From an uncultured Lachnospiraceae bacterium (GTDB lineage: Bacteria; Bacillota; Clostridia; Lachnospirales; Lachnospiraceae): DNA of 64,000 nucleotides. Shown piece by piece: positions 1 through 64,000 of the stretch (position 1 is its first letter; each line of letters opens with the position of its first letter). Below the pieces are notes generated by a model. It was not told where the DNA came from. It did not search any database and saw only the letters and a program-made list of their open reading frames with translations. The stretch is from contig CANQUC010000002.1 of the NCBI GenBank assembly GCA_947626945.1, forward strand, positions 62,001-126,000, read 5' to 3'. The translations under genes and the position numbers were made by a program.

Positions 1-476
1 AGCATCAAAGTAAACAGGGTTTCATTGGTCCCCCATTTTGCGTTGAAATAGGCGGGGATCAGGCCAAACAGCCCGCCTCCCGCAAAGCCCGCGATGATCA
101 TCACGATGATCAGCACCCAGTGGGGCCAGTCGCTGTGGAACAACGCGAAATAGGAGGCAAAGACCGCTCCCATGATCAGCTGTCCCTCCGCGCCGATATT
201 CCAGAAACGCATTTTAAAGGCCACTGTAACGCCCAGGGAGCAGATAAACAGCGGGATCATGATCTTGATCGTGGCCTGAATGACCATGGGGCTTCTGAAA
301 GCCCCTTTGATAATGGTGGCATAGATCACAAGAGGATTGTGTCCCAGGCAGAGAATAAACAGCCCGCCTGCCACAAGGGCCAGCAAAAGGGCCGCCGCCC
401 GCAGCAGATAAATCTGATATCTGGGCAGATCCGCCCGCTTGGCTGTACGGATCAGGGGCTCTTTTCCGCTACTCAT
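1..476 (-). CDS. ABC transporter permease, nucleoside/simple-sugar type (3' end cut by window)
   Basis: Inner-membrane permease of a BMP/nucleoside ABC importer (BPD_transp_2 family). Only the first 158 codons are inside the window, and the C-terminus lies beyond base 1. The start ATG at 476 overlaps the end of the ATPase gene by 8 bases, the usual sign of translational coupling. The protein begins MSSGKEPLIRTAKRADLPRY. A hydrophobic helix follows (about residues 22-45), then more membrane segments containing the family-typical pattern FWNIGAEGQLIMGA, which is shared by YufP/NupB-like and RbsC-like permeases. Together with the ATPase and the BMP lipoprotein upstream it forms a three-gene set; a second permease is expected outside the window. 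The nucleoside substrate is inferred from the BMP partner and from divergent xpt. Permease identity is secure; the substrate is moderately so. Confidence 0.88.
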   Translation of the reverse strand, partial: MSSGKEPLIRTAKRADLPRYQIYLLRAAALLLALVAGGLFILCLGHNPLVIYATIIKGAFRSPMVIQATIKIMIPLFICSLGVTVAFKMRFWNIGAEGQLIMGAVFASYFALFHSDWPHWVLIIVMIIAGFAGGGLFGLIPAYFNAKWGTNETLFTLM

Positions 477-2004
477 GGCCCATCACCTCTCTTTCGCCTG
501 CTCCGGCCATCATAAGACCGATCTGCTCTTTTGTGGCCTGTTTCGCGTCCACGATCCCTGTCACCTCACCGTGACAGAGCACCATGATCCGATCGGAAAG
601 GGCCAGCAGCACATCCAGATCCTCTCCGATGAACATCACCGCCACGCCCTTTTGTTTTTGCTGATTTAACAGATCATAAATGGTATAGGAGGAGTTGATA
701 TCCAGCCCCCGCACAGGATACGCGGTAATCAGCACATTGGGCCTGGATTCGATTTCTCTGCCCAAAAGCACTTTCTGTACATTTCCTCCGCTCATCATTC
801 TCACCGGCATGTCCACAGAGGGGGTTTTGATATCCAGCTTTTTCACAAGCTCTTTGGCCATCTTTCTGGCCGGTTTTCTCCTGACAAAGGGACCCTTTGT
901 ATTTTTGTAGCTTTTCAGAAGCATATTGTCCACCATGCCCATTGAAGCCACAAGTCCCATTCCCAGCCGGTCTTCCGGCACAAAGCTCATGTGGATGCCC
1001 ATATTGATGATTTCATTTGGCGTCTTGCCTTTCAGATCCTTTTTTTCATAAAGGATAGCCCCTTCTTTAACAGGGATCAGACCGGCGATGCTTTCGCAGA
1101 GCTCCTTCTGTCCGCTTCCGGCAACCCCTGCCACACCCAGAATCTCTCCTCTTTTCAGAACAAAGTTTACGTCTTTCAGGCCCGCGGAACCGTCGGGCTT
1201 GTCCACCTTCAAATGAAACACATGCAGCAGGTCTGACGGATCCTCATATTCCGGCCGCCTGATTTCCAGTGTCACTTCGTGGCCCACCATCAGCTCGGTC
1301 AGTTTCTGGGGACTGGTCTCTTTTGTGATCACCGTGTCAATGCTTTTTCCTTTTCTTAAAATCGTTACCCGGTCGCTGATCTCCATTACCTCATTGAGCT
1401 TGTGGGTGATGATGATCACTGCCGCGCCCTCTTCCCTCATTTTTCGGAGAATGGCAAACAGCTTCTGGGTTTCCTGAGGCGTAAGCACCGCGGTAGGCTC
1501 ATCCAGGATCAGGATTCTGGCGCCCCGGTACAGCACCTTCAAAATCTCCACCGTCTGTTTCTCGCTGACGGACATCTCATAAATCTTTTGATCCGGATTG
1601 ATCTCCAGGCCGAATTTTTCGCTGATCGCGAGAATATCCCGGCGCAGCTGCTTTGTCTTTGGAAGCTTTCCTTTTGTGCCCAGGACGATATTTTCCATGG
1701 CGCTCTGCACCTCCACCAGCTTAAAATGCTGATGGATCATGCCGATCCCCAAAGCGTCCGCGTCTATAGGGGAACTGATAACGACTTCCTTTCCGTCGAT
1801 CAGTATCTGTCCCCCGTCAGGATGATAGATCCCGGAAAGCATGTTCATCAGCGTGGTTTTTCCGGAACCGTTCTCCCCAAGCAGCGCCAGGATCTCCCCA
1901 TATTTTACCTGCAGATCTACACTGTCGTTTGCCACCACAGTTCCAAATACCTTTGTAATTCCTTTACACGCAATGGCCGGCCTTTCGGTATTGGTATCTG
2001 ACAT
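469..2004 (-). CDS. ABC transporter ATP-binding protein, nucleoside/sugar type (two fused NBDs)
   Basis: Cytoplasmic ATPase of the nucleoside-type importer. It is 511 residues with two tandem nucleotide-binding domains, like YufO/NupA and RbsA/MglA. Domain 1 has a canonical Walker A (GENGSGKTT, about residues 43-51) and Walker B (ILILDEPTAVLT), but its signature is MSVSEKQ rather than LSGGQ. Domain 2 has a degenerate P-loop (AGVAGSGQKE) but a good signature (MSGGNVQKV) and the family-typical VRGLD. This asymmetry is normal for the family. The start chosen is the ATG at 2004 preceded by GAGGAG; an in-frame start 48 bases upstream has no ribosome binding site. The gene lies between the BMP lipoprotein and the permease. 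A hairpin in the 5' gap (2034-2090) probably lowers its expression relative to the binding protein. Confidence 0.93.
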   Translation of the reverse strand: MSDTNTERPAIACKGITKVFGTVVANDSVDLQVKYGEILALLGENGSGKTTLMNMLSGIYHPDGGQILIDGKEVVISSPIDADALGIGMIHQHFKLVEVQSAMENIVLGTKGKLPKTKQLRRDILAISEKFGLEINPDQKIYEMSVSEKQTVEILKVLYRGARILILDEPTAVLTPQETQKLFAILRKMREEGAAVIIITHKLNEVMEISDRVTILRKGKSIDTVITKETSPQKLTELMVGHEVTLEIRRPEYEDPSDLLHVFHLKVDKPDGSAGLKDVNFVLKRGEILGVAGVAGSGQKELCESIAGLIPVKEGAILYEKKDLKGKTPNEIINMGIHMSFVPEDRLGMGLVASMGMVDNMLLKSYKNTKGPFVRRKPARKMAKELVKKLDIKTPSVDMPVRMMSGGNVQKVLLGREIESRPNVLITAYPVRGLDINSSYTIYDLLNQQKQKGVAVMFIGEDLDVLLALSDRIMVLCHGEVTGIVDAKQATKEQIGLMMAGAGEREVMGHE

Positions 2005-2033
2005 AGGCGTCTCCTCTCTTTTCTTCTTCCTGT

Positions 2034-2090
2034 AAAAAAAGGGCCGCCTCAAAATGAAATTTTTTTAACAGATCATTTTGAAACAGCCCC
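2034..2090 (-). terminator. Intercistronic hairpin with T-run after the BMP gene
   Basis: On the minus strand a stem made of GGGCTGTTTCAAAATGA pairs over 17 positions (three as G-U) with its downstream arm and is followed by seven Ts. It lies just after the BMP stop codon and before the ATPase, so it probably acts as a partial terminator that gives binding-protein excess. Its TGTTTCAAAA core recurs in other hairpins of this window. Confidence 0.75.
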
Positions 2091-2108
2091 CTGTGATTTA
2101 TCTGATTT

Positions 2109-3308
2109 TTACTGCGCGCTCTCTTCCACAATATTCTTGAAGTACCAGTTGATTCCTCCTGTGATGGTAGCGTCGTCCAGCGTGCCGCCTTCTTCGCCCA
2201 CAGTGGATCCGTCGTTTGTCTCGATCACACCGTCAAATACGTTGAAGCTTCCGTCAATGATGGATTTCTTTGCCTCTTCGATCTTTGCGGCAGCCTCAGG
2301 ATCGTTGAAATCCGCCAGATCGGAAATGTCCACCAGGCCTTCCGCCAAGCCGCCATAGTAGTTGGAGCCGTCATAGCTTCCATCTATGATGCTCTGCACA
2401 TACGCGGTATAGTAAGCGCCCCAGTCCCACAAAACAGAGCAAAGCACTGCCTTGGGAGCGTCCTTGATCATATCGCTGTTGTAGCCTACGCCCCAGACAT
2501 TTGCCTCTTCTGCCGCAAGCTGCGGGTTGGGCGTATTACAATGCTGTCCGATCACGTCGCAGCCTTCCGCGATCAGCGCCTTGGCCGCTGCGGATTCTCC
2601 CTCGGGATCGTACCAGCTGTTGGTAACTCTTACATAAACCTTTGCGTCGGGATTTACCGAATAAATTCCCATGGCAAAGGCATCCAGTCCGCCGGTCACC
2701 TCGGAGTTGTCCTTATTCTGAGCCGCCACATAGCCGATCTTATTGGACTGGGTCTTCAGGCCGGCCGCGATTCCGGAAAGATATCTTGCCTGATAGATCC
2801 GTCCGAAATAGTTGGTAAAGTTTTTCCCGTTGCTCATATAACCGGTGCCGTGGGCAAAATAGATATCCGGAAACTCTTCCGCAAGCGCTGCCACAGTTTC
2901 CATATAACCCCAGCTTGTTGCGAAGATTACATTGCAGCCCTCTTCAATACACTCGCGGATGGCTGTTTCAGTTGCGGTAGGGTCTGAATCGTCTATGTTG
3001 TTCTTGCGGACGATCTGGCTGTCCTCAAGACCGATATTCTTCTGCATTGCCTAGACTCCCAGATCATGGGTATATGTATATCCGGAACCCTCCGCGGGAT
3101 CTGTAATGTGGATTACGCCGATTTTGAGATCCTCTTTGACAATGGGCTTCATACCGGATTCCCCGCCGTCCTGGTCTGTGTTTGCGTCAGCGCCGCTTTC
3201 CGATGCGCTGTCTGTCCTGGTATCGGATTTCTCGCCGCTTTCTCCACAGCCCGCGAACATGGTCACTGCCAGCGCCAGAACCAGCAAGATACTAAAAAAT
3301 TTCTTCAT
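2109..3308 (-). pseudogene. BMP-family purine/nucleoside-binding lipoprotein, interrupted by an in-frame TAG
   Basis: Substrate-binding lipoprotein of the nucleoside importer. The ATG at 3308 follows GGGAGGAAACG. The first residues MKKFFSILLVLALAVTMFAGCG are a lipoprotein signal with a lipobox cysteine at about residue 21, then a Ser/Asp-rich linker. The mature part matches the BMP/Med family (KIGVIHITDPAEGSGYTYTHDLGV, then AMQKNIGLEDSQ, then FATSWGYMETV, SGIAAGL and a Trp-rich C-terminus). Both parts are in the same frame, separated only by a TAG at 3051-3053 inside the conserved N-terminal helix, where Gln, Glu or Lys would be normal. One base change (for example CAG to TAG) explains it. 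Full length would be 399 codons. It is either a real nonsense allele or a sequencing error. The rest of the coding sequence shows no decay, so any mutation is recent. Confidence 0.85.
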
Positions 3309-3362
3309 CGTTTCCTCCCTCTCTTTTGCCGCCTGTAAAATAAGTACTGAAAATACGGTAAT

Positions 3363-3392
3363 ATTATAGCAAAACTGCATTCTCTCTGTAAA
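3363..3392 (-). promoter_or_regulatory. Promoter of the nucleoside importer operon
   Basis: Minus-strand TTTACA (3387-3392) and TATAAT (3363-3368) with an 18-base spacer. The predicted leader is only about 50 bases, too short for a purine riboswitch. Confidence 0.7.
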
Positions 3393-3429
3393 GCAATTTT
3401 TACATTTTTTTAACACTGTTTTCTTTTTA

Positions 3430-3458
3430 TTGCAATGTTTTCCCGGTTATATTAAAAT
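3430..3458 (+). promoter_or_regulatory. xpt promoter
   Basis: TTGCAA (3430-3435) and TAAAAT (3453-3458) with a 17-base spacer, about 30 bases before the xpt start codon. The leader is too short for a guanine riboswitch, which often controls xpt in other Firmicutes. Confidence 0.65.
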
Positions 3459-3487
3459 AATACAAAATACTGCATGGAGGGAATCCT

Positions 3488-4063
3488 ATGAAGCTGCTGG
3501 AAGAACGAATCCAAAGGGACGGTGTCGTCAAAGAGGGAAATGTATTAAAAGTAGACAGTTTTTTAAATCATCAGATGGACATTGCCTTTCTGGAAGAAAT
3601 CGGAAAGGAATTCAAGCGGCGGTTTGAGGGGGAAAAAATCACGAAGATCCTGACCATCGAAGCGTCCGGCATCGGCATCGCCTGCATAACCGCAAGATAT
3701 TTTCAGGTACCGGTGCTGTTTGCCAAAAAAACCCAGACCAAAAACATTGCCGGGGAAGTTTACACCAGCAAAGTGGAATCTTTCACCCACGGCAAGGTCT
3801 ATGACATCATCGTTTCCAGACAGTTTCTTGACTCCGGCGACCGGGTGCTGATCATTGACGACTTTCTTGCCAACGGAAAAGCGCTGATGGGACTGTTTGA
3901 TATTGTCACCCAGGCGGGAGCCTCTCTGGCAGGGGCAGGCATCGTGATCGAAAAAGGATTTCAGCCCGGCGGACAGATGATCCGGGATATGGGCATCCGC
4001 CTGGAATCCCTGGCGATCATAGAGTCCATGGACGAACAGACCGGCTGCACTTTTCGGAAATGA
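3488..4063 (+). CDS. xpt: Xanthine phosphoribosyltransferase
   Basis: Cytoplasmic purine-salvage enzyme converting xanthine and PRPP to XMP. The 191-residue length equals that of the B. subtilis Xpt family. Visible family features are the N-terminal [14 protein letters not shown], the [10 protein letters not shown] segment, the hydrophobic strand [12 protein letters not shown], and the PRPP-binding loop [14 protein letters not shown] (about residues 119-132). The start ATG follows GGAGGG at a normal distance. It is divergent from the BMP nucleoside importer, so uptake and salvage of purines are neighbours here. No purine riboswitch fits into the short leader. A strong hairpin follows the stop codon. 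Confidence 0.95.
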
Positions 4064-4088
4064 TCCGCCTTTTTTCTGTAACAAATCA

Positions 4089-4120
4089 GAGGGTGTCCCA
4101 AAAACGGAACACCCTCTTTT
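4089..4120. terminator. Bidirectional terminator between xpt and the deacetylase gene
   Basis: Stem GAGGGTGT / ACACCCTC (4089-4116), extended by partial inner pairing, followed by four Ts on the plus strand. It lies between convergent genes and can serve both. Confidence 0.8.
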
Positions 4121-4129
4121 GATGATCTT

Positions 4130-5608
4130 TTACTTTGGCACCGGCGTAGGCCTCCTCTTATCAAACACTTCATTGACGTCAAACAGATCTGACAGCAGAT
4201 CCACGCTGTCGTCGATCATATCATAGTACATCCGCTGGCCGTCCAGATTCCGGCGTCCCTGTCTGAGATACTCCAGCTCCTGATTAAACTGAACCCACAC
4301 GGGATTGCTGTCTACATTGCAGAAATAATGGAATCCCAGAGATTTCAGATAAGTAAACCGCTCGTTGTCAGGCAGATACGGCGTCCAGGAGCCGATGTCG
4401 TCCCCAAACGCAAAGATGATGGCATCTACCTTATAAGTGCCGTTGTTTTCCAGAATGGGCCGCACCTGAGCCTCCCATTTCTGCGCGTCCTCCTGCAGCT
4501 GGCTGATGGAAATCTGACCGTAATAGCGGTGTCCCCAGCTGTGGCTTGCAAATTCCCAGCCCTGTTCCAGCAGCCGGTTGACTACTTTCTTCGCCTCTTC
4601 TACCTGTCTTGCCCATTCTTCCTCGCCGAGAGATTCCTTATACTTGTCGGCGGTGCGGTAGCCAAGCACGCCGTCGTAGCCGGTAAGAGCCAGGTAGCCC
4701 CGGGCGCCCTTGTAGGAAAAATCAGGATGGGCCGCTATGAAGTCCTCTAAAAGAGGAACCATGTCAAAGGATCCGTATGTGGCCGTACCGTCGTCATTGA
4801 TCACCTCATTGGTGATGTTGCCGTCCTCGCCAATGCAGAGGCGGCTGGGGTACCCGTCTCCGTCCATATATTCATAATAGCTTACATCGTCCTGGGAGAT
4901 TACAAAAGCCTTTTTGCCCTCAGGCAGCATGATCCTGCCCTGCTCCCATGTCACGGTGCCGTCCTCATGGGTCACATAACCGGCCATATCCCTCAGGCTC
5001 ACAAGCACATAGCCTCTCTCATACATGGACTGCATAATGGCATTGAACTCCTCCACGGTAGTCATAACCTGGTTGTAGTCACCCTCTTTGTAGTCTCCGT
5101 CAAAGGCTTTCTCACAGTTGTTGATCAGCGTATGGAAGAAAATATGCGTCACGTCGGAAATGGGAAATTCCACCAGGCTGTTTTTCATGGTCTCATAACC
5201 GGAGATCAGCTCGGATACCCGGGTATCGTTCTGATAGTTTTCCACTGTCTGCAAAAGGGCAATGGCCCGGTCATAATCGTAGCCCGCGGCGGCTGCTTCC
5301 GCCTGGGACATCAGATCAGCGCGGCGCTGTTCTTTCTCTTTTTTCTCCGCGTCATCCTTCTGCTCACTGGTCTGGCCCTGTCCGTTTCCCTGATTATTCT
5401 TGCCGCTGTGAGACCTGCCGTACAGGATCCCACCGATGATGCCGGCGGCAACGCCCAGCACGATAATAGCCAGCAGCAGGCTTATCAGAATTCTTGCTCT
5501 TCTCTGTTTTTTCCTCTTTTTTGCCCGGAGCTGCTGTCTGCGGCGTTCGATCTGTTCGTTTGTGGCCTCCACCACCTGACCGCTCCTGGTCTTCTTTTCC
5601 TCAGCCAT
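4130..5608 (-). CDS. Membrane-anchored polysaccharide deacetylase family protein
   Basis: Predicted cell-surface carbohydrate esterase (NodB-type) of 492 residues. The ATG at 5608 follows GGAGGAACT; an upstream in-frame start lacks a ribosome binding site. The N-terminus is a short, highly basic cytoplasmic stretch (RRRQQLRAKKRKKQRR), then one transmembrane helix at about residues 37-60, a Gln/Lys/Glu-rich linker with a TPR-like helix pair (YDYDRAIALLQTVENY), and a C-terminal deacetylase domain. The domain shows the metal-site acidic pair as SQDDVSYY and the second motif as HSWGHRYYG (H-x-x-x-H). The substrate cannot be read from sequence; peptidoglycan or a surface glycan is likely. It is a single gene between two terminators, downstream of recG on the same strand with a 109-base gap. 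Confidence 0.85.
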   Translation of the reverse strand: MAEEKKTRSGQVVEATNEQIERRRQQLRAKKRKKQRRARILISLLLAIIVLGVAAGIIGGILYGRSHSGKNNQGNGQGQTSEQKDDAEKKEKEQRRADLMSQAEAAAAGYDYDRAIALLQTVENYQNDTRVSELISGYETMKNSLVEFPISDVTHIFFHTLINNCEKAFDGDYKEGDYNQVMTTVEEFNAIMQSMYERGYVLVSLRDMAGYVTHEDGTVTWEQGRIMLPEGKKAFVISQDDVSYYEYMDGDGYPSRLCIGEDGNITNEVINDDGTATYGSFDMVPLLEDFIAAHPDFSYKGARGYLALTGYDGVLGYRTADKYKESLGEEEWARQVEEAKKVVNRLLEQGWEFASHSWGHRYYGQISISQLQEDAQKWEAQVRPILENNGTYKVDAIIFAFGDDIGSWTPYLPDNERFTYLKSLGFHYFCNVDSNPVWVQFNQELEYLRQGRRNLDGQRMYYDMIDDSVDLLSDLFDVNEVFDKRRPTPVPK

Positions 5609-5717
5609 AGTTCCTCCATTCACACAGTACTTTTGTCTGACACCGGAAAAAACTGTCTTTTTCACAGCGTCTGCTTTTTTGCTACTGTTATTATGCGGAC
5701 ATTATATCATATAATTC

Positions 5718-7766
5718 CTATAAATTCCAGTTTTCACCCAAATCTCCCACAAGTTTTTTCAGTCTTTGATGTTCCAGAGACGCAAGGTTCGGATCCTCTG
5801 CCAGCAGATCCAAAACCGCCTCCTTTGCCTCATATAAAACTGACGCGTCCTGCACAACATCTCCCAGCCGGAATTCCAGCGCGCCGCTCTGCCGGATGCC
5901 GAAAAGATCTCCCGGGCCCCGCAGGGCAAGATCCTTTTCCGCGATCTCAAAGCCGTCGTTGGAATGATTCAGAATATCCAGCCGCTCTCTTGTCTCCGGC
6001 TTTCTGCTGCCGCTGACAAAAATACAGTAGGATGCGTTTGCGCCCCTGCCTACCCGGCCCCGCAGCTGATGCAGCTGAGAAAGACCGAACCGGTCCGCGT
6101 TTTCGATCATCATCACCGTGGCGTTTGGCACATTGATCCCCACCTCAATGACGGTGGTGGACACAAGGATGTCCAGCTCCCCTGCCAGAAAGGATTCCAT
6201 CACCTGATTTTTGTAAGCCGGTTTCATCCGTCCGTGAAGAGTGCCGATCCGAATGTTTTTGGGAAACCATTCCGCCAGTTTTTCCGCGTAATCCGTCACA
6301 TTTTCCCCATCCAGCAGTTCGCTTTCCTCTACCATTGGACAGATCACATAGGCCTGCCGTCCTTTTTGGATCTCCTGATAGATGAACCGGTAGGCGGCCT
6401 GCCTCTTTTCTGTGTCAATGACGCAGTTTTTGATGGGGATCCGGTGGGCAGGCATCTGCCGGATCATGGATATGTCCAGATCGCCGTACAAAAGCAGCGC
6501 CAGCGTTCTGGGGATGGGGGTGGCGCTCATGACCAGCACATGGGGCCATGCTCCCTTTTTGGACAGGGCTTCCCGCTGTTTTACCCCAAACCGGTGCTGT
6601 TCATCGGTAACGGCAAAGGCAAGGTCATGATATTCCACCGATTCCTGAATCAGGGCATGGGTGCCGATGATTATGTCGATCAGACCCAGGGCGATCTGAT
6701 CGTGCATCCGCCGCTTTTCCCCGGCGGTAAGAGATCCGGTGAGAAGTCCCACCCGGTAGGGCAGCCTGTTTTTCTTCACCAGATCCAAAACCGTATCGTA
6801 ATGCTGTTTCGCAAGCACTTCCGTAGGCGCCATCATCACGCTCTGAAAGCCGCATGCCGCCGCTGTAAAGCAGCCCAGAACCGCCAGGATGGTCTTGCCG
6901 CAGCCCACGTCTCCCTGAAGCATCCTGTGCATAACGCCGCTTCCCGCAAAGTCCCGCTTCATATCCTGCCAGGCTTTCAGCTGATCCTTTGTCAGCTGAT
7001 AGGGCAGGGAGGCGATCACTTTTTCCACCGCCCCATCAGGCTTCAGAGGATAACTGTTTTCGGTTTTCGAAAGCTCCCTCCTGTGCCCTTCCAAAGCAAG
7101 CATAAAATAAAAAAACTCATCAAACACCAGACGCCTGCGGGCGCTGCGAAGCGTCTCCATATCTGGGGGAAAATGAATCGCCCGCAGGGCGGTTTCATAG
7201 TCCTCCAGCCCGTATCTGTCACGGATCTTTTCCGGCAGAGGATCCTCAATGCCGGAAAGAGACAAAAAAGCCTGGCTTGCCGTTTTGGTGATCAGATTGT
7301 TGGTCACCCCTTTTGTAAGGGCATACAACGGCTGCAGGCTGTGCATTTTTTTCTCATAGGCGGCCGGCGTGTAAATCTCCGGCTGGATCAGATTATAACG
7401 GCTGCCCTTTACCTGCAGGCGGCCCCGAAAAAGATAACGGCTTCCTGTATGTAAAGTATTTGCAAGAAACGGCATATTAAACCACAGAAGCTGCAAAATC
7501 CCCGTTTCATCTTTTATATTTGCCACAGTGGTCTTCAGGCGGCCTCCATACCGCACCAGCGGCCGGCTCTGGATCTGCCCGTACACCGTCACAAACCCTT
7601 CTCTTTCCCCAAGAGAGTCAATTGAGACCGGAGGATCATAGGCGATATAATCCCGGGGATAATTGTGCAGCAGATCTTCTATGCTGTCGATCCCAAGGTT
7701 TGAAAAACGGCGGGCTGTTTTTTCACCGATTCCCTTTAACAGCTGCAGTGAATCCTTCGGTTCCAT
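5718..7766 (-). CDS. recG: ATP-dependent DNA helicase RecG
   Basis: Branch-migration helicase that reverses stalled forks and processes Holliday junctions. It has the normal 682 residues. In order: an HhH-like N-terminus (LLKGIGEKTARRFSNLGI), the wedge/OB domain from about residue 55, motif I GDVGCGKT (about 285), motif II DEQHRFGVKQRE, motif III SATPIPRTLAL, and C-terminal motifs V/VI (STTVIEVGINVPNA, QLRGRVGRG). The start ATG at 7766 follows GGGAGG. It sits downstream of fakA and asp23, the same order as yloU-yloV...recG in Bacillus. An intergenic palindrome (7798-7838) separates it from fakA. Confidence 0.97.
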   Translation of the reverse strand: MEPKDSLQLLKGIGEKTARRFSNLGIDSIEDLLHNYPRDYIAYDPPVSIDSLGEREGFVTVYGQIQSRPLVRYGGRLKTTVANIKDETGILQLLWFNMPFLANTLHTGSRYLFRGRLQVKGSRYNLIQPEIYTPAAYEKKMHSLQPLYALTKGVTNNLITKTASQAFLSLSGIEDPLPEKIRDRYGLEDYETALRAIHFPPDMETLRSARRRLVFDEFFYFMLALEGHRRELSKTENSYPLKPDGAVEKVIASLPYQLTKDQLKAWQDMKRDFAGSGVMHRMLQGDVGCGKTILAVLGCFTAAACGFQSVMMAPTEVLAKQHYDTVLDLVKKNRLPYRVGLLTGSLTAGEKRRMHDQIALGLIDIIIGTHALIQESVEYHDLAFAVTDEQHRFGVKQREALSKKGAWPHVLVMSATPIPRTLALLLYGDLDISMIRQMPAHRIPIKNCVIDTEKRQAAYRFIYQEIQKGRQAYVICPMVEESELLDGENVTDYAEKLAEWFPKNIRIGTLHGRMKPAYKNQVMESFLAGELDILVSTTVIEVGINVPNATVMMIENADRFGLSQLHQLRGRVGRGANASYCIFVSGSRKPETRERLDILNHSNDGFEIAEKDLALRGPGDLFGIRQSGALEFRLGDVVQDASVLYEAKEAVLDLLAEDPNLASLEHQRLKKLVGDLGENWNL

Positions 7767-7797
7767 AATGCCTCCCTCTACAGGATCCCAAACTGGC

Positions 7798-7838
7798 AGG
7801 AGGTTGTCTCAAACTGCTTTGAAACAACCTCCTTTTTT
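7798..7838 (+). terminator. Palindrome with T-run pointing against the local genes
   Basis: Stem AGGAGGTTGT / ACAACCTCCT (7798-7833), extended inward through CTCAAA/TTTGAA with one mismatch and followed by six Ts on the plus strand. Both flanking genes (fakA, recG) run on the minus strand, so as a terminator it faces the wrong way. It may block antisense transcription or act as an mRNA-processing hairpin within the fakA-recG transcript. Confidence 0.55.
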
Positions 7839-7851
7839 CTGTCCGGATCCT

Positions 7852-9519
7852 TTACTCTACAGAAACAATATAATAATAGATCGGCTGACCGCCGTACTGC
7901 AGCTCCATATCGCAGTCGGGGAACTGTTCCTCCACTTTGGCCGCGAATTCCTCCGCTTTTTCGGCGTCCACGTCATCTCCGTACAACAGGCTGATCAGAC
8001 CGGTCTCCTCATCCACAAGCTTTTTCAGCATCTCCATGGTGGTTTCCTCAATATCCTGGCCCACTGCGAGGATTCCGTCGTCGCCAATGCCCATAATATC
8101 TTCCTTGGTGATCTCAAAGCCGTCTACACTGGTATCCCGCACCGCGTAGGTAACCTGTCCGGTCTTCACATCGGCAATCTCTTCCAGAATGGCTTTTTCA
8201 TTTTCCTCCGGCTCCGCGTCGGGAGAAAACGCCACCATGGCGGCAATGCCCTGAGGCACTGTCTTTGTGCCGATCACAATGATATTTTTGTCCTCCACCA
8301 GATCCCGGGCCTGATTGGCTGCCAGAATGATGTTTTTGTTGTTGGGCAAAATGAAAATGGTGTCCGCGTTGACCTGGTCAATGGCGTTTAACAGATCCTC
8401 CGTACTGGGATTCATAGTCTGACCGCCCTCGATCAGATGATCCACGCCCAGCTCGCGGAAGATCTCATTCAGGCCGTCGCCGATGGATACCGCCACAAAG
8501 CCGTATTTTTTGCGCTCCTGGCCGCTTTCATCGGAAACTGCCTCTTCGTCTTTAAGCCCGTCATTTTCCCCCTTCTGGAACAGCAGCTCCTGATGCTCCT
8601 CGCGCATGTTGTCGATCTTCATGGAAGTGAGGGATCCGTAGCTGAGGCCTTTCTGGATGGCGTTGCCCGGCTGGTTCGTATGCACATGAACCTTTACGAT
8701 ATCGTCCATGGAAACGCAGACGATGGAGTCGCCGATGGATTCCAGATAGGCTTTGAACCGCTGTTCCTCAGCAGGCCCGAATTCCTTTTCCAGCATAATG
8801 ATAAATTCGGTGCAGTAACCAAATTTGATATCCGCGTCTGCCAGGTTTGCCGGTCTGTTTTCCCTGGGACGGGAAACAGAGGGTTCAACGGAAAGATCCA
8901 ATTCCTTTCCCAGAAGGCCGTCAAGGGCGCCCTTCATCACCTGCATCAGGCCCTGTCCGCCGGAATCCACCACTCCGGCCTCTTTCAGCACCGGCAGCAT
9001 ATCCGGGGTCTGGGCCAGAACCTGATCGCCGTACGCGATCACCTCATTCATAAACAGCTCCAGATCATCGCAGTCGGCCAGCTCCGCCGCCTTTTGGGAA
9101 AGACCTCTGGCAACAGTCAGGATGGTCCCCTCCTTTGGCTTCATGACGGCCTTATACGCGGTCTCCACCGCTTTTTCCGCCGCCTGTGCTAGCACGCCGC
9201 AGGTCAGCTGTTCACACCCGCTGATCACTTTTGTAAAGCCTCTGAAAAGCTGAGACAGGATTACGCCGGAATTTCCTCTGGCGCCGCGAAGGGAACCTGT
9301 GGAAATGGCTTTTGCCAGAGCGGGCAGCGTCACGTTCTGCAGCGCGGTAACTTCCCGGACCGCCGACATGATCGTCAGAGTCATATTGGTGCCGGTGTCT
9401 CCGTCCGGCACGGGAAACACATTCAGTTCATTGATCCATTCTTTTTTTGCATCAAGATTTGCAGCGCCTGCCAGAAACATTTTGGACAATGTTTCTGCGT
9501 TGATCGTCGTAATAGCCAC
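7852..9519 (-). CDS. fakA: Fatty acid kinase catalytic subunit FakA (YloV/DAK2 family)
   Basis: Phosphorylates fatty acids presented by a FakB (DegV-family) protein to give acyl-phosphate for phospholipid synthesis. It is 555 residues. The N-terminal DAK2 domain shows the Mg-ATP site FPVPDGDTGTNM (about residues 33-44) and LRGARGNSGVILSQLFRGF (about 74-92). A middle domain and a C-terminal DegV-like EDD fold region complete the family architecture. The start is GTG at 9519 behind AAGGAGGAT. It lies 16 bases downstream of asp23, the conserved yloU-yloV pairing. A DegV protein encoded at 49275-50111 is a candidate FakB partner. Confidence 0.93.
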   Translation of the reverse strand: MAITTINAETLSKMFLAGAANLDAKKEWINELNVFPVPDGDTGTNMTLTIMSAVREVTALQNVTLPALAKAISTGSLRGARGNSGVILSQLFRGFTKVISGCEQLTCGVLAQAAEKAVETAYKAVMKPKEGTILTVARGLSQKAAELADCDDLELFMNEVIAYGDQVLAQTPDMLPVLKEAGVVDSGGQGLMQVMKGALDGLLGKELDLSVEPSVSRPRENRPANLADADIKFGYCTEFIIMLEKEFGPAEEQRFKAYLESIGDSIVCVSMDDIVKVHVHTNQPGNAIQKGLSYGSLTSMKIDNMREEHQELLFQKGENDGLKDEEAVSDESGQERKKYGFVAVSIGDGLNEIFRELGVDHLIEGGQTMNPSTEDLLNAIDQVNADTIFILPNNKNIILAANQARDLVEDKNIIVIGTKTVPQGIAAMVAFSPDAEPEENEKAILEEIADVKTGQVTYAVRDTSVDGFEITKEDIMGIGDDGILAVGQDIEETTMEMLKKLVDEETGLISLLYGDDVDAEKAEEFAAKVEEQFPDCDMELQYGGQPIYYYIVSVE

Positions 9520-9535
9520 AACCTTATCCTCCTTG

Positions 9536-9892
9536 TTAATCGATGACGCGAACGCCTTCTACATAAATATTGATCTGACCGATCTCCATACCGGTAAACG
9601 CCTGCATCTTATACTTCACACTGCTGATCAGATTTTCCATCACAGTGGGGATGTTGACGCCGTAGGAAACGATCACATGATAATCAAGGAACAGCCGGTT
9701 GTCTTTCACTTCCACGTTGATGCCCTTTGTCCAGGAATCTCTCCGCAGAAGCTTTACTACGCCGTCTGCCACATTCACCCATGCCATTCCCACAATGCCG
9801 AAGCACTCTACCGCCACGCTTCCGGCATAAGTTGCGATCACTTTGGGGTCAATATATATCTCACCTAAATCGGTACGAAAATTTCCTTTCAT
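9536..9892 (-). CDS. Asp23/Gls24 family protein (YloU-like)
   Basis: Small cytoplasmic protein of the Asp23/Gls24 (alkaline shock) family, 118 residues. Members help envelope homeostasis, and the YloU subgroup is almost always encoded just before FakA, as here. Visible signatures are IYIDPKVIATYAGSVAVECFGIVGMA near the N-terminus and VKYKMQAFTGMEIGQINIYVEGV near the C-terminus. The start is placed at the ATG at 9892, because GGAGGG lies 7-8 bases upstream of it; another ATG at 9907 lies before that site. It is divergent from rpmB, with a possible TATAAT for this gene near 9940. Confidence 0.9.
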   Translation of the reverse strand: MKGNFRTDLGEIYIDPKVIATYAGSVAVECFGIVGMAWVNVADGVVKLLRRDSWTKGINVEVKDNRLFLDYHVIVSYGVNIPTVMENLISSVKYKMQAFTGMEIGQINIYVEGVRVID

Positions 9893-10009
9893 TAGACTTC
9901 CCTCCATTGATCTGAATTTTACAATACAGAATCATTATAACCTTATTCTGGCAAAAAAGAAAGACTTTTTCTCATTTCCTATAAATTTTACGATTTTTTC
10001 ATATTTTGC

Positions 10010-10038
10010 TTGCATTCACAGTTCTTTTCTGTTAAAAT
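10010..10038 (+). promoter_or_regulatory. rpmB promoter
   Basis: TTGCAT (10010-10015) and TAAAAT (10033-10038) with a 17-base spacer. The leader is about 55 bases and holds no obvious structured element. Confidence 0.6.
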
Positions 10039-10101
10039 AACATCCGTTATGAGCGGATTCGTTCTGACATTCACTCAAGTCTGTATTTGGGAGGTGCAAT
10101 G

Positions 10102-10287
10102 ATGGCAAGATGTGCAATTTGCGACAAAAGCGCTCATTTTGGTAACGCTGTGAGCCATTCACATAGACGTTCCAACAAAATCTGGAAAGCAAACGTAAAG
10201 TCCGTTCGCGTTAAAGTCAACGGCGGCGCAAAAAAAATGTACGTTTGTACTTCCTGCTTACGTTCCGGCAAGGTTGAACGGGCATAA
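10102..10287 (+). CDS. rpmB: 50S ribosomal protein L28
   Basis: Large-subunit ribosomal protein of 61 residues, normal for the family. It begins MARCAICDKSAHFGNAVSHS and carries the zinc-binding version with two Cys pairs (CAIC near the start, CTSC near the end). Cells often also carry a zinc-free paralog for zinc starvation, which is not in this window. Two adjacent ATG codons occur; the second (10102) has ideal spacing to GGAGG and gives the conserved N-terminus. It is monocistronic, with its own promoter and a strong terminator. Confidence 0.97.
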   Translation: MARCAICDKSAHFGNAVSHSHRRSNKIWKANVKSVRVKVNGGAKKMYVCTSCLRSGKVERA

Positions 10288-10306
10288 CATAATACCAAAT
10301 AAACAG

Positions 10307-10357
10307 CGGCTGTCTCAGGGCAAACAAAAAATGTTGTTCTGAGACAGCCGTTTTTTT
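10307..10357 (+). terminator. rpmB terminator
   Basis: Twelve-base stem CGGCTGTCTCAG / CTGAGACAGCCG (10307-10350) followed by seven Ts. It carries the same TGTCTCA core as other hairpins in the window. Confidence 0.9.
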
Positions 10358-11654
10358 ACTCCTTTTTCTGCCCGGCCAAATAATCAATAAACTGCTGAGC
10401 CGTTCGCCCGGAAAGACCTCCATGGCTCAGTTCCCATTGATTGGCCTCCAGATACAGCTGTTCTTCGGGTATGGAAAGGCCGCTGCGCTCCGCCAGCACC
10501 TTTACCATGTTCTGAAATTCCTTTTTGCCCGGAGACACAAAGAAAATGGAGACGCCAAACCTTGCGGCAAGGGAAAGCTTTTCCTGTACCGTATCGGAAG
10601 GATGCAGGGCGTCCCTGCGCCCCTCTTTGTCCCGGAAGCTTTCACTGATCAGATGCCGCCGGTTGGAGGTGGCGTAGATCAGCACGTTGTCCGGCTTTTT
10701 CTCCAGTCCTCCCTCAATGACAGCCTTTAAATACTTGTATTCGATCTCAAAATCCTCAAAGGACAGATCGTCCATGTAAATGATGAATTTATAGTTTCGG
10801 TTCTTGATCTGGGCGATCACCTTGGGCAGATCCTGAAACTGATGCTTGTATACTTCAATCATCCGGAGCCCTTTGTGATAATACTCGTTTAACAAAGCCT
10901 TGACACTGCTGGACTTGCCGGTGCCCGCGTCTCCAAACAGCAGGCAGTTGTTGGCCCGTCTTCCGCTGACAAAGGCATCCGTATTGTCGCGCAGCTTCTT
11001 TTTCTGCAGCTCATATCCCACCAGATCACTGAAGTGAATGTGGCTTACGTTGGTGATCGGCAGAATCTCCACCTCTCCGTGGCTGTTTCTCACGCAAAAG
11101 GCTTTGTGAAGGCCAAATTTGCCTACGCCGAAATCCTTGTAGAACCGGACGATCTCCTGATGAAATTCCTGTACGCTGCCGGTACGGGCAAGATGCAGCG
11201 CCAGTTCATCGATCCGGTCCCGGATCCGTTTGTTAAACAGCTTTCTTTCCGATTTTGCGTTTTGAAAATCAAACAGCAGAGAAATACAGTCTGTTTCCAG
11301 CGTATCCTCCAAAGACCGCAGATCAAAATCAAACAGTTCCTTGAAAATGGCAAAATCCCGGTCCGCCGCGGCGTTGATACTGCCCTGGATCTGCCCGACA
11401 ATCTCGCAGGCAGTGCTGAAAGCGTTTTCATGGTTTGCCAGCAGGTAAGTCAGAAAACAATGCCATACGTTGCCCTCAAAGCCATGACAGGCCGTCAGCT
11501 CTAAAAGACGGTTCACACAGGAATAAAGCAGCGTAGCCAGCGATTCTTTCTCCTGATGGGCGTCGTTATAATGATTGATCAGAAAGCACATATCGTCAAA
11601 CAGCTGCTGTTCGTGAAATCCCTTGTACAACAACAAACGGTTTACCTGTATCAT
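10356..11654 (-). CDS. AAA-type ATP-binding protein, DUF815 family
   Basis: Protein of 432 residues belonging to the DUF815 group of P-loop ATPases, function unknown. The C-terminal half holds a Walker A (FGDAGTGKSS, about residue 245) and Walker B (FIIYMDDLSFED), a sensor-like YATSNRRHLI, and an arginine-containing segment LAARFGVSIFF. The N-terminal half is helical with no recognised catalytic motif. The start ATG follows GAGGTGATGAGAG. It is the last gene of the fol-pheA cluster, 12 bases after pheA, so it is probably cotranscribed. I would not assign a role beyond ATP-dependent remodelling of an unknown partner. Confidence 0.85.
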   Translation of the reverse strand: MIQVNRLLLYKGFHEQQLFDDMCFLINHYNDAHQEKESLATLLYSCVNRLLELTACHGFEGNVWHCFLTYLLANHENAFSTACEIVGQIQGSINAAADRDFAIFKELFDFDLRSLEDTLETDCISLLFDFQNAKSERKLFNKRIRDRIDELALHLARTGSVQEFHQEIVRFYKDFGVGKFGLHKAFCVRNSHGEVEILPITNVSHIHFSDLVGYELQKKKLRDNTDAFVSGRRANNCLLFGDAGTGKSSSVKALLNEYYHKGLRMIEVYKHQFQDLPKVIAQIKNRNYKFIIYMDDLSFEDFEIEYKYLKAVIEGGLEKKPDNVLIYATSNRRHLISESFRDKEGRRDALHPSDTVQEKLSLAARFGVSIFFVSPGKKEFQNMVKVLAERSGLSIPEEQLYLEANQWELSHGGLSGRTAQQFIDYLAGQKKE

Positions 11655-11666
11655 CTCTCATCACCT

Positions 11667-12794
11667 CTAATAGTTTCCCAGAATCCGCAGATTGATGGCC
11701 TCCGCCTCAATCCCCCTGATGGCGTTCTTTACGCCGTCGTCGTTCAGATTGCCGTCAAAATCCACAAAGATCCGGTATTCCCAGTTTTTATCCTCAATGG
11801 GTCTGGATTCGATTTTCGTCATATTCAGGTCGTTGTAAATAAAATTAGACAAAATATTATAAAGGCTTCCCTTTTCATGGGGCACCTCAAAACAGATGCT
11901 GACTTTTTTCGCGTCTTTCGCGAACATTTTCTGATTGGTGACAATGATAAAGCGGGTGTAATTTTTATTTTTCACAATGGACTGGGCAAGAACCTTCAGC
12001 CCGTAAAGCTCCGCGGCCTGCTGGCCGGCAATGGCCGCCTGGGTAGGATCCTGATCCTTCCGCACCTTTTTTGCCGCCGTGGCGGTGTTATCCATCTCCA
12101 CCCGCTCCCATTCCGGATGGCTTTCCAGAAACCGGGTCGCCTGCAGCAGTCCCTGCTGATGAGAATAAACGGTTTTGATCTGATCCAGGCTGCTGTCCGG
12201 AGTGCCCAACAGCACATGATTGACAGAAATCACCTGCTCTCCTACGATATAATTTTCAAACTCCGCCAGCAGATCATAAATGTCCGATACGATGCCCGCC
12301 GTGCTGTTTTCAATGGGCAGCACCGCAAAATCCGCCGTGCCTTCATGGATGGCTACCATGGCGTCCTCCCATGTTTCCACATGAAAAGAACGAACCTCTT
12401 CCCCAAAATATTTCTGCATGGCTTTCTGGCTGTAGGCGCCTTCCACACCCTGGAACACCACACGCACTTTTTCCCGGTCAATATTGTCCACTGCCACAAA
12501 GGGAAGTCTTCCCGTAACCCCCTCCTTTGCCAGCAGGTGATACTGCAGTTTCCGGCTGATTGCCATGATCTGCCGGAACAGCTCTTCCACTCCGTGCCGG
12601 TTGAAGTCATTGGACGCCCTGTCTCTCAAAGCATGGATCTTCTGATCCTCTCTTTTTTTGTCCATGACTTTCTTTCCGCTGCGGATCTTATATTCCGCCA
12701 CCTGTCCGCAAAGCTCCATACGCTTTTCAAACAGATCCAGGATCTGATTGTCCACCTGGTCGATCTTCTGTCTGATCATATCCAAATTGTCCAT
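11667..12794 (-). CDS. pheA: Bifunctional chorismate mutase / prephenate dehydratase (P-protein)
   Basis: Makes phenylpyruvate from chorismate via prephenate. It is 375 residues. The N-terminal AroQ chorismate mutase (about 1-85) includes IRQKIDQVDNQILDLFEKRMEL. The prephenate dehydratase domain (about 108-285) opens with VVFQGVEGAYSQKAM and contains the catalytic Thr-Arg-Phe as KNYTRFIIV. A C-terminal ACT domain for phenylalanine feedback (about 295-375) includes VPHEKGSLYNILSNF and the ESRP motif. The start ATG follows CGGAGG. It follows folBK by 21 bases. Chorismate is also the source of the p-aminobenzoate used by FolP, a possible reason for the grouping. Confidence 0.95.
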   Translation of the reverse strand: MDNLDMIRQKIDQVDNQILDLFEKRMELCGQVAEYKIRSGKKVMDKKREDQKIHALRDRASNDFNRHGVEELFRQIMAISRKLQYHLLAKEGVTGRLPFVAVDNIDREKVRVVFQGVEGAYSQKAMQKYFGEEVRSFHVETWEDAMVAIHEGTADFAVLPIENSTAGIVSDIYDLLAEFENYIVGEQVISVNHVLLGTPDSSLDQIKTVYSHQQGLLQATRFLESHPEWERVEMDNTATAAKKVRKDQDPTQAAIAGQQAAELYGLKVLAQSIVKNKNYTRFIIVTNQKMFAKDAKKVSICFEVPHEKGSLYNILSNFIYNDLNMTKIESRPIEDKNWEYRIFVDFDGNLNDDGVKNAIRGIEAEAINLRILGNY

Positions 12795-12815
12795 AAGTTC
12801 CTCCGTCTAAACACA

Positions 12816-13697
12816 TTATGCTTTTTCAGAAGTTTCCTCCCGGGTATCTGAAACATCGGCTTTTTCTTTTAATTTTTGCTGCAGTTCCTCATAGAGCTCT
12901 TTCATGGTCTTGTGAAACAAAGGATGCCGTCTCCATGCGGCGATCTGGGTCATAGGCGCCAGAACAAATTCCCGGTTGTGCATATCCATATGAGGAATGG
13001 TCAGCCTTTTGGAATCGATGACCAGATCGTCATAAAGAAGAATGTCCAGATCCAGCGTTCTTGGCCCCCAGTGGATTTTTCTTTCCCGTCCCGCCTGCTG
13101 TTCGATGTCCTGAAGCACCTCCAGAAGCTTGTCCGGAGAATATACCGTGCGAAGCTCCATGCAGCCGTTTAAAAAATCCTCCTGTTCCACGCCGCCGTAA
13201 GGCTTTGTTTCTATCCAGTCCGTGACCTGGATCACCTGGCAGTTCCTGTCCGCTTCCAGAGTGGCCACCGCGTCTTCCAGATACATCATTCGGTCTCCGA
13301 TATTGGAGCCAAGAGAGATATAGGCCCTGTGCCAGCCCCGGCTGATCTTTACGGATACATAATCCAGAGGAAGCGCAATGGGCGCCCAGGGCTTTTTGAT
13401 TTCCAGATCAATGGCCTCCAGCCCCTCTGTCTCAATGAGCAGATGTCTGGCCAGATGTTCCGCGGCGGCCTCGATCAGCTGGAAGGTATTTTCCCGCATA
13501 AAATCCCTGATCACATAACAGATGTCCCCGTAATGGATCGTATTGACCAGACTGTCTTCCTCTCCCGCTTTTCTTGTATCTGTATACAAGGTGGCGGAGA
13601 CAAGGAATTTCTGTCCCAGCACGTTTTCCTCCTCCAGCACCCCGTGGTTGCCAAACACCTGCAGGTCTCTGATCTCAATCCTGTCCAGTTTTTTCAT
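12816..13697 (-). CDS. folBK: Dihydroneopterin aldolase / HPPK fusion
   Basis: Fused folate-pathway enzyme of 293 residues. FolB (about 1-118) cleaves dihydroneopterin to hydroxymethyl-dihydropterin; FolK (about 122-285) pyrophosphorylates the product. FolB features are IRDLQVFGNHGVLEEENVLGQ and the C-terminal VSVKISRGW. HPPK features are AYISLGSNIGDRMMYLEDAV and WGPRTLDLDILLYDD. The start is the ATG at 13697 behind AGGTGAGG; this sits 7 bases downstream of the folP stop, and a start further upstream would overlap folP. FolB-FolK fusion is common in Firmicutes and hands the intermediate directly from one domain to the next. Confidence 0.95.
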   Translation of the reverse strand: MKKLDRIEIRDLQVFGNHGVLEEENVLGQKFLVSATLYTDTRKAGEEDSLVNTIHYGDICYVIRDFMRENTFQLIEAAAEHLARHLLIETEGLEAIDLEIKKPWAPIALPLDYVSVKISRGWHRAYISLGSNIGDRMMYLEDAVATLEADRNCQVIQVTDWIETKPYGGVEQEDFLNGCMELRTVYSPDKLLEVLQDIEQQAGRERKIHWGPRTLDLDILLYDDLVIDSKRLTIPHMDMHNREFVLAPMTQIAAWRRHPLFHKTMKELYEELQQKLKEKADVSDTREETSEKA

Positions 13698-13704
13698 CTG
13701 CACC

Positions 13705-14535
13705 TCACCTTTCTTCCCCCTGGTCTGCGTTTTCATACAAGATCGCTTCCGTCATGGCAATGGCCCGTTTATTTTCCATTACCTCATGCACCCGCACAAA
13801 ACTGCATCCGTTCGTAACTCCATAGACCGTTGCCGCCAGAGTTCCCTCCAGCCTCTGCTCCACAGGCACGTCCAGAGTCTGTCCGATCACGGATTTTCTG
13901 GATACGCCCAGAAGAACCGGATAGCCCAGTTCTCTAATCCGGCGGATCTCTCGAAGCACCAGCAGATTCTGGTCGTATGTCTTGCCAAATCCCACGCCGG
14001 GATCCAGTATGATCCGATCTGCAGGCACTCCGGCCTTTCTCGCCTCTGAAACAATGTGCTTCAGGTCCTCCAGAACCTCTTCCATAAAATTGCCGTAGCG
14101 CGCCTGGGCGCGGTTATGGGTAAGACAGCAGGGAACCTGGTGATCCGCCGCGACCTTTGCCATCCGCGGATCATACTGAAATCCCCAGATATCATTCAGC
14201 ATATCCGCCCCCGCTTCCAGCGCCGCTTCCGCCACCTGGCTTCTGTAAGTATCTACGGAGATTACCGGATCCAGTTCTTTCCGGATCCGTTCAATGACCG
14301 GCACGATCCGCCGGATCTCCTCCTCCAAGGGAATCTGCCGGTAACCGGGCCGGGTGGATTCCCCGCCGATATCAATCAGGTCAGCCCCTTCCGCAATCAT
14401 TGCTTCCGCCCTTTTCAGCGCCTGATCACATTGAAAAAATCTGCCGCCGTCAGAAAAGGAATCCGGCGTGATGTTTAAAATTCCCATCACATAAGTACGA
14501 TGCCGCAGATCAAATTCTTTTTTTCCGATCTTCAT
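13705..14535 (-). CDS. folP: Dihydropteroate synthase
   Basis: Condenses hydroxymethyl-dihydropterin pyrophosphate with p-aminobenzoate; this is the sulfonamide target. It is 276 residues, normal length. Signature segments are MGILNITPDSFSDGG (about 15-29), GADLIDIGGESTRPGY, DPGVGFGKTYDQN and GVSRKSVIG. The ATG at 14535 follows GGAGAAAAC. It is in the fol operon between the HD hydrolase and folBK. No insertion of the kind linked to sulfonamide resistance is apparent in the STRP or SRKS loops. Confidence 0.97.
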   Translation of the reverse strand: MKIGKKEFDLRHRTYVMGILNITPDSFSDGGRFFQCDQALKRAEAMIAEGADLIDIGGESTRPGYRQIPLEEEIRRIVPVIERIRKELDPVISVDTYRSQVAEAALEAGADMLNDIWGFQYDPRMAKVAADHQVPCCLTHNRAQARYGNFMEEVLEDLKHIVSEARKAGVPADRIILDPGVGFGKTYDQNLLVLREIRRIRELGYPVLLGVSRKSVIGQTLDVPVEQRLEGTLAATVYGVTNGCSFVRVHEVMENKRAIAMTEAILYENADQGEER

Positions 14536-14606
14536 GTTTTCTCCATTTCAAACCGTCAGCGTGCCATCTTCCTGTTCCTCTTGGCGTCCCGCCCCGGGAC
14601 GGTCAT

Positions 14607-15095
14607 TTAATCCCGGATCTGAAGATTTTTCTTTTGAGGATCCCAGCTGCAGTCCTCCCTTGCGGGACAGCAGAAACAGTTTCTGGACGCCTTATCCGCC
14701 AGATAAAAAACAGACTCCGCCAGATGTTCCCCCTCCGGTGTTTCCGGCCCTTTTCTGTGAGAACGGATCAGCCGGCAGATCCAGTCTGTTTCCTCCCGGG
14801 AAAAGCCCTCCCGCAAAAGAATCTCTTCCCCATACCGGGCCGATGCCTCCTCATGGGGGATCTGACGCAGATACTGATCGCTTTTTCCAATGTCATGGAG
14901 AAGCGCGGCGGCGTAGATCCGCTCTTTTTCCACATTCAGACCCTGTTCCAGGCATTTGATCCAGGCGATCCTGGCCACCGCAAGGAAATGCGCCTCGTCA
15001 TGGCGGCAGAAGATCCGTCCGTCCTCCAGTTCCTTTAACCGGTTTAACAGCCGCTGATAAGTGTCGTTTTCATAGATCCGATGCAGCCTGTCCAT
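14607..15095 (-). CDS. HD-domain phosphohydrolase in the folate operon
   Basis: Small HD-superfamily metal-dependent phosphohydrolase of 162 residues. The metal-binding pattern is visible as H in RHDEAHF (about 35-40), the HD doublet in YAAALLHDIGKS, and a later H in LIRSHRKG, with an Asp in YLADKASRN. The C-terminus has a Cys cluster (CFCCPAREDC) that could bind metal. The start ATG at 15095 has GGGG 7 bases upstream; an adjacent TTG two codons before is too close. It lies between folE and folP, exactly where the dihydroneopterin triphosphate phosphatase step falls. That role is inference from position; the alternative is an unrelated nucleotidase. Confidence 0.85.
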   Translation of the reverse strand: MDRLHRIYENDTYQRLLNRLKELEDGRIFCRHDEAHFLAVARIAWIKCLEQGLNVEKERIYAAALLHDIGKSDQYLRQIPHEEASARYGEEILLREGFSREETDWICRLIRSHRKGPETPEGEHLAESVFYLADKASRNCFCCPAREDCSWDPQKKNLQIRD

Positions 15096-15116
15096 TTTCA
15101 AGCCCCTTTCAGCCTG

Positions 15117-15707
15117 TCACTTGCCGATCATTTTGAAAAAAGTATCGCAGGCTGCCTGATCCTCCCGAAACACGCCGCGCTTCACACAGGTCACAGTCTG
15201 TGTGCCGGCTTTTTTTATGCCCCGCATGGACATACACATATGCTCTGCCTCCAGCACCACCATCACCCCTTTGGGCTGCAGATGCTTCATGATGGCGTCG
15301 GCGGTCTGGGCGGTCAGCTGCTCCTGAATCTGAGGACGCCTTGCAAATACCTCCAGCACCCTGGGCAGCTTGCTGAGCCCTACTACTTGTCCGTCGGGAA
15401 TATAGGCGATATGAGCCTTTCCAAAAAAAGGCAGCAGATGATGCTCACAGACGGAATAAAATGGAATGTCCTTTTCCAGAATCATCTCATTGTCCGATGC
15501 GGCGAACCGTTTGCCAAGATGCTTTTCAATCTCCGCCTCCGGGCCGGAAACCTCCCCCTGCTTCTGCAGAAGATCCAGGCCATAAAACAGTTCCCCGCAC
15601 ATGCGCGCCACCCGGTCCGGCGTCTCTGCCAGTCCCTCTCTGGAGGGATCTTCTCCGATCCCCTCCAAAAACAGCAGTACCGCCTCTCTGATTTTTTCCT
15701 GATCCAT
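15117..15707 (-). CDS. folE: GTP cyclohydrolase I
   Basis: First folate-pathway step, GTP to 7,8-dihydroneopterin triphosphate and formate. It is 196-197 residues, normal length. Zinc and active-site motifs are [20 protein letters not shown] (Cys and His ligands) and [14 protein letters not shown] (second Cys). The N-terminus [18 protein letters not shown] is typical of FolE1. Two adjacent ATG codons occur; the downstream one (15707) is better spaced from GGTGAGG. It is 42 bases downstream of folC and 21 bases upstream of the HD gene. Confidence 0.96.
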
Positions 15708-15749
15708 CATATCCTCACCTGTTTCAGATAATTTCTCATTTTTGTATTT

Positions 15750-16988
15750 TCAAACCTGTTTCAGATTTTCATATGCTTTTTCGGCCTCTGCCAGATAGGA
15801 AAGGGAGCCAAAGATCAGCACGATTCCTTCTGTTCCGGCGCGGCTTACCGCTTTTTCCACTGCCTCCGCCACACAATGACAGGCACAGACCTGATGGCAG
15901 TAACGGGCCGCCGTCTTTGCAAGCTGGCCGGCGGGCAGGCCTCTGCTTCCCGGAGGAGTCACGGTATGCACCGATGCCATCAGCTCCGCCATTTCCCGGC
16001 ACATCACATCGGTCTCCTTGTCCCGGAAAATCCCAATCACCATATGGATCTTTTGAAATCCGTACAGCGAGATCATGGCCTCTTTCAGACGCCGAACGCC
16101 GTCCCTGTTGTGCGCGCCGTCCATCCAGACATCCGGGCGGCTGCCAAGCTTTTGCATTCTGCCCCTCCAGACAACCTGCTCAAAACCCTCCCGGATTGCC
16201 TGCCCGTCAATGGAAAACCCAAGTGTTTGCAGGCATCTGACACTTTCCAGGGCAATGGCGGCGTTTTCCAGCTGAAAGGGCCCGGCCAGCCCCGGAGAAA
16301 TCTCTGACAGGCCTTTTAAATCCGCCAGGATCAGCTTTGCCCCCGCCTCCGTACAGCAATCCCGCAGCACCTGTTCTGCCCGGGGATCCTGAAACCCGGT
16401 AACGGCCACGCCTCCCGGCTTTATAATGCCCGCTTTCTGTTTTGCGATCTCTTCCAGCCGGTCTCCCAGAAAGGACATATGATCCATGGAGATGGATGTG
16501 ATCACAGAAAGGACGGTGCGATCCGTTACGTTGGTGGCGTCCAGAGCGCCTCCCATGCCGGCCTCCACTACCGCCAGCGCGGCATGAGCTTTTGAAAAAT
16601 AAAGATAGGCAAGGGCCGTTTCCATTTCAAAGGCGGTGGGATGCAAAAGGCCCTCTTTCGCCATCTGCTCCGCCTTTTGGGCAACCGGCTCCATACAGTC
16701 CCCATAGTCTTTTTCCGAGATCATGGTTCCCTCAAAAGAGATGGTTTCCCGCTCACAAAATACTGCCGGGGAGCAAAAACGGCCAAAGGCAATTCCGGCC
16801 TTTTGAAGCGCTGAACACAAAAACGCGCCTACCGAGCCTTTTCCGTTTGTACCCGCGATCTGGATCACCGGAAAATCATTCTGAGGATTGCCCAGCCTTG
16901 CCAAAAGCTCCCGGACACTGTCAAGTCCCGGTCTGCTTCCGTAACATTCCGCTTTTTTCATATATGCCCGCGCTTCCCGGTAATCCAC
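15750..16988 (-). CDS. folC: Bifunctional dihydrofolate synthase / folylpolyglutamate synthase
   Basis: Adds glutamate to dihydropteroate and extends the polyglutamate tail of folates. It is 412 residues of Mur-ligase fold. The P-loop is IAGTNGKGSVGAFL (about 44-57); further motifs are GMGGALDATNVT, ITSISMDHMSFLG and, in the C-terminal domain, DGAHNRDGV. The start is GTG at 16988 after a G-rich site (GGGGCGG). It is the first gene of the fol operon, with a good promoter 42-70 bases upstream. The pathway set here is folC, folE, folP and folBK; dihydrofolate reductase is not in this window. Confidence 0.94.
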   Translation of the reverse strand: MDYREARAYMKKAECYGSRPGLDSVRELLARLGNPQNDFPVIQIAGTNGKGSVGAFLCSALQKAGIAFGRFCSPAVFCERETISFEGTMISEKDYGDCMEPVAQKAEQMAKEGLLHPTAFEMETALAYLYFSKAHAALAVVEAGMGGALDATNVTDRTVLSVITSISMDHMSFLGDRLEEIAKQKAGIIKPGGVAVTGFQDPRAEQVLRDCCTEAGAKLILADLKGLSEISPGLAGPFQLENAAIALESVRCLQTLGFSIDGQAIREGFEQVVWRGRMQKLGSRPDVWMDGAHNRDGVRRLKEAMISLYGFQKIHMVIGIFRDKETDVMCREMAELMASVHTVTPPGSRGLPAGQLAKTAARYCHQVCACHCVAEAVEKAVSRAGTEGIVLIFGSLSYLAEAEKAYENLKQV

Positions 16989-17029
16989 TTTTGCCGCCCC
17001 TGCCTTTGCGATATCGTCTGACTTTCTAA

Positions 17030-17058
17030 ATTATAGTATAATACGCCCCATATTTCAA
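17030..17058 (-). promoter_or_regulatory. Promoter of the fol-pheA operon
   Basis: Minus-strand TTGAAA (17053-17058) and TATAAT (17030-17035) separated by 17 bases, about 42 bases before folC. All following genes to 10356 are closely spaced on the same strand. Confidence 0.75.
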
Positions 17059-17074
17059 CAAGATTTTAGGCCTT

Positions 17075-18433
17075 CTACAGCGGAGGCATCTCCCCTATTT
17101 CCGTTCCCGGATAAAAATACTGCAGGATCTCCCGGCAGTCCTTTCCCTGACCGCCAAGGGCTTTTGCGCAGTTCTGGGACATGCCGATGCCATGTCCGCA
17201 CCCGCCGCCGTATACGGTCACCGACGCCAGTTCTCCCTTTTCAAAATGATTTTCAATATAAAAGAACGAGCTTGGAAGCTTTTCATAGCCGTCCATCACA
17301 GATCCGTCGTTTCGCGTGACCTGCTCTGTCTTTGGCAGAAAGGCGCTCCGGATCTCACTTTCTCTTGTGAGAGACACCGTTTTTCCGCCGCCCATCAGAA
17401 TCAGTTCCCTTACACTGCCGCCCGGTCTTCTGCCGGCGATCAGCACATCGGAAAGGGTATCCAGATCCACAAGAGGCAGTTCTCTTAAATTTTCCAGGAT
17501 CCGGTCCTTTGTAATGGTAAAACTCCAGCGGTACCAGGGCTCTTTGCTTTCAAATGCGCCGGTCTCTTCATTCAGCGTCTTTTGAAACACTTCTTCCCGG
17601 GACAGATCAAGGCTGCGGGTTCCGTCCCCCTGCCAGTGACTTACATAATAGGGCTGTACCTGGGAACCCCACAGAGACAGATCCGTGGTAAATCCCCAGG
17701 AGGTGGAATAATAGTAAGCGTCTATCACAGAACCGTTGTAGAGAAGATACTGGCCGGCCGTAGCCTGAATGGCTTCGTCGGCAGCCTGGTTTGCCTGGCT
17801 GTTGTTGTAGACCTGATAGCGGATGCTGTCGTCCAGATCTGCGCCAAATTCTATGTAGGCGGGATTCTGCATATGCCGGTAGGCAAAATTTCTGGCGCAG
17901 ACTGCCTGGGCCTTTAGGGGCTCCTCCCCAAAGGAGGCCGGCATCTCGCTTGGCACCACATACCGCAGATAGGTTTCCAGCGGCAGTTCATTTACTACCA
18001 CCAGTCCCTGAGAGGTTCTTCTCACCTCCAGGGTTCCCTGGTAAACGGGCTGTCCGTATCCCCTGGCAATGGAACAAAAGGCGATCCCCTCCTGTTCTTT
18101 GGGCGTGATCCTGCACACAGAGACTCTGGGATGCTCCGCGAAAAACTCCGCGGCAGACCACTGCGTCCCGGCCTGCAGATCCGCACATTCCTGATCCCAG
18201 CTTAAGATACACGGTCCCACAGGGGACAGCACTGCCTGGTCATGAAAAATGCCGGAGAAATCTCCGGTAGAGATCACTACCCGGATGTCCATCCCTTTCG
18301 CCGTCTTTTTTTCCTGCGCCTTTTCCTGTTTTGAATCTTTTCCCATAAAATGCACCGCAAACATACCGGCTGCCGCCGCAAAAAACAACAGGGCAAGCAG
18401 CCCCGCCGCAAACAACTTGTCTCTTCTTTCCAT
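17075..18433 (-). CDS. SpoIID/LytB-domain protein, membrane anchored
   Basis: Likely envelope protein of 452 residues with an N-terminal transmembrane segment (LFAAGLLALLFFAAAAGMFAVHF, about 6-28). The central region holds the SpoIID/LytB hallmark LPLETYLRYVVPSEMP followed by EPLKAQAVCARNFAYRH, and the C-terminus has GHGIGMSQNCAKALGGQGK and LQYFYPGTEI. SpoIID proteins are lytic transglycosylases that trim glycan strands during engulfment, while LytB relatives modulate amidases. The catalytic Glu is present in PSEMP. Whether this is SpoIID itself or a vegetative paralog is not clear; no spoIIQ or spoIIID neighbour is seen. The ATG at 18433 follows CGGAG. It lies downstream of the 6S RNA terminator. 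Confidence 0.87.
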   Translation of the reverse strand: MERRDKLFAAGLLALLFFAAAAGMFAVHFMGKDSKQEKAQEKKTAKGMDIRVVISTGDFSGIFHDQAVLSPVGPCILSWDQECADLQAGTQWSAAEFFAEHPRVSVCRITPKEQEGIAFCSIARGYGQPVYQGTLEVRRTSQGLVVVNELPLETYLRYVVPSEMPASFGEEPLKAQAVCARNFAYRHMQNPAYIEFGADLDDSIRYQVYNNSQANQAADEAIQATAGQYLLYNGSVIDAYYYSTSWGFTTDLSLWGSQVQPYYVSHWQGDGTRSLDLSREEVFQKTLNEETGAFESKEPWYRWSFTITKDRILENLRELPLVDLDTLSDVLIAGRRPGGSVRELILMGGGKTVSLTRESEIRSAFLPKTEQVTRNDGSVMDGYEKLPSSFFYIENHFEKGELASVTVYGGGCGHGIGMSQNCAKALGGQGKDCREILQYFYPGTEIGEMPPL

Positions 18434-18513
18434 AAAAGCTCCGTTCTTCATTCTTTCTCTTAATATATGAGCCTTTCCAAAAAATAGAAGAGCCGTTTTT
18501 TGTCCTGTTTTGG

Positions 18514-18550
18514 AAAAAAGCAGAGCAGGACAGCGCCAGCTGTCCTGCTC
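18514..18550 (-). terminator. Terminator of the 6S RNA gene
   Basis: Perfect 12-base stem GAGCAGGACAGC / GCTGTCCTGCTC with a 4-base loop, followed on the minus strand by a run of six Ts (18514-18519) after a short spacer. Confidence 0.92.
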
Positions 18551-18554
18551 TAAA

Positions 18555-18734
18555 GGATAAAGCCCAAAATGCCGGTCCTGCCTTTTGACTCCTAGCAATG
18601 CTAGGTGGGCGACCGCACCCGGATCTCTGCCTTCCGCTCATTGACGGCCTGGCATCCCTCCGGAAATATAGGAATCCCGTCAAAATAGTTGTAGGTTCAA
18701 AATGGCAGGATTATCGCACATTCCAGGTCTTTAC
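18555..18734 (-). ncRNA. ssrS: 6S RNA (SsrS) candidate
   Basis: A non-coding transcript of about 180 bases, the size of 6S RNA, which binds sigma-70-type RNA polymerase by mimicking an open promoter. A strong promoter starts it and a perfect terminator ends it. The two ends pair: TAAAG near 18729-18733 with CTTTA at 18558-18562. Inside that, TCCTGCC-A-TTTTGA (18697-18710) pairs with TCAAAAGGCAGGA (18576-18588), giving a long rod that closes a central bubble. The 5' bubble strand reads GAACCTACAACT and the 3' strand GGTCGCCCACCTAGC, followed by a small hairpin CCTAGC-ATT-GCTAGG (18591-18605). This layout and the CGCCCACCTA element fit Firmicutes 6S RNAs as I remember them. No coding potential is apparent. 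A covariance-model search would settle it. Confidence 0.78.
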
Positions 18735-18740
18735 AGTTTT

Positions 18741-18769
18741 ATTATATGCAATCTGATGCAAAAATACAA
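18741..18769 (-). promoter_or_regulatory. 6S RNA promoter
   Basis: Minus-strand TTGTAT (18764-18769) and TATAAT (18741-18746) with a 17-base spacer. The predicted transcription start falls at about 18734, where the end-pairing stem begins. Confidence 0.8.
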
Positions 18770-18830
18770 TGATAATTTTATATTTTACACAGAATGGTAA
18801 CATTGCTCCACAAAAAACCTTTGATTCCAT

Positions 18831-20246
18831 CTAATGAGACGTTTTGAGAGAGACGGTCTTTTCCGCCACGGTACAAAGCTGCCCGTTTACTTCGGCCTGA
18901 ACCTGAAAGCTTACCTCATCTGACAAAATACTCTCCTTTTTCAGATAGGCCATAAAACCGTAATCATCCACGCCCTCCTGTTCCTGACCGGAAATATAAA
19001 ATGTTTCATAGGTTATGGGCGCCTTTCCCTTCTCCGCCACAGTCAGATAGATGTTTCCGTTTTCCTGCCGGCAGGACTGCCCCAGAAATCCGGAAACCAC
19101 ATAATGCTCTTTTTCCTCCCTGACCGTAAGGCTGGTATCCGTATCCAACGTCCCGGCAGCCACAACGGAGGCCTGAGGAGGCTCCAGCACGGGAGCTTCT
19201 TCTATAAACCCGGACAGACGCCGTTCCACCCGTTCCAGTATCACCACGTCAGGCTTCAGCCGTTCCACATTTTCAAAACGATAGGGAACGATCCTTGTAA
19301 AATACGCCGTCTGAAAATCCTCCGCAAAGAACGGCACAAGAGATTCCCCAAAAGAATCCCGGAACATCATCAGAGAGTTTTTTCCCGCCGGTGAAAAGGT
19401 CTGGATCCAGTTGTCCATATTATCTTTCACATCATTCATATATTCCCACTGCCATTCTTTCTGAAAGATCTCATTTTCTTCCAGACGGCTGTTTAAGGGA
19501 TATACCATGCGCGTAAGATCTCCCAGATGGTCTTTTTTTACCTCATAAGGCACCGTGTGGAAGTAATCTACAGGTACTACGGGAACCTGCTCCATCAGCG
19601 TCTGATACACAAGGGCCGCCCCGCGGTTTGTCCAGTGAGAATCCGTCTTGAAATACAGCACTTCCTCATTATTTTCAAAGGCCTGATAAAGGTTTACATA
19701 ATGTATTCCCGCTTCTGTAAGCATGGGCTCCAGTCGCCGGTAATTGTTTTCTTCCGTTCCCTTTCGATAATAATAAGGCATGCCCTGATCATACAGCGCG
19801 TTTTTATTGGGCGCTATGGTAAACAAAAACCTGCTTCCCCGCGCCTCTGTATAATCCTGCATGAGCTTGATATTGTGCACAAGATTAAACAATCCTCTGG
19901 GTGACATCAGATGCTCCGCCGTATAATCATTCAGCGTACCTGTATAATACATCCAGCCGTCCCTGCCAAGAAGCACTTCATCTGTGACAGACGCTCCGAA
20001 CAGCTTGCCGTATATGGCCGCGTTGGCGGAAACCATCTGCTGTCTGAAAGCAAAATGATCATTAAAAAAAGATCCCAGATCGCTTAGATAATGTAGATTG
20101 GCTTTCCCGTCCTCCACAGGCTTGGGCAGACTGCTCAGCGTTTTATTTTCCGTTGTTTTTGTTGTCATTGCGAAAGACATGCCCAGAAAGGGCCCGATCA
20201 TACACAAAAGACAAACCGTCAAAAAGATTCCCTGTATTTTTTTCAT
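18831..20246 (-). CDS. DHHW/AlgX-like SGNH-fold protein of an O-acetylation system
   Basis: Extracytoplasmic protein of 471 residues with an N-terminal signal or anchor (IFLTVCLLCMIGPFLGMSFAM, about 7-27). The AlgJ/AlgX/DltD-type fold is suggested by FNDHFAFRQQM, the D-x-H-W motif YFKTDSHWTNRGA (about 195-207) and the nucleophile motif MMFRDSFGESL (about 290). In alginate and related systems such proteins transfer acetyl groups exported by an MBOAT partner. The MBOAT gene lies 12 bases upstream in the same operon, which supports that role. The start ATG follows AAGGAG. The C-terminal 120 residues look like an added beta-rich domain. The glycan acceptor is unknown. Confidence 0.85.
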   Translation of the reverse strand: MKKIQGIFLTVCLLCMIGPFLGMSFAMTTKTTENKTLSSLPKPVEDGKANLHYLSDLGSFFNDHFAFRQQMVSANAAIYGKLFGASVTDEVLLGRDGWMYYTGTLNDYTAEHLMSPRGLFNLVHNIKLMQDYTEARGSRFLFTIAPNKNALYDQGMPYYYRKGTEENNYRRLEPMLTEAGIHYVNLYQAFENNEEVLYFKTDSHWTNRGAALVYQTLMEQVPVVPVDYFHTVPYEVKKDHLGDLTRMVYPLNSRLEENEIFQKEWQWEYMNDVKDNMDNWIQTFSPAGKNSLMMFRDSFGESLVPFFAEDFQTAYFTRIVPYRFENVERLKPDVVILERVERRLSGFIEEAPVLEPPQASVVAAGTLDTDTSLTVREEKEHYVVSGFLGQSCRQENGNIYLTVAEKGKAPITYETFYISGQEQEGVDDYGFMAYLKKESILSDEVSFQVQAEVNGQLCTVAEKTVSLKTSH

Positions 20247-20258
20247 TGCCCCAGCTCC

Positions 20259-21635
20259 TTAAAACCGGAAATAAATAAAAGGATTATAGCTTCCGCCGGA
20301 CAGGCTCAGCATACACAGGATCAGCAGGCCAAAGCTTACAGCGTAACCGGCAGCCGTTGCCGCCCGGCTCTCTGACCGAACCCGCCTGATCCACGGGACA
20401 GAACCAGCCACCGCCAGAAGAAACACAAAGAGAAATAAAGGTGTGCACTGTCTGACCGCAATATTCATGGAAGCCGCGTCAAACTGAAAACCGGCAAAAA
20501 GCTTTCCGATCATCCCAAGGCCATACAGAACATTGTCCGCCCGAAACATCACAAAACCCACGCTGACAACCAGCAGCGTATAAATATGGCCCAGCAGCTT
20601 CGGCAGCTTTCTGACAGGCACAACTTCCTCCAGAAGAAGGAACGCGCCGTGAAACAGTCCCCATATTACAAATGTCCAGTTGGCGCCATGCCAGAGCCCG
20701 GTGCAGAAAAAGACGACCAGCTTGTTGACGCAGGTACGCGCCTTTCCCTTTCTGTTTCCGCCCAGGGGAATGTAGAGATATTCCTTAAACCAGGTTGAAA
20801 GAGAAATGTGCCACTTTCTCCAAAAATCCTGAACAGATACGGCGGTGTAGGGATATTGGAAATTCTCCAGAAAGGAAAAGCCAAACATGCGCCCCATTCC
20901 GATTGCCATGTCGCTGTATCCGCTGAAGTCAAAATAAATCTGCATCATATAGGATGCGGCCCCAATCCACGCGGTAATGATGTTCACCTGTCCCAGCTTC
21001 AGGGCAAATATGGCGTCCGCGGCTGTGGCCATCACATTGGAGATCAGCACTTTTTTAGCCAAACCCAAAATAAATCTGCGAAGCCCCTCCGCCATCATGG
21101 ACAGATCTTTCTTTCGATGGGTAATCTGCCTGCTGATATCATGGTATTTTACAATGGGGCCGGCAATCAGCTGCGGGAAAAAGGATATGTACAGCAAAAT
21201 ATGGAAATAATTTTTCTGAGCTTCCGCTTTTCCCCGGTAGACGTCGATCACATAGGACAGCGCCTGAAATGTGTAAAAGGAAATCCCGATGGGCAGTCTG
21301 ATATCCGGTATCCGAAGGGACAATCCAAAAAGACCGTTTGCCGTTTCCACAAACATCCCCGCGTATTTGAAAACGCCAAGAAAGGCCAGATTGATCACAA
21401 CCGCGGCCGCCACCAGACCCTTTTTGGGCTTTGCTCCTACCAGTCTTCCCATTGCGTAATTAAAGACTGTACTTAAGAGAAGCAGCAAAATGTACACCGG
21501 TTCTCCATAAGCATAAAACAACAGACTGGCAATGATCAGCAGGGCGTTCTGCACAGAAACTGACGGGATCAGATAATAGAGCAAAAACGTTACCGGCAAA
21601 AAAACACAAACAAATTCTAATGAACTGAAAACCAT
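20259..21635 (-). CDS. MBOAT family O-acyltransferase (AlgI-like)
   Basis: Polytopic membrane protein of 458 residues, PatA/AlgI branch. It moves acetyl groups across the membrane for O-acetylation of a surface polysaccharide. The N-terminal MVFSSLEFVCVFLPV, the segment FFPQLIAGPIVKY, WRKWHISLSTWFKEYLYIPLGGNR and the catalytic histidine in CTGLWHGANWTFVIWG are all family hallmarks. The ATG at 21635 follows GTGGAG. It sits 12 bases upstream of the DHHW/AlgX-like gene, forming the standard two-gene acetylation pair. A hairpin separates it from the lipoprotein gene upstream. The polysaccharide it modifies is not encoded nearby. Confidence 0.93.
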   Translation of the reverse strand: MVFSSLEFVCVFLPVTFLLYYLIPSVSVQNALLIIASLLFYAYGEPVYILLLLLSTVFNYAMGRLVGAKPKKGLVAAAVVINLAFLGVFKYAGMFVETANGLFGLSLRIPDIRLPIGISFYTFQALSYVIDVYRGKAEAQKNYFHILLYISFFPQLIAGPIVKYHDISRQITHRKKDLSMMAEGLRRFILGLAKKVLISNVMATAADAIFALKLGQVNIITAWIGAASYMMQIYFDFSGYSDMAIGMGRMFGFSFLENFQYPYTAVSVQDFWRKWHISLSTWFKEYLYIPLGGNRKGKARTCVNKLVVFFCTGLWHGANWTFVIWGLFHGAFLLLEEVVPVRKLPKLLGHIYTLLVVSVGFVMFRADNVLYGLGMIGKLFAGFQFDAASMNIAVRQCTPLFLFVFLLAVAGSVPWIRRVRSESRAATAAGYAVSFGLLILCMLSLSGGSYNPFIYFRF

Positions 21636-21654
21636 AGTTTTTCTCCACAAAACA

Positions 21655-21676
21655 GGTGCCGCACCACTGCGGCACC
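21655..21676 (-). terminator. Hairpin after the lipoprotein gene
   Basis: Nine-base stem GGTGCCGCA / TGCGGCACC with a 4-base loop, followed on the minus strand by TGTTTTG. It is probably a partial terminator between the lipoprotein and the MBOAT gene. Confidence 0.65.
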
Positions 21677-21689
21677 CTCTGTTATTTGA

Positions 21690-22649
21690 TCAATACAGCA
21701 GACCCTCATCTCCGATACATTCTTCAGAGTCCTGATTCTGTGCTTCCTGGGCTGCCGCTTCCGCCTCTGCCTGACGCCGGGCCTCTTCCGCCTGGGCCGC
21801 TGCCTCTGCTTCCGCCTCTGCCCGGGCCGCTGCCTCCGCTTCCGCCTGAGCTTCCGCTTCTGCCTGGGCCGCCGCTTCTGCCTGAGCCGCCGCCTGCTGG
21901 GCCGCCGCCTCTGCCTGGGCCGCTGCCTCTGCCTGGGCCGCCGCTTCTGCCTGAGCCTCTGCCTGCTGGGCCGCCGCTTCTGCCTGAGCCGCCGCCTGCT
22001 GGGCCGCTGCCTGCTGAGCCGCCGTCTCCGCCTGAGCGGATGCCGCAAGGGAGGCTTCCGCCTCTTTTGTGCTTACTTCCTGATTGGAATCCACGTCCTT
22101 ATAGGTGATATAACTGATGGTATTTTCTGTAAAAATCTGCACTTCCTCCGTATTTCCAAAAGGAAATCCATGCAGAACGTTGACAGTGCCGTCTTCGTAG
22201 GTAATCTGAACATCATAGGCCATCGTAACAAGATTCTGATCCTGAGCGGGATCTGCCGTCTGAACTGCCTGGGCCGCTGCCTGCTGGGCCTTTTCCATCT
22301 GGATGTCCTCCTGGGTTCTCACGCAATAAAGGATCCTCTGTTCATCCGCCAGAAAAGAATCTCCCTGCGCAAGCATATTTTCCGGGAATGCAGCCTCACT
22401 GCCGGATTTAATAGAAATGCCGGTAATCCCTTTTTGTGTCTTGTTGACAATCTTGACCGCGTAAACATTTCCAATGGTCTTTAACGGTTCCTGATCTGAC
22501 TGCGCCGTCTGCTCTGTAACTGCCGGGCTTTCTTTCGGCGCCTCGGTTTTCACTGCGTCATCCGCGGATTTTTTTTCAGAACCGCAGCCCGCAAGGAGAC
22601 ATACGGTCAAAAGAACCATTCCCAAAAACGTCCACTTCTGTTTTTTCAT
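21690..22649 (-). CDS. Lipoprotein with long Ala/Glu/Gln repeat tail
   Basis: Secreted lipoprotein of 319 residues, family not recognised. The N-terminus MKKQKWTFLGMVLLTVCLLAGCGS is a lipoprotein signal with the cysteine at about 22. Residues about 55-185 look like a folded domain (IGNVYAVKIVNKTQKGITGI, then FPENMLAQGDSFLADEQRILYCV) resembling small bacterial domains that end in a predicted beta strand. From about residue 200 to 305 the protein is almost only Ala, Glu and Gln in AEAAAQ-type units, likely an extended helix, ending DSEECIGDEGLLY. The underlying DNA is a low-complexity repeat prone to length change. The neighbours are the Bsp/transglutaminase-like secreted protein upstream and the acetylation pair downstream. 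Function unknown. Confidence 0.85.
   Translation of the reverse strand: MKKQKWTFLGMVLLTVCLLAGCGSEKKSADDAVKTEAPKESPAVTEQTAQSDQEPLKTIGNVYAVKIVNKTQKGITGISIKSGSEAAFPENMLAQGDSFLADEQRILYCVRTQEDIQMEKAQQAAAQAVQTADPAQDQNLVTMAYDVQITYEDGTVNVLHGFPFGNTEEVQIFTENTISYITYKDVDSNQEVSTKEAEASLAASAQAETAAQQAAAQQAAAQAEAAAQQAEAQAEAAAQAEAAAQAEAAAQQAAAQAEAAAQAEAEAQAEAEAAARAEAEAEAAAQAEEARRQAEAEAAAQEAQNQDSEECIGDEGLLY
21742..22053 (-). repeat. Degenerate tandem repeat encoding the Ala/Glu/Gln tail
   Basis: About 310 bases of GC-rich units of 6 to 21 bases (reading gccgccgcttctgcctgag on the plus strand) inside the lipoprotein gene. Units differ slightly, mostly at third positions, so the tract is old but still recombinogenic. 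Confidence 0.85.
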
Positions 22650-22682
22650 CCTGTTATCCCTCTTTCATTTGATCTGCTCTCA

Positions 22683-22738
22683 GAATTTTTACATAAACCT
22701 TCATGTTCTCGGATGATCCTGCTTCTATGTAAAAATTC
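22683..22738 (-). terminator. Hairpin after the Bsp-repeat gene
   Basis: A 13-base perfect stem GAATTTTTACATA / TATGTAAAAATTC (22683-22695 and 22726-22738) directly after the stop codon of the upstream gene. It is AT-rich and followed only by a short weak T stretch, so termination may be partial. Confidence 0.55.
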
Positions 22739-22740
22739 CG

Positions 22741-25228
22741 TCAGTAAACACGTCCGTAATTGGCATAACGCCATGTGCCTGACTTGCCGTAATATATCAT
22801 ATATCCATCTCTGCCTGTCTCGTTTGTAAAGTTCGGATCAAACAGATATGGATATCCGTCTATCACGATTTCCGTCCAGCCATGAGGATTCAATCCGCCA
22901 TGTACATTGCGCACATACCCTTCCACCATGTAAACTTCATATCCCAATTCTCTTGCCATCCAGTAGAAAGTTGCCGCCATCACATAACAGTTTCCTTTCC
23001 CGTTTTGATAGCCGTATTGTCCGTAATGAACCGTATGAGACTCACCGCTGTCCGGCTTTGGAGTGGGACGGTAATAGGTCAGGCCCGCTGACCACTGGAA
23101 CGCCGCTCGAAGATCCCATCCTATCTGGTTTAAAATCTCACGCGCCCTGCGCCGCACATAGGGCATCTCAATACTGACCGTGATCTCCGTGCCCGTGATA
23201 AACCGGCTCGATGAACCTGCAAAACCATAGACATGGATCTCATAAACCCCGGTTTCATAATAATGAGACGCCAGATCGATCCGGGCGCTCCATGATCCGT
23301 CGCTGTTTCTTGTGGCGCTGTGCCAGTTCAGATCGTCCTGACCGTTCTTGACTGTCCACACGGGAATCTTTACTTCCGATTCATTTCTGCCAAGATTCGC
23401 GTCAAGCACCTTTACCGTCAGGATCCCGTTCTTGCTGTCCACTGATGTCAGCATCTTTGGCTTGGTATGATCCACCCGCACATTGTGCGTTGTTCCCGTG
23501 CTCATATAACTGTTGTTTCCATGATCCGTCACATACACATGGATATCATAGGTTCCCTCTTCATACTGATGGACCGCCGTGTTCACATCCGCGTACCAGT
23601 TGTTTCCATTTTTTGAGGCGTTCAGCCAGGTCAGATCATCCTGGCCGTTTGCCCGGCTCCATACTGCCACCCGAACGCTTTTGACTGTTCCCGGCAGCGT
23701 TAGGTTCGTAATGTTCACCCGGAAAGAACCTGTGTCGGTATTGGTCACCGCCGCGCTTACCTTTGCTCCGGTTCTCCCTACATCCACTCCCGTACCGCTT
23801 ACATATCGTGATCCTGTCGGGGTGTCCGCGTAGGCATGAATAAAATAAGATCCCGTCCCTTTGTGGGACGTCATGGGCACCGTGTACCGGTAGACTCCGT
23901 CCTGGCCCCTTGCGGCCTGATACCATTTCAGATCGTCCTGACCGCTTTCGCTGCTCCATACCGCAAACCGGATACCGGTTACATTTCTTCCGGCATTCAT
24001 CCCGGTCAGGGCAACTGTTATGGTTCCCGCCGACGGATTCCATGAGCCGTTCATTTTCGGCTTTGCCTTCACTTTTACGTTCTGGGACATTCCGGCGCTC
24101 ATGTAGCTGTTATTTCCTTTGTCTGTTATGTAAATATGAATGTCATAGATTCCTTCATCATATATGTGATCCCCGGTGTTTACATCCGCGTACCACGTCG
24201 TTCCGTTTCTTGCCGCGGTGATCCATGTCAGGTCATCCTGTCCTTTTGTCCGGCTCCACACCGCCGCCCTTATTTCCTTTACCGTCTCCGGCAATGTTAC
24301 GTTCGTTATATTTACCCGGAAAGAACCTGTATCGGCGTTGGTCACCGTGGCGCTCACCTTCGCGGCAGTTTTCTGCACGCTCACGCCGGTACCATTTACA
24401 TACTGGGATTTGTTTTTTGAATCGGAATAGGCATGAATATAATAAAGCCCTGTTCCTTTATGAGATGTGAGGGGTACTGTACATCTGTAGATTCCGCCCT
24501 GGTTCTTTACAGCCCCATACCATTTCAGGTCATCCTGACCGTTCTCACTGCTCCATACCGCAAACCGGACCGCTGTGACATCTCTTCCCCCGTAGTAATC
24601 TGAGAGCATCACATCCAGCGTGCCCGCCGACGGATTCCAGGTACCCGTCATCTTTGTTTTTGTGCGGTCAACTGTCACCCTATGGGAAAAGCATCCGATA
24701 CATTCTCCGTTATTGCTGCTGTCATAGGCATAAAAATGAACGTTATAAACCCCTTCGTCGTACTGATGCAGTCCGGTGTCCACGTCCGCGTACCATTGGC
24801 CTCCGCTTTCCTTTGCGTCGATCCAGGTCAGATCGTCCTGACCATTGACATCACTCCACACAGCTGCCCGGACCTTGTTCATTTCCGGAGAAAGTTCAAT
24901 CCCGGAGAGACTGGCACGGAAAGATCCGCTCAGGCTGTCATAAACTGAGGCCTCCGCGCTGCTGTAAAAAACAGCCTGCCTGACAAAGTCCGTTTCCTCC
25001 GGTTCCGATGTGATCAAAGAGAACTCTGATACGTCTTCCTCAGTTTCCGGCTGGTCTGTTTCATTCCACCCCCCCCCGGGTTTCTGACAGACCTTCTGTT
25101 TCACCGGTCTGCTCTGACAGGACCGGATCGTCTTGCGCCGCCGCATAACCTGGCTGCAGAAAGCCTTCCGTGATCATAAATACGATCATGATTACCGAAA
25201 ACAGCCTGCAGGATAATTTCCTTTTCAA
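22741..25228 (-). CDS. Secreted Bsp-like repeat protein with transglutaminase-like domain, frame broken at a G9 tract
   Basis: Cell-surface or secreted protein, about 828 residues if read through. The probable start is TTG at 25228 after AGGGTGAT, giving a signal peptide KLSCRLFSVIMIVFMITEGF with an AAA-type cleavage site. About 20 residues after that site a run of nine Gs (plus-strand Cs 25069-25077) shifts the frame. In the present sequence the first frame stops at 25061-25063, and removing one G joins it to the long frame. The body has six GBS Bsp-like repeats recognisable by the phrase NGQDDLTW or GQDDLKW, alternating YADVNTG..YDEG and YRCTVPLTSHKGTG types. The C-terminal transglutaminase/protease-like domain shows Cys in GNCYVMAA, His in NPHGWTEI and Asp in LFDPNF. 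It may cross-link or cleave surface polymers. The tract suggests phase variation or a sequencing error. Confidence 0.82.
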
Positions 25229-25257
25229 ACTATCACCCTTTCTTACATCATTAAACA

Positions 25258-25282
25258 ACACTTGTTTTTTCAAAACAAGTGT
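25258..25282 (-). other. Perfect hairpin in the leader of the Bsp-repeat gene
   Basis: Eleven-base stem ACACTTGTTTT / AAAACAAGTGT with a 3-base loop, about 30 bases upstream of the TTG start and just downstream of a TATAAT-like sequence near 25291-25296. It could stabilise the mRNA or act in attenuation; its lack of a following T-run argues against a plain terminator. Confidence 0.6.
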
Positions 25283-25334
25283 CGCTTTAAATTATATTTT
25301 AACATATTTACAGCCAAATCACAAGAACGAAACA

Positions 25335-25985
25335 TCAGCTCTTTTTGATCATTGAAACCCCGGAGCTGGTTCCCAGGCGGCTGCAGCCTGCCTTTACAAA
25401 ATCTTCCATATCCTTTACAGACTTTATGCCGCCGGCTGCCTTGATCTTTACGCTGCCGGCGATGTGCTTCTGAAAGAGCCGGATATCCTCCATGGTGGCC
25501 CCGCCGGTGCCAAACCCGGTAGAGGTCTTGATATAATCTGCCCCTGCCTCTGTCACGATCCGGCAAAGCCGGATCTTTTCTTCCTCTGTCAGATAACAGG
25601 TCTCGATGATCACCTTTAAAATATGGCTGCCCGCGGCTTTTTTCACAGCGCGGATCTCCTCCGCCACCTCTTCAAAGCGGCCGTCCTTTGCGGCGCCTAT
25701 CCAGATCACCATATCAATCTCATCCGCGCCGTTTCGGATGGCGTCCTCAGTCTCAAATACCTTTGCCGCCGTGGTCTGGTACCCAAGAGGAAAACCGATC
25801 ACGGTACAGATATTCAGCTGTTTTCCATATTCCGACGCGGCCTGCTTTACATAGGCGGGTGGAATACATACGGAAGCCGTATGATAGCTTAAGGCCTCCT
25901 CACACAGCTTCCTGATGTCCTGCCAGGTGCAGACCGCCTTCAGCTGAGTGTGATCGATCTTTGATAACAATTCCGATTTTTCCAT
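25335..25985 (-). CDS. deoC: Deoxyribose-phosphate aldolase
   Basis: Cleaves 2-deoxyribose 5-phosphate to glyceraldehyde 3-phosphate and acetaldehyde in deoxynucleoside catabolism. It is 216 residues. The N-terminus LLSKIDHTQLKA, the strand ADEIDMVIWIGA, the Schiff-base lysine region HILKVIIETCYL, and FVKAGCSRLGTSSG are family hallmarks, together with KTSTGF and VKIKAAGGI. The start ATG at 25985 follows GGAGGAGATC. It is the last gene of a minus-strand group starting at asd, 69 bases after the beta-helix gene. Its presence fits the nucleoside importer and xpt elsewhere in the window. Confidence 0.96.
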   Translation of the reverse strand: MEKSELLSKIDHTQLKAVCTWQDIRKLCEEALSYHTASVCIPPAYVKQAASEYGKQLNICTVIGFPLGYQTTAAKVFETEDAIRNGADEIDMVIWIGAAKDGRFEEVAEEIRAVKKAAGSHILKVIIETCYLTEEEKIRLCRIVTEAGADYIKTSTGFGTGGATMEDIRLFQKHIAGSVKIKAAGGIKSVKDMEDFVKAGCSRLGTSSGVSMIKKS

Positions 25986-26054
25986 GATCTCCTCCATTTT
26001 TCAGACGCCAAAGATCTGTTTTTCATGATCCGTCCATGTGTATCCTGTTTGTTT

Positions 26055-26720
26055 TTACTGTCTTTTTCTTACGATTTCTCCTGTATTTTTAAAAATGGAA
26101 TTTTCCGGCACCACGCCCCGCACCATGGCGGTTGGATATACCTGGGAATTTCTGCCGATCACCGTGCCCGGATTCAGCACCGCGTTGCAGCCGATCTCCG
26201 CATAGTCTCCCAGCATGGCGCCTACCTTTTTCATGCCGGTGTCCAGACACTCACCGCCGTCTCGGATCACCACAGAAGTCTTATCGGCTTTCACATTGGA
26301 GGTGATGGAGCCGGCTCCCATATGGGCCTTATAGCCAAGAATCGAATCTCCCACATAATTGTAGTGAGGCACCTGTACACCATTAAACAGGATCACATTT
26401 TTCAGCTCCGTGGAATTGCCTACCACCGCGCCTTCGCCTATAAGGGCATTTCCTCTGATAAAGGCACAGTGCCGCACCTGCGCTTCCCTGCCAATGACGC
26501 AGGGGCCGTTTATGAACGCGGTCGGGGCGACCCGGGCGCTTTTTGCGATCCAGACGTTTTCTGATACCTGATCATATTCTGCCGGATCCAGCGTCTTCCC
26601 CAGCCCCAGGATAAAGCTGCCGATCTCCGGCAGCGCCTGCCAGGGCATCTCCACTGTTTTCAGCAGAGGCGCCGCCATTGTCTGTTCCAGATCATATAAC
26701 TGAAAGATTCCAACTTTCAT
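26055..26720 (-). CDS. Left-handed beta-helix acyl/nucleotidyl-transferase-like protein
   Basis: Protein of 221 residues built mostly of hexapeptide repeats (VWIAKSARVAPTAFINGPCVIGREAQVRHCAFIRG...), the left-handed beta-helix also found at the C-terminus of GlmU. The N-terminal 50 residues are not a nucleotidyltransferase: no GxGTRM motif is present. Proteins of this kind are frequently labelled UDP-N-acetylglucosamine pyrophosphorylase in Clostridia, but here only the acyltransferase-like half exists, so the true activity is uncertain. The His/Asn-rich loop VPHYNYVGDSILGYKAHMGAG resembles the GlmU acetyl-CoA site. It is 12 bases after topB, so cotranscribed. Confidence 0.8.
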   Translation of the reverse strand: MKVGIFQLYDLEQTMAAPLLKTVEMPWQALPEIGSFILGLGKTLDPAEYDQVSENVWIAKSARVAPTAFINGPCVIGREAQVRHCAFIRGNALIGEGAVVGNSTELKNVILFNGVQVPHYNYVGDSILGYKAHMGAGSITSNVKADKTSVVIRDGGECLDTGMKKVGAMLGDYAEIGCNAVLNPGTVIGRNSQVYPTAMVRGVVPENSIFKNTGEIVRKRQ

Positions 26721-26732
26721 TGCTTGATCTCC

Positions 26733-28769
26733 TTACCTGTTTTCCGTTTTCCCGGAAACACTTTTTCTCTTCTGATAAAATACGCCTGCCGCGTCAAAAT
26801 ATTGACGGAGCGCGGTCTGATTCTGAAGACCCAGCACCGCGTTTGTCCTGCTGCGGATAAAATCACGAAGCTTCACCATATATTCTTCGGAAGTGATCTG
26901 ACCCTCCGCCACATACTGAAGTCCCTTTTCCCAGCTGGCTGTCAGCTCCGGGTTCAGCAGAGACCGGATGGAGCAGTTCACCACGTCATAGATCATTTCC
27001 CCAAGCTGCGTGGGCGTAATGATCTGGCTTTTTCGATTCAGGGCAATATACTGGTTGTTGACAAGCTTTTTCAAAATCTCTGCCCTGGTGGCGCTTGTGC
27101 CGATTCCGCTGCCTTTGATCTGGGCACGCAGCTCCTCGTCCTCGATCAGCTGTCCCGCGTTTTCCATAGCCAGGATCATGGTACCGGAATTATACCGTTT
27201 TGGTGGAGAGGTTTCTCCCTCTTTTATAAAAAAGCGGGACACCGGCAGGGTCATGCCTTTCTTTAAGGCGGCCTGCTTTAAAAAACCGCCGTTCTCCTGT
27301 CCGGCATCCTGATTTTCCTGCTTTGATCTGCCGTAAAAGTTGTCCGCCACTTTCAGGTAGCCTTCCTCAGTGAGCACCTTAAAGGAAGCAAAGAACGATT
27401 CCTCCCCGGGAATACCATCTAAGGCCCGCTTTGCGGTCACTGACACCTTCTGATAGACCGCGGGCGGATAAAAAATGCTCAAAAAACGGCCCGCGATTAC
27501 ATGATAGACCTGCTTTGCCATCTGTCCTGTCCCGGCCAGGCTGTTTAACCCCTGACCGGTGGGAATGATGGCGTAATGATCGGTAATGGCCTTGTCGTTG
27601 ACATACCTTGTACGGGCAAGGCCCCGGAAAGCCTCTTTTTGCAGAATCTCCCCCGCCCAGAAAGAGGCGGGCTCATAGCGCAAAAGTCCCTTGAGATTTC
27701 TGTCAATGACCTTTGCCACCGCCGTGGACAGCACTCTGGCGTCCGTTCTCGGATAAGTCACCAGCTTCTTTTCATAAAGCTCCTGCACGATCCGCAGCGT
27801 CTCATCCGGGCTGATCTTGAACATGCGGGAGCAGTCGTTCTGCAGCTCCGCCAGATTGTATAAAAGAGGCGGGTTTTTCTTTTCCTGTCTTTTTTCGGCT
27901 TTTTCAACCGTAACAACAGCGGGCTCCGGCTTTTCCAAAGCTCTCACAAAGTTTTCCGCGTCTTCTTTTTTTAAAAATCCGTTGTCACGGAACAAAAGGG
28001 GCTGTCCAAAATAACGGCTGCCTTCCACTGCCCGCCATTCTGCCTCAAAGCTTCCCTCTCCAATGGAAATCTCCGCCAGTACCCGGTAAAAGGGCGTTTT
28101 TACAAATTCCCGGATTTCCCGTTCCCGCCGGACTACCATGCCAAGGACGCAGGTCATCACCCGTCCCACGGAAATCACCGTTCTGTCCTTTCGCAGATAA
28201 TTGGCCAGGGTGTTGCCATATTTCAGCGTAAGGAGCCGGGAAAAATTGATTCCCATCAGGTAATCTTCTTTTGCCCGCAAATAGGCGGAGTCGCTGAGAT
28301 TGTCATAGGCAGACAGATCCTTTGCCTTTTCAATTCCCCGAAGAATTTCCTCCTCTGTCTGGGAATCGATCCAAACCCGCCTGCGCTCTTTTCCCTTTAC
28401 GCCCGCCATCTGCTCCACAAGACGGTAGATATATTCCCCCTCCCGTCCTGAGTCGGTGCAGACATAGATTCGGGAAATATCCTCCCTATTCAGCAGTCCC
28501 TTTACAATGTCAAACTGCTTTTTCACGGAGGGGATTACCTCGTAAAGAAACTGATCCGGAATAAAGGGAAGCGTGTCCAGACTCCAGCGCTTCAGCCTTT
28601 CGTCGTACCGGTCCGGATAGCTCATGGTCACCAGATGCCCTACGCACCAGGTAAAAACCGCTTCCTCCGATTCCACATATCCCTGATAACGTCTGGTATT
28701 TAATTTCAAAGCCTTTGCGAACTCTGCCGCTACGCTGGGTTTTTCCGCAATGTATAAAAATTTTGCCAT
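26733..28769 (-). CDS. topB: DNA topoisomerase III (type IA)
   Basis: Decatenating type IA topoisomerase, 678 residues. The TOPRIM domain begins FLYIAEKPSVAAEFAKAL and includes YVCTDSGREGEYIYR with the acidic metal site DSGREGE. The catalytic tyrosine sits in KLVTYPRTDAR, and the later GIGTSATRAEIL and NRKSQIITPTQLGEMI are standard family motifs. The length is slightly short compared with E. coli TopB, with a compact C-terminus and no zinc fingers. It starts 4 bases after galM. Chromosomal rather than conjugative-element context: no relaxase or VirB4 gene is near. Confidence 0.94.
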   Translation of the reverse strand: MAKFLYIAEKPSVAAEFAKALKLNTRRYQGYVESEEAVFTWCVGHLVTMSYPDRYDERLKRWSLDTLPFIPDQFLYEVIPSVKKQFDIVKGLLNREDISRIYVCTDSGREGEYIYRLVEQMAGVKGKERRRVWIDSQTEEEILRGIEKAKDLSAYDNLSDSAYLRAKEDYLMGINFSRLLTLKYGNTLANYLRKDRTVISVGRVMTCVLGMVVRREREIREFVKTPFYRVLAEISIGEGSFEAEWRAVEGSRYFGQPLLFRDNGFLKKEDAENFVRALEKPEPAVVTVEKAEKRQEKKNPPLLYNLAELQNDCSRMFKISPDETLRIVQELYEKKLVTYPRTDARVLSTAVAKVIDRNLKGLLRYEPASFWAGEILQKEAFRGLARTRYVNDKAITDHYAIIPTGQGLNSLAGTGQMAKQVYHVIAGRFLSIFYPPAVYQKVSVTAKRALDGIPGEESFFASFKVLTEEGYLKVADNFYGRSKQENQDAGQENGGFLKQAALKKGMTLPVSRFFIKEGETSPPKRYNSGTMILAMENAGQLIEDEELRAQIKGSGIGTSATRAEILKKLVNNQYIALNRKSQIITPTQLGEMIYDVVNCSIRSLLNPELTASWEKGLQYVAEGQITSEEYMVKLRDFIRSRTNAVLGLQNQTALRQYFDAAGVFYQKRKSVSGKTENR

Positions 28770-28773
28770 ATAA

Positions 28774-29832
28774 TCATTCCACGGTAAAACGGTAGGTAGT
28801 CTTTGTCAGGCAATGCTTTCCTGCAGGGAAAACCGGCTGGGCAAATTCCGGATGATTGGGCGCGTCCGGATAATACTGGGTCTCAAAGCAGGCTCCGCTT
28901 CTTCTCGGATAAGCGCAGCCATTTTTTCCCACCTGATCTCCCTTGATGAAATTGCCTGTGTAAAGCTGCATACCGGGCAGATCGGAGCGCACTTCCATGA
29001 CGATGCCGGATTCTCTGGAACGCATTGCGGCAACGGTCTTTTCACTTCCGCTGTCGTTGACGCAGTAGTTATGGTCGTATCCCATTCCATAGACAAGCGC
29101 CTGATAATCCTCCTCGATCCGCTCTCCGATGGTGTGAAACTCCCGGAAATCCATAGGCGTTCCCTCCACCTTTGTAATCTCTCCGGTGGGGATGCTTTCC
29201 CGGTCGGCCCAGGTAAACCGGTCGCTGTTGATCTTTACTTCCTGATCCAAAACAGTGCCGGAGTCGTGGCCGTTCAGGTTGAAATAGCTGTGATTGGTCA
29301 GGTTGAAGATGGTGTCCCGGTCGGCCACACAGTCATAGGAAATCTCCAGTTCGTTGTCCGCCGTTACCCGGTAGGTCACAAGAATATCCGCGTTTCCCGG
29401 AAATCCCTGATCCAGATGGGGACTGCGCAGCGCAAACGTAATGGAGGGCGTATCTGTATTCTGCCGGTCCTTTACCTGCCACAGGCGGATCTGATAGCCG
29501 TGAAATCCTCCGTGGAGATTGTTGTTTCCATCGTTTTTGTCAAAGGTATACCGCGTACCGCTGATCAGACAGGACGCCTTGCCGATACGGTTGCCGCAGC
29601 GTCCGATGGTCGCGCCGTAAAAGGTATCGTTCTTTTCCTCATAGCTTTCCACATCGTCAAAGCCCAGCACCACATCCCGGAACTGTCCGTCTCTGTCCCT
29701 GACATACAGGCTTACCAGAACCGCTCCCAGATCCGATACGGTTGCCGTCATGCCTTCCCCGTTTTTCAGCACATACAGAGAAGCAATGCTTCCGTCTTTC
29801 ATTTTGCCAAATTCTGATACCGTAATGCTCAT
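28774..29832 (-). CDS. galM: Aldose 1-epimerase (galactose mutarotase)
   Basis: Interconverts alpha and beta anomers of aldohexoses. It is 352 residues, full length. Catalytic segments visible are NRIGKA near residue 80, GGFHGY (substrate His), the FNLTNHSYFNLNGH motif (His 175 region) and the late catalytic Glu near RSGACFETQYYPD, followed by PNHPEFAQPVFPAG. The start ATG lies behind GGGGGTTTTCAGGAT. It is in a minus-strand string asd-galM-topB-LbH-deoC with tiny gaps. No galK or galT is present in the window. Confidence 0.95.
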   Translation of the reverse strand: MSITVSEFGKMKDGSIASLYVLKNGEGMTATVSDLGAVLVSLYVRDRDGQFRDVVLGFDDVESYEEKNDTFYGATIGRCGNRIGKASCLISGTRYTFDKNDGNNNLHGGFHGYQIRLWQVKDRQNTDTPSITFALRSPHLDQGFPGNADILVTYRVTADNELEISYDCVADRDTIFNLTNHSYFNLNGHDSGTVLDQEVKINSDRFTWADRESIPTGEITKVEGTPMDFREFHTIGERIEEDYQALVYGMGYDHNYCVNDSGSEKTVAAMRSRESGIVMEVRSDLPGMQLYTGNFIKGDQVGKNGCAYPRRSGACFETQYYPDAPNHPEFAQPVFPAGKHCLTKTTYRFTVE

Positions 29833-29864
29833 ATCCTGAAAACCCCCTTTTTATCTATGCCGTT

Positions 29865-30950
29865 TTACTTTTTTTCAATATAGCCCTGGGCCGTAAGCAG
29901 CTCCGCGCAGAGAATGGCTCCGCCCGCGGCGCCCCGGATGGTGTTGTGGCTCAGACCAATGAATTTATAATCATAAACCGTATCCTCCCGAAGGCGGCCC
30001 ATGGAAATTCCCATGCCGTTTTCAAAATCCCGGTCCAGCTGCACCTGGGGACGGTTGTCCTCCTCCAGATAGCGCAGGAACTGTTTGGGCGCGCTGGGAA
30101 GCTCCAGCTTCTGGGGAAGGCCCCGGAAATTGTTCCAGCGGTCAATGATCTCCTCCCTGGCGGGTTTCTTTTCAAAAGTAACAAAAACAGCCGCCGTATG
30201 TCCGTCCAGAACAGGCACGCGAACACACTGGGTAGTGATCAGCGGCAGCTCCGCCTTTTTGATCACGCCGTCCTCTACCCTGCCCCAGAGACGAAGAGGC
30301 TCCTGCTCGCTTTTTTCTTCCTCGCCGCCGATATAGGGGATCACATTGTCCACCATCTCCGGCCAGTCCTGAAAAGTTTTTCCCGCTCCGGAAATGGCCT
30401 GATAGGTAGTGGCCACCACCACTTTCGGCTCAAATTCCTTCAGCGCGTACAGCGCGGGAGCATAACTTTGAATGGAACAGTTTGGCTTTACTGCCACAAA
30501 GCCCCGTTTTGTTCCAAGGCGCTGCTTTTGATACGGGATCACCTCAAAGTGCTCCGGGTTGATTTCCGGCACGACCATAGGTACGTCAGGCGTCCAGCGA
30601 TGGGCGCTGTTGTTGGATACTACCGGAGTCTCCGTCTTCGCGTAAGCGTCCTCAATGGCTCTGATCTCTTCCTTTGTCATGTCTACCGCGCTGAACACGA
30701 AATCTACCCGGGCGGCTACCTGCTCCACCTCATTTACATTCATGACCACCAGATCTTTTACCGCGGCCGGCATGGGCTTGGGCATTTTCCAGCGGTCTCC
30801 TACCGCCTCCTCATAGGTTTTTCCCGCGGAACGGGGACTGGCAGCCACACAGACTACCTCAAACCAGGGATGGTTCTCCAGAAGAGAAATAAACCGCTGT
30901 CCTACCATACCGGTAGCGCCCAGAATACCAACTTTCAGTTTTTGTTCCAT
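29865..30950 (-). CDS. asd: Aspartate-semialdehyde dehydrogenase (archaeal/fungal-type)
   Basis: Reduces aspartyl phosphate to aspartate semialdehyde for lysine, threonine and methionine. It is 361 residues of the archaeal/fungal-like class also frequent in Clostridia. NADPH-binding GATGMVGQRF is at about residue 10-19, the catalytic Cys is in VKPNCSIQSYAPAL, the segment YQAISGAGKTFQDWPEMVDN follows, and CVRVPVLDGHTAAVFV holds the substrate Arg and the His. It begins a five-gene minus-strand set. Diaminopimelate decarboxylase (lysA) lies 8 kb away on the same strand. Confidence 0.95.
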   Translation of the reverse strand: MEQKLKVGILGATGMVGQRFISLLENHPWFEVVCVAASPRSAGKTYEEAVGDRWKMPKPMPAAVKDLVVMNVNEVEQVAARVDFVFSAVDMTKEEIRAIEDAYAKTETPVVSNNSAHRWTPDVPMVVPEINPEHFEVIPYQKQRLGTKRGFVAVKPNCSIQSYAPALYALKEFEPKVVVATTYQAISGAGKTFQDWPEMVDNVIPYIGGEEEKSEQEPLRLWGRVEDGVIKKAELPLITTQCVRVPVLDGHTAAVFVTFEKKPAREEIIDRWNNFRGLPQKLELPSAPKQFLRYLEEDNRPQVQLDRDFENGMGISMGRLREDTVYDYKFIGLSHNTIRGAAGGAILCAELLTAQGYIEKK

Positions 30951-31050
30951 TTTTACTCATCCTTTTCTTTTTTGTCTTTCTGTTGCGTACAAATGTATTT
31001 TCTGAATCATACTATCCGATTTCAGGGGAAAAATCAACCTGAAATTTTCT

Positions 31051-32457
31051 TTACTGTTTTTTTTCAGACCGGGCCGGCGGCTGTTCTGTCAGATACCGCT
31101 CATTTTCCCGGATGGCGTCTTCCATTGCTTTCCTGCCCGGAGCGCCCTTTGTCAGCCTTCTGTTGACGCAGGCCTCCATGGAGATCGCCTGATAAATGTC
31201 CTTCTGAAACACCGGGCTTACCTGCCGGTATTCCTCCAGCGGCAGGTCGTCCAGAGAAACATTCTTTTCAATGCAGCGAAGCACAAGAGCGCCTATGATC
31301 CCATGGGCATCCCGAAACGGCACTCCTTTCATCACAAGATAATCCGCCGCGTCCGTGGCGTTGGTAAAACCGCCTTTGGCGCTGTTTTCCATAACGTCTC
31401 TGTGAAACGTTGCCGTATCCAGCATCCCGATAAACAGGGCAATACATCCTCTGACCGTGTCCATGGCGTCAAAGGCCTGCTCCTTATCCTCCTGCATATC
31501 TTTGTTGTACGCAAGGGGAAGTCCTTTCATGGCGGTCAGAAGCGACATGAGCGCCCCGTAGACCCGGCCTGTTTTGCCGCGGACCAGCTCCGCGATATCC
31601 GGATTTTTTTTCTGAGGCATGATGCTGCTTCCGGTGCTGTAAGCGTCGTCCAGCTCCACAAACCGGTACTCGTTGGAATTCCAGATGATGATCTCCTCGG
31701 ACATGCGGCTTAAGTGCATCATGATCACAGACAGTGCGGAAAGCAGCTCGATCAGGTAATCCCGGTCGGAAACGCTGTCCATGCTGTTTGCGGTTGCCCG
31801 GTCAAAACCAAGGAGCCCGGCGGTATATTCCCGGTCAAGGGGATAGGTGGTTCCCGCCAGCGCCCCGGCCCCCAAGGGACATTCATTTAACCGGCGCCGG
31901 ATATCCAAAAGCCTGCCGCGGTCACGGACAAACATGGCGAAATAGGCGCCAAGATGATGCGCCAGCGTCACCGGCTGCGCTTTCTGCAGATGGGTAAAGC
32001 CCGGCATTACCGTGTCCATATGTTCCTTCATGAGACGGTGGAGCACCGAGAGCAGCTGATACAAAAGACTGTCCAGCTGATCGATCTGGTCTCTTGTGTA
32101 CAGTTTCATGTCCAGCGCCACCTGATCGTTCCGGCTCCTGCCGGTATGCAGCTTCTTGCCCGCGTCGCCGATCCGGCTGATCAGATTTGCCTCCACAAAG
32201 CTGTGGATATCCTCATATTCCTCTGTAATGGCAAGACTGCCGGATTCTACATCCCGCAAAATGCCCTGAAGACCGTCTATGATCTGATCCCGCTCTGATT
32301 CCGTGAGAATCCCCTGTTTCGCAAGCATGGTCACATGGGCAATGCTGCCGGCAATATCCTGGGCATACATGCGCTTGTCAAAGCGGATGGACGCGTTAAA
32401 ATCATATACGATCTGATCCGTCTCTTTTGTGAAACGGCCTCCCCATAGCTGTGCCAT
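31051..32457 (-). CDS. argH: Argininosuccinate lyase
   Basis: Last arginine step, argininosuccinate to arginine and fumarate. It is 468 residues. Typical segments: MAQLWGGRFTKETDQIV, IHSFVEANLI, TGRSRNDQVALDMKLYTRD, PGFTHLQKAQPVTLAHH, and the fumarase-superfamily signature GSSIMPQKKNPDIAELVRGK. The ATG at 32457 has GGAGG 6-7 bases upstream; an ATG two codons earlier is too close. No other arginine gene is present in the window. A 7-base inverted repeat (TTTCAGG..CCTGAAA) after the stop may be a weak terminator before asd. Confidence 0.97.
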   Translation of the reverse strand: MAQLWGGRFTKETDQIVYDFNASIRFDKRMYAQDIAGSIAHVTMLAKQGILTESERDQIIDGLQGILRDVESGSLAITEEYEDIHSFVEANLISRIGDAGKKLHTGRSRNDQVALDMKLYTRDQIDQLDSLLYQLLSVLHRLMKEHMDTVMPGFTHLQKAQPVTLAHHLGAYFAMFVRDRGRLLDIRRRLNECPLGAGALAGTTYPLDREYTAGLLGFDRATANSMDSVSDRDYLIELLSALSVIMMHLSRMSEEIIIWNSNEYRFVELDDAYSTGSSIMPQKKNPDIAELVRGKTGRVYGALMSLLTAMKGLPLAYNKDMQEDKEQAFDAMDTVRGCIALFIGMLDTATFHRDVMENSAKGGFTNATDAADYLVMKGVPFRDAHGIIGALVLRCIEKNVSLDDLPLEEYRQVSPVFQKDIYQAISMEACVNRRLTKGAPGRKAMEDAIRENERYLTEQPPARSEKKQ

Positions 32458-32504
32458 AATCATCCTCCATCTTTATGATCCCTGTTTGTAAAAATGTTTC
32501 TGTC

Positions 32505-33197
32505 TCAGTTTACCACACTTTTTTGCCCTGTACAACCGCCATCCCCACAGTTCTTCTCCGAGAGGCGGTCTTTTCGGGCTCGTTCCCGCTCTTCCCTGGA
32601 ATACTGACAGCCGCAGTAATCCTGCCGGTATAGCCCGTACTCTCTGGAAAGGGCAACGGAACGCCTGTAGCCGTCTTTCTTTTTAAAATCAGAGGGCAGC
32701 CAGCAAATCTGTTTTCCGGCTGTTTCCTCCTCTCCGATGGCGTTTAGCACCCCGGCGTTTTTCAGAGGGCTTATGGACAGGGTGGTGGTCACATAGTCAA
32801 ACCCGTTTTTCTCCCCGGTGTCCGCCGCCTGGGAAAGTCGCATCTGAAAACACTTTTTACAGCGTGGGCCTCCTTCCGGCAGATTCTCCATCCCCCTGGC
32901 CATCTCATAAAACCTCCGGGGTTCATACGCGCCCTCCATAAACGCCACCGGGCGCTGTACGGGCATCCGGGCAAGAAGCCGCTTCTGCTCCAGAACTCTG
33001 CGTCTGTATTCATCGGGATCGGTAATATTGGGATTGAAATAAAACACGGTGATCTGAAAATAACGGGACAGATATTCCAGGCAGTAACTGCTGCAGGGGG
33101 CGCAGCAGCTGTGCAGAAGAAGGGTGGGAACCTTTTGGTTCCTTTGGTTCTCCAAAATGATCTGATCCAGTTCCTTTTGAAAATTGCGCCGCTGCAT
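32505..33197 (-). CDS. queH: Epoxyqueuosine reductase QueH
   Basis: Iron-sulfur enzyme that completes queuosine synthesis in tRNA, non-orthologous to QueG. It is 230 residues. Cysteine ligands are visible in LHSCCAPCSSYCLE near residue 30, CKKCFQMRL, and DYCGCQYSREER; SGPR-like RVLEQKRLL lies between. The ATG at 33197 follows GGAAGGAG. It lies 97 bases downstream of tRNA-Thr on the same strand and 47 bases upstream of argH. No other queuosine gene is in the window. Confidence 0.93.
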   Translation of the reverse strand: MQRRNFQKELDQIILENQRNQKVPTLLLHSCCAPCSSYCLEYLSRYFQITVFYFNPNITDPDEYRRRVLEQKRLLARMPVQRPVAFMEGAYEPRRFYEMARGMENLPEGGPRCKKCFQMRLSQAADTGEKNGFDYVTTTLSISPLKNAGVLNAIGEEETAGKQICWLPSDFKKKDGYRRSVALSREYGLYRQDYCGCQYSREERERARKDRLSEKNCGDGGCTGQKSVVN

Positions 33198-33293
33198 AAC
33201 GTCTCCTTCCTGTAAAAGAAAAAGCCGCACACAAAAGCCTGTGTACCGCTTTTCTCTTTTATCATCCTGATCCAAACCAATGAGACTTCTGTA

Positions 33294-33366
33294 AGCTGGA
33301 AATGGGACTTGAACCCACGACCTACGCATTACGAGTGCGTCGCTCTACCAGCTGAGCTATTCCAGC
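33294..33366 (-). tRNA. tRNA-Thr (anticodon CGT)
   Basis: Complete cloverleaf on the minus strand. Acceptor GCTGGAA / TTCCAGC, D arm GCTC..GAGC with the AGCTGGTA loop, anticodon stem ACGCA / TGCGT with loop CTCGTAA, and TTCAAGT T-loop. Anticodon CGT reads ACG. CCA is not encoded. Confidence 0.97.
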
Positions 33367-33368
33367 AT

Positions 33369-33399
33369 GGACTGCCGCAAATAAGCTTTGCAACAGTCC
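33369..33399 (-). other. Leader hairpin before tRNA-Thr
   Basis: A 13-base stem (GGACTG then TTGCAAA with two G-U pairs) and a 5-base loop ends 2 bases before the tRNA 5' end. It could guide RNase P or RNase III processing; no T-run follows. Confidence 0.5.
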
Positions 33400-33411
33400 G
33401 TCCAAAGAGTG

Positions 33412-33440
33412 ATACTATCATATCTTAAGAAAAATAGCAA
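33412..33440 (-). promoter_or_regulatory. tRNA-Thr promoter
   Basis: Minus-strand TTGCTA (33435-33440) and TAGTAT (33412-33417) with a 17-base spacer, about 46 bases before the mature tRNA. Confidence 0.55.
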
Positions 33441-33468
33441 CTGTTTTTTCTCATTTGCGGTGATCTTT

Positions 33469-34269
33469 TTATCTGGAAATCAGCCTTTTTTCCACCAGCG
33501 CCACGATCTGATACAGCGCCAGGGCAATGACGCACAGGACAATGATGCTCATCATCACCAGGTTCAGCTGAAACACCTGGCTGCCATAGATGATCAGGTA
33601 TCCCAGTCCTGCCCTTGCCGCCAGAAATTCGCCGATCACAACCCCCACCAGGGACAGGCCGATATCCACTTTCATAACGCTTAAAAGCAGGGGAACTGTG
33701 CTGGGGACGATGACCTTGGAGAGAACCTGCCTTTTTGTTCCCCCAAGGGTATAGATCAGCTTGATCTGCTCCTGATCCACCTGACAGAATCCCGTATACA
33801 GATTTAAAACGGTGCCAAATACCGCAAGGGAGACGCCTACCACGATGATGGTTCTTGTATTGGCCCCCAGCCACACGATCAGAAGCGGCGCCAGCGCTGA
33901 CTTTGGCAGACTGTTCAGCACCACCAGATAAGGCTCCAGTACCCGGGCAACGCTTTTCACAGACCACAGCAGCAGCGCCGCGCCAAGACCGATAAGCACT
34001 GCCAGGAAAAAGCTGACCAGTGTTTCCCCCAAAGTAACTCCCACATGCAGGAAAATGGAACGGTCTTTCGCCATGTTCCAAAAGCACTCGGCAATCTGAG
34101 ACGGACTGCTGAAAATAAACCCGTTGATCCGGCCGGTATCGCTTGCCCACTCCCAAAGGCCCAAAAAAGCGCCAAGACAAATGAGCCGTATCAGACATAC
34201 CATCCGGCGGTTTCTCCTGTGCGTCCTCAGAAACCTTTGCTGGGCAGTCAGATCCTGTTTACTGTTCAT
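33469..34269 (-). CDS. ABC transporter permease (SsuC/TauC/ThiX-like)
   Basis: Polytopic permease of 266 residues from the nitrate/sulfonate/taurine/pyrimidine-precursor importer class. The start of the domain is GFIFSSPSQIAECFWNMAKD, and the cytoplasmic EAA-like loop reads IYTLGGTKRQVLSKVIVPSTVP. Six membrane helices are apparent. The gene overlaps the end of the ATPase gene by 11 bases. No substrate-binding protein follows or precedes, so the substrate cannot be inferred. Candidates are aliphatic sulfonates, a thiamine precursor or riboflavin-type compounds. No TPP or FMN riboswitch is visible upstream of the pair. Confidence 0.9.
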   Translation of the reverse strand: MNSKQDLTAQQRFLRTHRRNRRMVCLIRLICLGAFLGLWEWASDTGRINGFIFSSPSQIAECFWNMAKDRSIFLHVGVTLGETLVSFFLAVLIGLGAALLLWSVKSVARVLEPYLVVLNSLPKSALAPLLIVWLGANTRTIIVVGVSLAVFGTVLNLYTGFCQVDQEQIKLIYTLGGTKRQVLSKVIVPSTVPLLLSVMKVDIGLSLVGVVIGEFLAARAGLGYLIIYGSQVFQLNLVMMSIIVLCVIALALYQIVALVEKRLISR

Positions 34270-35041
34270 CCTTTTTCAGCTCCTTCCATATTTTCTGAAA
34301 ATATTCCTGGAAGACAGCCGTATTTCTTTTTTCCAGCGGCGTAAGATCCTCCGGAAATTCCAGGGGCATATCTGCCAGAATCCTTGCCGGTCTTCCGGAA
34401 AGCACCAGCACCCGCGTGCCCAGGCTGATCGCCTCCCCCAGATCGTGGGTTACCAGCACCGCCGTCTTTTTTTCTTTTTCAATAATCGTGCCGATGTCGT
34501 CCCCCACCGACAGTCTTGTCTGATAATCCAGGGCTGAAAAAGGCTCGTCTAACAACAAAAGCTCCGGCTCCAGAGCCAGTGTGCGGATCAGAGCCGCCCG
34601 CTGGCGCATGCCTCCTGAAAGCTGGGATGGACGGGCGTCCTTGAATTTTCCAAGCCCGTACTTTTCCAGCATCTCTTCCAGTTTTTTTCTTGCCTCTTTT
34701 GTTTTTTTTCTGCGGATCTCAAGTCCCAGCGTCACGTTCTGAAGCACGGTACGCCATTCAAAAAGCTGATCCCGCTGCAGCATATATCCGATATTGACTT
34801 TTTTCGATTCGTCCTCACAGGCCGGAAAAAAAATAGAGCCCGTCTCCGGCTCCAGCAGCCCAGCAATGAGAGAAAGGATGGTGGACTTTCCGCAGCCGCT
34901 GGGGCCTACCACCGACAGGAACTCTCCCTTTCGGACCGTAAACGATATATTCTGTAAAACCGCCGTCTCTCCTTCCAGGGAGTGGTAGGCAAAGCCGACG
35001 TTTTCAAACGCGGCCATGGGAACACGCGAAAAAGCCTCCAT
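34259..35041 (-). CDS. ABC transporter ATP-binding protein (SsuB/TauB-like)
   Basis: ATPase of the same importer, 260 residues. Walker A is GPSGCGKST (about 47-55), the Q-loop YMLQRDQLFEW, signature LSGGMRQRAAL, Walker B LLLLDEPFSALD and the H-loop VLVTHDLGEA. The ATG at 35041 follows GGAGTGTTGT. It precedes and overlaps the permease gene. The two-gene unit lacks its binding protein; this may be encoded elsewhere. Confidence 0.93.
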   Translation of the reverse strand: MEAFSRVPMAAFENVGFAYHSLEGETAVLQNISFTVRKGEFLSVVGPSGCGKSTILSLIAGLLEPETGSIFFPACEDESKKVNIGYMLQRDQLFEWRTVLQNVTLGLEIRRKKTKEARKKLEEMLEKYGLGKFKDARPSQLSGGMRQRAALIRTLALEPELLLLDEPFSALDYQTRLSVGDDIGTIIEKEKKTAVLVTHDLGEAISLGTRVLVLSGRPARILADMPLEFPEDLTPLEKRNTAVFQEYFQKIWKELKKDEQ

Positions 35042-35128
35042 ACACAACACTCCTTTCCTTTTATCCAAAGTTCTAGTGTTAATGTATGAAGGCTTTCTTT
35101 GCTTGTGACAGTCACGGATCCTCCGGCT

Positions 35129-35578
35129 TTACAGGCTGATGCTGCTGCCCCGTCCGTTGATCACATAGTATGCCGCGTTGTCCTCCGGTTTGATGTAAAC
35201 TTCCATGGATCTGATGGAAGATTTCTTCTTACCGGTCTCCTTTTCATAATTTTCAATGATGCGGTCCAGGATCTCCTGCTGATCAAACTCTTTTCCGTAA
35301 TACTGAATATAGACTTTCGTCTCTTTCTTACGGGGAGCCGCTGTCTTTGCCGCGGTTTTTCTGGCGGCAGGCTTTGCTGCTGTCTTTGCCGCGGGTTTCT
35401 TTGCGGCGGGTTTTTCTTCCGCCTTTGCGGCAGGCTTTTCCACTGCTTTCTCCACAGGTTTTTCTGCCGGTTTCACAGCAGTCTTTGTTTCTGTTTTGGT
35501 TGCAGCTTTCTTTATCTCAGCCTCTGCCTGGGGTGCTTTCGCTGCGGTTGTTTTCTTGGTTGCTTTTTCTGTAGCCAT
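35129..35578 (-). CDS. Lys/Ala-rich protein with C-terminal DUF6465-like domain
   Basis: Protein of 149 residues in two parts. Residues 1-85 are a low-complexity tail rich in KxAAK, PAEKP and KTAAK units, like histone H1-type or DNA-binding tails. Residues about 86-149 form a compact domain (KVYIQYYGKEFDQQEILDRIIENYEKETGKKK...SMEVYIKPEDNAAYYVINGR) common in Clostridia as a domain of unknown function (DUF6465 by recall). The basic tail suggests binding of nucleic acid or of acidic cell-wall polymer. It has its own promoter and stands alone between two other operons. Function unknown. Confidence 0.82.
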   Translation of the reverse strand: MATEKATKKTTAAKAPQAEAEIKKAATKTETKTAVKPAEKPVEKAVEKPAAKAEEKPAAKKPAAKTAAKPAARKTAAKTAAPRKKETKVYIQYYGKEFDQQEILDRIIENYEKETGKKKSSIRSMEVYIKPEDNAAYYVINGRGSSISL

Positions 35579-35617
35579 TGTTCATCCTCCAATTTGATAA
35601 AAAAATGATTCGATATT

Positions 35618-35646
35618 ATTTTATACCAATTTGGAAAAATATGCAA
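35618..35646 (-). promoter_or_regulatory. Promoter of the Lys/Ala-rich protein gene
   Basis: Minus-strand TTGCAT (35641-35646) and TAAAAT (35618-35623) with a 17-base spacer. Confidence 0.6.
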
Positions 35647-35696
35647 GTAGTATCACCTGTACATCCGCATTTTTCTGACAATCTTATAAAAAAAGG

Positions 35697-38015
35697 TTAC
35701 TTTTCCGCATTCTCCGCAGGGAACCGGTCGATCAGATGAACGCAGTATTTCAAAATCAAAATCGCGTCATTGACGGCAGCGTCTCCCTGTCCGTCCACAT
35801 TTGCTGCCTGGGTCTGGATCATTGTCAGCGTCTTTAAATGAACCGCATGCTTCAGCACCAGAATCGCGTCCTGCACGCCCACGGAGCCGTCCAGATCCAC
35901 ATCCCCGTATTGGGCGCCGGAGAAATCTCCAAGGGCAAAGATCCGCCCCGTATCATTGCGGTAATAGATGGTGCCCTTTTCATCACAGATCAGACTTGCC
36001 ATGGAATAATCCCGCAGATTCTGATCCGGAATATACAGATCGAAGCTTTTGCTTTCTTTCCCGTCGGCAGACGCCTCGATCACGGTGACCCCTCCATCGC
36101 CGCTGTTCATGGAAGTGTACAGATAGATCTTTCCGGTTTCCGCTTCATAGCCTGTGGACAGCAAAAGGCTGCACTGGGGGAATCCTGCTACCGGCTCCTC
36201 AAACAATACCGTTTCCTGTTCCGGATCCAGAGCCTTTATAACATGTCCTTCCGATCCAAACTGAGAAAGCCCGCAGACGCCTACATAAACAACCCCTTTG
36301 TAGACCACCGGCGTACTTGTGGATTTGCCGTTCAGGGGGATTTCTTTCAGTTCCTCCCACAGGCCGCTGTCATTTACGGTCAGCTGATACAGATAGCCCG
36401 CGTCAGTGGTAAAGTAAAGCTTTCCCGTGCTTTCATCCAGAGAAATATCAGAACGGACATTTCCCTTTACCTCTAGCTTTTTCAAAAGGGCTCCGCTGTT
36501 TTTGTCCGCCAGGATCAGGCTTCCGTCTCCGGTTTCCTCAGACCCCTCCGCGCCAAAGATCACACTGCCGCCCGCCACACAGGCGCCGGCGAAATAATAG
36601 CCGTAAGGAGACTCCAGTACCCATTCTGCCTCTTTGTTTTCATCCTCCCAGGATTTGGGTATTTCCGTATCCAGGCAGACATAATTTGCCGGGCCTTTTA
36701 CCGTTTCCTTCTGCTCATTGAGCATTTGCCTGTAAAATCCCGTATACACCCGTCCGTCCCGGTAATAGATGTTGGTGGCTGCCTGCCCGCCAAGAGCATC
36801 CCGGTAGATCCATGTGCGATTCATGGTTTCCAGATCAAAGGCTTCCACACATCCGTTTTCGGCGGCAAACAGCTGCCCGTCTCCATAGGCCAGGGACGAG
36901 GGCGCATAGCCGCAGGGCTGAGCCAGAACCGTCTGCTTTACCACTTTACCCGTTTCCGGATCAATTTTTGACAGATACCGGTCCTGCTGCAGGTACAAAA
37001 AGCCGTCCGCGATCACAGGCGCGCCAACGCCGTAAGGGTATCCGCCAAGAGACTCTGTCACCCATTTCAGTCCCACATTTTCTAAAAGCGGCGTCTTTGC
37101 CTCTGTCACGCCGTTGTTGTCAGTTCCTTTTCCGGCGCTCTGCCATTCCGGCATTTTTTCCACATGGACCACTGCCCAGGGCGCCATGATAACGGTCCAT
37201 TCGTCCTCACTTTCTGCGGTCACATAATAAGTGCCCGGTTCCGCAAAGGTAAGGAAAGCTCTGCCCTCTTCATCTGTAACTCCCGCCTGATTCCACTGGT
37301 CATCCCCGGCTTTTTTCACAAGCACCGGCAGGTCGGAAATCGTCTGTGTCATTTCGTCAATTTCCTCCTGAGGGCGGTTGCCAAACAGCGCCATATAACC
37401 TTTCAGGGTGAGCTCTGTTTCCTGTCCCGCAAAAACCGTCCGCTCATACTGATCAAACCAGGTGTAATAATCCGACCAGTAGTTTACGTCCTGAAGCAAA
37501 TTGTACTGGACCCGGTCGCCGTCCTTCAGCACGGCAGTATCGCTGGAATAAGCGTTGTATTCTCCGTAGCTTTGATTGTAGATGCCGTCGTTGGGCTGCA
37601 CTCCGTTCACAAGGGTAACGGAGCTTGTGGCAGATTTCTGAAAAGCTCTGGAAATGTATCCGTAGCTGATGTCCAGATAATCCTTTGCGGTTTCCTTTGT
37701 AAAGGCGTCGCCGTAAAGCATCTGGTGAACGGCCACCAGACAGTCAAAGACGGTAGGTCCCTCCACAGGTTTTCCGTTATGATCCTCTTTTGCCACCTGG
37801 TATCCGTATTCTTCCGCCAGGCCATCCGTCACGGTCAGTTCCACCGGCTCCACATCATAGCTGCCGCTCTGGGCTCCAAAGATCACTGTCACCGGCTGTG
37901 CTGCCGCCATAGCCTTTGTCTGCCGCTGAAAAATGCCCCCGGCGGGAAGCAGCCCCACTGTCAGTACCACTGCCAGAAGCAGAGAAAGACTTCTTTTGAA
38001 TCTTCTGTAATTCAT
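35697..38015 (-). CDS. Secreted beta-propeller protein with C-terminal dockerin
   Basis: Exported protein of 772 residues. An N-terminal signal (RSLSLLLAVVLTVGLLPAGGIF) is followed by an unassigned region (about 35-290) with an Ig-like stretch (GVTDEEGRAFLTFAEPGTYYVTAE). Then comes a PQQ-type beta-propeller region with blades such as GAPVIADGFLYLQQDRYLSKIDPETGKVV and AAENGCVEAFDLETM. It ends in a type I dockerin with two Ca-binding repeats: GDVDLDGSVGVQDAILVLKHAV and NVDGQGDAAVNDAILILKYCV. Dockerins bind cohesins of cellulosomes or of adhesion complexes, but no cohesin or glycoside hydrolase is encoded here. It has its own promoter; the ATG follows GAGAGGAACTACA. The role may be binding of glycans or cell-surface scaffolding. 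Confidence 0.85.
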   Translation of the reverse strand: MNYRRFKRSLSLLLAVVLTVGLLPAGGIFQRQTKAMAAAQPVTVIFGAQSGSYDVEPVELTVTDGLAEEYGYQVAKEDHNGKPVEGPTVFDCLVAVHQMLYGDAFTKETAKDYLDISYGYISRAFQKSATSSVTLVNGVQPNDGIYNQSYGEYNAYSSDTAVLKDGDRVQYNLLQDVNYWSDYYTWFDQYERTVFAGQETELTLKGYMALFGNRPQEEIDEMTQTISDLPVLVKKAGDDQWNQAGVTDEEGRAFLTFAEPGTYYVTAESEDEWTVIMAPWAVVHVEKMPEWQSAGKGTDNNGVTEAKTPLLENVGLKWVTESLGGYPYGVGAPVIADGFLYLQQDRYLSKIDPETGKVVKQTVLAQPCGYAPSSLAYGDGQLFAAENGCVEAFDLETMNRTWIYRDALGGQAATNIYYRDGRVYTGFYRQMLNEQKETVKGPANYVCLDTEIPKSWEDENKEAEWVLESPYGYYFAGACVAGGSVIFGAEGSEETGDGSLILADKNSGALLKKLEVKGNVRSDISLDESTGKLYFTTDAGYLYQLTVNDSGLWEELKEIPLNGKSTSTPVVYKGVVYVGVCGLSQFGSEGHVIKALDPEQETVLFEEPVAGFPQCSLLLSTGYEAETGKIYLYTSMNSGDGGVTVIEASADGKESKSFDLYIPDQNLRDYSMASLICDEKGTIYYRNDTGRIFALGDFSGAQYGDVDLDGSVGVQDAILVLKHAVHLKTLTMIQTQAANVDGQGDAAVNDAILILKYCVHLIDRFPAENAEK

Positions 38016-38056
38016 TGTAGTTCCTCTCCCATATTAACAATTTTAGATTTTCCCTG

Positions 38057-38086
38057 ATTTTATCATGGATACCAGGATGAGTCCAA
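38057..38086 (-). promoter_or_regulatory. Promoter of the dockerin protein gene
   Basis: Minus-strand TTGGAC (38081-38086) and TAAAAT (38057-38062) with an 18-base spacer, about 40 bases before the ATG. Confidence 0.5.
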
Positions 38087-38146
38087 AAATAATTATATTA
38101 TTTTTTTGTAATTTTTTTGTATTATTTTGACGTTAAGCAGCTATAA

Positions 38147-38217
38147 CTTTCAAAAGCTTTCAAAATAAAGCAAAAAATAATGCAAAAAAGCACAAAAAAG
38201 TAACCCCAGGTAACCCC
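38147..38217. repeat. Short direct repeats and phased A-tracts beside tRNA-Leu
   Basis: Contains CTTTCAAAA twice (38147-38155, 38157-38165), GTAACCCC twice (38200-38207, 38210-38217) and A-runs spaced about 10-11 bases apart between them. Phased A-tracts bend DNA. No coding potential. Confidence 0.7.
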
Positions 38218-38229
38218 TTTTTTGAAAAA

Positions 38230-38276
38230 ACAAAAAACGCTAAAGCTCCAGATTTTATTGGGTTTCTAGCGTTTTT
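38230..38276 (-). terminator. tRNA-Leu terminator
   Basis: Minus-strand stem AACGCTA / TAGCGTT (38267-38273 and 38236-38242) with a 24-base loop, followed by a T-run. Confidence 0.7.
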
Positions 38277-38282
38277 AAAAAC

Positions 38283-38365
38283 TGCCGGCGGCGGGACTTG
38301 AACCCGCACGCGGTTGCCCGCAACAGATTTTGAGTCTGCCTCGTCTGCCATTCCGACACGCCGGC
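38283..38365 (-). tRNA. tRNA-Leu (anticodon CAA)
   Basis: Class II tRNA of 83 bases. Acceptor GCCGGCG / CGCCGGC, anticodon stem CAGA / TCTG with loop CTCAAAA giving anticodon CAA (reads TTG), a variable arm around TTGCGGGCAACCGC, and T-loop TTCAAGT. CCA is not encoded. Confidence 0.97.
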
Positions 38366-38373
38366 AAGAAACA

Positions 38374-38401
38374 GTCTCAAAACAACCGGATGTTTTGAGA
38401 C
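38374..38401 (-). terminator. Hairpin between lysA and tRNA-Leu
   Basis: Perfect 11-base stem GTCTCAAAACA / TGTTTTGAGAC with a 6-base loop, followed by TGTTTCTT on the minus strand. It probably ends the lysA transcript. Confidence 0.75.
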
Positions 38402-38425
38402 AGCCTCAATATAGCATTATCTTTT

Positions 38426-39709
38426 TCAAATGTCAACCCTTTCATAGTCCAGATCCTTGAGGATCGGGAAACAGTCAAAGGTGGCAAAATAGTCCCTGGG
38501 CGTTTCTGCCCGCCGGATCAGCTGAGTGCTTCCGTCCTCTTTTAAAAGCACCTCCGCGCTTCGCAGCTTGCCATTATAATTATAGCCCATGGAATACCCG
38601 TGAGCGCCTGTGTCATGGATCACCAGCAGATCTCCGATCTCAATCTTGGGCAGCATCCGGTCAATGGCAAATTTGTCATTGTTCTCGCAGAGAGAGCCGG
38701 TAATATCATATTTGTGGTCGCAGGGGGCGTCTTCCTTTCCCATTACCGTAATGTGATGATATGCGCCGTACATGGCGGGACGCATCAGGTTTACCGCGCA
38801 GGCGTCGCAGCCAATGTATTCCTTGTATGTATGCTTTTCATGGATGGCCGTAGTCACAAGACATCCGTAGGGGCCCAGCATAAAACGGCCAAGCTCCGTG
38901 TAAATGGCTACGTCGCCCATTCCTGCCGGAACAAGCACTTCCTCATAAACCTTCCGCACCCCTTCGCCGATGGCATAAATGTCATTGGGCTCCTGGTCGG
39001 GACGGTAAGGAATTCCCACGCCCCCGGAAAGATTGATGAAGCTGACCTGCACGCCCGTCTGTTCCTTTAATTCCACCGCGGTCTCAAAAAGGGTTTTTGC
39101 CAGAACCGGATAATATTCGTTGGTAACCGTGTTGCTTGCCAGAAACGCGTGAATGCCAAACCTCTTAGCTCCTTTTTCTTTCAGGATGCGAAAGCCCTCA
39201 AACAGCTGCTCCTTTGTAAAACCGTATTTCGCGTCGCCGGGATTGTCCATGATGCTGTTGCTGATCTGGAACACTCCGCCGGGATTGTACCTGCAGCTGA
39301 TGGTTTCCGGAATGCCCACAAGCTTTTCCAGAAAGTCAATATGGGTAATGTCGTCCAGATTGATCAGGGCGCCGATCCGGTTCGCAAACACATATTCTTT
39401 TGCGGGCGTGGCGTTGGAGGAAAACATCACTTCCTCTCCCCGGATTCCCAAAGCGTCTGAGAGCATCAGCTCCGTCAGAGAGGAGCAGTCGCAGCCGCAG
39501 CCCATTTCATGGAGGATCTTGATGATATAGGGATTGGGAGTTGCCTTTACGGCGAAATATTCCTTAAAGCCTTTGTTCCAGGAAAAAGCCTTTTGAAGGG
39601 CCCGCACATTGGCGCGGATTCCCTTTTCGTCATACAGATGAAACGGGGTTGGATATTTCTTCACGATTTCATCTAACTGCTGTTTTGTCACAAATGGTCT
39701 CTTTTGCAT
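38426..39709 (-). CDS. lysA: Diaminopimelate decarboxylase
   Basis: PLP enzyme that converts meso-diaminopimelate to lysine. It is 427 residues. The PLP lysine lies in EYFAVKATPNPYI (about residue 53), the loop GCGCDCSSLTELMLS follows, and HAFLASNT, NLSGGVGIPYRPDQ and ELGRFMLGPYG are typical. The late Cys-containing segment SLCENNDKFA and DTGAHGYSMGYNYNG complete the fold-III decarboxylase pattern. It is transcribed downstream of the rhomboid-like gene with an 11-base gap; the hairpin at 38374 follows. The unusually compact N-terminus suggests the class often annotated as LysA-like in Clostridia. Confidence 0.93.
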   Translation of the reverse strand: MQKRPFVTKQQLDEIVKKYPTPFHLYDEKGIRANVRALQKAFSWNKGFKEYFAVKATPNPYIIKILHEMGCGCDCSSLTELMLSDALGIRGEEVMFSSNATPAKEYVFANRIGALINLDDITHIDFLEKLVGIPETISCRYNPGGVFQISNSIMDNPGDAKYGFTKEQLFEGFRILKEKGAKRFGIHAFLASNTVTNEYYPVLAKTLFETAVELKEQTGVQVSFINLSGGVGIPYRPDQEPNDIYAIGEGVRKVYEEVLVPAGMGDVAIYTELGRFMLGPYGCLVTTAIHEKHTYKEYIGCDACAVNLMRPAMYGAYHHITVMGKEDAPCDHKYDITGSLCENNDKFAIDRMLPKIEIGDLLVIHDTGAHGYSMGYNYNGKLRSAEVLLKEDGSTQLIRRAETPRDYFATFDCFPILKDLDYERVDI

Positions 39710-39720
39710 AGTGGTCTCCT

Positions 39721-40578
39721 TTATTTTACATGTTCATGGGTAAACATGTGATCCTGACAGTATTCATAATTGCCGTTGCATTTCGTACAGAACCGGAATA
39801 CCAGATCATCCCCGTCCAGCTCCGTCCGTCCGCAGACGGCGCATTTATGTCTGGTAACCGTTCCTTTTTTGGGGGGCTGCACCTGCTTCTGGTAAGCTTT
39901 CCGCCGTTTGATCTCTCCGGGAGACAGATACCGGAAGCTTTTGTAGGTAAGGAAAAACAAAAGCAGATTCAAAAAGGCAAGTCCAATGACCACTTTGGTG
40001 CCCACGCCGCCTGTGATAAAGGAAAAGCCCAAAAGGATCACGTCCAGAATGGCCATCCAGCTGATCTTTACAGGGATCACAAAATACAACAATACCTGCA
40101 TATTGGGATAAAACAGGGCATACAACAGAAAAATGGACATACACAGATAATAGGTGGTGGCCCCGCTTGTCTCCGCGATCCACAAAACCCCCTTCAGGCC
40201 AAGCAGCAAGCCGATTCCGTATGTGGCCATCATGCCGATGACAGTCAGAATGGCGCCGCCGAAAATAAACACGTTGTATCGAAACGCGCCGATGGTCCGT
40301 TCAAGGCTTGTGCCGATGCTGTAATAAAACAACAGCATGATAATGGTAAAGATACTGAATTCCGACGGAGGGATCAGCACCCAGGTAAAGAGTCGCCAGA
40401 TCTGACCTCTGCAGACAGCATAGGGGATCAGATATAAGTAGCTCAGCAGATTGATGCCTGTAACGCGGCTGATCATCATCAGCGCGTAACCGATCACATA
40501 ACAGAGGATGATATATAAGGACAGATTGGAGATGGCATACCTGCCGAATTTTTGTTCCAGCCGATTCATCAGTTTCAT
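39721..40578 (-). CDS. Rhomboid-like integral membrane protein with C-terminal zinc ribbon
   Basis: Membrane protein of 285 residues with about six hydrophobic helices, in a rhomboid-type layout (VCRGQIWRLFTWVLIPPS matches the first-loop W-R motif). I do not find the catalytic GxSG serine; the nearest pattern is AETSGATTYY, so proteolysis is doubtful. After about residue 235 a soluble tail has paired cysteines (CAVCGRTELDGD... RFCTKCNGNYEYCQDH) that look like a zinc ribbon, ending FTHEHVK. The ATG at 40578 is preferred because AGGTG lies 6-9 bases upstream. It is 11 bases upstream of lysA. Function unknown. Confidence 0.82.
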   Translation of the reverse strand: MKLMNRLEQKFGRYAISNLSLYIILCYVIGYALMMISRVTGINLLSYLYLIPYAVCRGQIWRLFTWVLIPPSEFSIFTIIMLLFYYSIGTSLERTIGAFRYNVFIFGGAILTVIGMMATYGIGLLLGLKGVLWIAETSGATTYYLCMSIFLLYALFYPNMQVLLYFVIPVKISWMAILDVILLGFSFITGGVGTKVVIGLAFLNLLLFFLTYKSFRYLSPGEIKRRKAYQKQVQPPKKGTVTRHKCAVCGRTELDGDDLVFRFCTKCNGNYEYCQDHMFTHEHVK

Positions 40579-40671
40579 GAATTTCACCTGCTTATTACCC
40601 GATATTTGTTCAATATTATAAAATCAACATTTTTATTTGTCAATGGAACAATCATTTTTAAAAACTTCCAT

Positions 40672-40700
40672 TTGTATTTTGCATCATGTTGTCGTATAAT
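40672..40700 (+). promoter_or_regulatory. Promoter of the dehydratase-activator gene
   Basis: TTGTAT (40672-40677) and TATAAT (40695-40700) with a 17-base spacer, about 33 bases before the ATG. A GGAGGCGGGAGG stretch at 40725-40736 precedes the start. Confidence 0.7.
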
Positions 40701-40739
40701 GTCATGTGGTAAAGTATTTTTTTAAGGAGGCGGGAGGCT

Positions 40740-43700
40740 ATGCCAAATCATCTGCACTTGCTTGGCATTGACATTGGCTCTACCACTGTTAAGATCGCGA
40801 TACTGGATGATTCCCATCATCTTGTTTTTTCAGACTACGAACGGCATTTTGCCAATATACAGGAAACTCTTTCTTCTCTGCTGGACAAAGCATACAAAAA
40901 GCTGGGGGATCTGACGCTTTCGCCCATGATCACCGGGTCAGGCGGGCTGACTCTTGCAAAGCATCTGGGAGTTCCCTTTGTGCAGGAGGTCATTGCCGTA
41001 TCCACTGCCCTGACGGAGTACGCGCCCCAGACAGACGTTGCCATTGAACTTGGAGGCGAGGACGCCAAGATCATCTACTTTGAAGGGGGCAACGTGGAGC
41101 AGCGCATGAACGGCATCTGCGCCGGGGGTACCGGTTCTTTCATTGACCAGATGGCTTCCCTGCTGCAGACAGACGCGGAAGGGCTGAATACCTATGCCAA
41201 AGATTATCGGGTGCTGTACCCCATTGCCGCCCGCTGCGGCGTGTTCGCGAAATCTGACATTCAGCCTTTGATCAACGAGGGCGCCACAAAAGAGGATCTG
41301 GCCGCTTCCATTTTCCAGGCGGTAGTCAATCAGACCATCAGCGGCCTGGCATGCGGCAAGCCGATCCGCGGACATGTGGCGTTTCTGGGCGGTCCGCTCC
41401 ACTTTCTGACCGAACTGAAGCAGGCGTTTATCCGTACCCTGAATCTGGATGAGGAGCACATCATCGCGCCGGATCACTCCCATTTGTTTGCCGCCATCGG
41501 CTCCGCCATGAATTACCGGACCGACGTTGCCGTTTCACTTTCCGGCATGCGCGCGAAGCTCTCCTCCGACATCAAAATGGAATTTGAAGTGGAACGGATG
41601 GAGCCTCTGTTCCGGAACCAGGAAGAATATGAAACCTTTAAGGCCCGCCACGCAGGCCATCATGTACATACGGCTCCGCTGGAAACCTACAGCGGCAACT
41701 GTTTTCTGGGCGTTGACGCCGGATCCACCACTACCAAGGTGGCATTGGTAGGAGAAGACGGTTCCCTTTTGTATTCTTTTTACAGCAACAACAACGGCAG
41801 TCCTCTTCTCACAACCATCAAGGCGATCCAGGAAATCTACAGCAAACTTCCCCAAAGCGCCCGGATCGTCCGCTCCTGCTCCACCGGATACGGGGAGGCC
41901 CTGATCAAGTCCGCCCTGATGCTGGATGAGGGCGAGGTGGAAACGGTATCCCATTACTATGCCGCCGCCTTTTTCAATCCCCAGGTGGACTGTATCCTGG
42001 ACATCGGCGGACAGGACATGAAATGTATCAAGATCAAAAACCAGACCGTGGACAGCGTACAGCTGAACGAGGCCTGTTCTTCCGGCTGCGGTTCCTTTAT
42101 TGAAACCTTTGCCAAATCACTGAACTATTCCGTGGAGGATTTCGCGGAGGCGGCTCTCTTCGCGGAGCATCCCATTGACCTGGGCACCCGCTGTACCGTG
42201 TTTATGAATTCCAAGGTCAAGCAGGCCCAAAAGGAAGGCGCCAGCGTGGCGGACATTTCCGCGGGGCTTGCCTATTCCGTGATCAAAAACGCCCTGTTCA
42301 AGGTAATCAAGATCTCCGATCCCAAGGATCTGGGCAGCCATGTGGTTGTGCAGGGCGGTACTTTCTACAACAACGCCGTGCTCAGAAGCTTTGAAAAGAT
42401 TTCCGGCTGCGAGTGTGTCCGTCCGGACATTGCCGGCATCATGGGCGCTTTTGGCGCCGCTCTCATTGCAAGAGAACGGTTCCGGGACGGCTGTTCCACC
42501 ACCATGCTTTCCATTGATGACATCAATGACCTGCAGTTTGAAACCTCCATGGCCCGGTGCAAAGGGTGTACCAACAGCTGTCTTCTGACCATCAACCGGT
42601 TTTCCGGCAACCGGAAATTCATTTCCGGCAACCGCTGTGAGCGGGGTCTGGGGCAGGAAAAGAACAAAGAGAACATTCCCAACCTGTTTGAATACAAAAA
42701 CGAGCGCCTGTTTAACTACACCTCTCTTTCCAAGGAAGAAGCCGTCCGGGGCACCGTCGGCATTCCCCGTGTGCTGAACATGTATGAGAATTATCCGTTC
42801 TGGCATACGTTTTTTACCGCGCTTGGATACCGGGTGGTACTGTCCCCTACTTCCAACCGGAAAATTTATGAGCTGGGCATTGAATCCATTCCCAGCGAAT
42901 CGGAGTGCTATCCTGCCAAGCTGGCCCACGGCCATGTAAGCTGGCTGATCCGCAAGGGCATCAAATATATTTTTTATCCCTGCATTCCCTATGAGCGGGT
43001 GGAGTTCAACGACGCCAACAACCATTACAACTGTCCCATTGTGACTTCCTACGCGGAAAATATCAAAAATAACGTAGACGAGCTGCAGGGGGGCGACATT
43101 GTATTTGAAAATCCGTTTTTGTCCTTTACCAGCCTGGATATCATTTCCGACCGTCTTGTAGAGGAATTTACGAAAAACCATCAGATTCCCGAACCGGAAA
43201 TCCGGGAGGCAGCCAGAAAGGCATGGGAGGAGCAGGAATCCGTCCGCCGGGATATCCGGCAAAAGGGAGAGGAAACCCTTGCCTATCTGAAAAAGACCGG
43301 GAAACGGGGGATCGTCCTTGCGGGACGTCCCTACCATGTGGATCCCGAGATCAACCACGGCATTCCGGAAATGATCAATGGCTATGGCCTGGCGGTTCTG
43401 ACGGAGGATTCCATTTCCCACCTGCATCAGGTGGAACGGCCGCTGATCGTTATGGATCAGTGGATGTATCACTCCAGACTTTACGCGGCCGCCAACTTTG
43501 TGAAAACCAGAGACGACCTGGATCTGATCCAGTTAAATTCTTTCGGCTGCGGCCTGGACGCGGTGACAACCGACGCCGTCAGTGATATTTTGTGCAATAG
43601 CGGCAAGATCTATACCGTGCTGAAAATTGACGAGGTCAACAACCTTGGCGCCGCCCGCATCCGCATCCGCTCTCTTCTTTCGGCCATCCGCGTCCGGGAG

Positions 43701-45023
43701 GAGCATCATGTGCAGCGGGAAGTAAAGCCCGCCAATTACGACCGGATCATCTTTACAAAAGAAATGCGGAAGAATTATACCATTCTCTGTCCCCAGATGT
43801 CTCCCATCCATTTTGAGATTCTGGAACCGGCGCTGAGATCCTGCGGTTATCAGGTTCAGATTTTGCCCAACGATAACCGGGCCGCCGTGGACATGGGACT
43901 GAAATTTGTAAACAATGACGCCTGCTTTCCCTCTCTGATGGTAGTAGGCCAGATTATGGACGCCGTTTTATCAGGCAAGTATGACGTAAACCGGATCGCG
44001 GTGGTCATCACCCAGACCGGCGGCGGCTGCAGAGCCTCCAACTACATCGGATTCATCCGGCGGGCGCTGGAAAAGGCCGGCTACGGTCACATTCCCGTAA
44101 TATCCCTGAATCTCAGCGGAATGGAGTCCAACCCGGGCTTTAACCTGAAATCTTATCCGCTGATCAAAAAGGCCCTGTTCTCCCTGATCTTCGGCGACAT
44201 CTTTATGCGGACCCTTTACCGGGTGCGGCCCTATGAAAAGGAACCCGGCTCTGCCAATGCCCTTCATGAGAAATGGCGGAAGGTCTGCCAGGATTTTGTG
44301 GGAAGCAAGCACCCGACCATTTACCGGTTCAGAAAGCTGTGCCGGGAGATTATTGAGGATTTTGACCGGCTCCCCATAACTGACGAGAAAAAACCTACCG
44401 TAGGCATTGTAGGGGAGATCCTGGTAAAATTCCTGCCGGCCGCCAACAACTATCTGGTAGAGCTTCTGGAAGCGGAGGGCGCTCAGGCAGTGGTGCCGGA
44501 TCTGACAGATTTCCTTATGTACTGCTTTAAAAACGCGGAGTTTAAGGCAACCCATCTGGGCATGAAAAAATCCACCGCCGTCTTCTGCCGTCTTGGCATC
44601 AACGCCATGGAATGGTTCCGGGGCGCCGCCAAAAAGGCCTTTGAAAAAAGCCAGCGGTTTACTCCTCCGGTACATATCGATCGGCTGGCAGAAATGGCCT
44701 CTTCCATTGTCTCTCTGGGCAATCAGACCGGCGAGGGCTGGTTCCTGACAGGAGAAATGATGGAACTGATTCACAGCGGCACAAACAACATTGTCTGTAC
44801 CCAGCCTTTTGCCTGTCTCCCCAACCATGTGGTGGGCAAGGGCGTGATCAAAGCCCTGCGCCATCAGTATCCCATGTCCAACATTGTGGCCATTGACTAC
44901 GATCCCGGCGCCAGTGAGGTAAACCAGCTGAACCGGCTGAAGCTGATGCTTTCCACTGCCCATAAGAATCTGCAGGCAGAGCTTGCCGCAAAGTCCGACG
45001 AAAAACAAAAACAGGCAGGGTAA
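40740..45023 (+). CDS. 2-hydroxyacyl-CoA dehydratase activator-like protein (BadF/BcrA type plus DUF2229)
   Basis: Very large cytoplasmic protein of 1427 residues. Two tandem BadF/BadG/BcrA-type ASKHA ATPase domains are visible: the first starts [17 protein letters not shown] (about residue 6), the second [17 protein letters not shown] (about 323). Each has cysteine motifs of the [4Fe-4S] activator kind ([14 protein letters not shown] and [15 protein letters not shown]). A C-terminal half of about 700 residues follows, of the DUF2229/dehydratase-related class with repeated Cys such as [13 protein letters not shown] and [13 protein letters not shown]. In related enzymes ATP hydrolysis drives electron transfer that activates a dehydratase subunit. 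Here no dehydratase gene is adjacent and the gene stands alone. The substrate is unknown. Confidence 0.88.
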
Positions 45024-45048
45024 AGGCCCCTGCCTGATGGCGAAAATG

Positions 45049-45098
45049 AAAAGAGGACATTTCGCAGGTCATTGAAATGACCGGAAATGTCCTCTTTT
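45049..45098. terminator. Bidirectional terminator between the activator gene and rpiB
   Basis: Stem AAAAGAGGACATTT / AAATGTCCTCTTTT (45049-45062 and 45085-45098) enclosing a smaller hairpin (GGTCATT..ATGACC). It serves both convergent genes. Confidence 0.9.
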
Positions 45099-45105
45099 GA
45101 TGCAA

Positions 45106-45537
45106 TCAATCTACTTCCAACATACTCACCCGGCGCACATGCCGTTCCGCGCCGGAAAATTCCGTGTTTAAAAAGGTATCTACGATCTTTAAGGCAAGCC
45201 CCGGACCGACCACTCTGGCTCCCATCGCCAGAATATTGGCGTCGTTGTGCAGCCGGGTGGCTTCCGCGCTGAAACAGTCATGGCACAGGGCCGCTCTTGC
45301 TCCCTTTACCTTGTTTGCCGCAATGCTGATGCCAATGCCGGTACCGCAGATAATAATGCCCCTGTCACATTCTCCGGACACCACAGCCCGCGCCACCGCT
45401 TTTCCGTAAACCGGATAATCGCATGGCTCCTCACTGTAGCTGCCAAAATCCTTATATTCCAGTCCAAGCTCCTCCAGGTGCCGGATCACTTCCTGTTTCA
45501 AACGGTACGCCGCCTGATCGCTGCCAAGTGCTATCAT
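45106..45537 (-). CDS. rpiB: Ribose-5-phosphate isomerase B
   Basis: Interconverts ribose 5-phosphate and ribulose 5-phosphate. It is 143 residues, normal length. Family features are MIALGSDQAAYRLKQEV, YPVYGKAVARAV, GIIICGTGIGISIAANKVKGARA with the catalytic Cys, and HNDANILAMGARVVGP. The ATG follows GGAGGTCACAGT. It has its own promoter in the gap after bioY and a shared terminator downstream. It fits the nucleoside-pentose salvage theme with deoC and xpt. Confidence 0.95.
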   Translation of the reverse strand: MIALGSDQAAYRLKQEVIRHLEELGLEYKDFGSYSEEPCDYPVYGKAVARAVVSGECDRGIIICGTGIGISIAANKVKGARAALCHDCFSAEATRLHNDANILAMGARVVGPGLALKIVDTFLNTEFSGAERHVRRVSMLEVD

Positions 45538-45569
45538 ACTGTGACCTCCTGTTTCTCATGATAGAAAAT

Positions 45570-45598
45570 ATTGTACTCCAGGCGGTTTTTGCTGTCAA
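45570..45598 (-). promoter_or_regulatory. rpiB promoter
   Basis: Minus-strand TTGACA (45593-45598) and TACAAT (45570-45575) with a 17-base spacer, about 32 bases before the start codon. Confidence 0.75.
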
Positions 45599-45637
45599 GA
45601 GATACATCCGGCGGTACGGATTGATCGTCCTGCACGG

Positions 45638-46222
45638 TCAGACCGCCCTTTGGCTCACTACTCCCGCCCGAACCAGACCGTTTCGGACCGCAAGCGCCAG
45701 AAAATACCCGGCGGCCACAGACAGTACATCTTTCAGGATAAACGGCATGCTCACGCTGAGAAAGGAGGGCCAAAGTGCATTTTTGCTTACAAAGGAATAC
45801 CAGAATGTCCCTGCCAGATGACACAGCGCCAGGCCCCCAAGTCCCAGCGCGATCCCAAGCACAGCGTTTTTTCTCTGCTTTTTCAGCTTTGCGCCCCCAA
45901 GGACGCCGCACAAAAGAACCATAGGCAGAAATCCCCACAGAAATCCTCCCGTCAGACCAAGAAGACAGCCCGCGCCGCCCTTTAGTCCTGTAAACACCGG
46001 TACCCCCACCGCTCCCAAAAGCAGGTAGACCCCGTAGGAGACGCCGCCCCACCGCCATCCAAGCAGATAACCGCAGAGGGCGATTCCAAATGTCTGCATG
46101 GAAATGGGAACCCCCGCGGGCAGGGGGATGGAAATCTGTGACAGCACGGCCAGAAGCGCCGTACAGACCGCTGTCATGACCAGATTCATTGTCGTCATAT
46201 TTTGATTGGGTTCTTTCACCAT
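45638..46222 (-). CDS. bioY: Biotin ECF transporter S component BioY
   Basis: Substrate-binding membrane subunit of a biotin energy-coupling-factor importer. It is 194 residues with about six hydrophobic helices and the family segments LAVLSQISIPLPAGVPISMQTFGIALCGYLLG and FTGLKGGAGCLLGLTGGFLWGF. The ATG at 46222 has GGAG 6-7 bases upstream and lies in the last codons of birA, a 7-base overlap. No EcfA/EcfT genes are near, so it is expected to use the shared ECF module or to act on its own. The presence of the BirA operator just upstream of birA suggests biotin control. Confidence 0.94.
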   Translation of the reverse strand: MVKEPNQNMTTMNLVMTAVCTALLAVLSQISIPLPAGVPISMQTFGIALCGYLLGWRWGGVSYGVYLLLGAVGVPVFTGLKGGAGCLLGLTGGFLWGFLPMVLLCGVLGGAKLKKQRKNAVLGIALGLGGLALCHLAGTFWYSFVSKNALWPSFLSVSMPFILKDVLSVAAGYFLALAVRNGLVRAGVVSQRAV

Positions 46223-47211
46223 GATTCTCCTTCCTTTGCGCGGATACGGATTTCTCCGGAATGAAGCGTCTTTTTCTCTCCGTCTGCGGACTCTACCAGC
46301 AAACCTCCGTCCTCTTCAATATCCAGCACCCTCACCAGTTCTTTTTCCTTTCCTGACCAGGCCTCCACCTCTCTGCCGATGACCGCAGAGCGTTCCCTGT
46401 ATGTTTTCAGGTAGGCTTTTTCTGACAGCCTGCCGTAATATCCCATAAAAATCGACAGGATCTCTCCGATCAGTCTGTTACGCATATCGCCGCTGCACGG
46501 TTTTCTTCCAAACAGAGAGCCCACAATGCCCTGCAGCTCCTTTGAAAAACCCTCCTCCGGCTCTTTTACGTTGACGCCGATTCCAAGAACCGCGTAGGCA
46601 AGTCCGCCGGACTCAAAATCCACCGACGCTTCCGTCAGGATCCCGCAGATCTTTTTTCCATCCAGCAGCACGTCGTTCACCCATTTGATCTCTGTTTCCA
46701 GCCCCGCGGCACGGCTGATCCCTTCCGAGACCGCTGCCGCCGCGCAGACGGTGATCATCAGCGCGTCCTTTTGAGAACAGTCCGGACGGAGCAGAAGACT
46801 GAAATAAATTCCCGTATCCGGAGGGGACTGAAACGCTCTGCCGCTCCTGCCCTTTCCCGCGGTCTGTCTGTTGGCGGCAATCACAAGGCCTTCCGGCGCG
46901 CCTTTTTCGGCCATCTGCTTTAAAAGCGTATTGGTGGAAGTCACCTCCGGAAAAACCTGCACCGTCAGGTTCTTTGCTTCCCCTGTCAGATATTTTTCGA
47001 TGCTTTCTTTGGTCAGCATCCCATCCTCCTCCAGAAGACAGTACCCCTTATTGGTAACCGCCCGGATCTGATGTCCGTCTTTCTGTAAGCTGCGAACAGC
47101 TTTCCAGACAGAATTGCGGCTTACATAAAGCTCCCCGGCAATGCGGCTGCCGGAATAATACTGCCCCCGGTTGTTCTCCAGAAGACGCAGTACTTCTGAT
47201 TTGATGGTCAT
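46216..47211 (-). CDS. birA: Biotin ligase / biotin operon repressor BirA
   Basis: Attaches biotin to acetyl-CoA carboxylase and, as a dimer with biotinyl-AMP, binds DNA. It is 331 residues. An N-terminal winged helix-turn-helix (YYSGSRIAGELYVSRNSVWKAVRSL, about residues 18-42) makes this the regulatory class II type. The catalytic domain has EVTSTNTLLKQMAEKG, the biotin loop AGKGRSGRAFQSPPDTGIYFSLLLRP, and EIKWVNDVLLDGKKICGIL. The C-terminal domain resembles SH3. The start ATG is preceded only by a weak AGAGAA site. It is transcribed first, with bioY after it. The operator and promoter upstream (47273-47325) point to autoregulation. Confidence 0.96.
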   Translation of the reverse strand: MTIKSEVLRLLENNRGQYYSGSRIAGELYVSRNSVWKAVRSLQKDGHQIRAVTNKGYCLLEEDGMLTKESIEKYLTGEAKNLTVQVFPEVTSTNTLLKQMAEKGAPEGLVIAANRQTAGKGRSGRAFQSPPDTGIYFSLLLRPDCSQKDALMITVCAAAAVSEGISRAAGLETEIKWVNDVLLDGKKICGILTEASVDFESGGLAYAVLGIGVNVKEPEEGFSKELQGIVGSLFGRKPCSGDMRNRLIGEILSIFMGYYGRLSEKAYLKTYRERSAVIGREVEAWSGKEKELVRVLDIEEDGGLLVESADGEKKTLHSGEIRIRAKEGESW

Positions 47212-47272
47212 ATCAATCGTTCTCTTTCTGCCTTCCCGGCCATGGAATCCTTCGTTTCTTTCTTACCGGTTC

Positions 47273-47300
47273 ATTGTATCATAAAAAAATCGATTGTCAA
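47273..47300 (-). promoter_or_regulatory. birA-bioY promoter
   Basis: Minus-strand TTGACA (47295-47300) and TACAAT (47273-47278) with a 16-base spacer. The -35 box lies inside the BirA operator. Confidence 0.8.
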
Positions 47301-47325
47301 CTTTTCTGATAAAAAAGGTGACAAT
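47293..47325. promoter_or_regulatory. BirA operator
   Basis: Inverted repeat ATTGTCAAC-N15-GGTGACAAT, eight of nine arm positions symmetric. It matches the Firmicutes BirA pattern TTGTnAAC-N15-GTTnACAA known from comparative studies. Overlap with the -35 box explains repression. Confidence 0.8.
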
Positions 47326-47355
47326 CGATGAATGTAATCTATGTTCCCCGATGCT

Positions 47356-47547
47356 TTATTTTTCTTCCAGTTCTTTTTTTCGTTTGGTCATCAGTCCGCC
47401 GATCCGCCCGGTTTCTTTTGCCGACAAGGATTTCCATCCGCTTGTCTTTACCTTTTCCAGAAGCCCCAGCTCTTCGGCGATCTCGTATTTCAGTTGTTCC
47501 CGCTGCCGCTCCTCCGGGGTCATCTCATGTTTTTGCTGAAATCCCAT
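47356..47547 (-). CDS. Alpha/beta-type small acid-soluble spore protein (SASP)
   Basis: Small protein of 63 residues that would coat DNA in dormant spores. The core KYEIAEELGLLEKVKTSGWKSLSAKETGRIGGLMTKRKKEL matches the clostridial alpha/beta SASP pattern, with YEIA as the germination-protease site and GRIGG near the C-terminus. The ATG at 47547 is chosen because AGGAG lies about 10 bases upstream; a GTG three codons earlier is too close to it. A sigma-G-like promoter precedes it, consistent with expression in the forespore. The gene sits alone between birA and the microcompartment genes. Confidence 0.82.
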   Translation of the reverse strand: MGFQQKHEMTPEERQREQLKYEIAEELGLLEKVKTSGWKSLSAKETGRIGGLMTKRKKELEEK

Positions 47548-47576
47548 ATCCGTCACACTCCTTTTCTTTTATGTAG

Positions 47577-47607
47577 GAGTATGGCCTATCCCGCCATAAT
47601 TTATTCA
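47577..47607 (-). promoter_or_regulatory. Sigma-G-type promoter of the SASP gene
   Basis: Minus-strand TGAATA (47602-47607) and CATACTC (47577-47583) with an 18-base spacer, close to the sigma-G consensus TGNATA-N17/18-CATACTA. The -35 box overlaps the stop codon of the upstream GTPase gene. Confidence 0.7.
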
Positions 47608-48110
47608 ACAGCGGTTATTTCATCCCATTCATTCAGGCCCAGGTTTTGCCTGCGCATGGCCTGCTCCATAGTAAGAGGCGGCAGATCGTCCTCCAGGTAC
47701 TCCATCAGTTCCCGAACCCCTTCTCCGGTTACATTGCTTACATGAAAAATGCGAAGACATCCGGCGTCCCGCATCCATTGCTCCACCATGGGAATATTGG
47801 CATAAGGGGAATCCGTCTTTGTGATGATGCCGATCAGCGGCCGGAGTATGAATGACCGCAGGCAGGGGCAAAACAGGTTGTAGGGCTCATCCGCAGCCTG
47901 AACGATCGCCACCACATCGGATTCAAAAGAAAAACATGCCAGACCGACGCTGAAGCGCTTCGATTCGGCATATTCTCCCGGCGTGTCAATGACATCTTCT
48001 TCCGAATTGGTATACTGGGTTTTTACATAGTGAAGCTCTTCCCCTTTTAACACCTGTGTCAGAGAGGTCTTGCCGGCTTCGCTTCTTCCCATCAAAAACA
48101 GCTTTTTCAT
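47601..48110 (-). CDS. EutP/PduV-family small GTPase
   Basis: Ras-like GTPase of 169 residues of the family linked to bacterial microcompartments. The P-loop is LMGRSEAGKTS (about 5-15), G3 is VIDTPGEYAE, and G4 is IITKTDSP. PduV is thought to link microcompartments to cytoskeletal positioning, and EutP may act as a kinase. The ATG at 48110 is 17 bases after the stop of the shell protein gene, preceded by AGCAGG; a start further upstream would overlap that gene. It is the last gene of a three-gene set with two shell proteins and no enzyme. Confidence 0.88.
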   Translation of the reverse strand: MKKLFLMGRSEAGKTSLTQVLKGEELHYVKTQYTNSEEDVIDTPGEYAESKRFSVGLACFSFESDVVAIVQAADEPYNLFCPCLRSFILRPLIGIITKTDSPYANIPMVEQWMRDAGCLRIFHVSNVTGEGVRELMEYLEDDLPPLTMEQAMRRQNLGLNEWDEITAVE

Positions 48111-48126
48111 ATTACGGCCTGCTTTC

Positions 48127-48555
48127 CTAACTTCTGTGGATCCGGCAGATCCGAAATCCAAGGTCCTCCTGAAAGGAACGGATTACCTCTTCTACCGCAG
48201 TCTGTACCTGCACAAGCCCTCCGGTAATGATCAGCGTTCCGCAGAACCGGTCCATAAAACCGATCTCAATATCCGCGCTTTTCACAGCGATATCCGCGGC
48301 GGCCACAACCGCTTCCCAGGGGGTAAACCGCATCAGCCCCACGGTCTCTCCCGTATGGTCTTCCCCCTCATGGACGCCAATATGCAGCCCCAGATTCTGG
48401 TAGACCCTTTCCTGAGACGATCCGATGATGTGGGCCAGACAGACTTCCTTTCCCGGCACCCGCACGCGGGTCATCCGAAGCTTTTTTCCCTTCAGATGCT
48501 CATAATCGTCATGAAACAGCTTTTCCAATAATTGCTCTTTTGTCAGATGGGCCAC
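48127..48555 (-). CDS. Microcompartment shell protein, EutS/PduU-type (paralog 2)
   Basis: BMC-domain shell protein of 142 residues of the circularly permuted EutS/PduU type. The N-terminal extension (MAHLTKEQLLEKLFHDDYEHLKGKK) is longer than in its neighbour. Family segments are RVRVPGKEVCLAHIIG, VGLMRFTPWEAVVAAADIAVKSADIEIGFMDRFCGTLIITGG and VQTAVEEVIRSF. The permuted hexamers form a beta-barrel-capped tile in the shell facet. About 50 percent of the core residues match the next gene upstream, so the two look like an old tandem duplication. It is cotranscribed with the GTPase gene downstream. Confidence 0.9.
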   Translation of the reverse strand: MAHLTKEQLLEKLFHDDYEHLKGKKLRMTRVRVPGKEVCLAHIIGSSQERVYQNLGLHIGVHEGEDHTGETVGLMRFTPWEAVVAAADIAVKSADIEIGFMDRFCGTLIITGGLVQVQTAVEEVIRSFQEDLGFRICRIHRS

Positions 48556-48566
48556 AACAGCACTTC

Positions 48567-48932
48567 CTATCTCTTTGTTATGCCGCAGACTACATAGCCC
48601 AGGGTATCACGGAAAAAGTCCACAATCTCCGTCAGGGCAGACATCACGTCGGAAATCTCGCCTGTAATGATCAGCGTTCCCGTAAACCGGTCCGCAAACC
48701 CCAGATAAACATTTCCGCTTTTTACCGCGATATCCGACGCGATCACAGCGGACTCCGGCGGCGTCATATTCATGATCCCAATGGCAGAGGAGCCATAGTC
48801 AACCTGGGGATTCAGTCCCAGCTTCTGATATACGATGGGAGCCGGGCCGCCCATTACATGGGCAAAGGTAATCTCCTTTCCGGCTACGGTTTCCTGTACG
48901 ATCCTAATCTGTTCCTCATGCTTATCTGACAT
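48567..48932 (-). CDS. Microcompartment shell protein, EutS/PduU-type (paralog 1)
   Basis: BMC-domain shell protein of 121 residues, circularly permuted type, close to EutS/PduU. Segments: QETVAGKEITFAHVMGGP, IGIMNMTPPESAVIASDIAVKSGNVYLGFADRFTGTLIITGE and VMSALTEIVDFF. The ATG at 48932 is preceded by AAGGA about 10 bases away. It starts a three-gene shell set; no BMC-H, BMC-T, BMC-P vertex protein or encapsulated dehydratase or alcohol dehydrogenase is within the window. The set could be a satellite locus for a microcompartment encoded elsewhere. Confidence 0.9.
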   Translation of the reverse strand: MSDKHEEQIRIVQETVAGKEITFAHVMGGPAPIVYQKLGLNPQVDYGSSAIGIMNMTPPESAVIASDIAVKSGNVYLGFADRFTGTLIITGEISDVMSALTEIVDFFRDTLGYVVCGITKR

Positions 48933-48983
48933 TTTCGCAGATCCTTTCTTCATCAGCTAAAAAAACAGGAGACGTGGCAGACT

Positions 48984-49238
48984 TTACGGTGTTGGCGTAG
49001 TCTGCTGCAGTGTTTCCAGATAATCATCCAGCGGAGCCGTATGGACGTTTTCCGCGTCCGTGCCTTTCCGGTCCTTTGTCAGATAGCTGTAGCCGGACCA
49101 GAAGATCCATCCTGCCAGCGCCAGACAAACTATGGCAATTAAAACCCGCGCCACGATCTTCTGAATTTTCTGCTTTTTCAGAATCTGCTTTCTGTTCTTC
49201 TTATCTTCCTTATACTGTTTTACTTTTTCTGTGCTCAT
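48984..49238 (-). CDS. Small single-pass membrane protein
   Basis: Protein of 84 residues. It begins STEKVKQYKEDKKNRKQILKK (highly basic, cytoplasmic), then a transmembrane helix (IVARVLIAIVCLALAGWIFWSGY, about residues 29-51), then a short polar tail ending in TPTP. The ATG at 49238 follows GGAGAG. No family recognised. It lies 51 bases upstream of the shell gene, so it may be cotranscribed with the microcompartment set, and 36 bases downstream of degV. Confidence 0.72.
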   Translation of the reverse strand: MSTEKVKQYKEDKKNRKQILKKQKIQKIVARVLIAIVCLALAGWIFWSGYSYLTKDRKGTDAENVHTAPLDDYLETLQQTTPTP

Positions 49239-49274
49239 ATGCTCTCCATTCGCAGCTGTATTCACATAAGCGGG

Positions 49275-50111
49275 TCACAGCGTGACAATGATCCCGCCGT
49301 CAGCGGCATACAGCGTACTGATGCCGCCTGTATCAACTAAGATTATATCACGAAAGGATGCCATTTTCAAGAGCTCATCTCGAACCATTTCCGCGCGCTG
49401 CCTGCAATTGCAGTGAGAAATGGCCAGTATTTTCTTCTCGGTGTCCACACCCTGGTCAATAATGTGTCGCACCATCTTTTTCAATGCTTTCTGAATTCCT
49501 CTGGCCTGGTCCAGCTGAATGATCACGCCGTCCCTGGAGCTCATAACCGGCTTTATGTTCAACACCGAGACCACCATGGCCTTCAGGCCTGTCAGCCTGC
49601 CGTTTTTGCGTAGATGATCCAGTGATTCCAGCACAAAATAAGTGTGAAGCCCCTCAATATAAGCGTTTACCTGCTCTGTCACCTGTTCAAAGGACATGCC
49701 GGCCTCCTCGCACTCCCGGATCTTCAGGGCAATGGAGGTTTCTCCCACAGAGGCGGATTTGGAATTGAACACATGAATGTTCTTTTTCCCCACTTCCTCC
49801 AGATACTGGTTTCTGCCTGCCTGGGCGCTGTTGTAGGATCCGCTCAGTTCTGCGGACAGGGTCACCACATACACATTTTCCGCCGGGCAGTCATAATACC
49901 GCATGTAGGTTTCCGGAGACGGACAGGCGGAGCTGGGACATTCAGCGCTGTTTGCCACCTTTTCCAAAAACTGTTTCTGAGAAAAAGTCTCGTCATCCAC
50001 AAAGCTTTCCCCCTCCAGCTCCATGGTCAGCGGCGCATGTACAAAACAGGGGTCTTCTTCCATTTCCGGGGTAAATTCACCGCAGCTGTCAACAATGATC
50101 CGATAACGCAA
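49275..50111 (-). CDS. DegV family protein (fatty-acid binding, FakB-like)
   Basis: Fatty-acid-binding protein of 278 residues (EDD fold). The start is TTG at 50111 behind GGAGGAATACGTT. The first strand MRYRIIVDSCGEF, the loop SSACPSPETYMRYY, the segment VVTLSAELSGSYNSAQAGRN, KSASVGETSIAL and LESLDHLRKNGRLTGL are standard. FakB proteins carry the acyl chain to FakA for phosphorylation; fakA is present at 7852-9519. The gene has no such partner adjacent and is divergent from a HAD phosphatase. Confidence 0.93.
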   Translation of the reverse strand: MRYRIIVDSCGEFTPEMEEDPCFVHAPLTMELEGESFVDDETFSQKQFLEKVANSAECPSSACPSPETYMRYYDCPAENVYVVTLSAELSGSYNSAQAGRNQYLEEVGKKNIHVFNSKSASVGETSIALKIRECEEAGMSFEQVTEQVNAYIEGLHTYFVLESLDHLRKNGRLTGLKAMVVSVLNIKPVMSSRDGVIIQLDQARGIQKALKKMVRHIIDQGVDTEKKILAISHCNCRQRAEMVRDELLKMASFRDIILVDTGGISTLYAADGGIIVTL

Positions 50112-50243
50112 AACGTATTCCTCCTTACACCACGTTCATGTTTTTTTTACTTTTTAACATGGTTTTCAAAACTACTTTTTATAATATCACAATTTTCTTC
50201 CATTGAAAAGCACCTTTTCAAATAAATTTACAGAGAACAGGGT

Positions 50244-50272
50244 TTGACGGAAAGGAATGTTTCCGATATAAT
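50244..50272 (+). promoter_or_regulatory. Promoter of the HAD-M15 operon
   Basis: TTGACG (50244-50249) and TATAAT (50267-50272) with a 17-base spacer. A short palindrome CGGAAA-N6-TTTCCG occupies 50248-50265 within the spacer, a possible operator. Confidence 0.7.
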
Positions 50273-50338
50273 AAAAACATTCGGACAAAGGGGCGCGTTA
50301 TGACGCCTCTGACAAACACAGGAAAAAGAGGGATTATT

Positions 50339-51148
50339 TTGAAAGTGATTTTTACCGATCTGGACGGCACGCTCCTTGCCGACAACAAGGAGATCACCCC
50401 CGGAAACAGAAAGGCAATTTCCGCCGCGCTGGCCCAGGGCAATCAGATCGTTCTGACAAGCGGAAGGCCCCTGCCAAGCGTGCTGAAGCTGGCAAATGAG
50501 CTGGGGCTGGACGGCAGAGGCTGCTACATCATTGCCAGCAACGGCGCCCTGATCTATGACAGCTTTCGGGACAAAATCCTGTTTGAGGCAAGTCTGAAAC
50601 GGGAATATGTCCGTTATCTGATGGACGAGGCCTGGAAGCGGGGCATCCACTGTCATTCCTATTCCAAAAGCCATGTGCTCTGCGAGCATCCCACAAAGGA
50701 GCTGGCGTACTATGAAAATGCCATCCGGCTTTCGGCGCTGATCGTGCCCGATGTGACTTCCTATCTCTCCTACGATCCCTGGAAGGTCATTCTCATTGAC
50801 CGGGATTCCAAGGAGACGCTTCTGAAATTTCAGGCGGATATGGAAGACTGGGCAAAAGATAAATGCGCCAGTATTTTTTCCTGCGAATTCATGCTGGAAT
50901 ACTGTCCCTTTGAAGCCACAAAAGGACGGGCCGTACAGTTTCTGTGTGAAAAGCTGCACATCCCGCCGGAGGGCTCCATTGCCGTGGGAGACGCGGAAAA
51001 TGACATATCCATGATCCGGGCCGCCCATATGGGGGTCGCCATGGCAAACGCCTCTCAGATCACCAAGGACGCTGCGGACGCTGTCACAACCAACGACAAC
51101 AACCATGACGGCTTTGCCGAAATACTGGAAACCTATGTGCTGAAATGA
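50339..51148 (+). CDS. Cof-type HAD-IIB phosphatase
   Basis: Haloacid dehalogenase-type phosphatase of 269 residues. The nucleophile motif is KVIFTDLDGTLLADNK at the N-terminus, motif II is QIVLTSGRPLPS, the cap domain follows, and the C-terminal acidic motif is SIAVGDAENDISMIRAAHMGVAMANA, with the Lys in EATKGRAVQFL. The start is placed at TTG 50339 behind AGAGG because it gives the usual length; an ATG at 50300 with GGGG upstream is an alternative with 13 more residues. The substrate is probably a sugar phosphate or a cofactor phosphate. The M15 peptidase follows immediately. Confidence 0.9.
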   Translation: MKVIFTDLDGTLLADNKEITPGNRKAISAALAQGNQIVLTSGRPLPSVLKLANELGLDGRGCYIIASNGALIYDSFRDKILFEASLKREYVRYLMDEAWKRGIHCHSYSKSHVLCEHPTKELAYYENAIRLSALIVPDVTSYLSYDPWKVILIDRDSKETLLKFQADMEDWAKDKCASIFSCEFMLEYCPFEATKGRAVQFLCEKLHIPPEGSIAVGDAENDISMIRAAHMGVAMANASQITKDAADAVTTNDNNHDGFAEILETYVLK

Positions 51149-51156
51149 GGAATCCC

Positions 51157-52059
51157 ATGACCCGTCAAAGAAGAAGAAAGAAAAACCATTTTCCGCTTTT
51201 TTTGTCCCTCCTGCTTCTGATCTGTATCGGTTTGCTGCTGTGCGTTCTTTTGAACGTGCCGGAGCGGCTTGTGGATTCGTTCCGAAAACCCAATCCGGCC
51301 GGATCCGATCCCGGATCTTCTGTTGTTTCAGAGACGGCCGCTGCCCTGCCCGCGGATGAAATCCCGCAGGCAGAATCAAAAGAACCCGCTCAGGAAGCAG
51401 ACGCGCAGATTCACAGTCTTCCTGTTTACCCCATCTCGCCTTCCCGCGTCACCTATCAGGACGGTTTTTACTATGAACCGGTTTCTGACACCAAAGAGCT
51501 GATGGAACGGATCCGGCCCTATTCTTTCAATGAATCCGTCAATACAAAAGTATCCTATGAGGATCTCAGTTATTTGCGGGTGCGATATGTGAATTTTCAG
51601 GATCAGGACTGCGAGGGAGAGCTGATCTGCAGCAACCAGATCGCTCAGGATCTGCTGGAAATTTTTTACATTCTCTGGAAAGACAGATATCAGATTGAAA
51701 GCATCCGTCTGATCGACGATTTTCAGGCAGACGACACGGCTTCCATGGAAGCCGACAATACTTCCGCGTTCAACTACCGCTATTCCACCGGCAGTACCAA
51801 ATATCTGTCCAACCACAGCTACGGACTCAGCATTGATATCAATCCGCTGTACAATCCTTACGTCGCCACAGATAAAAACGGCAACAGAACGGTAGAGCCC
51901 TCCTCCGCGGCGCCCTACGCCAACCGCAGCCTGGATTTTGCCCATAAGATCGACAAAGAGGATCTTTGCTATCAGCTTTTTACCAAATACGGCTTTACCT
52001 GGGGCGGAGACTGGAAAAGCGTAAAAGACTACCAGCATTTTGAAAAAGAAATCAAATAA
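51157..52059 (+). CDS. Membrane-anchored M15-family peptidase (VanY-like carboxypeptidase)
   Basis: Extracytoplasmic metallopeptidase of 300 residues. A basic N-terminus and transmembrane helix (FPLFLSLLLLICIGLLLCVLLN) anchor it, then an Asn/Pro-rich linker and the M15C domain. Zinc-binding residues are in SNHSYGLSIDINP (His, Asp) and the C-terminal VKDYQHFE (His), with GFTWGGDW before it. Members trim the terminal D-Ala or cut L-Ala-D-Glu of peptidoglycan peptides. GAGG precedes the ATG at 51157; the start at 51145 overlapping the HAD stop is an alternative. It is the second gene of the HAD operon. Confidence 0.88.
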   Translation: MTRQRRRKKNHFPLFLSLLLLICIGLLLCVLLNVPERLVDSFRKPNPAGSDPGSSVVSETAAALPADEIPQAESKEPAQEADAQIHSLPVYPISPSRVTYQDGFYYEPVSDTKELMERIRPYSFNESVNTKVSYEDLSYLRVRYVNFQDQDCEGELICSNQIAQDLLEIFYILWKDRYQIESIRLIDDFQADDTASMEADNTSAFNYRYSTGSTKYLSNHSYGLSIDINPLYNPYVATDKNGNRTVEPSSAAPYANRSLDFAHKIDKEDLCYQLFTKYGFTWGGDWKSVKDYQHFEKEIK

Positions 52060-52108
52060 AAAAAGTGTGCTGAAACAATCAAAAAATTGTTTTGCAGCAC
52101 ACTTTTTA
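52060..52108. terminator. Bidirectional terminator between the M15 peptidase and xerD
   Basis: Stem AAAGTGTGCTG / CAGCACACTTT with a loop that itself pairs (AAACAAT..ATTGTTT). A-run and T-run flank it, so it stops transcription from both sides. Confidence 0.9.
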
Positions 52109-52132
52109 TTTAGATCGGAGTCTTTTCAGACT

Positions 52133-53035
52133 TTATGCGGCCCCTCCTCTTGGATGGGCTTTTTTGTAAATCTCCCGGATACGCTGATTGTTTAAGTTGG
52201 CGTAAATCTGGGTGGTGGAAATATCGGAATGTCCCAGCATCTCCTGGACGGCCCGCAGATCCGCGCCGTTCTGCACCAGATGGGCGGCAAAGGAATGCCG
52301 CAGGGTATGAGGTGTAATATCCGTATCTATATTGGCTTTCTGCGCGTAGTACTTGATGATCTTCCAGAAACCCTGGCGGCTCATAGAGCCGCCAGTGCAA
52401 TTTGTAAACAGTACCGCACACTCTTTGTCTTTTACAAGGGCAGGTCTTGCCTCTTTCAGATAGCGCTGCAGCGCTTTCTTGGCCTCTCCTCCAAAAGGGA
52501 TCACCCGCTCTTTTTCGTTTTGCCGGCAGGTGATGTAGCCGGAGCGAAGATTTACATCGCTCCTGCGCAGAGTGATCAGCTCGGTCACACGGATTCCCGT
52601 GGCATACATCAGCTCCAGCATGGCCTTATCGCGGATCTCCTTGGGCGTGTTCTTGGAGGGCTGAGCCAAAAGCAGGGATACCTCCCGCACTGTCAGCACA
52701 TCCGGCAGCTTTTTCTCTGTCTTGGGGGACTTCAGCGTCTCGGAAAGATCGTCGCTGGTACAGCCCTGATGAAAGAGATAGCTGTAAAAGGATTTGATGG
52801 CCGCCACACTGCGCGATACGGTAGAGGTGGCAAATCCATTGCTTTCCAGATAACCCACATAGGCCTTCAGGATCGTAGGCGTAGCCGTACACACGTCGGA
52901 AACACCGATGCTGTTCATATAGACAAGCAGCTTATTCAGATCTCTCCGGTAAGAAATTTCCGTATTGTTAGAAAGCTTTTTCTCATTATGTAAATAAGCA
53001 ATGTATTCATCTACATTTCTCGTCTGCTGTATCAT
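52133..53035 (-). CDS. xerD: Tyrosine recombinase XerD
   Basis: Site-specific recombinase that resolves chromosome dimers at dif. It is 300 residues. The N-terminal SAM-like domain includes VDEYIAYLHNEKKLSNNTEISYRRDLNK. Catalytic residues are visible: Arg in ATGIRVTELITL, the His-Leu-Arg-His box in PHTLRHSFAAHLVQNGADLRAVQEMLGHSD, and Tyr in TQIYANLNNQ. This is the XerD order and length, and its neighbour spoIIM 213 bases upstream matches the Bacillus-type arrangement. Housekeeping rather than mobile: no phage or attachment-site genes around it. Confidence 0.93.
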   Translation of the reverse strand: MIQQTRNVDEYIAYLHNEKKLSNNTEISYRRDLNKLLVYMNSIGVSDVCTATPTILKAYVGYLESNGFATSTVSRSVAAIKSFYSYLFHQGCTSDDLSETLKSPKTEKKLPDVLTVREVSLLLAQPSKNTPKEIRDKAMLELMYATGIRVTELITLRRSDVNLRSGYITCRQNEKERVIPFGGEAKKALQRYLKEARPALVKDKECAVLFTNCTGGSMSRQGFWKIIKYYAQKANIDTDITPHTLRHSFAAHLVQNGADLRAVQEMLGHSDISTTQIYANLNNQRIREIYKKAHPRGGAA

Positions 53036-53117
53036 CTTTCAAAACCACACTTTTTTTCAAATGCAGGCACCTGCCCATCAACGACGTCTAATACCCCAGA
53101 ATTGGTTGGTAACTTAC

Positions 53118-53146
53118 ATTATATGCGGTTTTTTCCCAAAAATCAA
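53118..53146 (-). promoter_or_regulatory. xerD promoter
   Basis: Minus-strand TTGATT (53141-53146) and TATAAT (53118-53123) with a 17-base spacer. The leader to the ATG is about 80 bases, with no recognised element. Confidence 0.6.
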
Positions 53147-53248
53147 ACAGTTTTTTGCCGCTTTTTGAGGTGAAAGTGGGGGATTTTCTTCAAATCTACA
53201 ATATGTTCCATGTTTGTTCATCTTTCATACAACATCTTGTTTATTTTT

Positions 53249-53833
53249 TTAATAATTTTTTAATAACTTTTTTACAAAATCCGGATTGACATAAGTTTCC
53301 AGCAAGATTCCAGCAACAAAAAGTAAAGTTACAACAAGCAGAATCACCCAATATTGAACTTGTTTCTCTCTTTTTCCCCCTTGCCGGACCCTTTGGTCAC
53401 CTCGGGTAAAAATTCCGTAAAACAATAGTAATATTCCCGGGATATATGCCAGATACTGAGGCAGCAGCGCCGCCAGCACCAGAAGGATCCCGGAAAAGCC
53501 TTTTTCCATGGCGGCGGCAGCCAGAAAAAGTCCTCCTGAGAAACCCAGCCACAAGCTGTAACAATAGGCGGACAGCCGTCCCCATCTGGTAAAGCCCAAA
53601 ACCCCAAGGGCCGCCACAATGCCCATCCGGGCACGCAGCAAATAAAAAAACAGGGAAAGGGCGTCTACTTTCGTATCCCTGTAGGTTTCCAGAAATTCCT
53701 TTCCAAGTATCCCAACCTGTCCAAGACTTTTGCGAAAAAAGATATTTGCCGCCAGGATGCCAAGAACCAGTCCTGAAAAAAACAAAAAAACGGCAATCCC
53801 CTTTTCTTTTCCGGCGGTCTGATTTTTCCACAT
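53249..53833 (-). CDS. spoIIM: Stage II sporulation protein M (SpoIIM) family
   Basis: Polytopic membrane protein of 194 residues with about five hydrophobic helices. SpoIIM forms the SpoIIDMP complex that drives engulfment by peptidoglycan remodelling. The N-terminal FLFFSGLVLGILAANIFF and the C-terminal VAGILLETYVNPDFVKKLLKNY agree with the family; the final NPxF..KK pattern is characteristic. The start ATG at 53833 has GGGGG about 9 bases upstream. It is adjacent to xerD as in other Firmicutes. A sigma-E-like promoter is seen upstream (53879-53908). SpoIID and SpoIIP are not adjacent, but a SpoIID-like protein lies at 17075-18433. Confidence 0.8.
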   Translation of the reverse strand: MWKNQTAGKEKGIAVFLFFSGLVLGILAANIFFRKSLGQVGILGKEFLETYRDTKVDALSLFFYLLRARMGIVAALGVLGFTRWGRLSAYCYSLWLGFSGGLFLAAAAMEKGFSGILLVLAALLPQYLAYIPGILLLFYGIFTRGDQRVRQGGKREKQVQYWVILLVVTLLFVAGILLETYVNPDFVKKLLKNY

Positions 53834-53878
53834 AAAAAGCACCCCCGTCCTCTCCAAATGGATCAAGTCTGTCCATTC

Positions 53879-53908
53879 AGTATATGGTCAGGGGCGCTTT
53901 CCTATGAC
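53879..53908 (-). promoter_or_regulatory. Possible sigma-E promoter of spoIIM
   Basis: Minus-strand GTCATAG (53902-53908) and CATATACT (53879-53886) with a 15-base spacer, near the sigma-E consensus (KMATATT and CATACANT). The call is moderate because the -35 differs at the last positions. Confidence 0.4.
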
Positions 53909-53918
53909 AGAGCCTGTA

Positions 53919-55115
53919 TTACAATTTTTTCAGGAAGCTTTCGATCCGGTCCAGTCCCAGCTGGATCTGCTCCAGAGAGATGGCGTAGGACAGGCGAATG
54001 TGATCGTCAAATCCGAAATCGGCGCAGGGAACCACCGCTACCTGGAATTCATCCAGCAAAATCTGGGCGAACCGGGCGGCCGTGCCGATCTTCTCTCCTC
54101 CATAGGTTTTGTCCAGCGCATCTGTAAGATCCGCAAACACATAAAAGGCGCCCTTGGGCTCCAGCGCGGATATCAGAGGCATCTGCCGGATCCGTTCGCA
54201 CATATATTTCCTGCGTTTGTCAAACTCCTTTAACATGGCGGTCACCGTATGCTGGGGACCGGTCATGGCTTCTACCGCCGCTTTCTGGGCAATGGAATTG
54301 GGATTGCTGGTGGCGTGGCTCTGAACGCTGCCCATGATCTTCGCGATTTCCCTGGAGGATCCGGTGTAGCCGATACGCCAGCCGGTCATGGCATATCCCT
54401 TTGCCAGTCCGCTGCAGGTAATGGTCCGGCGGTAAATTTCCTCGTTCAGGGAGGCAATGCTTACATGCTCCTGGCCGCCGTACACCAGATACTCATACAT
54501 CTCATCGGCAATCACATAAATGTCATTTTTTACCACCGTATCGGCAATATCCAGCAGCTCTTCCCGGGTATAGATCATCCCCGTGGGATTGCTGGGCGTA
54601 TTTAGGATCAGCGCCTTTGTCTTTGGCGTAATGGCGTCCTGGATCTGCCTGGCGCTGACCTTGTAGCCCTGCTCCTTATTGCCTCTGATAAAGACCGGCA
54701 CACCGTCTGCCAGCTTTACCATTTCCGGATAGCTGAGCCAGTAGGGCGCGGGAATGATCACCTCATCTCCCGGATTCAAAAGCGCCGTACAGATATTGGT
54801 GAGAGAATGCTTTCCTCCATTGCTGATCACAATCTGATCCGTATCGTAATGAATATGGTTAAAGGCGGCAAATTTATCGCTGACCGCTTTTTTCAGCTCC
54901 AGAATGCCGGATGCCGGCGTATATTTTGTAAATCCGTCATGGATCGCCTGGATCGCCGCCTCACAGACGTTTTCCGGGGTGTCAAAATCCGGTTCTCCCG
55001 CACCGAACCCCACCACATTGATGCCGGCAGCGCGCATTTCCTTTGCCTTTGCCGTGATGGCCAGTGTTGATGACGGTTTGACCGCAAGTGCTTTTTTCGA
55101 TAATTCTAATGACAT
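53919..55115 (-). CDS. Pyridoxal-phosphate aminotransferase (aspartate aminotransferase class I)
   Basis: PLP enzyme of 398 residues, class I aminotransferase close to AspC/AspB of Bacillus. Segments: TLAITAKAKEMRAAG, VGFGAGEPDFDTPENVCEAA, the substrate pocket SNGGKHSLTN, ILNTPSNPTGMIYTREEL, and the PLP lysine in TITCSGLAKGYAMTGWRIGY. The ATG at 55115 is chosen because AGAGG lies 7 bases upstream. A clear promoter lies upstream (55153-55181). It is transcribed alone. The exact amino donor is not determined by sequence. Confidence 0.93.
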   Translation of the reverse strand: MSLELSKKALAVKPSSTLAITAKAKEMRAAGINVVGFGAGEPDFDTPENVCEAAIQAIHDGFTKYTPASGILELKKAVSDKFAAFNHIHYDTDQIVISNGGKHSLTNICTALLNPGDEVIIPAPYWLSYPEMVKLADGVPVFIRGNKEQGYKVSARQIQDAITPKTKALILNTPSNPTGMIYTREELLDIADTVVKNDIYVIADEMYEYLVYGGQEHVSIASLNEEIYRRTITCSGLAKGYAMTGWRIGYTGSSREIAKIMGSVQSHATSNPNSIAQKAAVEAMTGPQHTVTAMLKEFDKRRKYMCERIRQMPLISALEPKGAFYVFADLTDALDKTYGGEKIGTAARFAQILLDEFQVAVVPCADFGFDDHIRLSYAISLEQIQLGLDRIESFLKKL

Positions 55116-55152
55116 GTTCATCCTCTTCTTTCTCAGTTGCCCATTTTCAATA

Positions 55153-55181
55153 AGTATACAGACTTTTTTCCTACATTGCAA
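55153..55181 (-). promoter_or_regulatory. Aminotransferase gene promoter
   Basis: Minus-strand TTGCAA (55176-55181) and TATACT (55153-55158) with a 17-base spacer. Confidence 0.7.
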
Positions 55182-55235
55182 TAGATAATTTGTCGAATCG
55201 CCAGACGCAAGACCCGCCGGAATTAGACAAATAGA

Positions 55236-55290
55236 CAAAAAAAGACCTGCAAACACTGACAGCTTTCAAACGCCTTTGTTTGCAGGTCTT
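55236..55290 (-). terminator. rny terminator
   Basis: Stem AAGACCTGCAAACA / TGTTTGCAGGTCTT with a loop of about 20 bases, followed on the minus strand by TTTTTTT. Confidence 0.85.
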
Positions 55291-55310
55291 CCTGTTACTT
55301 TTCTGTTCCT

Positions 55311-56873
55311 TTACTTTGCATAATCCGCAACTCTGGATTCCCGGATCAGATTGATCTTGATCTGGCCTGGATATTCCAGCTCTGTCTCGATCTGTTTTGC
55401 GATGTCTCTTGCCAGCAAAACCATATCGTCGTCGCTGACCTTTTCCGGTACAACCATCACACGAACCTCTCTGCCCGCCTGAATTGCAAAAGACTTGTCT
55501 ACTCCCTTGAAGGAATTGGTAATATCCTCCAGCTGTTTCAAACGATTTGTGTAAGTTTCAAGCGTCTCACGCCTTGCTCCCGGTCTTGCGGCAGAAATAG
55601 TATCCGCCGCCTGAACGATACAGGCAATCAGGGATGTGGGTTCCACGTCTCCGTGGTGGGATTCCACTGCGTTGATCACAACGGGACCCTCTTTATACTT
55701 TTTACACAGTTCAACGCCAAGCTGAATGTGAGAACCCTCCATTTCATGATCCACTGCCTTGCCAATGTCATGAAGCAGGCCCGCTCTTTTTGCCATTCGC
55801 ACATCTACGCCGATTTCGGCCGCCAATAAGCCGGATAACTGCGCCACCTCGATGGAATGTTTCAGTGCATTCTGCCCGTAGCTTGTACGGAATTTCATCT
55901 TGCCCAAAAGCCGCACCAGTTCAGGATGAATGCCATGTACGCCAACCTCTAAGGTTGCATTTTCGCCTTCCTCGCGGATGTTGGTCTCAACTTCTTTCTG
56001 AGCCTTCTCCACCATTTCCTCAATACGGGCCGGATGGATCCGGCCGTCCACAATGAGTTTTTCCAGGGCGATCCGGGCAACCTCCCGCCGGATGGGATCA
56101 AATCCTGACAGAATTACCGCTTCCGGCGTATCGTCAATGATCAGCTCCACACCGGTCATGGTTTCCAGGGTACGGATATTCCGGCCCTCCCGTCCGATGA
56201 TGCGTCCTTTCATTTCATCGCTTGGAAGCTGCACAACGGAAATGGTTGTCTCCGCCACATGATCCGCGGCACATTTCTGTATGGCAGTTACCACATACTC
56301 TTTGGCTTTCTTATTGGCTTCTTCTTTCGCACGGCTGTCCATTTCTTTGATCATCAGGGCAGTATCGTGCTTCACATCGTCTTCAACACTTTTCAGCAAA
56401 CATTCTTTTGCCTGTTCGGAGGTCAGTCCTGAGATTCGTTCCAGTTCCAGTAATTGCTTCTCATGCAGTTCGTTGATCTCAGCCCTTTTCCTGTTCAAGT
56501 CGTCCAGCCTGGAATTGTAGCTCTGCTCTTTCCGCTCAACGGCGTCCACCTTTTTATCCAGGGCTTCTTCCTTTGCAAGAACGCGGCGTTCCATACGCTG
56601 TACTTCGTTTCTGCGCTCCCGGATCTCTTTATCCAGCTCGTTCTTGGACTTGATGGACTCTTCTTTGAGATCCAGCAGAGATTTCCGCTTTTCCTCTTCC
56701 AGGGTGCGCTTTTCGCTCTCTACAGTCTTCAGGGCGTCGTCTATGATCTGGCGTGCTTTGTCCTCTGCGTTGCCGATCTTTGTGGAGGCTACCTTTTTGC
56801 AATAACAGGTAGCGCCGATCCAGGAAAGAATCGCGGCGGCCACAGCTACAAGCACCGTAATCAAAACTGGCAC
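55311..56873 (-). CDS. rny: Ribonuclease Y
   Basis: Membrane-anchored endoribonuclease that starts mRNA decay. It is 520 residues with an N-terminal transmembrane helix, then a long coiled coil (about residues 25-185, with repeated [21 protein letters not shown]-type heptads). A KH domain follows ([20 protein letters not shown]), then the HD hydrolase domain ([36 protein letters not shown]). The GTG at 56873 is favoured: GGGAGG lies 8 bases upstream, and an upstream GTG three codons earlier overlaps that site. It has its own promoter and sits downstream of recX. This is the usual Firmicutes recA-recX-rny neighbourhood. Confidence 0.96.
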
Positions 56874-56950
56874 AAGGAGCACCTCCCTATTTAGTTTTCC
56901 GTGTATATGTGTATCTATATAACAAAACTATCACACAGTACAACATATAA

Positions 56951-56979
56951 AGTTTATCTTTTTTTTGAAAAACTGTCAA
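56951..56979 (-). promoter_or_regulatory. rny promoter
   Basis: Minus-strand TTGACA (56974-56979) and TAAACT (56951-56956) with a 17-base spacer; about 75-base leader. Confidence 0.7.
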
Positions 56980-57006
56980 GTGTTATCCTGCAATATCCTG
57001 ATTTTT

Positions 57007-57474
57007 TTAAAAATCTTCCTCCATCAGGTCAAGCGCTTTGCGGATTTCCTCATACGAAAATCCTTTTCCAAGCAAATACCGGAACAGCTTCTGCAGCTCT
57101 TCCCGGGAAGCGGCCCGGGGGTCTGTCCCCCGCTTTTGGATCAGCTTTCTGATCAGCTGCTGCTGATCTTCCAGGGAAACGCAGTCCTCCAGCTGCCCCA
57201 GAATCTCCCTGGAAACGCCCTTTTGCTGCAGGCTGAACAAAATCGCCTGCCTGCTCTTCTTTCCGCTCTGAGAGATCATATAATCTTTTGCGTATTGCAG
57301 ATCGTCAATGTAACCGTAGTCTTTCATCTCCCCGACAACCTGCAGGACGATATCCTGGGGATATCCGTTTTTCTGCAGCTTTTCCCGGAGCTGTTTTTCC
57401 GTGCGGGCCATATCGCCAAGCAAATACAGCGCTCTGGCTCTTGCTTTCCGCAAAGGATCCTGCTGTTGGCTCAT
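57007..57474 (-). CDS. recX: Regulatory protein RecX
   Basis: Small helical protein of 155 residues that modulates RecA filaments. It has three tandem three-helix repeats, with ARALYLLGDMARTEKQLREKLQKNGYPQDIV, YIDDLQYAKDYMISQSGKKSRQAILFSLQQKGVSREIL and the C-terminal repeat RYLLGKGFSYEEIRKALDL. The start ATG follows CAGGAGGCAGACC. It is 18 bases after recA, so cotranscribed and probably co-induced by DNA damage. It remains intact although recA is frameshifted here. Confidence 0.92.
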   Translation of the reverse strand: MSQQQDPLRKARARALYLLGDMARTEKQLREKLQKNGYPQDIVLQVVGEMKDYGYIDDLQYAKDYMISQSGKKSRQAILFSLQQKGVSREILGQLEDCVSLEDQQQLIRKLIQKRGTDPRAASREELQKLFRYLLGKGFSYEEIRKALDLMEEDF

Positions 57475-57492
57475 GGTCTGCCTCCTGATTCT

Positions 57493-58547
57493 TTATAACT
57501 CCGGCAGCACCTGATCCGAATCCTGCCCTTCCTCTTCCTTTGGATCTTCCTGGTCTTTCGCGAAATAATGATCCCGGATCTTTGCCTCTACCTCTTCCAT
57601 TACCTGAGGATGCCCGGCAAGATATTGCTTTGCGTTTTCACGTCCCTGGCCGATCTTCTCGCCGTTATAGGCGTACCAGGCGCCGCTTTTGCTGATCAGA
57701 TCCAGATTGGCAGCCAGATCCAGAAGATCTCCCTCCCGGGAAATCCCCTTGCCGAACATAATATCAAATTCCGCTTCCTTAAAAGGAGGCGCCACCTTAT
57801 TTTTCACCACTTTTACACGGGCACGGTTGCCAATGACCTCGCCGCCCTGCTTCAGAGATTCGATCCGCCGCACGTCCAGACGGATGGAGGCATAAAACTT
57901 CAGGGCCCGTCCGCCGGTAGTGGTCTCGGGATTTCCAAACATGATGCCTACTTTTTCACGAAGCTGGTTGATAAAGATCACCACACAGTTGGATTTGCTG
58001 ATGGCAGCCGTCAGCTTCCGCAGCGCCTGAGACATCAGACGGGCGTGAAGGCCCACATGGCTGTCTCCCATGTCGCCGTCAATCTCCGCCTTTGGCACAA
58101 GGGCTGCCACCGAGTCCACGATTACAATATCCACCGCGCCGGAGCGGACCATGGTCTCGGTGATCTCCAGCGCCTGCTCTCCGTTGTCCGGCTGGGAAAT
58201 ATACAGATTGTCAATATCCACGCCGATATTGCGGGCATAGACAGGATCCAGCGCGTGTTCCGCGTCGATAAACCCGGCAATGCCGCCCCGCTTCTGAGCT
58301 TCCGCCACCATATGAAGCGCCACTGTGGTCTTGCCGCTGGATTCCGGCCCGTAGATCTCCACGATACGGCCCTTTGGCACGCCGCCCAGCCCAGCGCGAT
58401 ATCCAGGCTGAGGGAACCTGTGGGAATGGTCTCAATATTCATATTGACCGAGGAATCCCCCAGCTTCATGACGGATCCTTTTCCGTACTGTTTCTCAATG
58501 TGGGACAGCGCCGCGTTCAAAGCTTTCATCTTTTCTTCTTTTAACAT
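57493..58547 (-). pseudogene. recA: RecA recombinase, interrupted by a 1-base deletion
   Basis: Strand-exchange and SOS co-protease protein. The N-terminal part ([20 protein letters not shown], then [13 protein letters not shown]) and the rest ([18 protein letters not shown] onward) are in different frames. A single missing base between 58388 and 58389 (a C on the plus strand) would restore LDIALGVGGVPKGR and a 351-residue protein with all motifs: Walker [19 protein letters not shown], the L2 loop [20 protein letters not shown]. The start ATG at 58547 follows AAGGAG. It is either a sequencing or assembly error or a recent null mutation. An error is more likely, because everything else is intact and the LexA box and recX are preserved. 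Confidence 0.9.
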
Positions 58548-58577
58548 ATTGGATCTCCTTTTCCTGATTTCTAAGAG

Positions 58578-58591
58578 CGAACTTTTGTTCT
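58578..58591. promoter_or_regulatory. LexA (SOS) box of recA
   Basis: CGAACTTTTGTTCT contains the perfect palindrome GAAC-N4-GTTC, the Firmicutes LexA/DinR consensus. It lies about 8 bases downstream of the -10 box. Confidence 0.85.
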
Positions 58592-58598
58592 TTTTCTT

Positions 58599-58627
58599 AT
58601 CATACATGATTTTTACAAAAAATACAA
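58599..58627 (-). promoter_or_regulatory. recA promoter
   Basis: Minus-strand TTGTAT (58622-58627) and TATGAT (58599-58604) with a 17-base spacer. The LexA box covers the start region. Confidence 0.7.
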
Positions 58628-58726
58628 TAGAAAAAAATAAAAAAATTCCCTTTTTCTAATTCATATTATATATTATATGTCTCTTTTTGTCAATAGATTA
58701 TTTTTGTAAAAAATCTGTTTTGATAC

Positions 58727-58755
58727 TTGACAGGCGTTTGTATCCATTGTATGAT
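58727..58755 (+). promoter_or_regulatory. GntR-ABC operon promoter
   Basis: TTGACA (58727-58732) and TATGAT (58750-58755) with a 17-base spacer. Confidence 0.8.
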
Positions 58756-58758
58756 TAC

Positions 58759-58779
58759 TGTATTAAGACACTTAATACA
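58759..58779 (+). promoter_or_regulatory. Probable operator of the GntR-family regulator
   Basis: Perfect inverted repeat TGTATTAAG-ACA-CTTAATACA, immediately downstream of the -10 box. Its position would let a bound dimer block transcription start. Confidence 0.7.
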
Positions 58780-58839
58780 TTTAAAACACTTTTTGTCTTT
58801 TTTAACACAACAGGCTTCAAGGAAAAAGGAGGAACCATA

Positions 58840-59214
58840 TTGATTCAGTTCAATCACAGAGACCCCCGTCCCATCTATGAACAGATCAAGGACTCCCTGT
58901 GCAGGCTGCTTGTGTCCGGCGGCATTCAGCCTGACGAAAAGCTGCCCTCGGTTCGGGAGCTGGCGTCTTCTCTCGCCATCAACCCCAACACCATCCAGAG
59001 GGCGTACCGGGAGCTGGAGGCGGAGGGGTATATCTACACGGTCTCCGGCAAAGGATCCTTTGCCTCTCCCAGAGAATATATCCGGGACGTCTATCAGTCA
59101 AATCTGCTGAAAACCTTTGACAAGACGGCCGCGGAGCTGCTATCTCTCGGAGAATCCCCGGACAAACTGGCAGAACGGATAACACAACTCAACCGAAAGG
59201 AGCAGTCATCATGA
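58840..59214 (+). CDS. GntR-family transcriptional regulator (YtrA subfamily)
   Basis: DNA-binding regulator of 124 residues. The winged helix-turn-helix is at about residues 12-78 (RPIYEQIKDSLCRLLVSGGIQPDEKLPSVRELASSLAINPNTIQRAYRELEAEGYIYTVSGKGSF). Only a short helical C-terminus follows, the YtrA pattern without a ligand domain. The start is TTG at 58840 behind AAAGGAGGAACC; upstream codons lack a ribosome binding site. YtrA-type regulators usually repress an adjacent ABC transporter; here the ABC genes follow directly and an inverted repeat sits in the promoter. The inducer is probably a cell-wall-active compound, by analogy. Confidence 0.9.
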   Translation: MIQFNHRDPRPIYEQIKDSLCRLLVSGGIQPDEKLPSVRELASSLAINPNTIQRAYRELEAEGYIYTVSGKGSFASPREYIRDVYQSNLLKTFDKTAAELLSLGESPDKLAERITQLNRKEQSS

Positions 59215-60113
59215 TGATCCAGGTATCAGACTTAACCAAAACCTTTGAAAGTTTTACCGCCCTGGACCGGCTCAGTCTTCATGTGGAACAGGGCAGCATT
59301 TACGGCCTGGTGGGGCCAAACGGCGCAGGCAAATCCACCTTGATCCGGCATCTGGCGGGCATATACCGTCCCGACAGCGGACAGGTGCTCGTTGACGGAC
59401 AGCCGGTTTATGAAAATCCGCAGATCAAGGAGCGGATCGCTTACATTCCGGATAATCTGTTTTTCTTTTTAAACGACACCCTGCGGGATATGATGTATTT
59501 TTACCGGAGCATCTATCCCCGGTTTGACATGACCCGCTATGAAAGGCTTCACGACGCGTTTCCCGCCATTGACGAAAAACGCCCTCTTCGCAGACTTTCC
59601 AAGGGAATGCAGAAACAGGCCGCTTTCTGGCTTGCCATTTGCTGCATGCCCGACGTGATCATTCTGGACGAACCGGTAGACGGCCTGGATCCGATCATGC
59701 GCCGACAGGTATGGAGCCTGCTCATGGCAGATGTGTCCGAGCGCAATATTACGGTTCTGGTTTCCTCCCACAACCTGCGGGAGCTGGAGGACGTATGCGA
59801 CAGCGTAGGCATTCTGGACAAGGGACAGCTGAAGCTTGAGCGCTCTCTCTCCGAGCTTCAGGGCAAAACCAGCAAGCTGCAGGTGGTATTTGACGGAGAT
59901 CTGCCTGTATTTCCAAAGGAGCTGCCGATCCTGCACATTTCCAATACGGGCCGGATCTATACGCTGATTCTTGGGGAGCCCCCGCAGACCGCGGCCGCGC
60001 TGCTTACGCCCTATCATCCTCTGATGATGGACAGCCTGCCCCTGTCTCTGGAGGAGATCTTTATTTATGAATTAGGAGGTGCCGAGTATGGAATCAAAGA
60101 CATCATTCTTTAG
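59211..60113 (+). CDS. ABC transporter ATP-binding protein, YtrB-like
   Basis: ATPase of 300 residues. Walker A is GLVGPNGAGKSTLIRHLAG (about 34-50), the Q-loop area YIPDNLFFFLNDT, signature RLSKGMQKQAAFW, Walker B DVIILDEPVDGLDP, and the H-loop VLVSSHNLRELE. The signature LSKGM replaces LSGGQ, seen in this subgroup. It overlaps the GntR stop by 4 bases and the permease start by 26 bases, so the three genes form one translationally coupled operon. Confidence 0.93.
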   Translation: MMIQVSDLTKTFESFTALDRLSLHVEQGSIYGLVGPNGAGKSTLIRHLAGIYRPDSGQVLVDGQPVYENPQIKERIAYIPDNLFFFLNDTLRDMMYFYRSIYPRFDMTRYERLHDAFPAIDEKRPLRRLSKGMQKQAAFWLAICCMPDVIILDEPVDGLDPIMRRQVWSLLMADVSERNITVLVSSHNLRELEDVCDSVGILDKGQLKLERSLSELQGKTSKLQVVFDGDLPVFPKELPILHISNTGRIYTLILGEPPQTAAALLTPYHPLMMDSLPLSLEEIFIYELGGAEYGIKDIIL

Positions 60114-61956
60114 TAAAGCCATTTATGTGAAAACCCTGAAGCGGTTTTTCCCGTGGAGTATCTGTTATGGATTGATCCTGCTCTTTTTTCTTCCGGTAAT
60201 GACCGCGCTGAGATTATCCGTCAAGTCCAATCCCACTGATGTCATCATCGGTTACGGCGGCGGCATCGCTCCGCTGCTGGTGATCACCGTAGCATGCGCC
60301 GCGTTATTTGCAGCCGCGCTGATCTTCTCCTATCTGTTCCGGGATACGGCATCCAATGCCATGCACGCTCTGCCGGTGAGCCGGAAAAGCCATCTGACCA
60401 GCAATCTGCTTGCGGGGCTTACGCTGCTGCTTCTGCCCCTGCTTCTGGCAGAGGGGATTACCATGCTGACTTCATCCCTGGCCACCGGTTTTCACAGTCC
60501 CCAGGCGCTGCTGTTTCACGCAAAGCTTACCGGAGGCCTGTGCCTGATGACCGTTCTGTTTTTTAACATTGCGATTTTTTGCGCCATGCTCTCCGGCCAT
60601 CTGCTGACCATGCCGGCCCTGTATGTGATCATCAACTTTTTTTCCATCGGCGTGGGATGTCTGGTCAGTCTGTTCAAAGAATGGTTCTTTTTCGGATTCG
60701 GTTACTCCTGGAACCGGATTTATTCCCAGTGCTCTCCCCTGTGGGAGCTGGTTCAGAATTTCTGCAACGTGGACGTTTTTGTTCCGTCAGGATCCGACAC
60801 CATCACCCGGCTGAACTATGTGATGGATTTTCGATTTCTGATCGTTTACTGCGTCCTCAGCCTGCTTCTGCTTTTGCTTTCCTATGTGCTGTATCAGAAG
60901 CGGTCCCTGGAATGCGCCGGAGATATTCTGGCGTTTCCCCGTACCTCCTGGTTTTTCCAGGCGCTCTTTGGAATTGCCACCGGGATCATCGTCGCGGGAC
61001 TTTTTACCGCCGTCCGGGAAAATCTGCTTTCCATGCCCTATGTGATCATGCTGCTGTTTCTTGCCGGCTCGTTCTTTGGCTTCTTTGCCGGGAGAATGCT
61101 GATCCGAAAACGGTTTTTCATCTTTCGGGAAGCACTTCCGGGATTTCTCATCTACGGAATCTGCGCCCTGGCGCTGATGCTGGTCACCGAACTGGATCTG
61201 GCCGGATATGAAAAAAGGGTGCCCGACATATCCGATGTCAAAACCGTTTCCCTGAATCCTTACGAGGGAACGTCCAGCAGCGATAAAGACCTGATCCAGG
61301 AAACCATCCGCATTCACCGGCTGATCCTGGAGCAGAAAAAAGAACTGGAAAAGCGCGCTTCCCGCTTTGCCGATTACCCTGACTATGAAATTCTGGACAT
61401 CTGTTACCGGCTGGAAAACGGCGCTGTGATCTCCAGAAGCTACCCGATTCATTACCGTACAAAGGATCTGCAGGATCCGGATTCCGTTATTGTCCGCTAT
61501 TTTGATCTTATGAATTCACCTCAGGCAGTGAAGTCCTATTATTTCGCGGACGGCTTTACCGAAGACAGCCTGAGAACCATCTCCTATCAGGATTATGAGA
61601 CCTACGAGGAACCCCTGGGTTATTATCAGTACGTTCTCAGCACGGATGAACAAAGGGCGCTGATCCGGGCCATCTTTCAGGATATTGAAGAGAGAAACAT
61701 CCTTGGGGAAAGCTATTTTAACGGCAGCTATGACGGTCCCTTAACCTCCTGCGCTCTGGATCCCAGATATTTTCTGGAAAATCACAGATTTTACTCCCAA
61801 AGCCTGGAACTGGTTTCCAAAAACGGAAAAACGTTCTATCTGCAGCTGGAGGAGGGAGCTGTCCATACAATAGAGGCTTTGAAAAAGCTGAACATTGTAA
61901 ACGGCCAGCATCCCCTGACCTCAGGCGATTCGGAGGACAGGATCTTCTACCACTGA
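60088..61956 (+). CDS. ABC transporter permease of the GntR operon
   Basis: Polytopic membrane protein of 622 residues. A first membrane block (about residues 15-240) has around six helices (FPWSICYGLILLFFLPVMTALRL and following), and a second block follows (about 250-375). The last 240 residues are mostly soluble and probably extracytoplasmic (YSVNPYEGTSSSD-like stretch through QLEEGAVHTIEAL). The ATG at 60088 follows TAGGAGGTGCCGAGT. Its family is not recognised beyond ABC-2-like permeases. It overlaps the ATPase gene, supporting a complex with it. The exported substrate is unknown; the YtrA-type regulator suggests envelope stress or antibiotic response. Confidence 0.85.
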   Translation: MESKTSFFSKAIYVKTLKRFFPWSICYGLILLFFLPVMTALRLSVKSNPTDVIIGYGGGIAPLLVITVACAALFAAALIFSYLFRDTASNAMHALPVSRKSHLTSNLLAGLTLLLLPLLLAEGITMLTSSLATGFHSPQALLFHAKLTGGLCLMTVLFFNIAIFCAMLSGHLLTMPALYVIINFFSIGVGCLVSLFKEWFFFGFGYSWNRIYSQCSPLWELVQNFCNVDVFVPSGSDTITRLNYVMDFRFLIVYCVLSLLLLLLSYVLYQKRSLECAGDILAFPRTSWFFQALFGIATGIIVAGLFTAVRENLLSMPYVIMLLFLAGSFFGFFAGRMLIRKRFFIFREALPGFLIYGICALALMLVTELDLAGYEKRVPDISDVKTVSLNPYEGTSSSDKDLIQETIRIHRLILEQKKELEKRASRFADYPDYEILDICYRLENGAVISRSYPIHYRTKDLQDPDSVIVRYFDLMNSPQAVKSYYFADGFTEDSLRTISYQDYETYEEPLGYYQYVLSTDEQRALIRAIFQDIEERNILGESYFNGSYDGPLTSCALDPRYFLENHRFYSQSLELVSKNGKTFYLQLEEGAVHTIEALKKLNIVNGQHPLTSGDSEDRIFYH

Positions 61957-62013
61957 AAATTCTTTTTCTGTTTCCGGCAGAATCAGACGCTTCTTACCGG
62001 CCGGCGAAAAAAG

Positions 62014-62069
62014 ATGCCGGGCAGATCCCTCTGCATTTTTGCAGACAGCGGATTGCCCGGCATTTTTTT
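62014..62069 (+). terminator. Terminator of the GntR-ABC operon
   Basis: Stem ATGCCGGGCA / TGCCCGGCAT enclosing a small inner hairpin (CTGCA..TGCAG), followed by seven Ts on the plus strand. Confidence 0.9.
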
Positions 62070-62072
62070 ATT

Positions 62073-63941
62073 TTATTTCGGCAGAGCCTGTTCGTCCGAA
62101 CCGTCCTGACATTCCTTCAGCGTATAACAGGGACGGTCCAGCGACTGGCTCCAGTTGGGATTGTAATAGGGATCCCGGTCCGGCAGATATTTTTTCCACC
62201 GGCTGCTCACATATTCCACCTCAGACTGAAACCGCCGCTGTTTTTCCGGCGTGTCCTCCGTCTTCCGGCTTTTGGACTCATAATGATACAGCTCCACATA
62301 GGGGTCATAGACTACCAGAAGTCCCAGCTGCCGCACCCGCAGGCAAAAGTCCACGTCATTAAAGGCAACGGCGATCTGCGGATCAAAGCCCCCTGCCTGT
62401 TTGTAAACGCTGCTTTTCACCATCATACAGGCCGCGGTAACCGCGGAGAGATCCGACTGCATGGAAGCCTTCCTGAAATATCCCACTTCTCCCCGGGGCA
62501 GCCCTGTAAAGGCATGTCCGGCCAGGCCGCCTCTGCCTATGATGACTCCCCCATGCTGCACCGTATCGTCAGGATAATACAGCTTTGCCCCTACGATTCC
62601 CACCTCCGGCCGCTGGCAGTGGCCCAGAAGCTCTTCGATCCAGTCTTTGGAGATCACTTCCGTATCGTTGTTCAGCAGGATCACATAGTCTCCCTTTGCG
62701 TAGGAAAACCCAAAATTGTTCAGATCAGAATAATGGAATCCCGTTCCGTTCCATGTGACCACCCGGATCCGGGGATTTTGCTCCAGTTCTTTATAGTAAG
62801 CAAAAATCTCTTCCGTCTCGCTGTTATTCTCGATAATAATGATCTCATAGTTTTCATAGGTGGACCGTTCCAGAATGGAATTGATACAGGTTTCCAGCGT
62901 TTTCTTTTCATCCTTGTTGGGAATCAGTACAGAAACCAGGGGACTGCCCTCAACCGGGTAGGTAACCCGGTAAAAGCCCAGATTTTCCGTATAGGACACG
63001 GTCCCCTTTGTTCCTGTCCGCGCCAGATGGGCTTCAATAGCCCGCTTTCCCGCGTCAAAACAGTACATCTTGCTTTCCGGATTCTGGGCGGTAGACTGCA
63101 GGTGCATCCGCCAGTGATAAAGCGCCTTTGGAATGTGACAGATTTTTTTCGCCGCCTCCGTACACCGCAGGATCAGATCATAATCCTGGGAGCCGTCAAA
63201 TTCTTTCCGAAAGCCGCCCACCTGATCCAGCAGGGACTTGCGCACAAGAAAGAAATGGCAGATATAATTGTTGCCCCGCAGCAGATCCAGATTGAAATCC
63301 GGCTTGAAATGAGGCTCAAAATAATGGGAAGTATCCATGGACACCTTATCTTCATCCGTATAAAGCACGTCAATTTCCGGATCGTTTACGATCCGGCTTG
63401 CGGCCTCAAAACAGGCGGAGGGATCCAGCAGGTCGTCGTGATCCAGAAGCCCGATAAAGTCTCCGGAAGCCATGGAGATGGCCTCATTGGTGTTGCCGGA
63501 GATTCCAAGGTTTTCCGCAAGATCCTTTACCAGGATCCGGCTGTCCGCGTTTTGGTACTCTTCCAGCACGGCATTGACCTTTTCATCTGAGGGATCTCCG
63601 TTTGCCAGACAAAGCTCCCAGTTTTCATAGGTCTGGCAAAGGACAGAATCGATCATCTGTCTCAGAAAGGTTTCCGGCGTCCGAAACAGCGGCACCGCGA
63701 TACTGATCTTCGGTCCCCCAGAAAACCTGGTCTGCCGCTGCTGTTCCAGCTGCGCCTCAGTGGGCGCCATACACGTTCTCCACTGCTCATAGGAGATCTC
63801 TCCCGCCGGCTGCGGTCTGTCCAGATCTTCTCCCTTTGCGATCCGCCGGAAAAACGCCGCCGCTCCGTATTTGCGCAGATAATAAATCCCCTGTACAGTT
63901 TTTTTCGGCAATATTTTTTTGATCCGCTCTTTTATGCTCAT
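62073..63941 (-). CDS. Glycosyltransferase with two tandem GT2 domains
   Basis: Predicted cytoplasmic or peripheral-membrane glycosyltransferase of 622 residues. Domain 1 (about 75-300) has ISIAVPLFRTPETFLRQMIDSVLCQTYENWELCLANG, the DxD-type LLDHDDLLDP and the acceptor segment GGFRKEFDGSQDYDLILR. Domain 2 (about 325-590) has VSVLIPNKDEKKTLETCINSIL, LLNNDTEVISKDW and GGFDPQIAVAFNDVDFCLR. Such tandem GT2 enzymes build surface polysaccharides, for example as rhamnosyltransferases. The start ATG follows GGGAG. It sits near the window end, facing the GntR-ABC operon; any capsule or cell-wall glycan cluster would lie beyond it. Confidence 0.9.
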   Translation of the reverse strand: MSIKERIKKILPKKTVQGIYYLRKYGAAAFFRRIAKGEDLDRPQPAGEISYEQWRTCMAPTEAQLEQQRQTRFSGGPKISIAVPLFRTPETFLRQMIDSVLCQTYENWELCLANGDPSDEKVNAVLEEYQNADSRILVKDLAENLGISGNTNEAISMASGDFIGLLDHDDLLDPSACFEAASRIVNDPEIDVLYTDEDKVSMDTSHYFEPHFKPDFNLDLLRGNNYICHFFLVRKSLLDQVGGFRKEFDGSQDYDLILRCTEAAKKICHIPKALYHWRMHLQSTAQNPESKMYCFDAGKRAIEAHLARTGTKGTVSYTENLGFYRVTYPVEGSPLVSVLIPNKDEKKTLETCINSILERSTYENYEIIIIENNSETEEIFAYYKELEQNPRIRVVTWNGTGFHYSDLNNFGFSYAKGDYVILLNNDTEVISKDWIEELLGHCQRPEVGIVGAKLYYPDDTVQHGGVIIGRGGLAGHAFTGLPRGEVGYFRKASMQSDLSAVTAACMMVKSSVYKQAGGFDPQIAVAFNDVDFCLRVRQLGLLVVYDPYVELYHYESKSRKTEDTPEKQRRFQSEVEYVSSRWKKYLPDRDPYYNPNWSQSLDRPCYTLKECQDGSDEQALPK

Positions 63942-64000
63942 ATTTTGTCTCCCGCCATGACGAAATGATTGATCTCGCTTCTTCTGCCTTTTAGTTTACC

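Follow-up and report, generated by a model that had tools for sequence, protein, structure and literature searches.

A minus-strand gene in the window (the whole 64,000-nucleotide stretch of DNA analysed, from a gut-type Lachnospiraceae genome) is split over two reading frames joined at nine consecutive guanines. The earlier note had proposed that this break is a phase-variation switch in a secreted, surface-exposed protein with Bsp repeats and a transglutaminase-like domain. The locus thus raises the question of whether the tract toggles the gene by changes in DNA length, or is better explained by a miscounted homopolymer, by gene loss or by slippage during expression.

Frames and predicted product of the split gene

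The sequence and its frames confirmed the two-frame layout, with the junction at the G9 tract (Table 1), where the plus strand carries nine consecutive C. The 5' frame opens with TTG at 25228 and begins with the leader LKRKLSCRLFSVIMIVFMITEGFLQPGYAAAQ, read from the sequence as a typical signal peptide, which bears out the secreted nature of the product. The tract lies about 20 residues past the likely cleavage site, and a TGA at 25061, directly 3' of it, closes the frame. The body frame is also open 5' of the tract up to an ATG at 25146, giving 801 codons with a weak SD and without the signal peptide. Frame arithmetic confirmed the 828 residues given earlier for the restored protein; one such protein needs a changed frame at the tract, that is, an altered tract length. 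The TTG is a weak start, which counts against the reading as a switch.

Table 1. Features of the split gene, its surroundings and related sites. Numerical positions refer to the window.
Feature	Position	Strand	Basis or remark
Promoter-like TTGTGA-17-TAAAAT with TG extension	25296..25324	-	Such sites in the region occur at chance level
SD-like AAGGGTG preceding TTG	25234..25240	-	Read from sequence
5' frame, TTG start and signal peptide LKRKLSCRLFSVIMIVFMITEGFLQPGYAAAQ..., 55 codons as assembled	25061..25228	-	Sequence
G9 tract, candidate slippage site; gene out of frame (OFF) as assembled	25069..25077	-	Sequence
Body frame, 772 codons, stop-free, paralogue-like throughout	22741..25059	-	Frames, Pfam, paralogue alignment
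Six GBS_Bsp-like repeats (PF08481), limits approximate	23150..24960	-	Pfam, E 9e-125, six stretches
Transglutaminase-like core (PF01841)	22849..23103	-	Pfam, E 1.7e-7, above gathering score
Lipoprotein gene next in order, Ala/Glu/Gln-rich repeats	21690..22649	-	Sequence
29 poly-G/TATAAT promoter-like sites	L116-L144		In 23 Lachnospiraceae-family genomes

The six-repeat, transglutaminase-like body described previously was recovered by Pfam. The PF08481 match scored 407 bits against a gathering score of 31.6, and PF01841 scored 32 bits against a cut-off of 23. The C-terminal domain is a predicted transglutaminase-like core with a Cys-His-Asp triad, the residues being kept in the motifs GNCY, HGW and FDP. 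When sequences of solved structures were searched, this domain had no more than weak matches (GdmF, E 0.006). The surface exposure claimed in the earlier note is a prediction from the signal peptide and the Bsp-like repeats; an LPXTG anchor was not found in the protein. The product is probably wall-associated.

An intact paralogue 32 kb away aligns along the length of the body with 57% identity and has the transglutaminase-core Cys, His and Asp in common with it; the G tract is absent from the paralogue. This absence, and the failure to find an orthologue with the tract at the deoC locus of two congeners, speak against a switch. Pairwise dN/dS between the two is near 0.19, with dS near saturation. 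Given the alignment with an intact paralogue, the shared triad and this ratio, the protein shows no visible decay, and the tract is its single lesion. The sequence search returned many streptococcal relatives of the Bsp-repeat protein, and the search of genome contigs (one genome per species) yielded no relative above ~35% identity. The streptococcal GBS Bsp-like proteins belong to the same repeat family (PF08481); unlike them, the protein studied here has a C-terminal transglutaminase-like domain, and identity is only ~30%. An exact search of viral contigs with the flanks of the tract gave no match.

The gene belongs to a four-gene block (window 18831-25228) encoding the Bsp/transglutaminase protein, the lipoprotein, an MBOAT acyltransferase and an AlgX/DHHW-like protein, a make-up that suggests polysaccharide O-acetylation. 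Neither congener has the Bsp gene at its deoC locus: the block is missing between deoC and a SpoIID-like gene in one (G002) and does not lie 3' of deoC in the other (G001). The block is therefore regarded as accessory surface equipment, which is a usual setting for contingency genes.

Long G/C runs in the genome

Pattern searches over the 2.07-Mb genome put the number of G/C runs at 99 for an exact length of 6, 4 for 7, 0 for 8 and 1 each for 9 and 10. Only two runs thus exceed 7 nucleotides, the G9 tract of the Bsp gene and a single G10. Extrapolation of the drop from 6 to 7 predicts ~0.01 or fewer runs of at least 9, so that the G9 tract is longer than the trend of run lengths in this genome would predict. 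Judged by base composition alone, G9 would not be rare, since a dinucleotide shuffle expects ~6 overlapping G8 matches per window; the genome strongly avoids long G/C runs.

Both exceptions occupy classic switch positions. The G9 tract stands early in the coding sequence of a gene for a secreted protein, where a one-unit change would alter expression. The G10 (G000:C1:151270-151279; locus L106, 1502-1511), which lies beside an HTH regulator gene, fills the -35/-10 spacer of a TTGATT-15-TATAAT promoter ahead of an ABC-transporter gene. The orthologous promoter in congener G001 (L110) has G9 and a spacer of 14; its core is kept and its flanks have diverged, and the two ABC transporters are ~75% identical. 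An inverted repeat, GGGGGTATA...TATACCCCC, overlaps the G10 promoter tract in G000.

Poly-G tracts in related genomes

Among 397 genomes of the same family, the pattern GGGGGGGGTATAAT had 29 matches, compared with 1 for the reversed control. Most carried TTGACA, TTGACT or TTGACG 14-20 nt 5' of TATAAT, tract lengths ranged from G8 to G13, and many products of the genes 3' of the matches have an N-terminal leader of signal-peptide or lipoprotein type. When a TTGACW -35 was required, 1 match was found in 398 genomes sampled phylum-wide versus 16 among the family matches, the latter counted by eye among the 29. A general promoter-like excess around all G9+ tracts was also considered and set aside as weak (14/99 versus 5/101 in the control). 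The promoter signal resides in exact TATAAT sites, not in G9+ tracts generally, and most G9+ tracts of relatives lie outside promoter spacers and are not clearly in 5' coding positions, which counts against the switch.

Coding tracts resembling that of the Bsp gene were found at inspected loci. In Lachnospiraceae other than this genome, G8-G10 immediately follow lipoprotein signal peptides. Genomes G014 and G015 carry G9-G10 soon after signal peptides, with the frame open at L179, L210 and L211 and broken at L207. Genome G143 (L244, L262, L265) has three paralogous lipoprotein leaders, MKKKLLA(L/V)TAVAAAMALSAC, followed by G8, G9 and G8, and their frames match the tract lengths: open, broken and open, respectively. 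Read from sequence, these leaders are the nearest to the proposed states seen side by side, as paralogues of another genus. The lipobox-plus-G8 pattern had 24 matches against 12 in the reversed control, but sites other than lipoproteins and a few very long G runs of artefactual origin are among the matches, so only inspected loci were used. Runs of G15-G52 were seen at L224, L234 and L248, two of them at contig ends; these are probably Illumina poly-G artefacts and call for caution in automated tract surveys.

Whether Lachnospiraceae, a dominant family of the gut, carry widespread, undescribed poly-G switches in promoter spacers and, in genes for lipoproteins and surface proteins, right after the signal peptide, with the Bsp gene one of two in this genome, we consider evenly balanced. 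Slipped-strand switching is an already known kind of mechanism, and its spread through the family is the more interesting result. In the open-licence papers searched, nothing on point was found for slipped-strand phase variation in Lachnospiraceae, and such spread appears undescribed in that literature. If true, a clonal Lachnospiraceae population would be a mixture in which cells differ in their transporters and surface proteins, and this would come about with neither recombinases nor invertible promoters. Such mixtures could influence encounters with host immunity, phages and glycans, and switching would be readable from existing deep metagenomes through tract-length counts.

Proposed switch, rival explanations and neighbouring genes

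We favour the reading of the Bsp gene as a translational contingency locus toggled by DNA slippage at the G9 tract, with a probability of roughly 0.7. It is favoured by the rarity of long runs, the G10 promoter tract, the promoter and coding tracts found across the family and the intact body. DNA polymerase would slip during replication at the G tract just past the signal peptide and change its length. In the OFF state, as assembled, translation from TTG would stop right past the tract; in the ON state it would run on into the Bsp-repeat/transglutaminase body. Exporting and non-exporting cells would then coexist within a clonal population. That the tract slips, that an ON subpopulation exists, that the protein sits at the surface and that switching brings a benefit are all points that we infer. 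The switch proposed in the earlier note is accordingly upheld in part: the frame break and the tract stand, genome-wide and family-wide evidence favours slippage, and the gene would be placed among phase-variable loci by its anatomy.

Neisseria, Campylobacter and Helicobacter have poly-G/poly-C contingency genes with the tract in the 5' coding part or the -35/-10 spacer and with surface-related targets. The homopolymer positions are alike here, and the target is likewise predicted to be surface-related; in contrast, those organisms are Gram-negatives with many loci, and this genome has just two long tracts. An experimental precedent from a gut commensal is Bifidobacterium breve UCC2003, whose sortase-pilus genes bbr_0113 and bbr_1889 undergo G-tract slippage, with variation demonstrated both in mice and in culture (PMC9187656). 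Both are gut Gram-positives in which a G tract lies inside the gene of a surface protein, a predicted one in the present case, and tract length joins or splits two frames. The B. breve case is an experimentally proven actinobacterial pilus operon with ~G9-G12, whereas the Lachnospiraceae gene is known from its sequence.

The same work cautions that the G-tract length on record need not be the one that truly prevails (PMC9187656), and the OFF state of the assembly accordingly calls for a guarded reading. An assembly or sequencing miscount, with the true genome in frame and constant, is nevertheless unlikely. Illumina sequencing has difficulty in sizing G tracts, and the locus is known from a single assembly of 54 contigs; on the other side, so long a tract is itself the exception in this genome and would be prone to slippage whatever its exact length. 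It also lies mid-contig (C2:87069-87077 of 126,970), away from contig edges, and no comparable split of a gene was noticed at the ~50 A/T runs of 7-8 nt that the window holds, most of which fall inside long open frames.

Recent loss of function, in which a fixed frameshift marks a gene on its way out, would suit an accessory gene that both congeners lack at deoC and that has an intact paralogue nearby. We hold it to be improbable, as the single lesion falls at the one slippage-prone site and all 772 codons of the body are intact, its catalytic triad included. Slightly less probable still is programmed slippage in expression, whereby slips of RNA polymerase or the ribosome on G9 would always yield some full-length protein. 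A G9 tract could plausibly be slippery, and transcriptional slippage is discussed beside replication slippage in the bifidobacterial work (PMC9187656); this explanation leaves the promoter-spacer tracts unaccounted for, as only DNA length counts there, and similar loci whose G8 or G10 leaves the frame open do not call for it.

If the gene is switched by replication slippage, early termination in the OFF state may also lower expression of the co-directional lipoprotein gene by polarity, as the two genes are possibly co-transcribed. A terminator-like hairpin lies 3' of the lipoprotein gene (21677-21654). The Ala/Glu/Gln-rich tail of the lipoprotein is encoded by degenerate tandem repeats with periods of 18, 33 and 69 nt (window 21761-22037). 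Between the stop of the body and the lipoprotein gene, a perfect 13-bp inverted repeat, GAATTTTTACATA / TATGTAAAAATTC, encloses a 30-nt loop (window 22683-22738).
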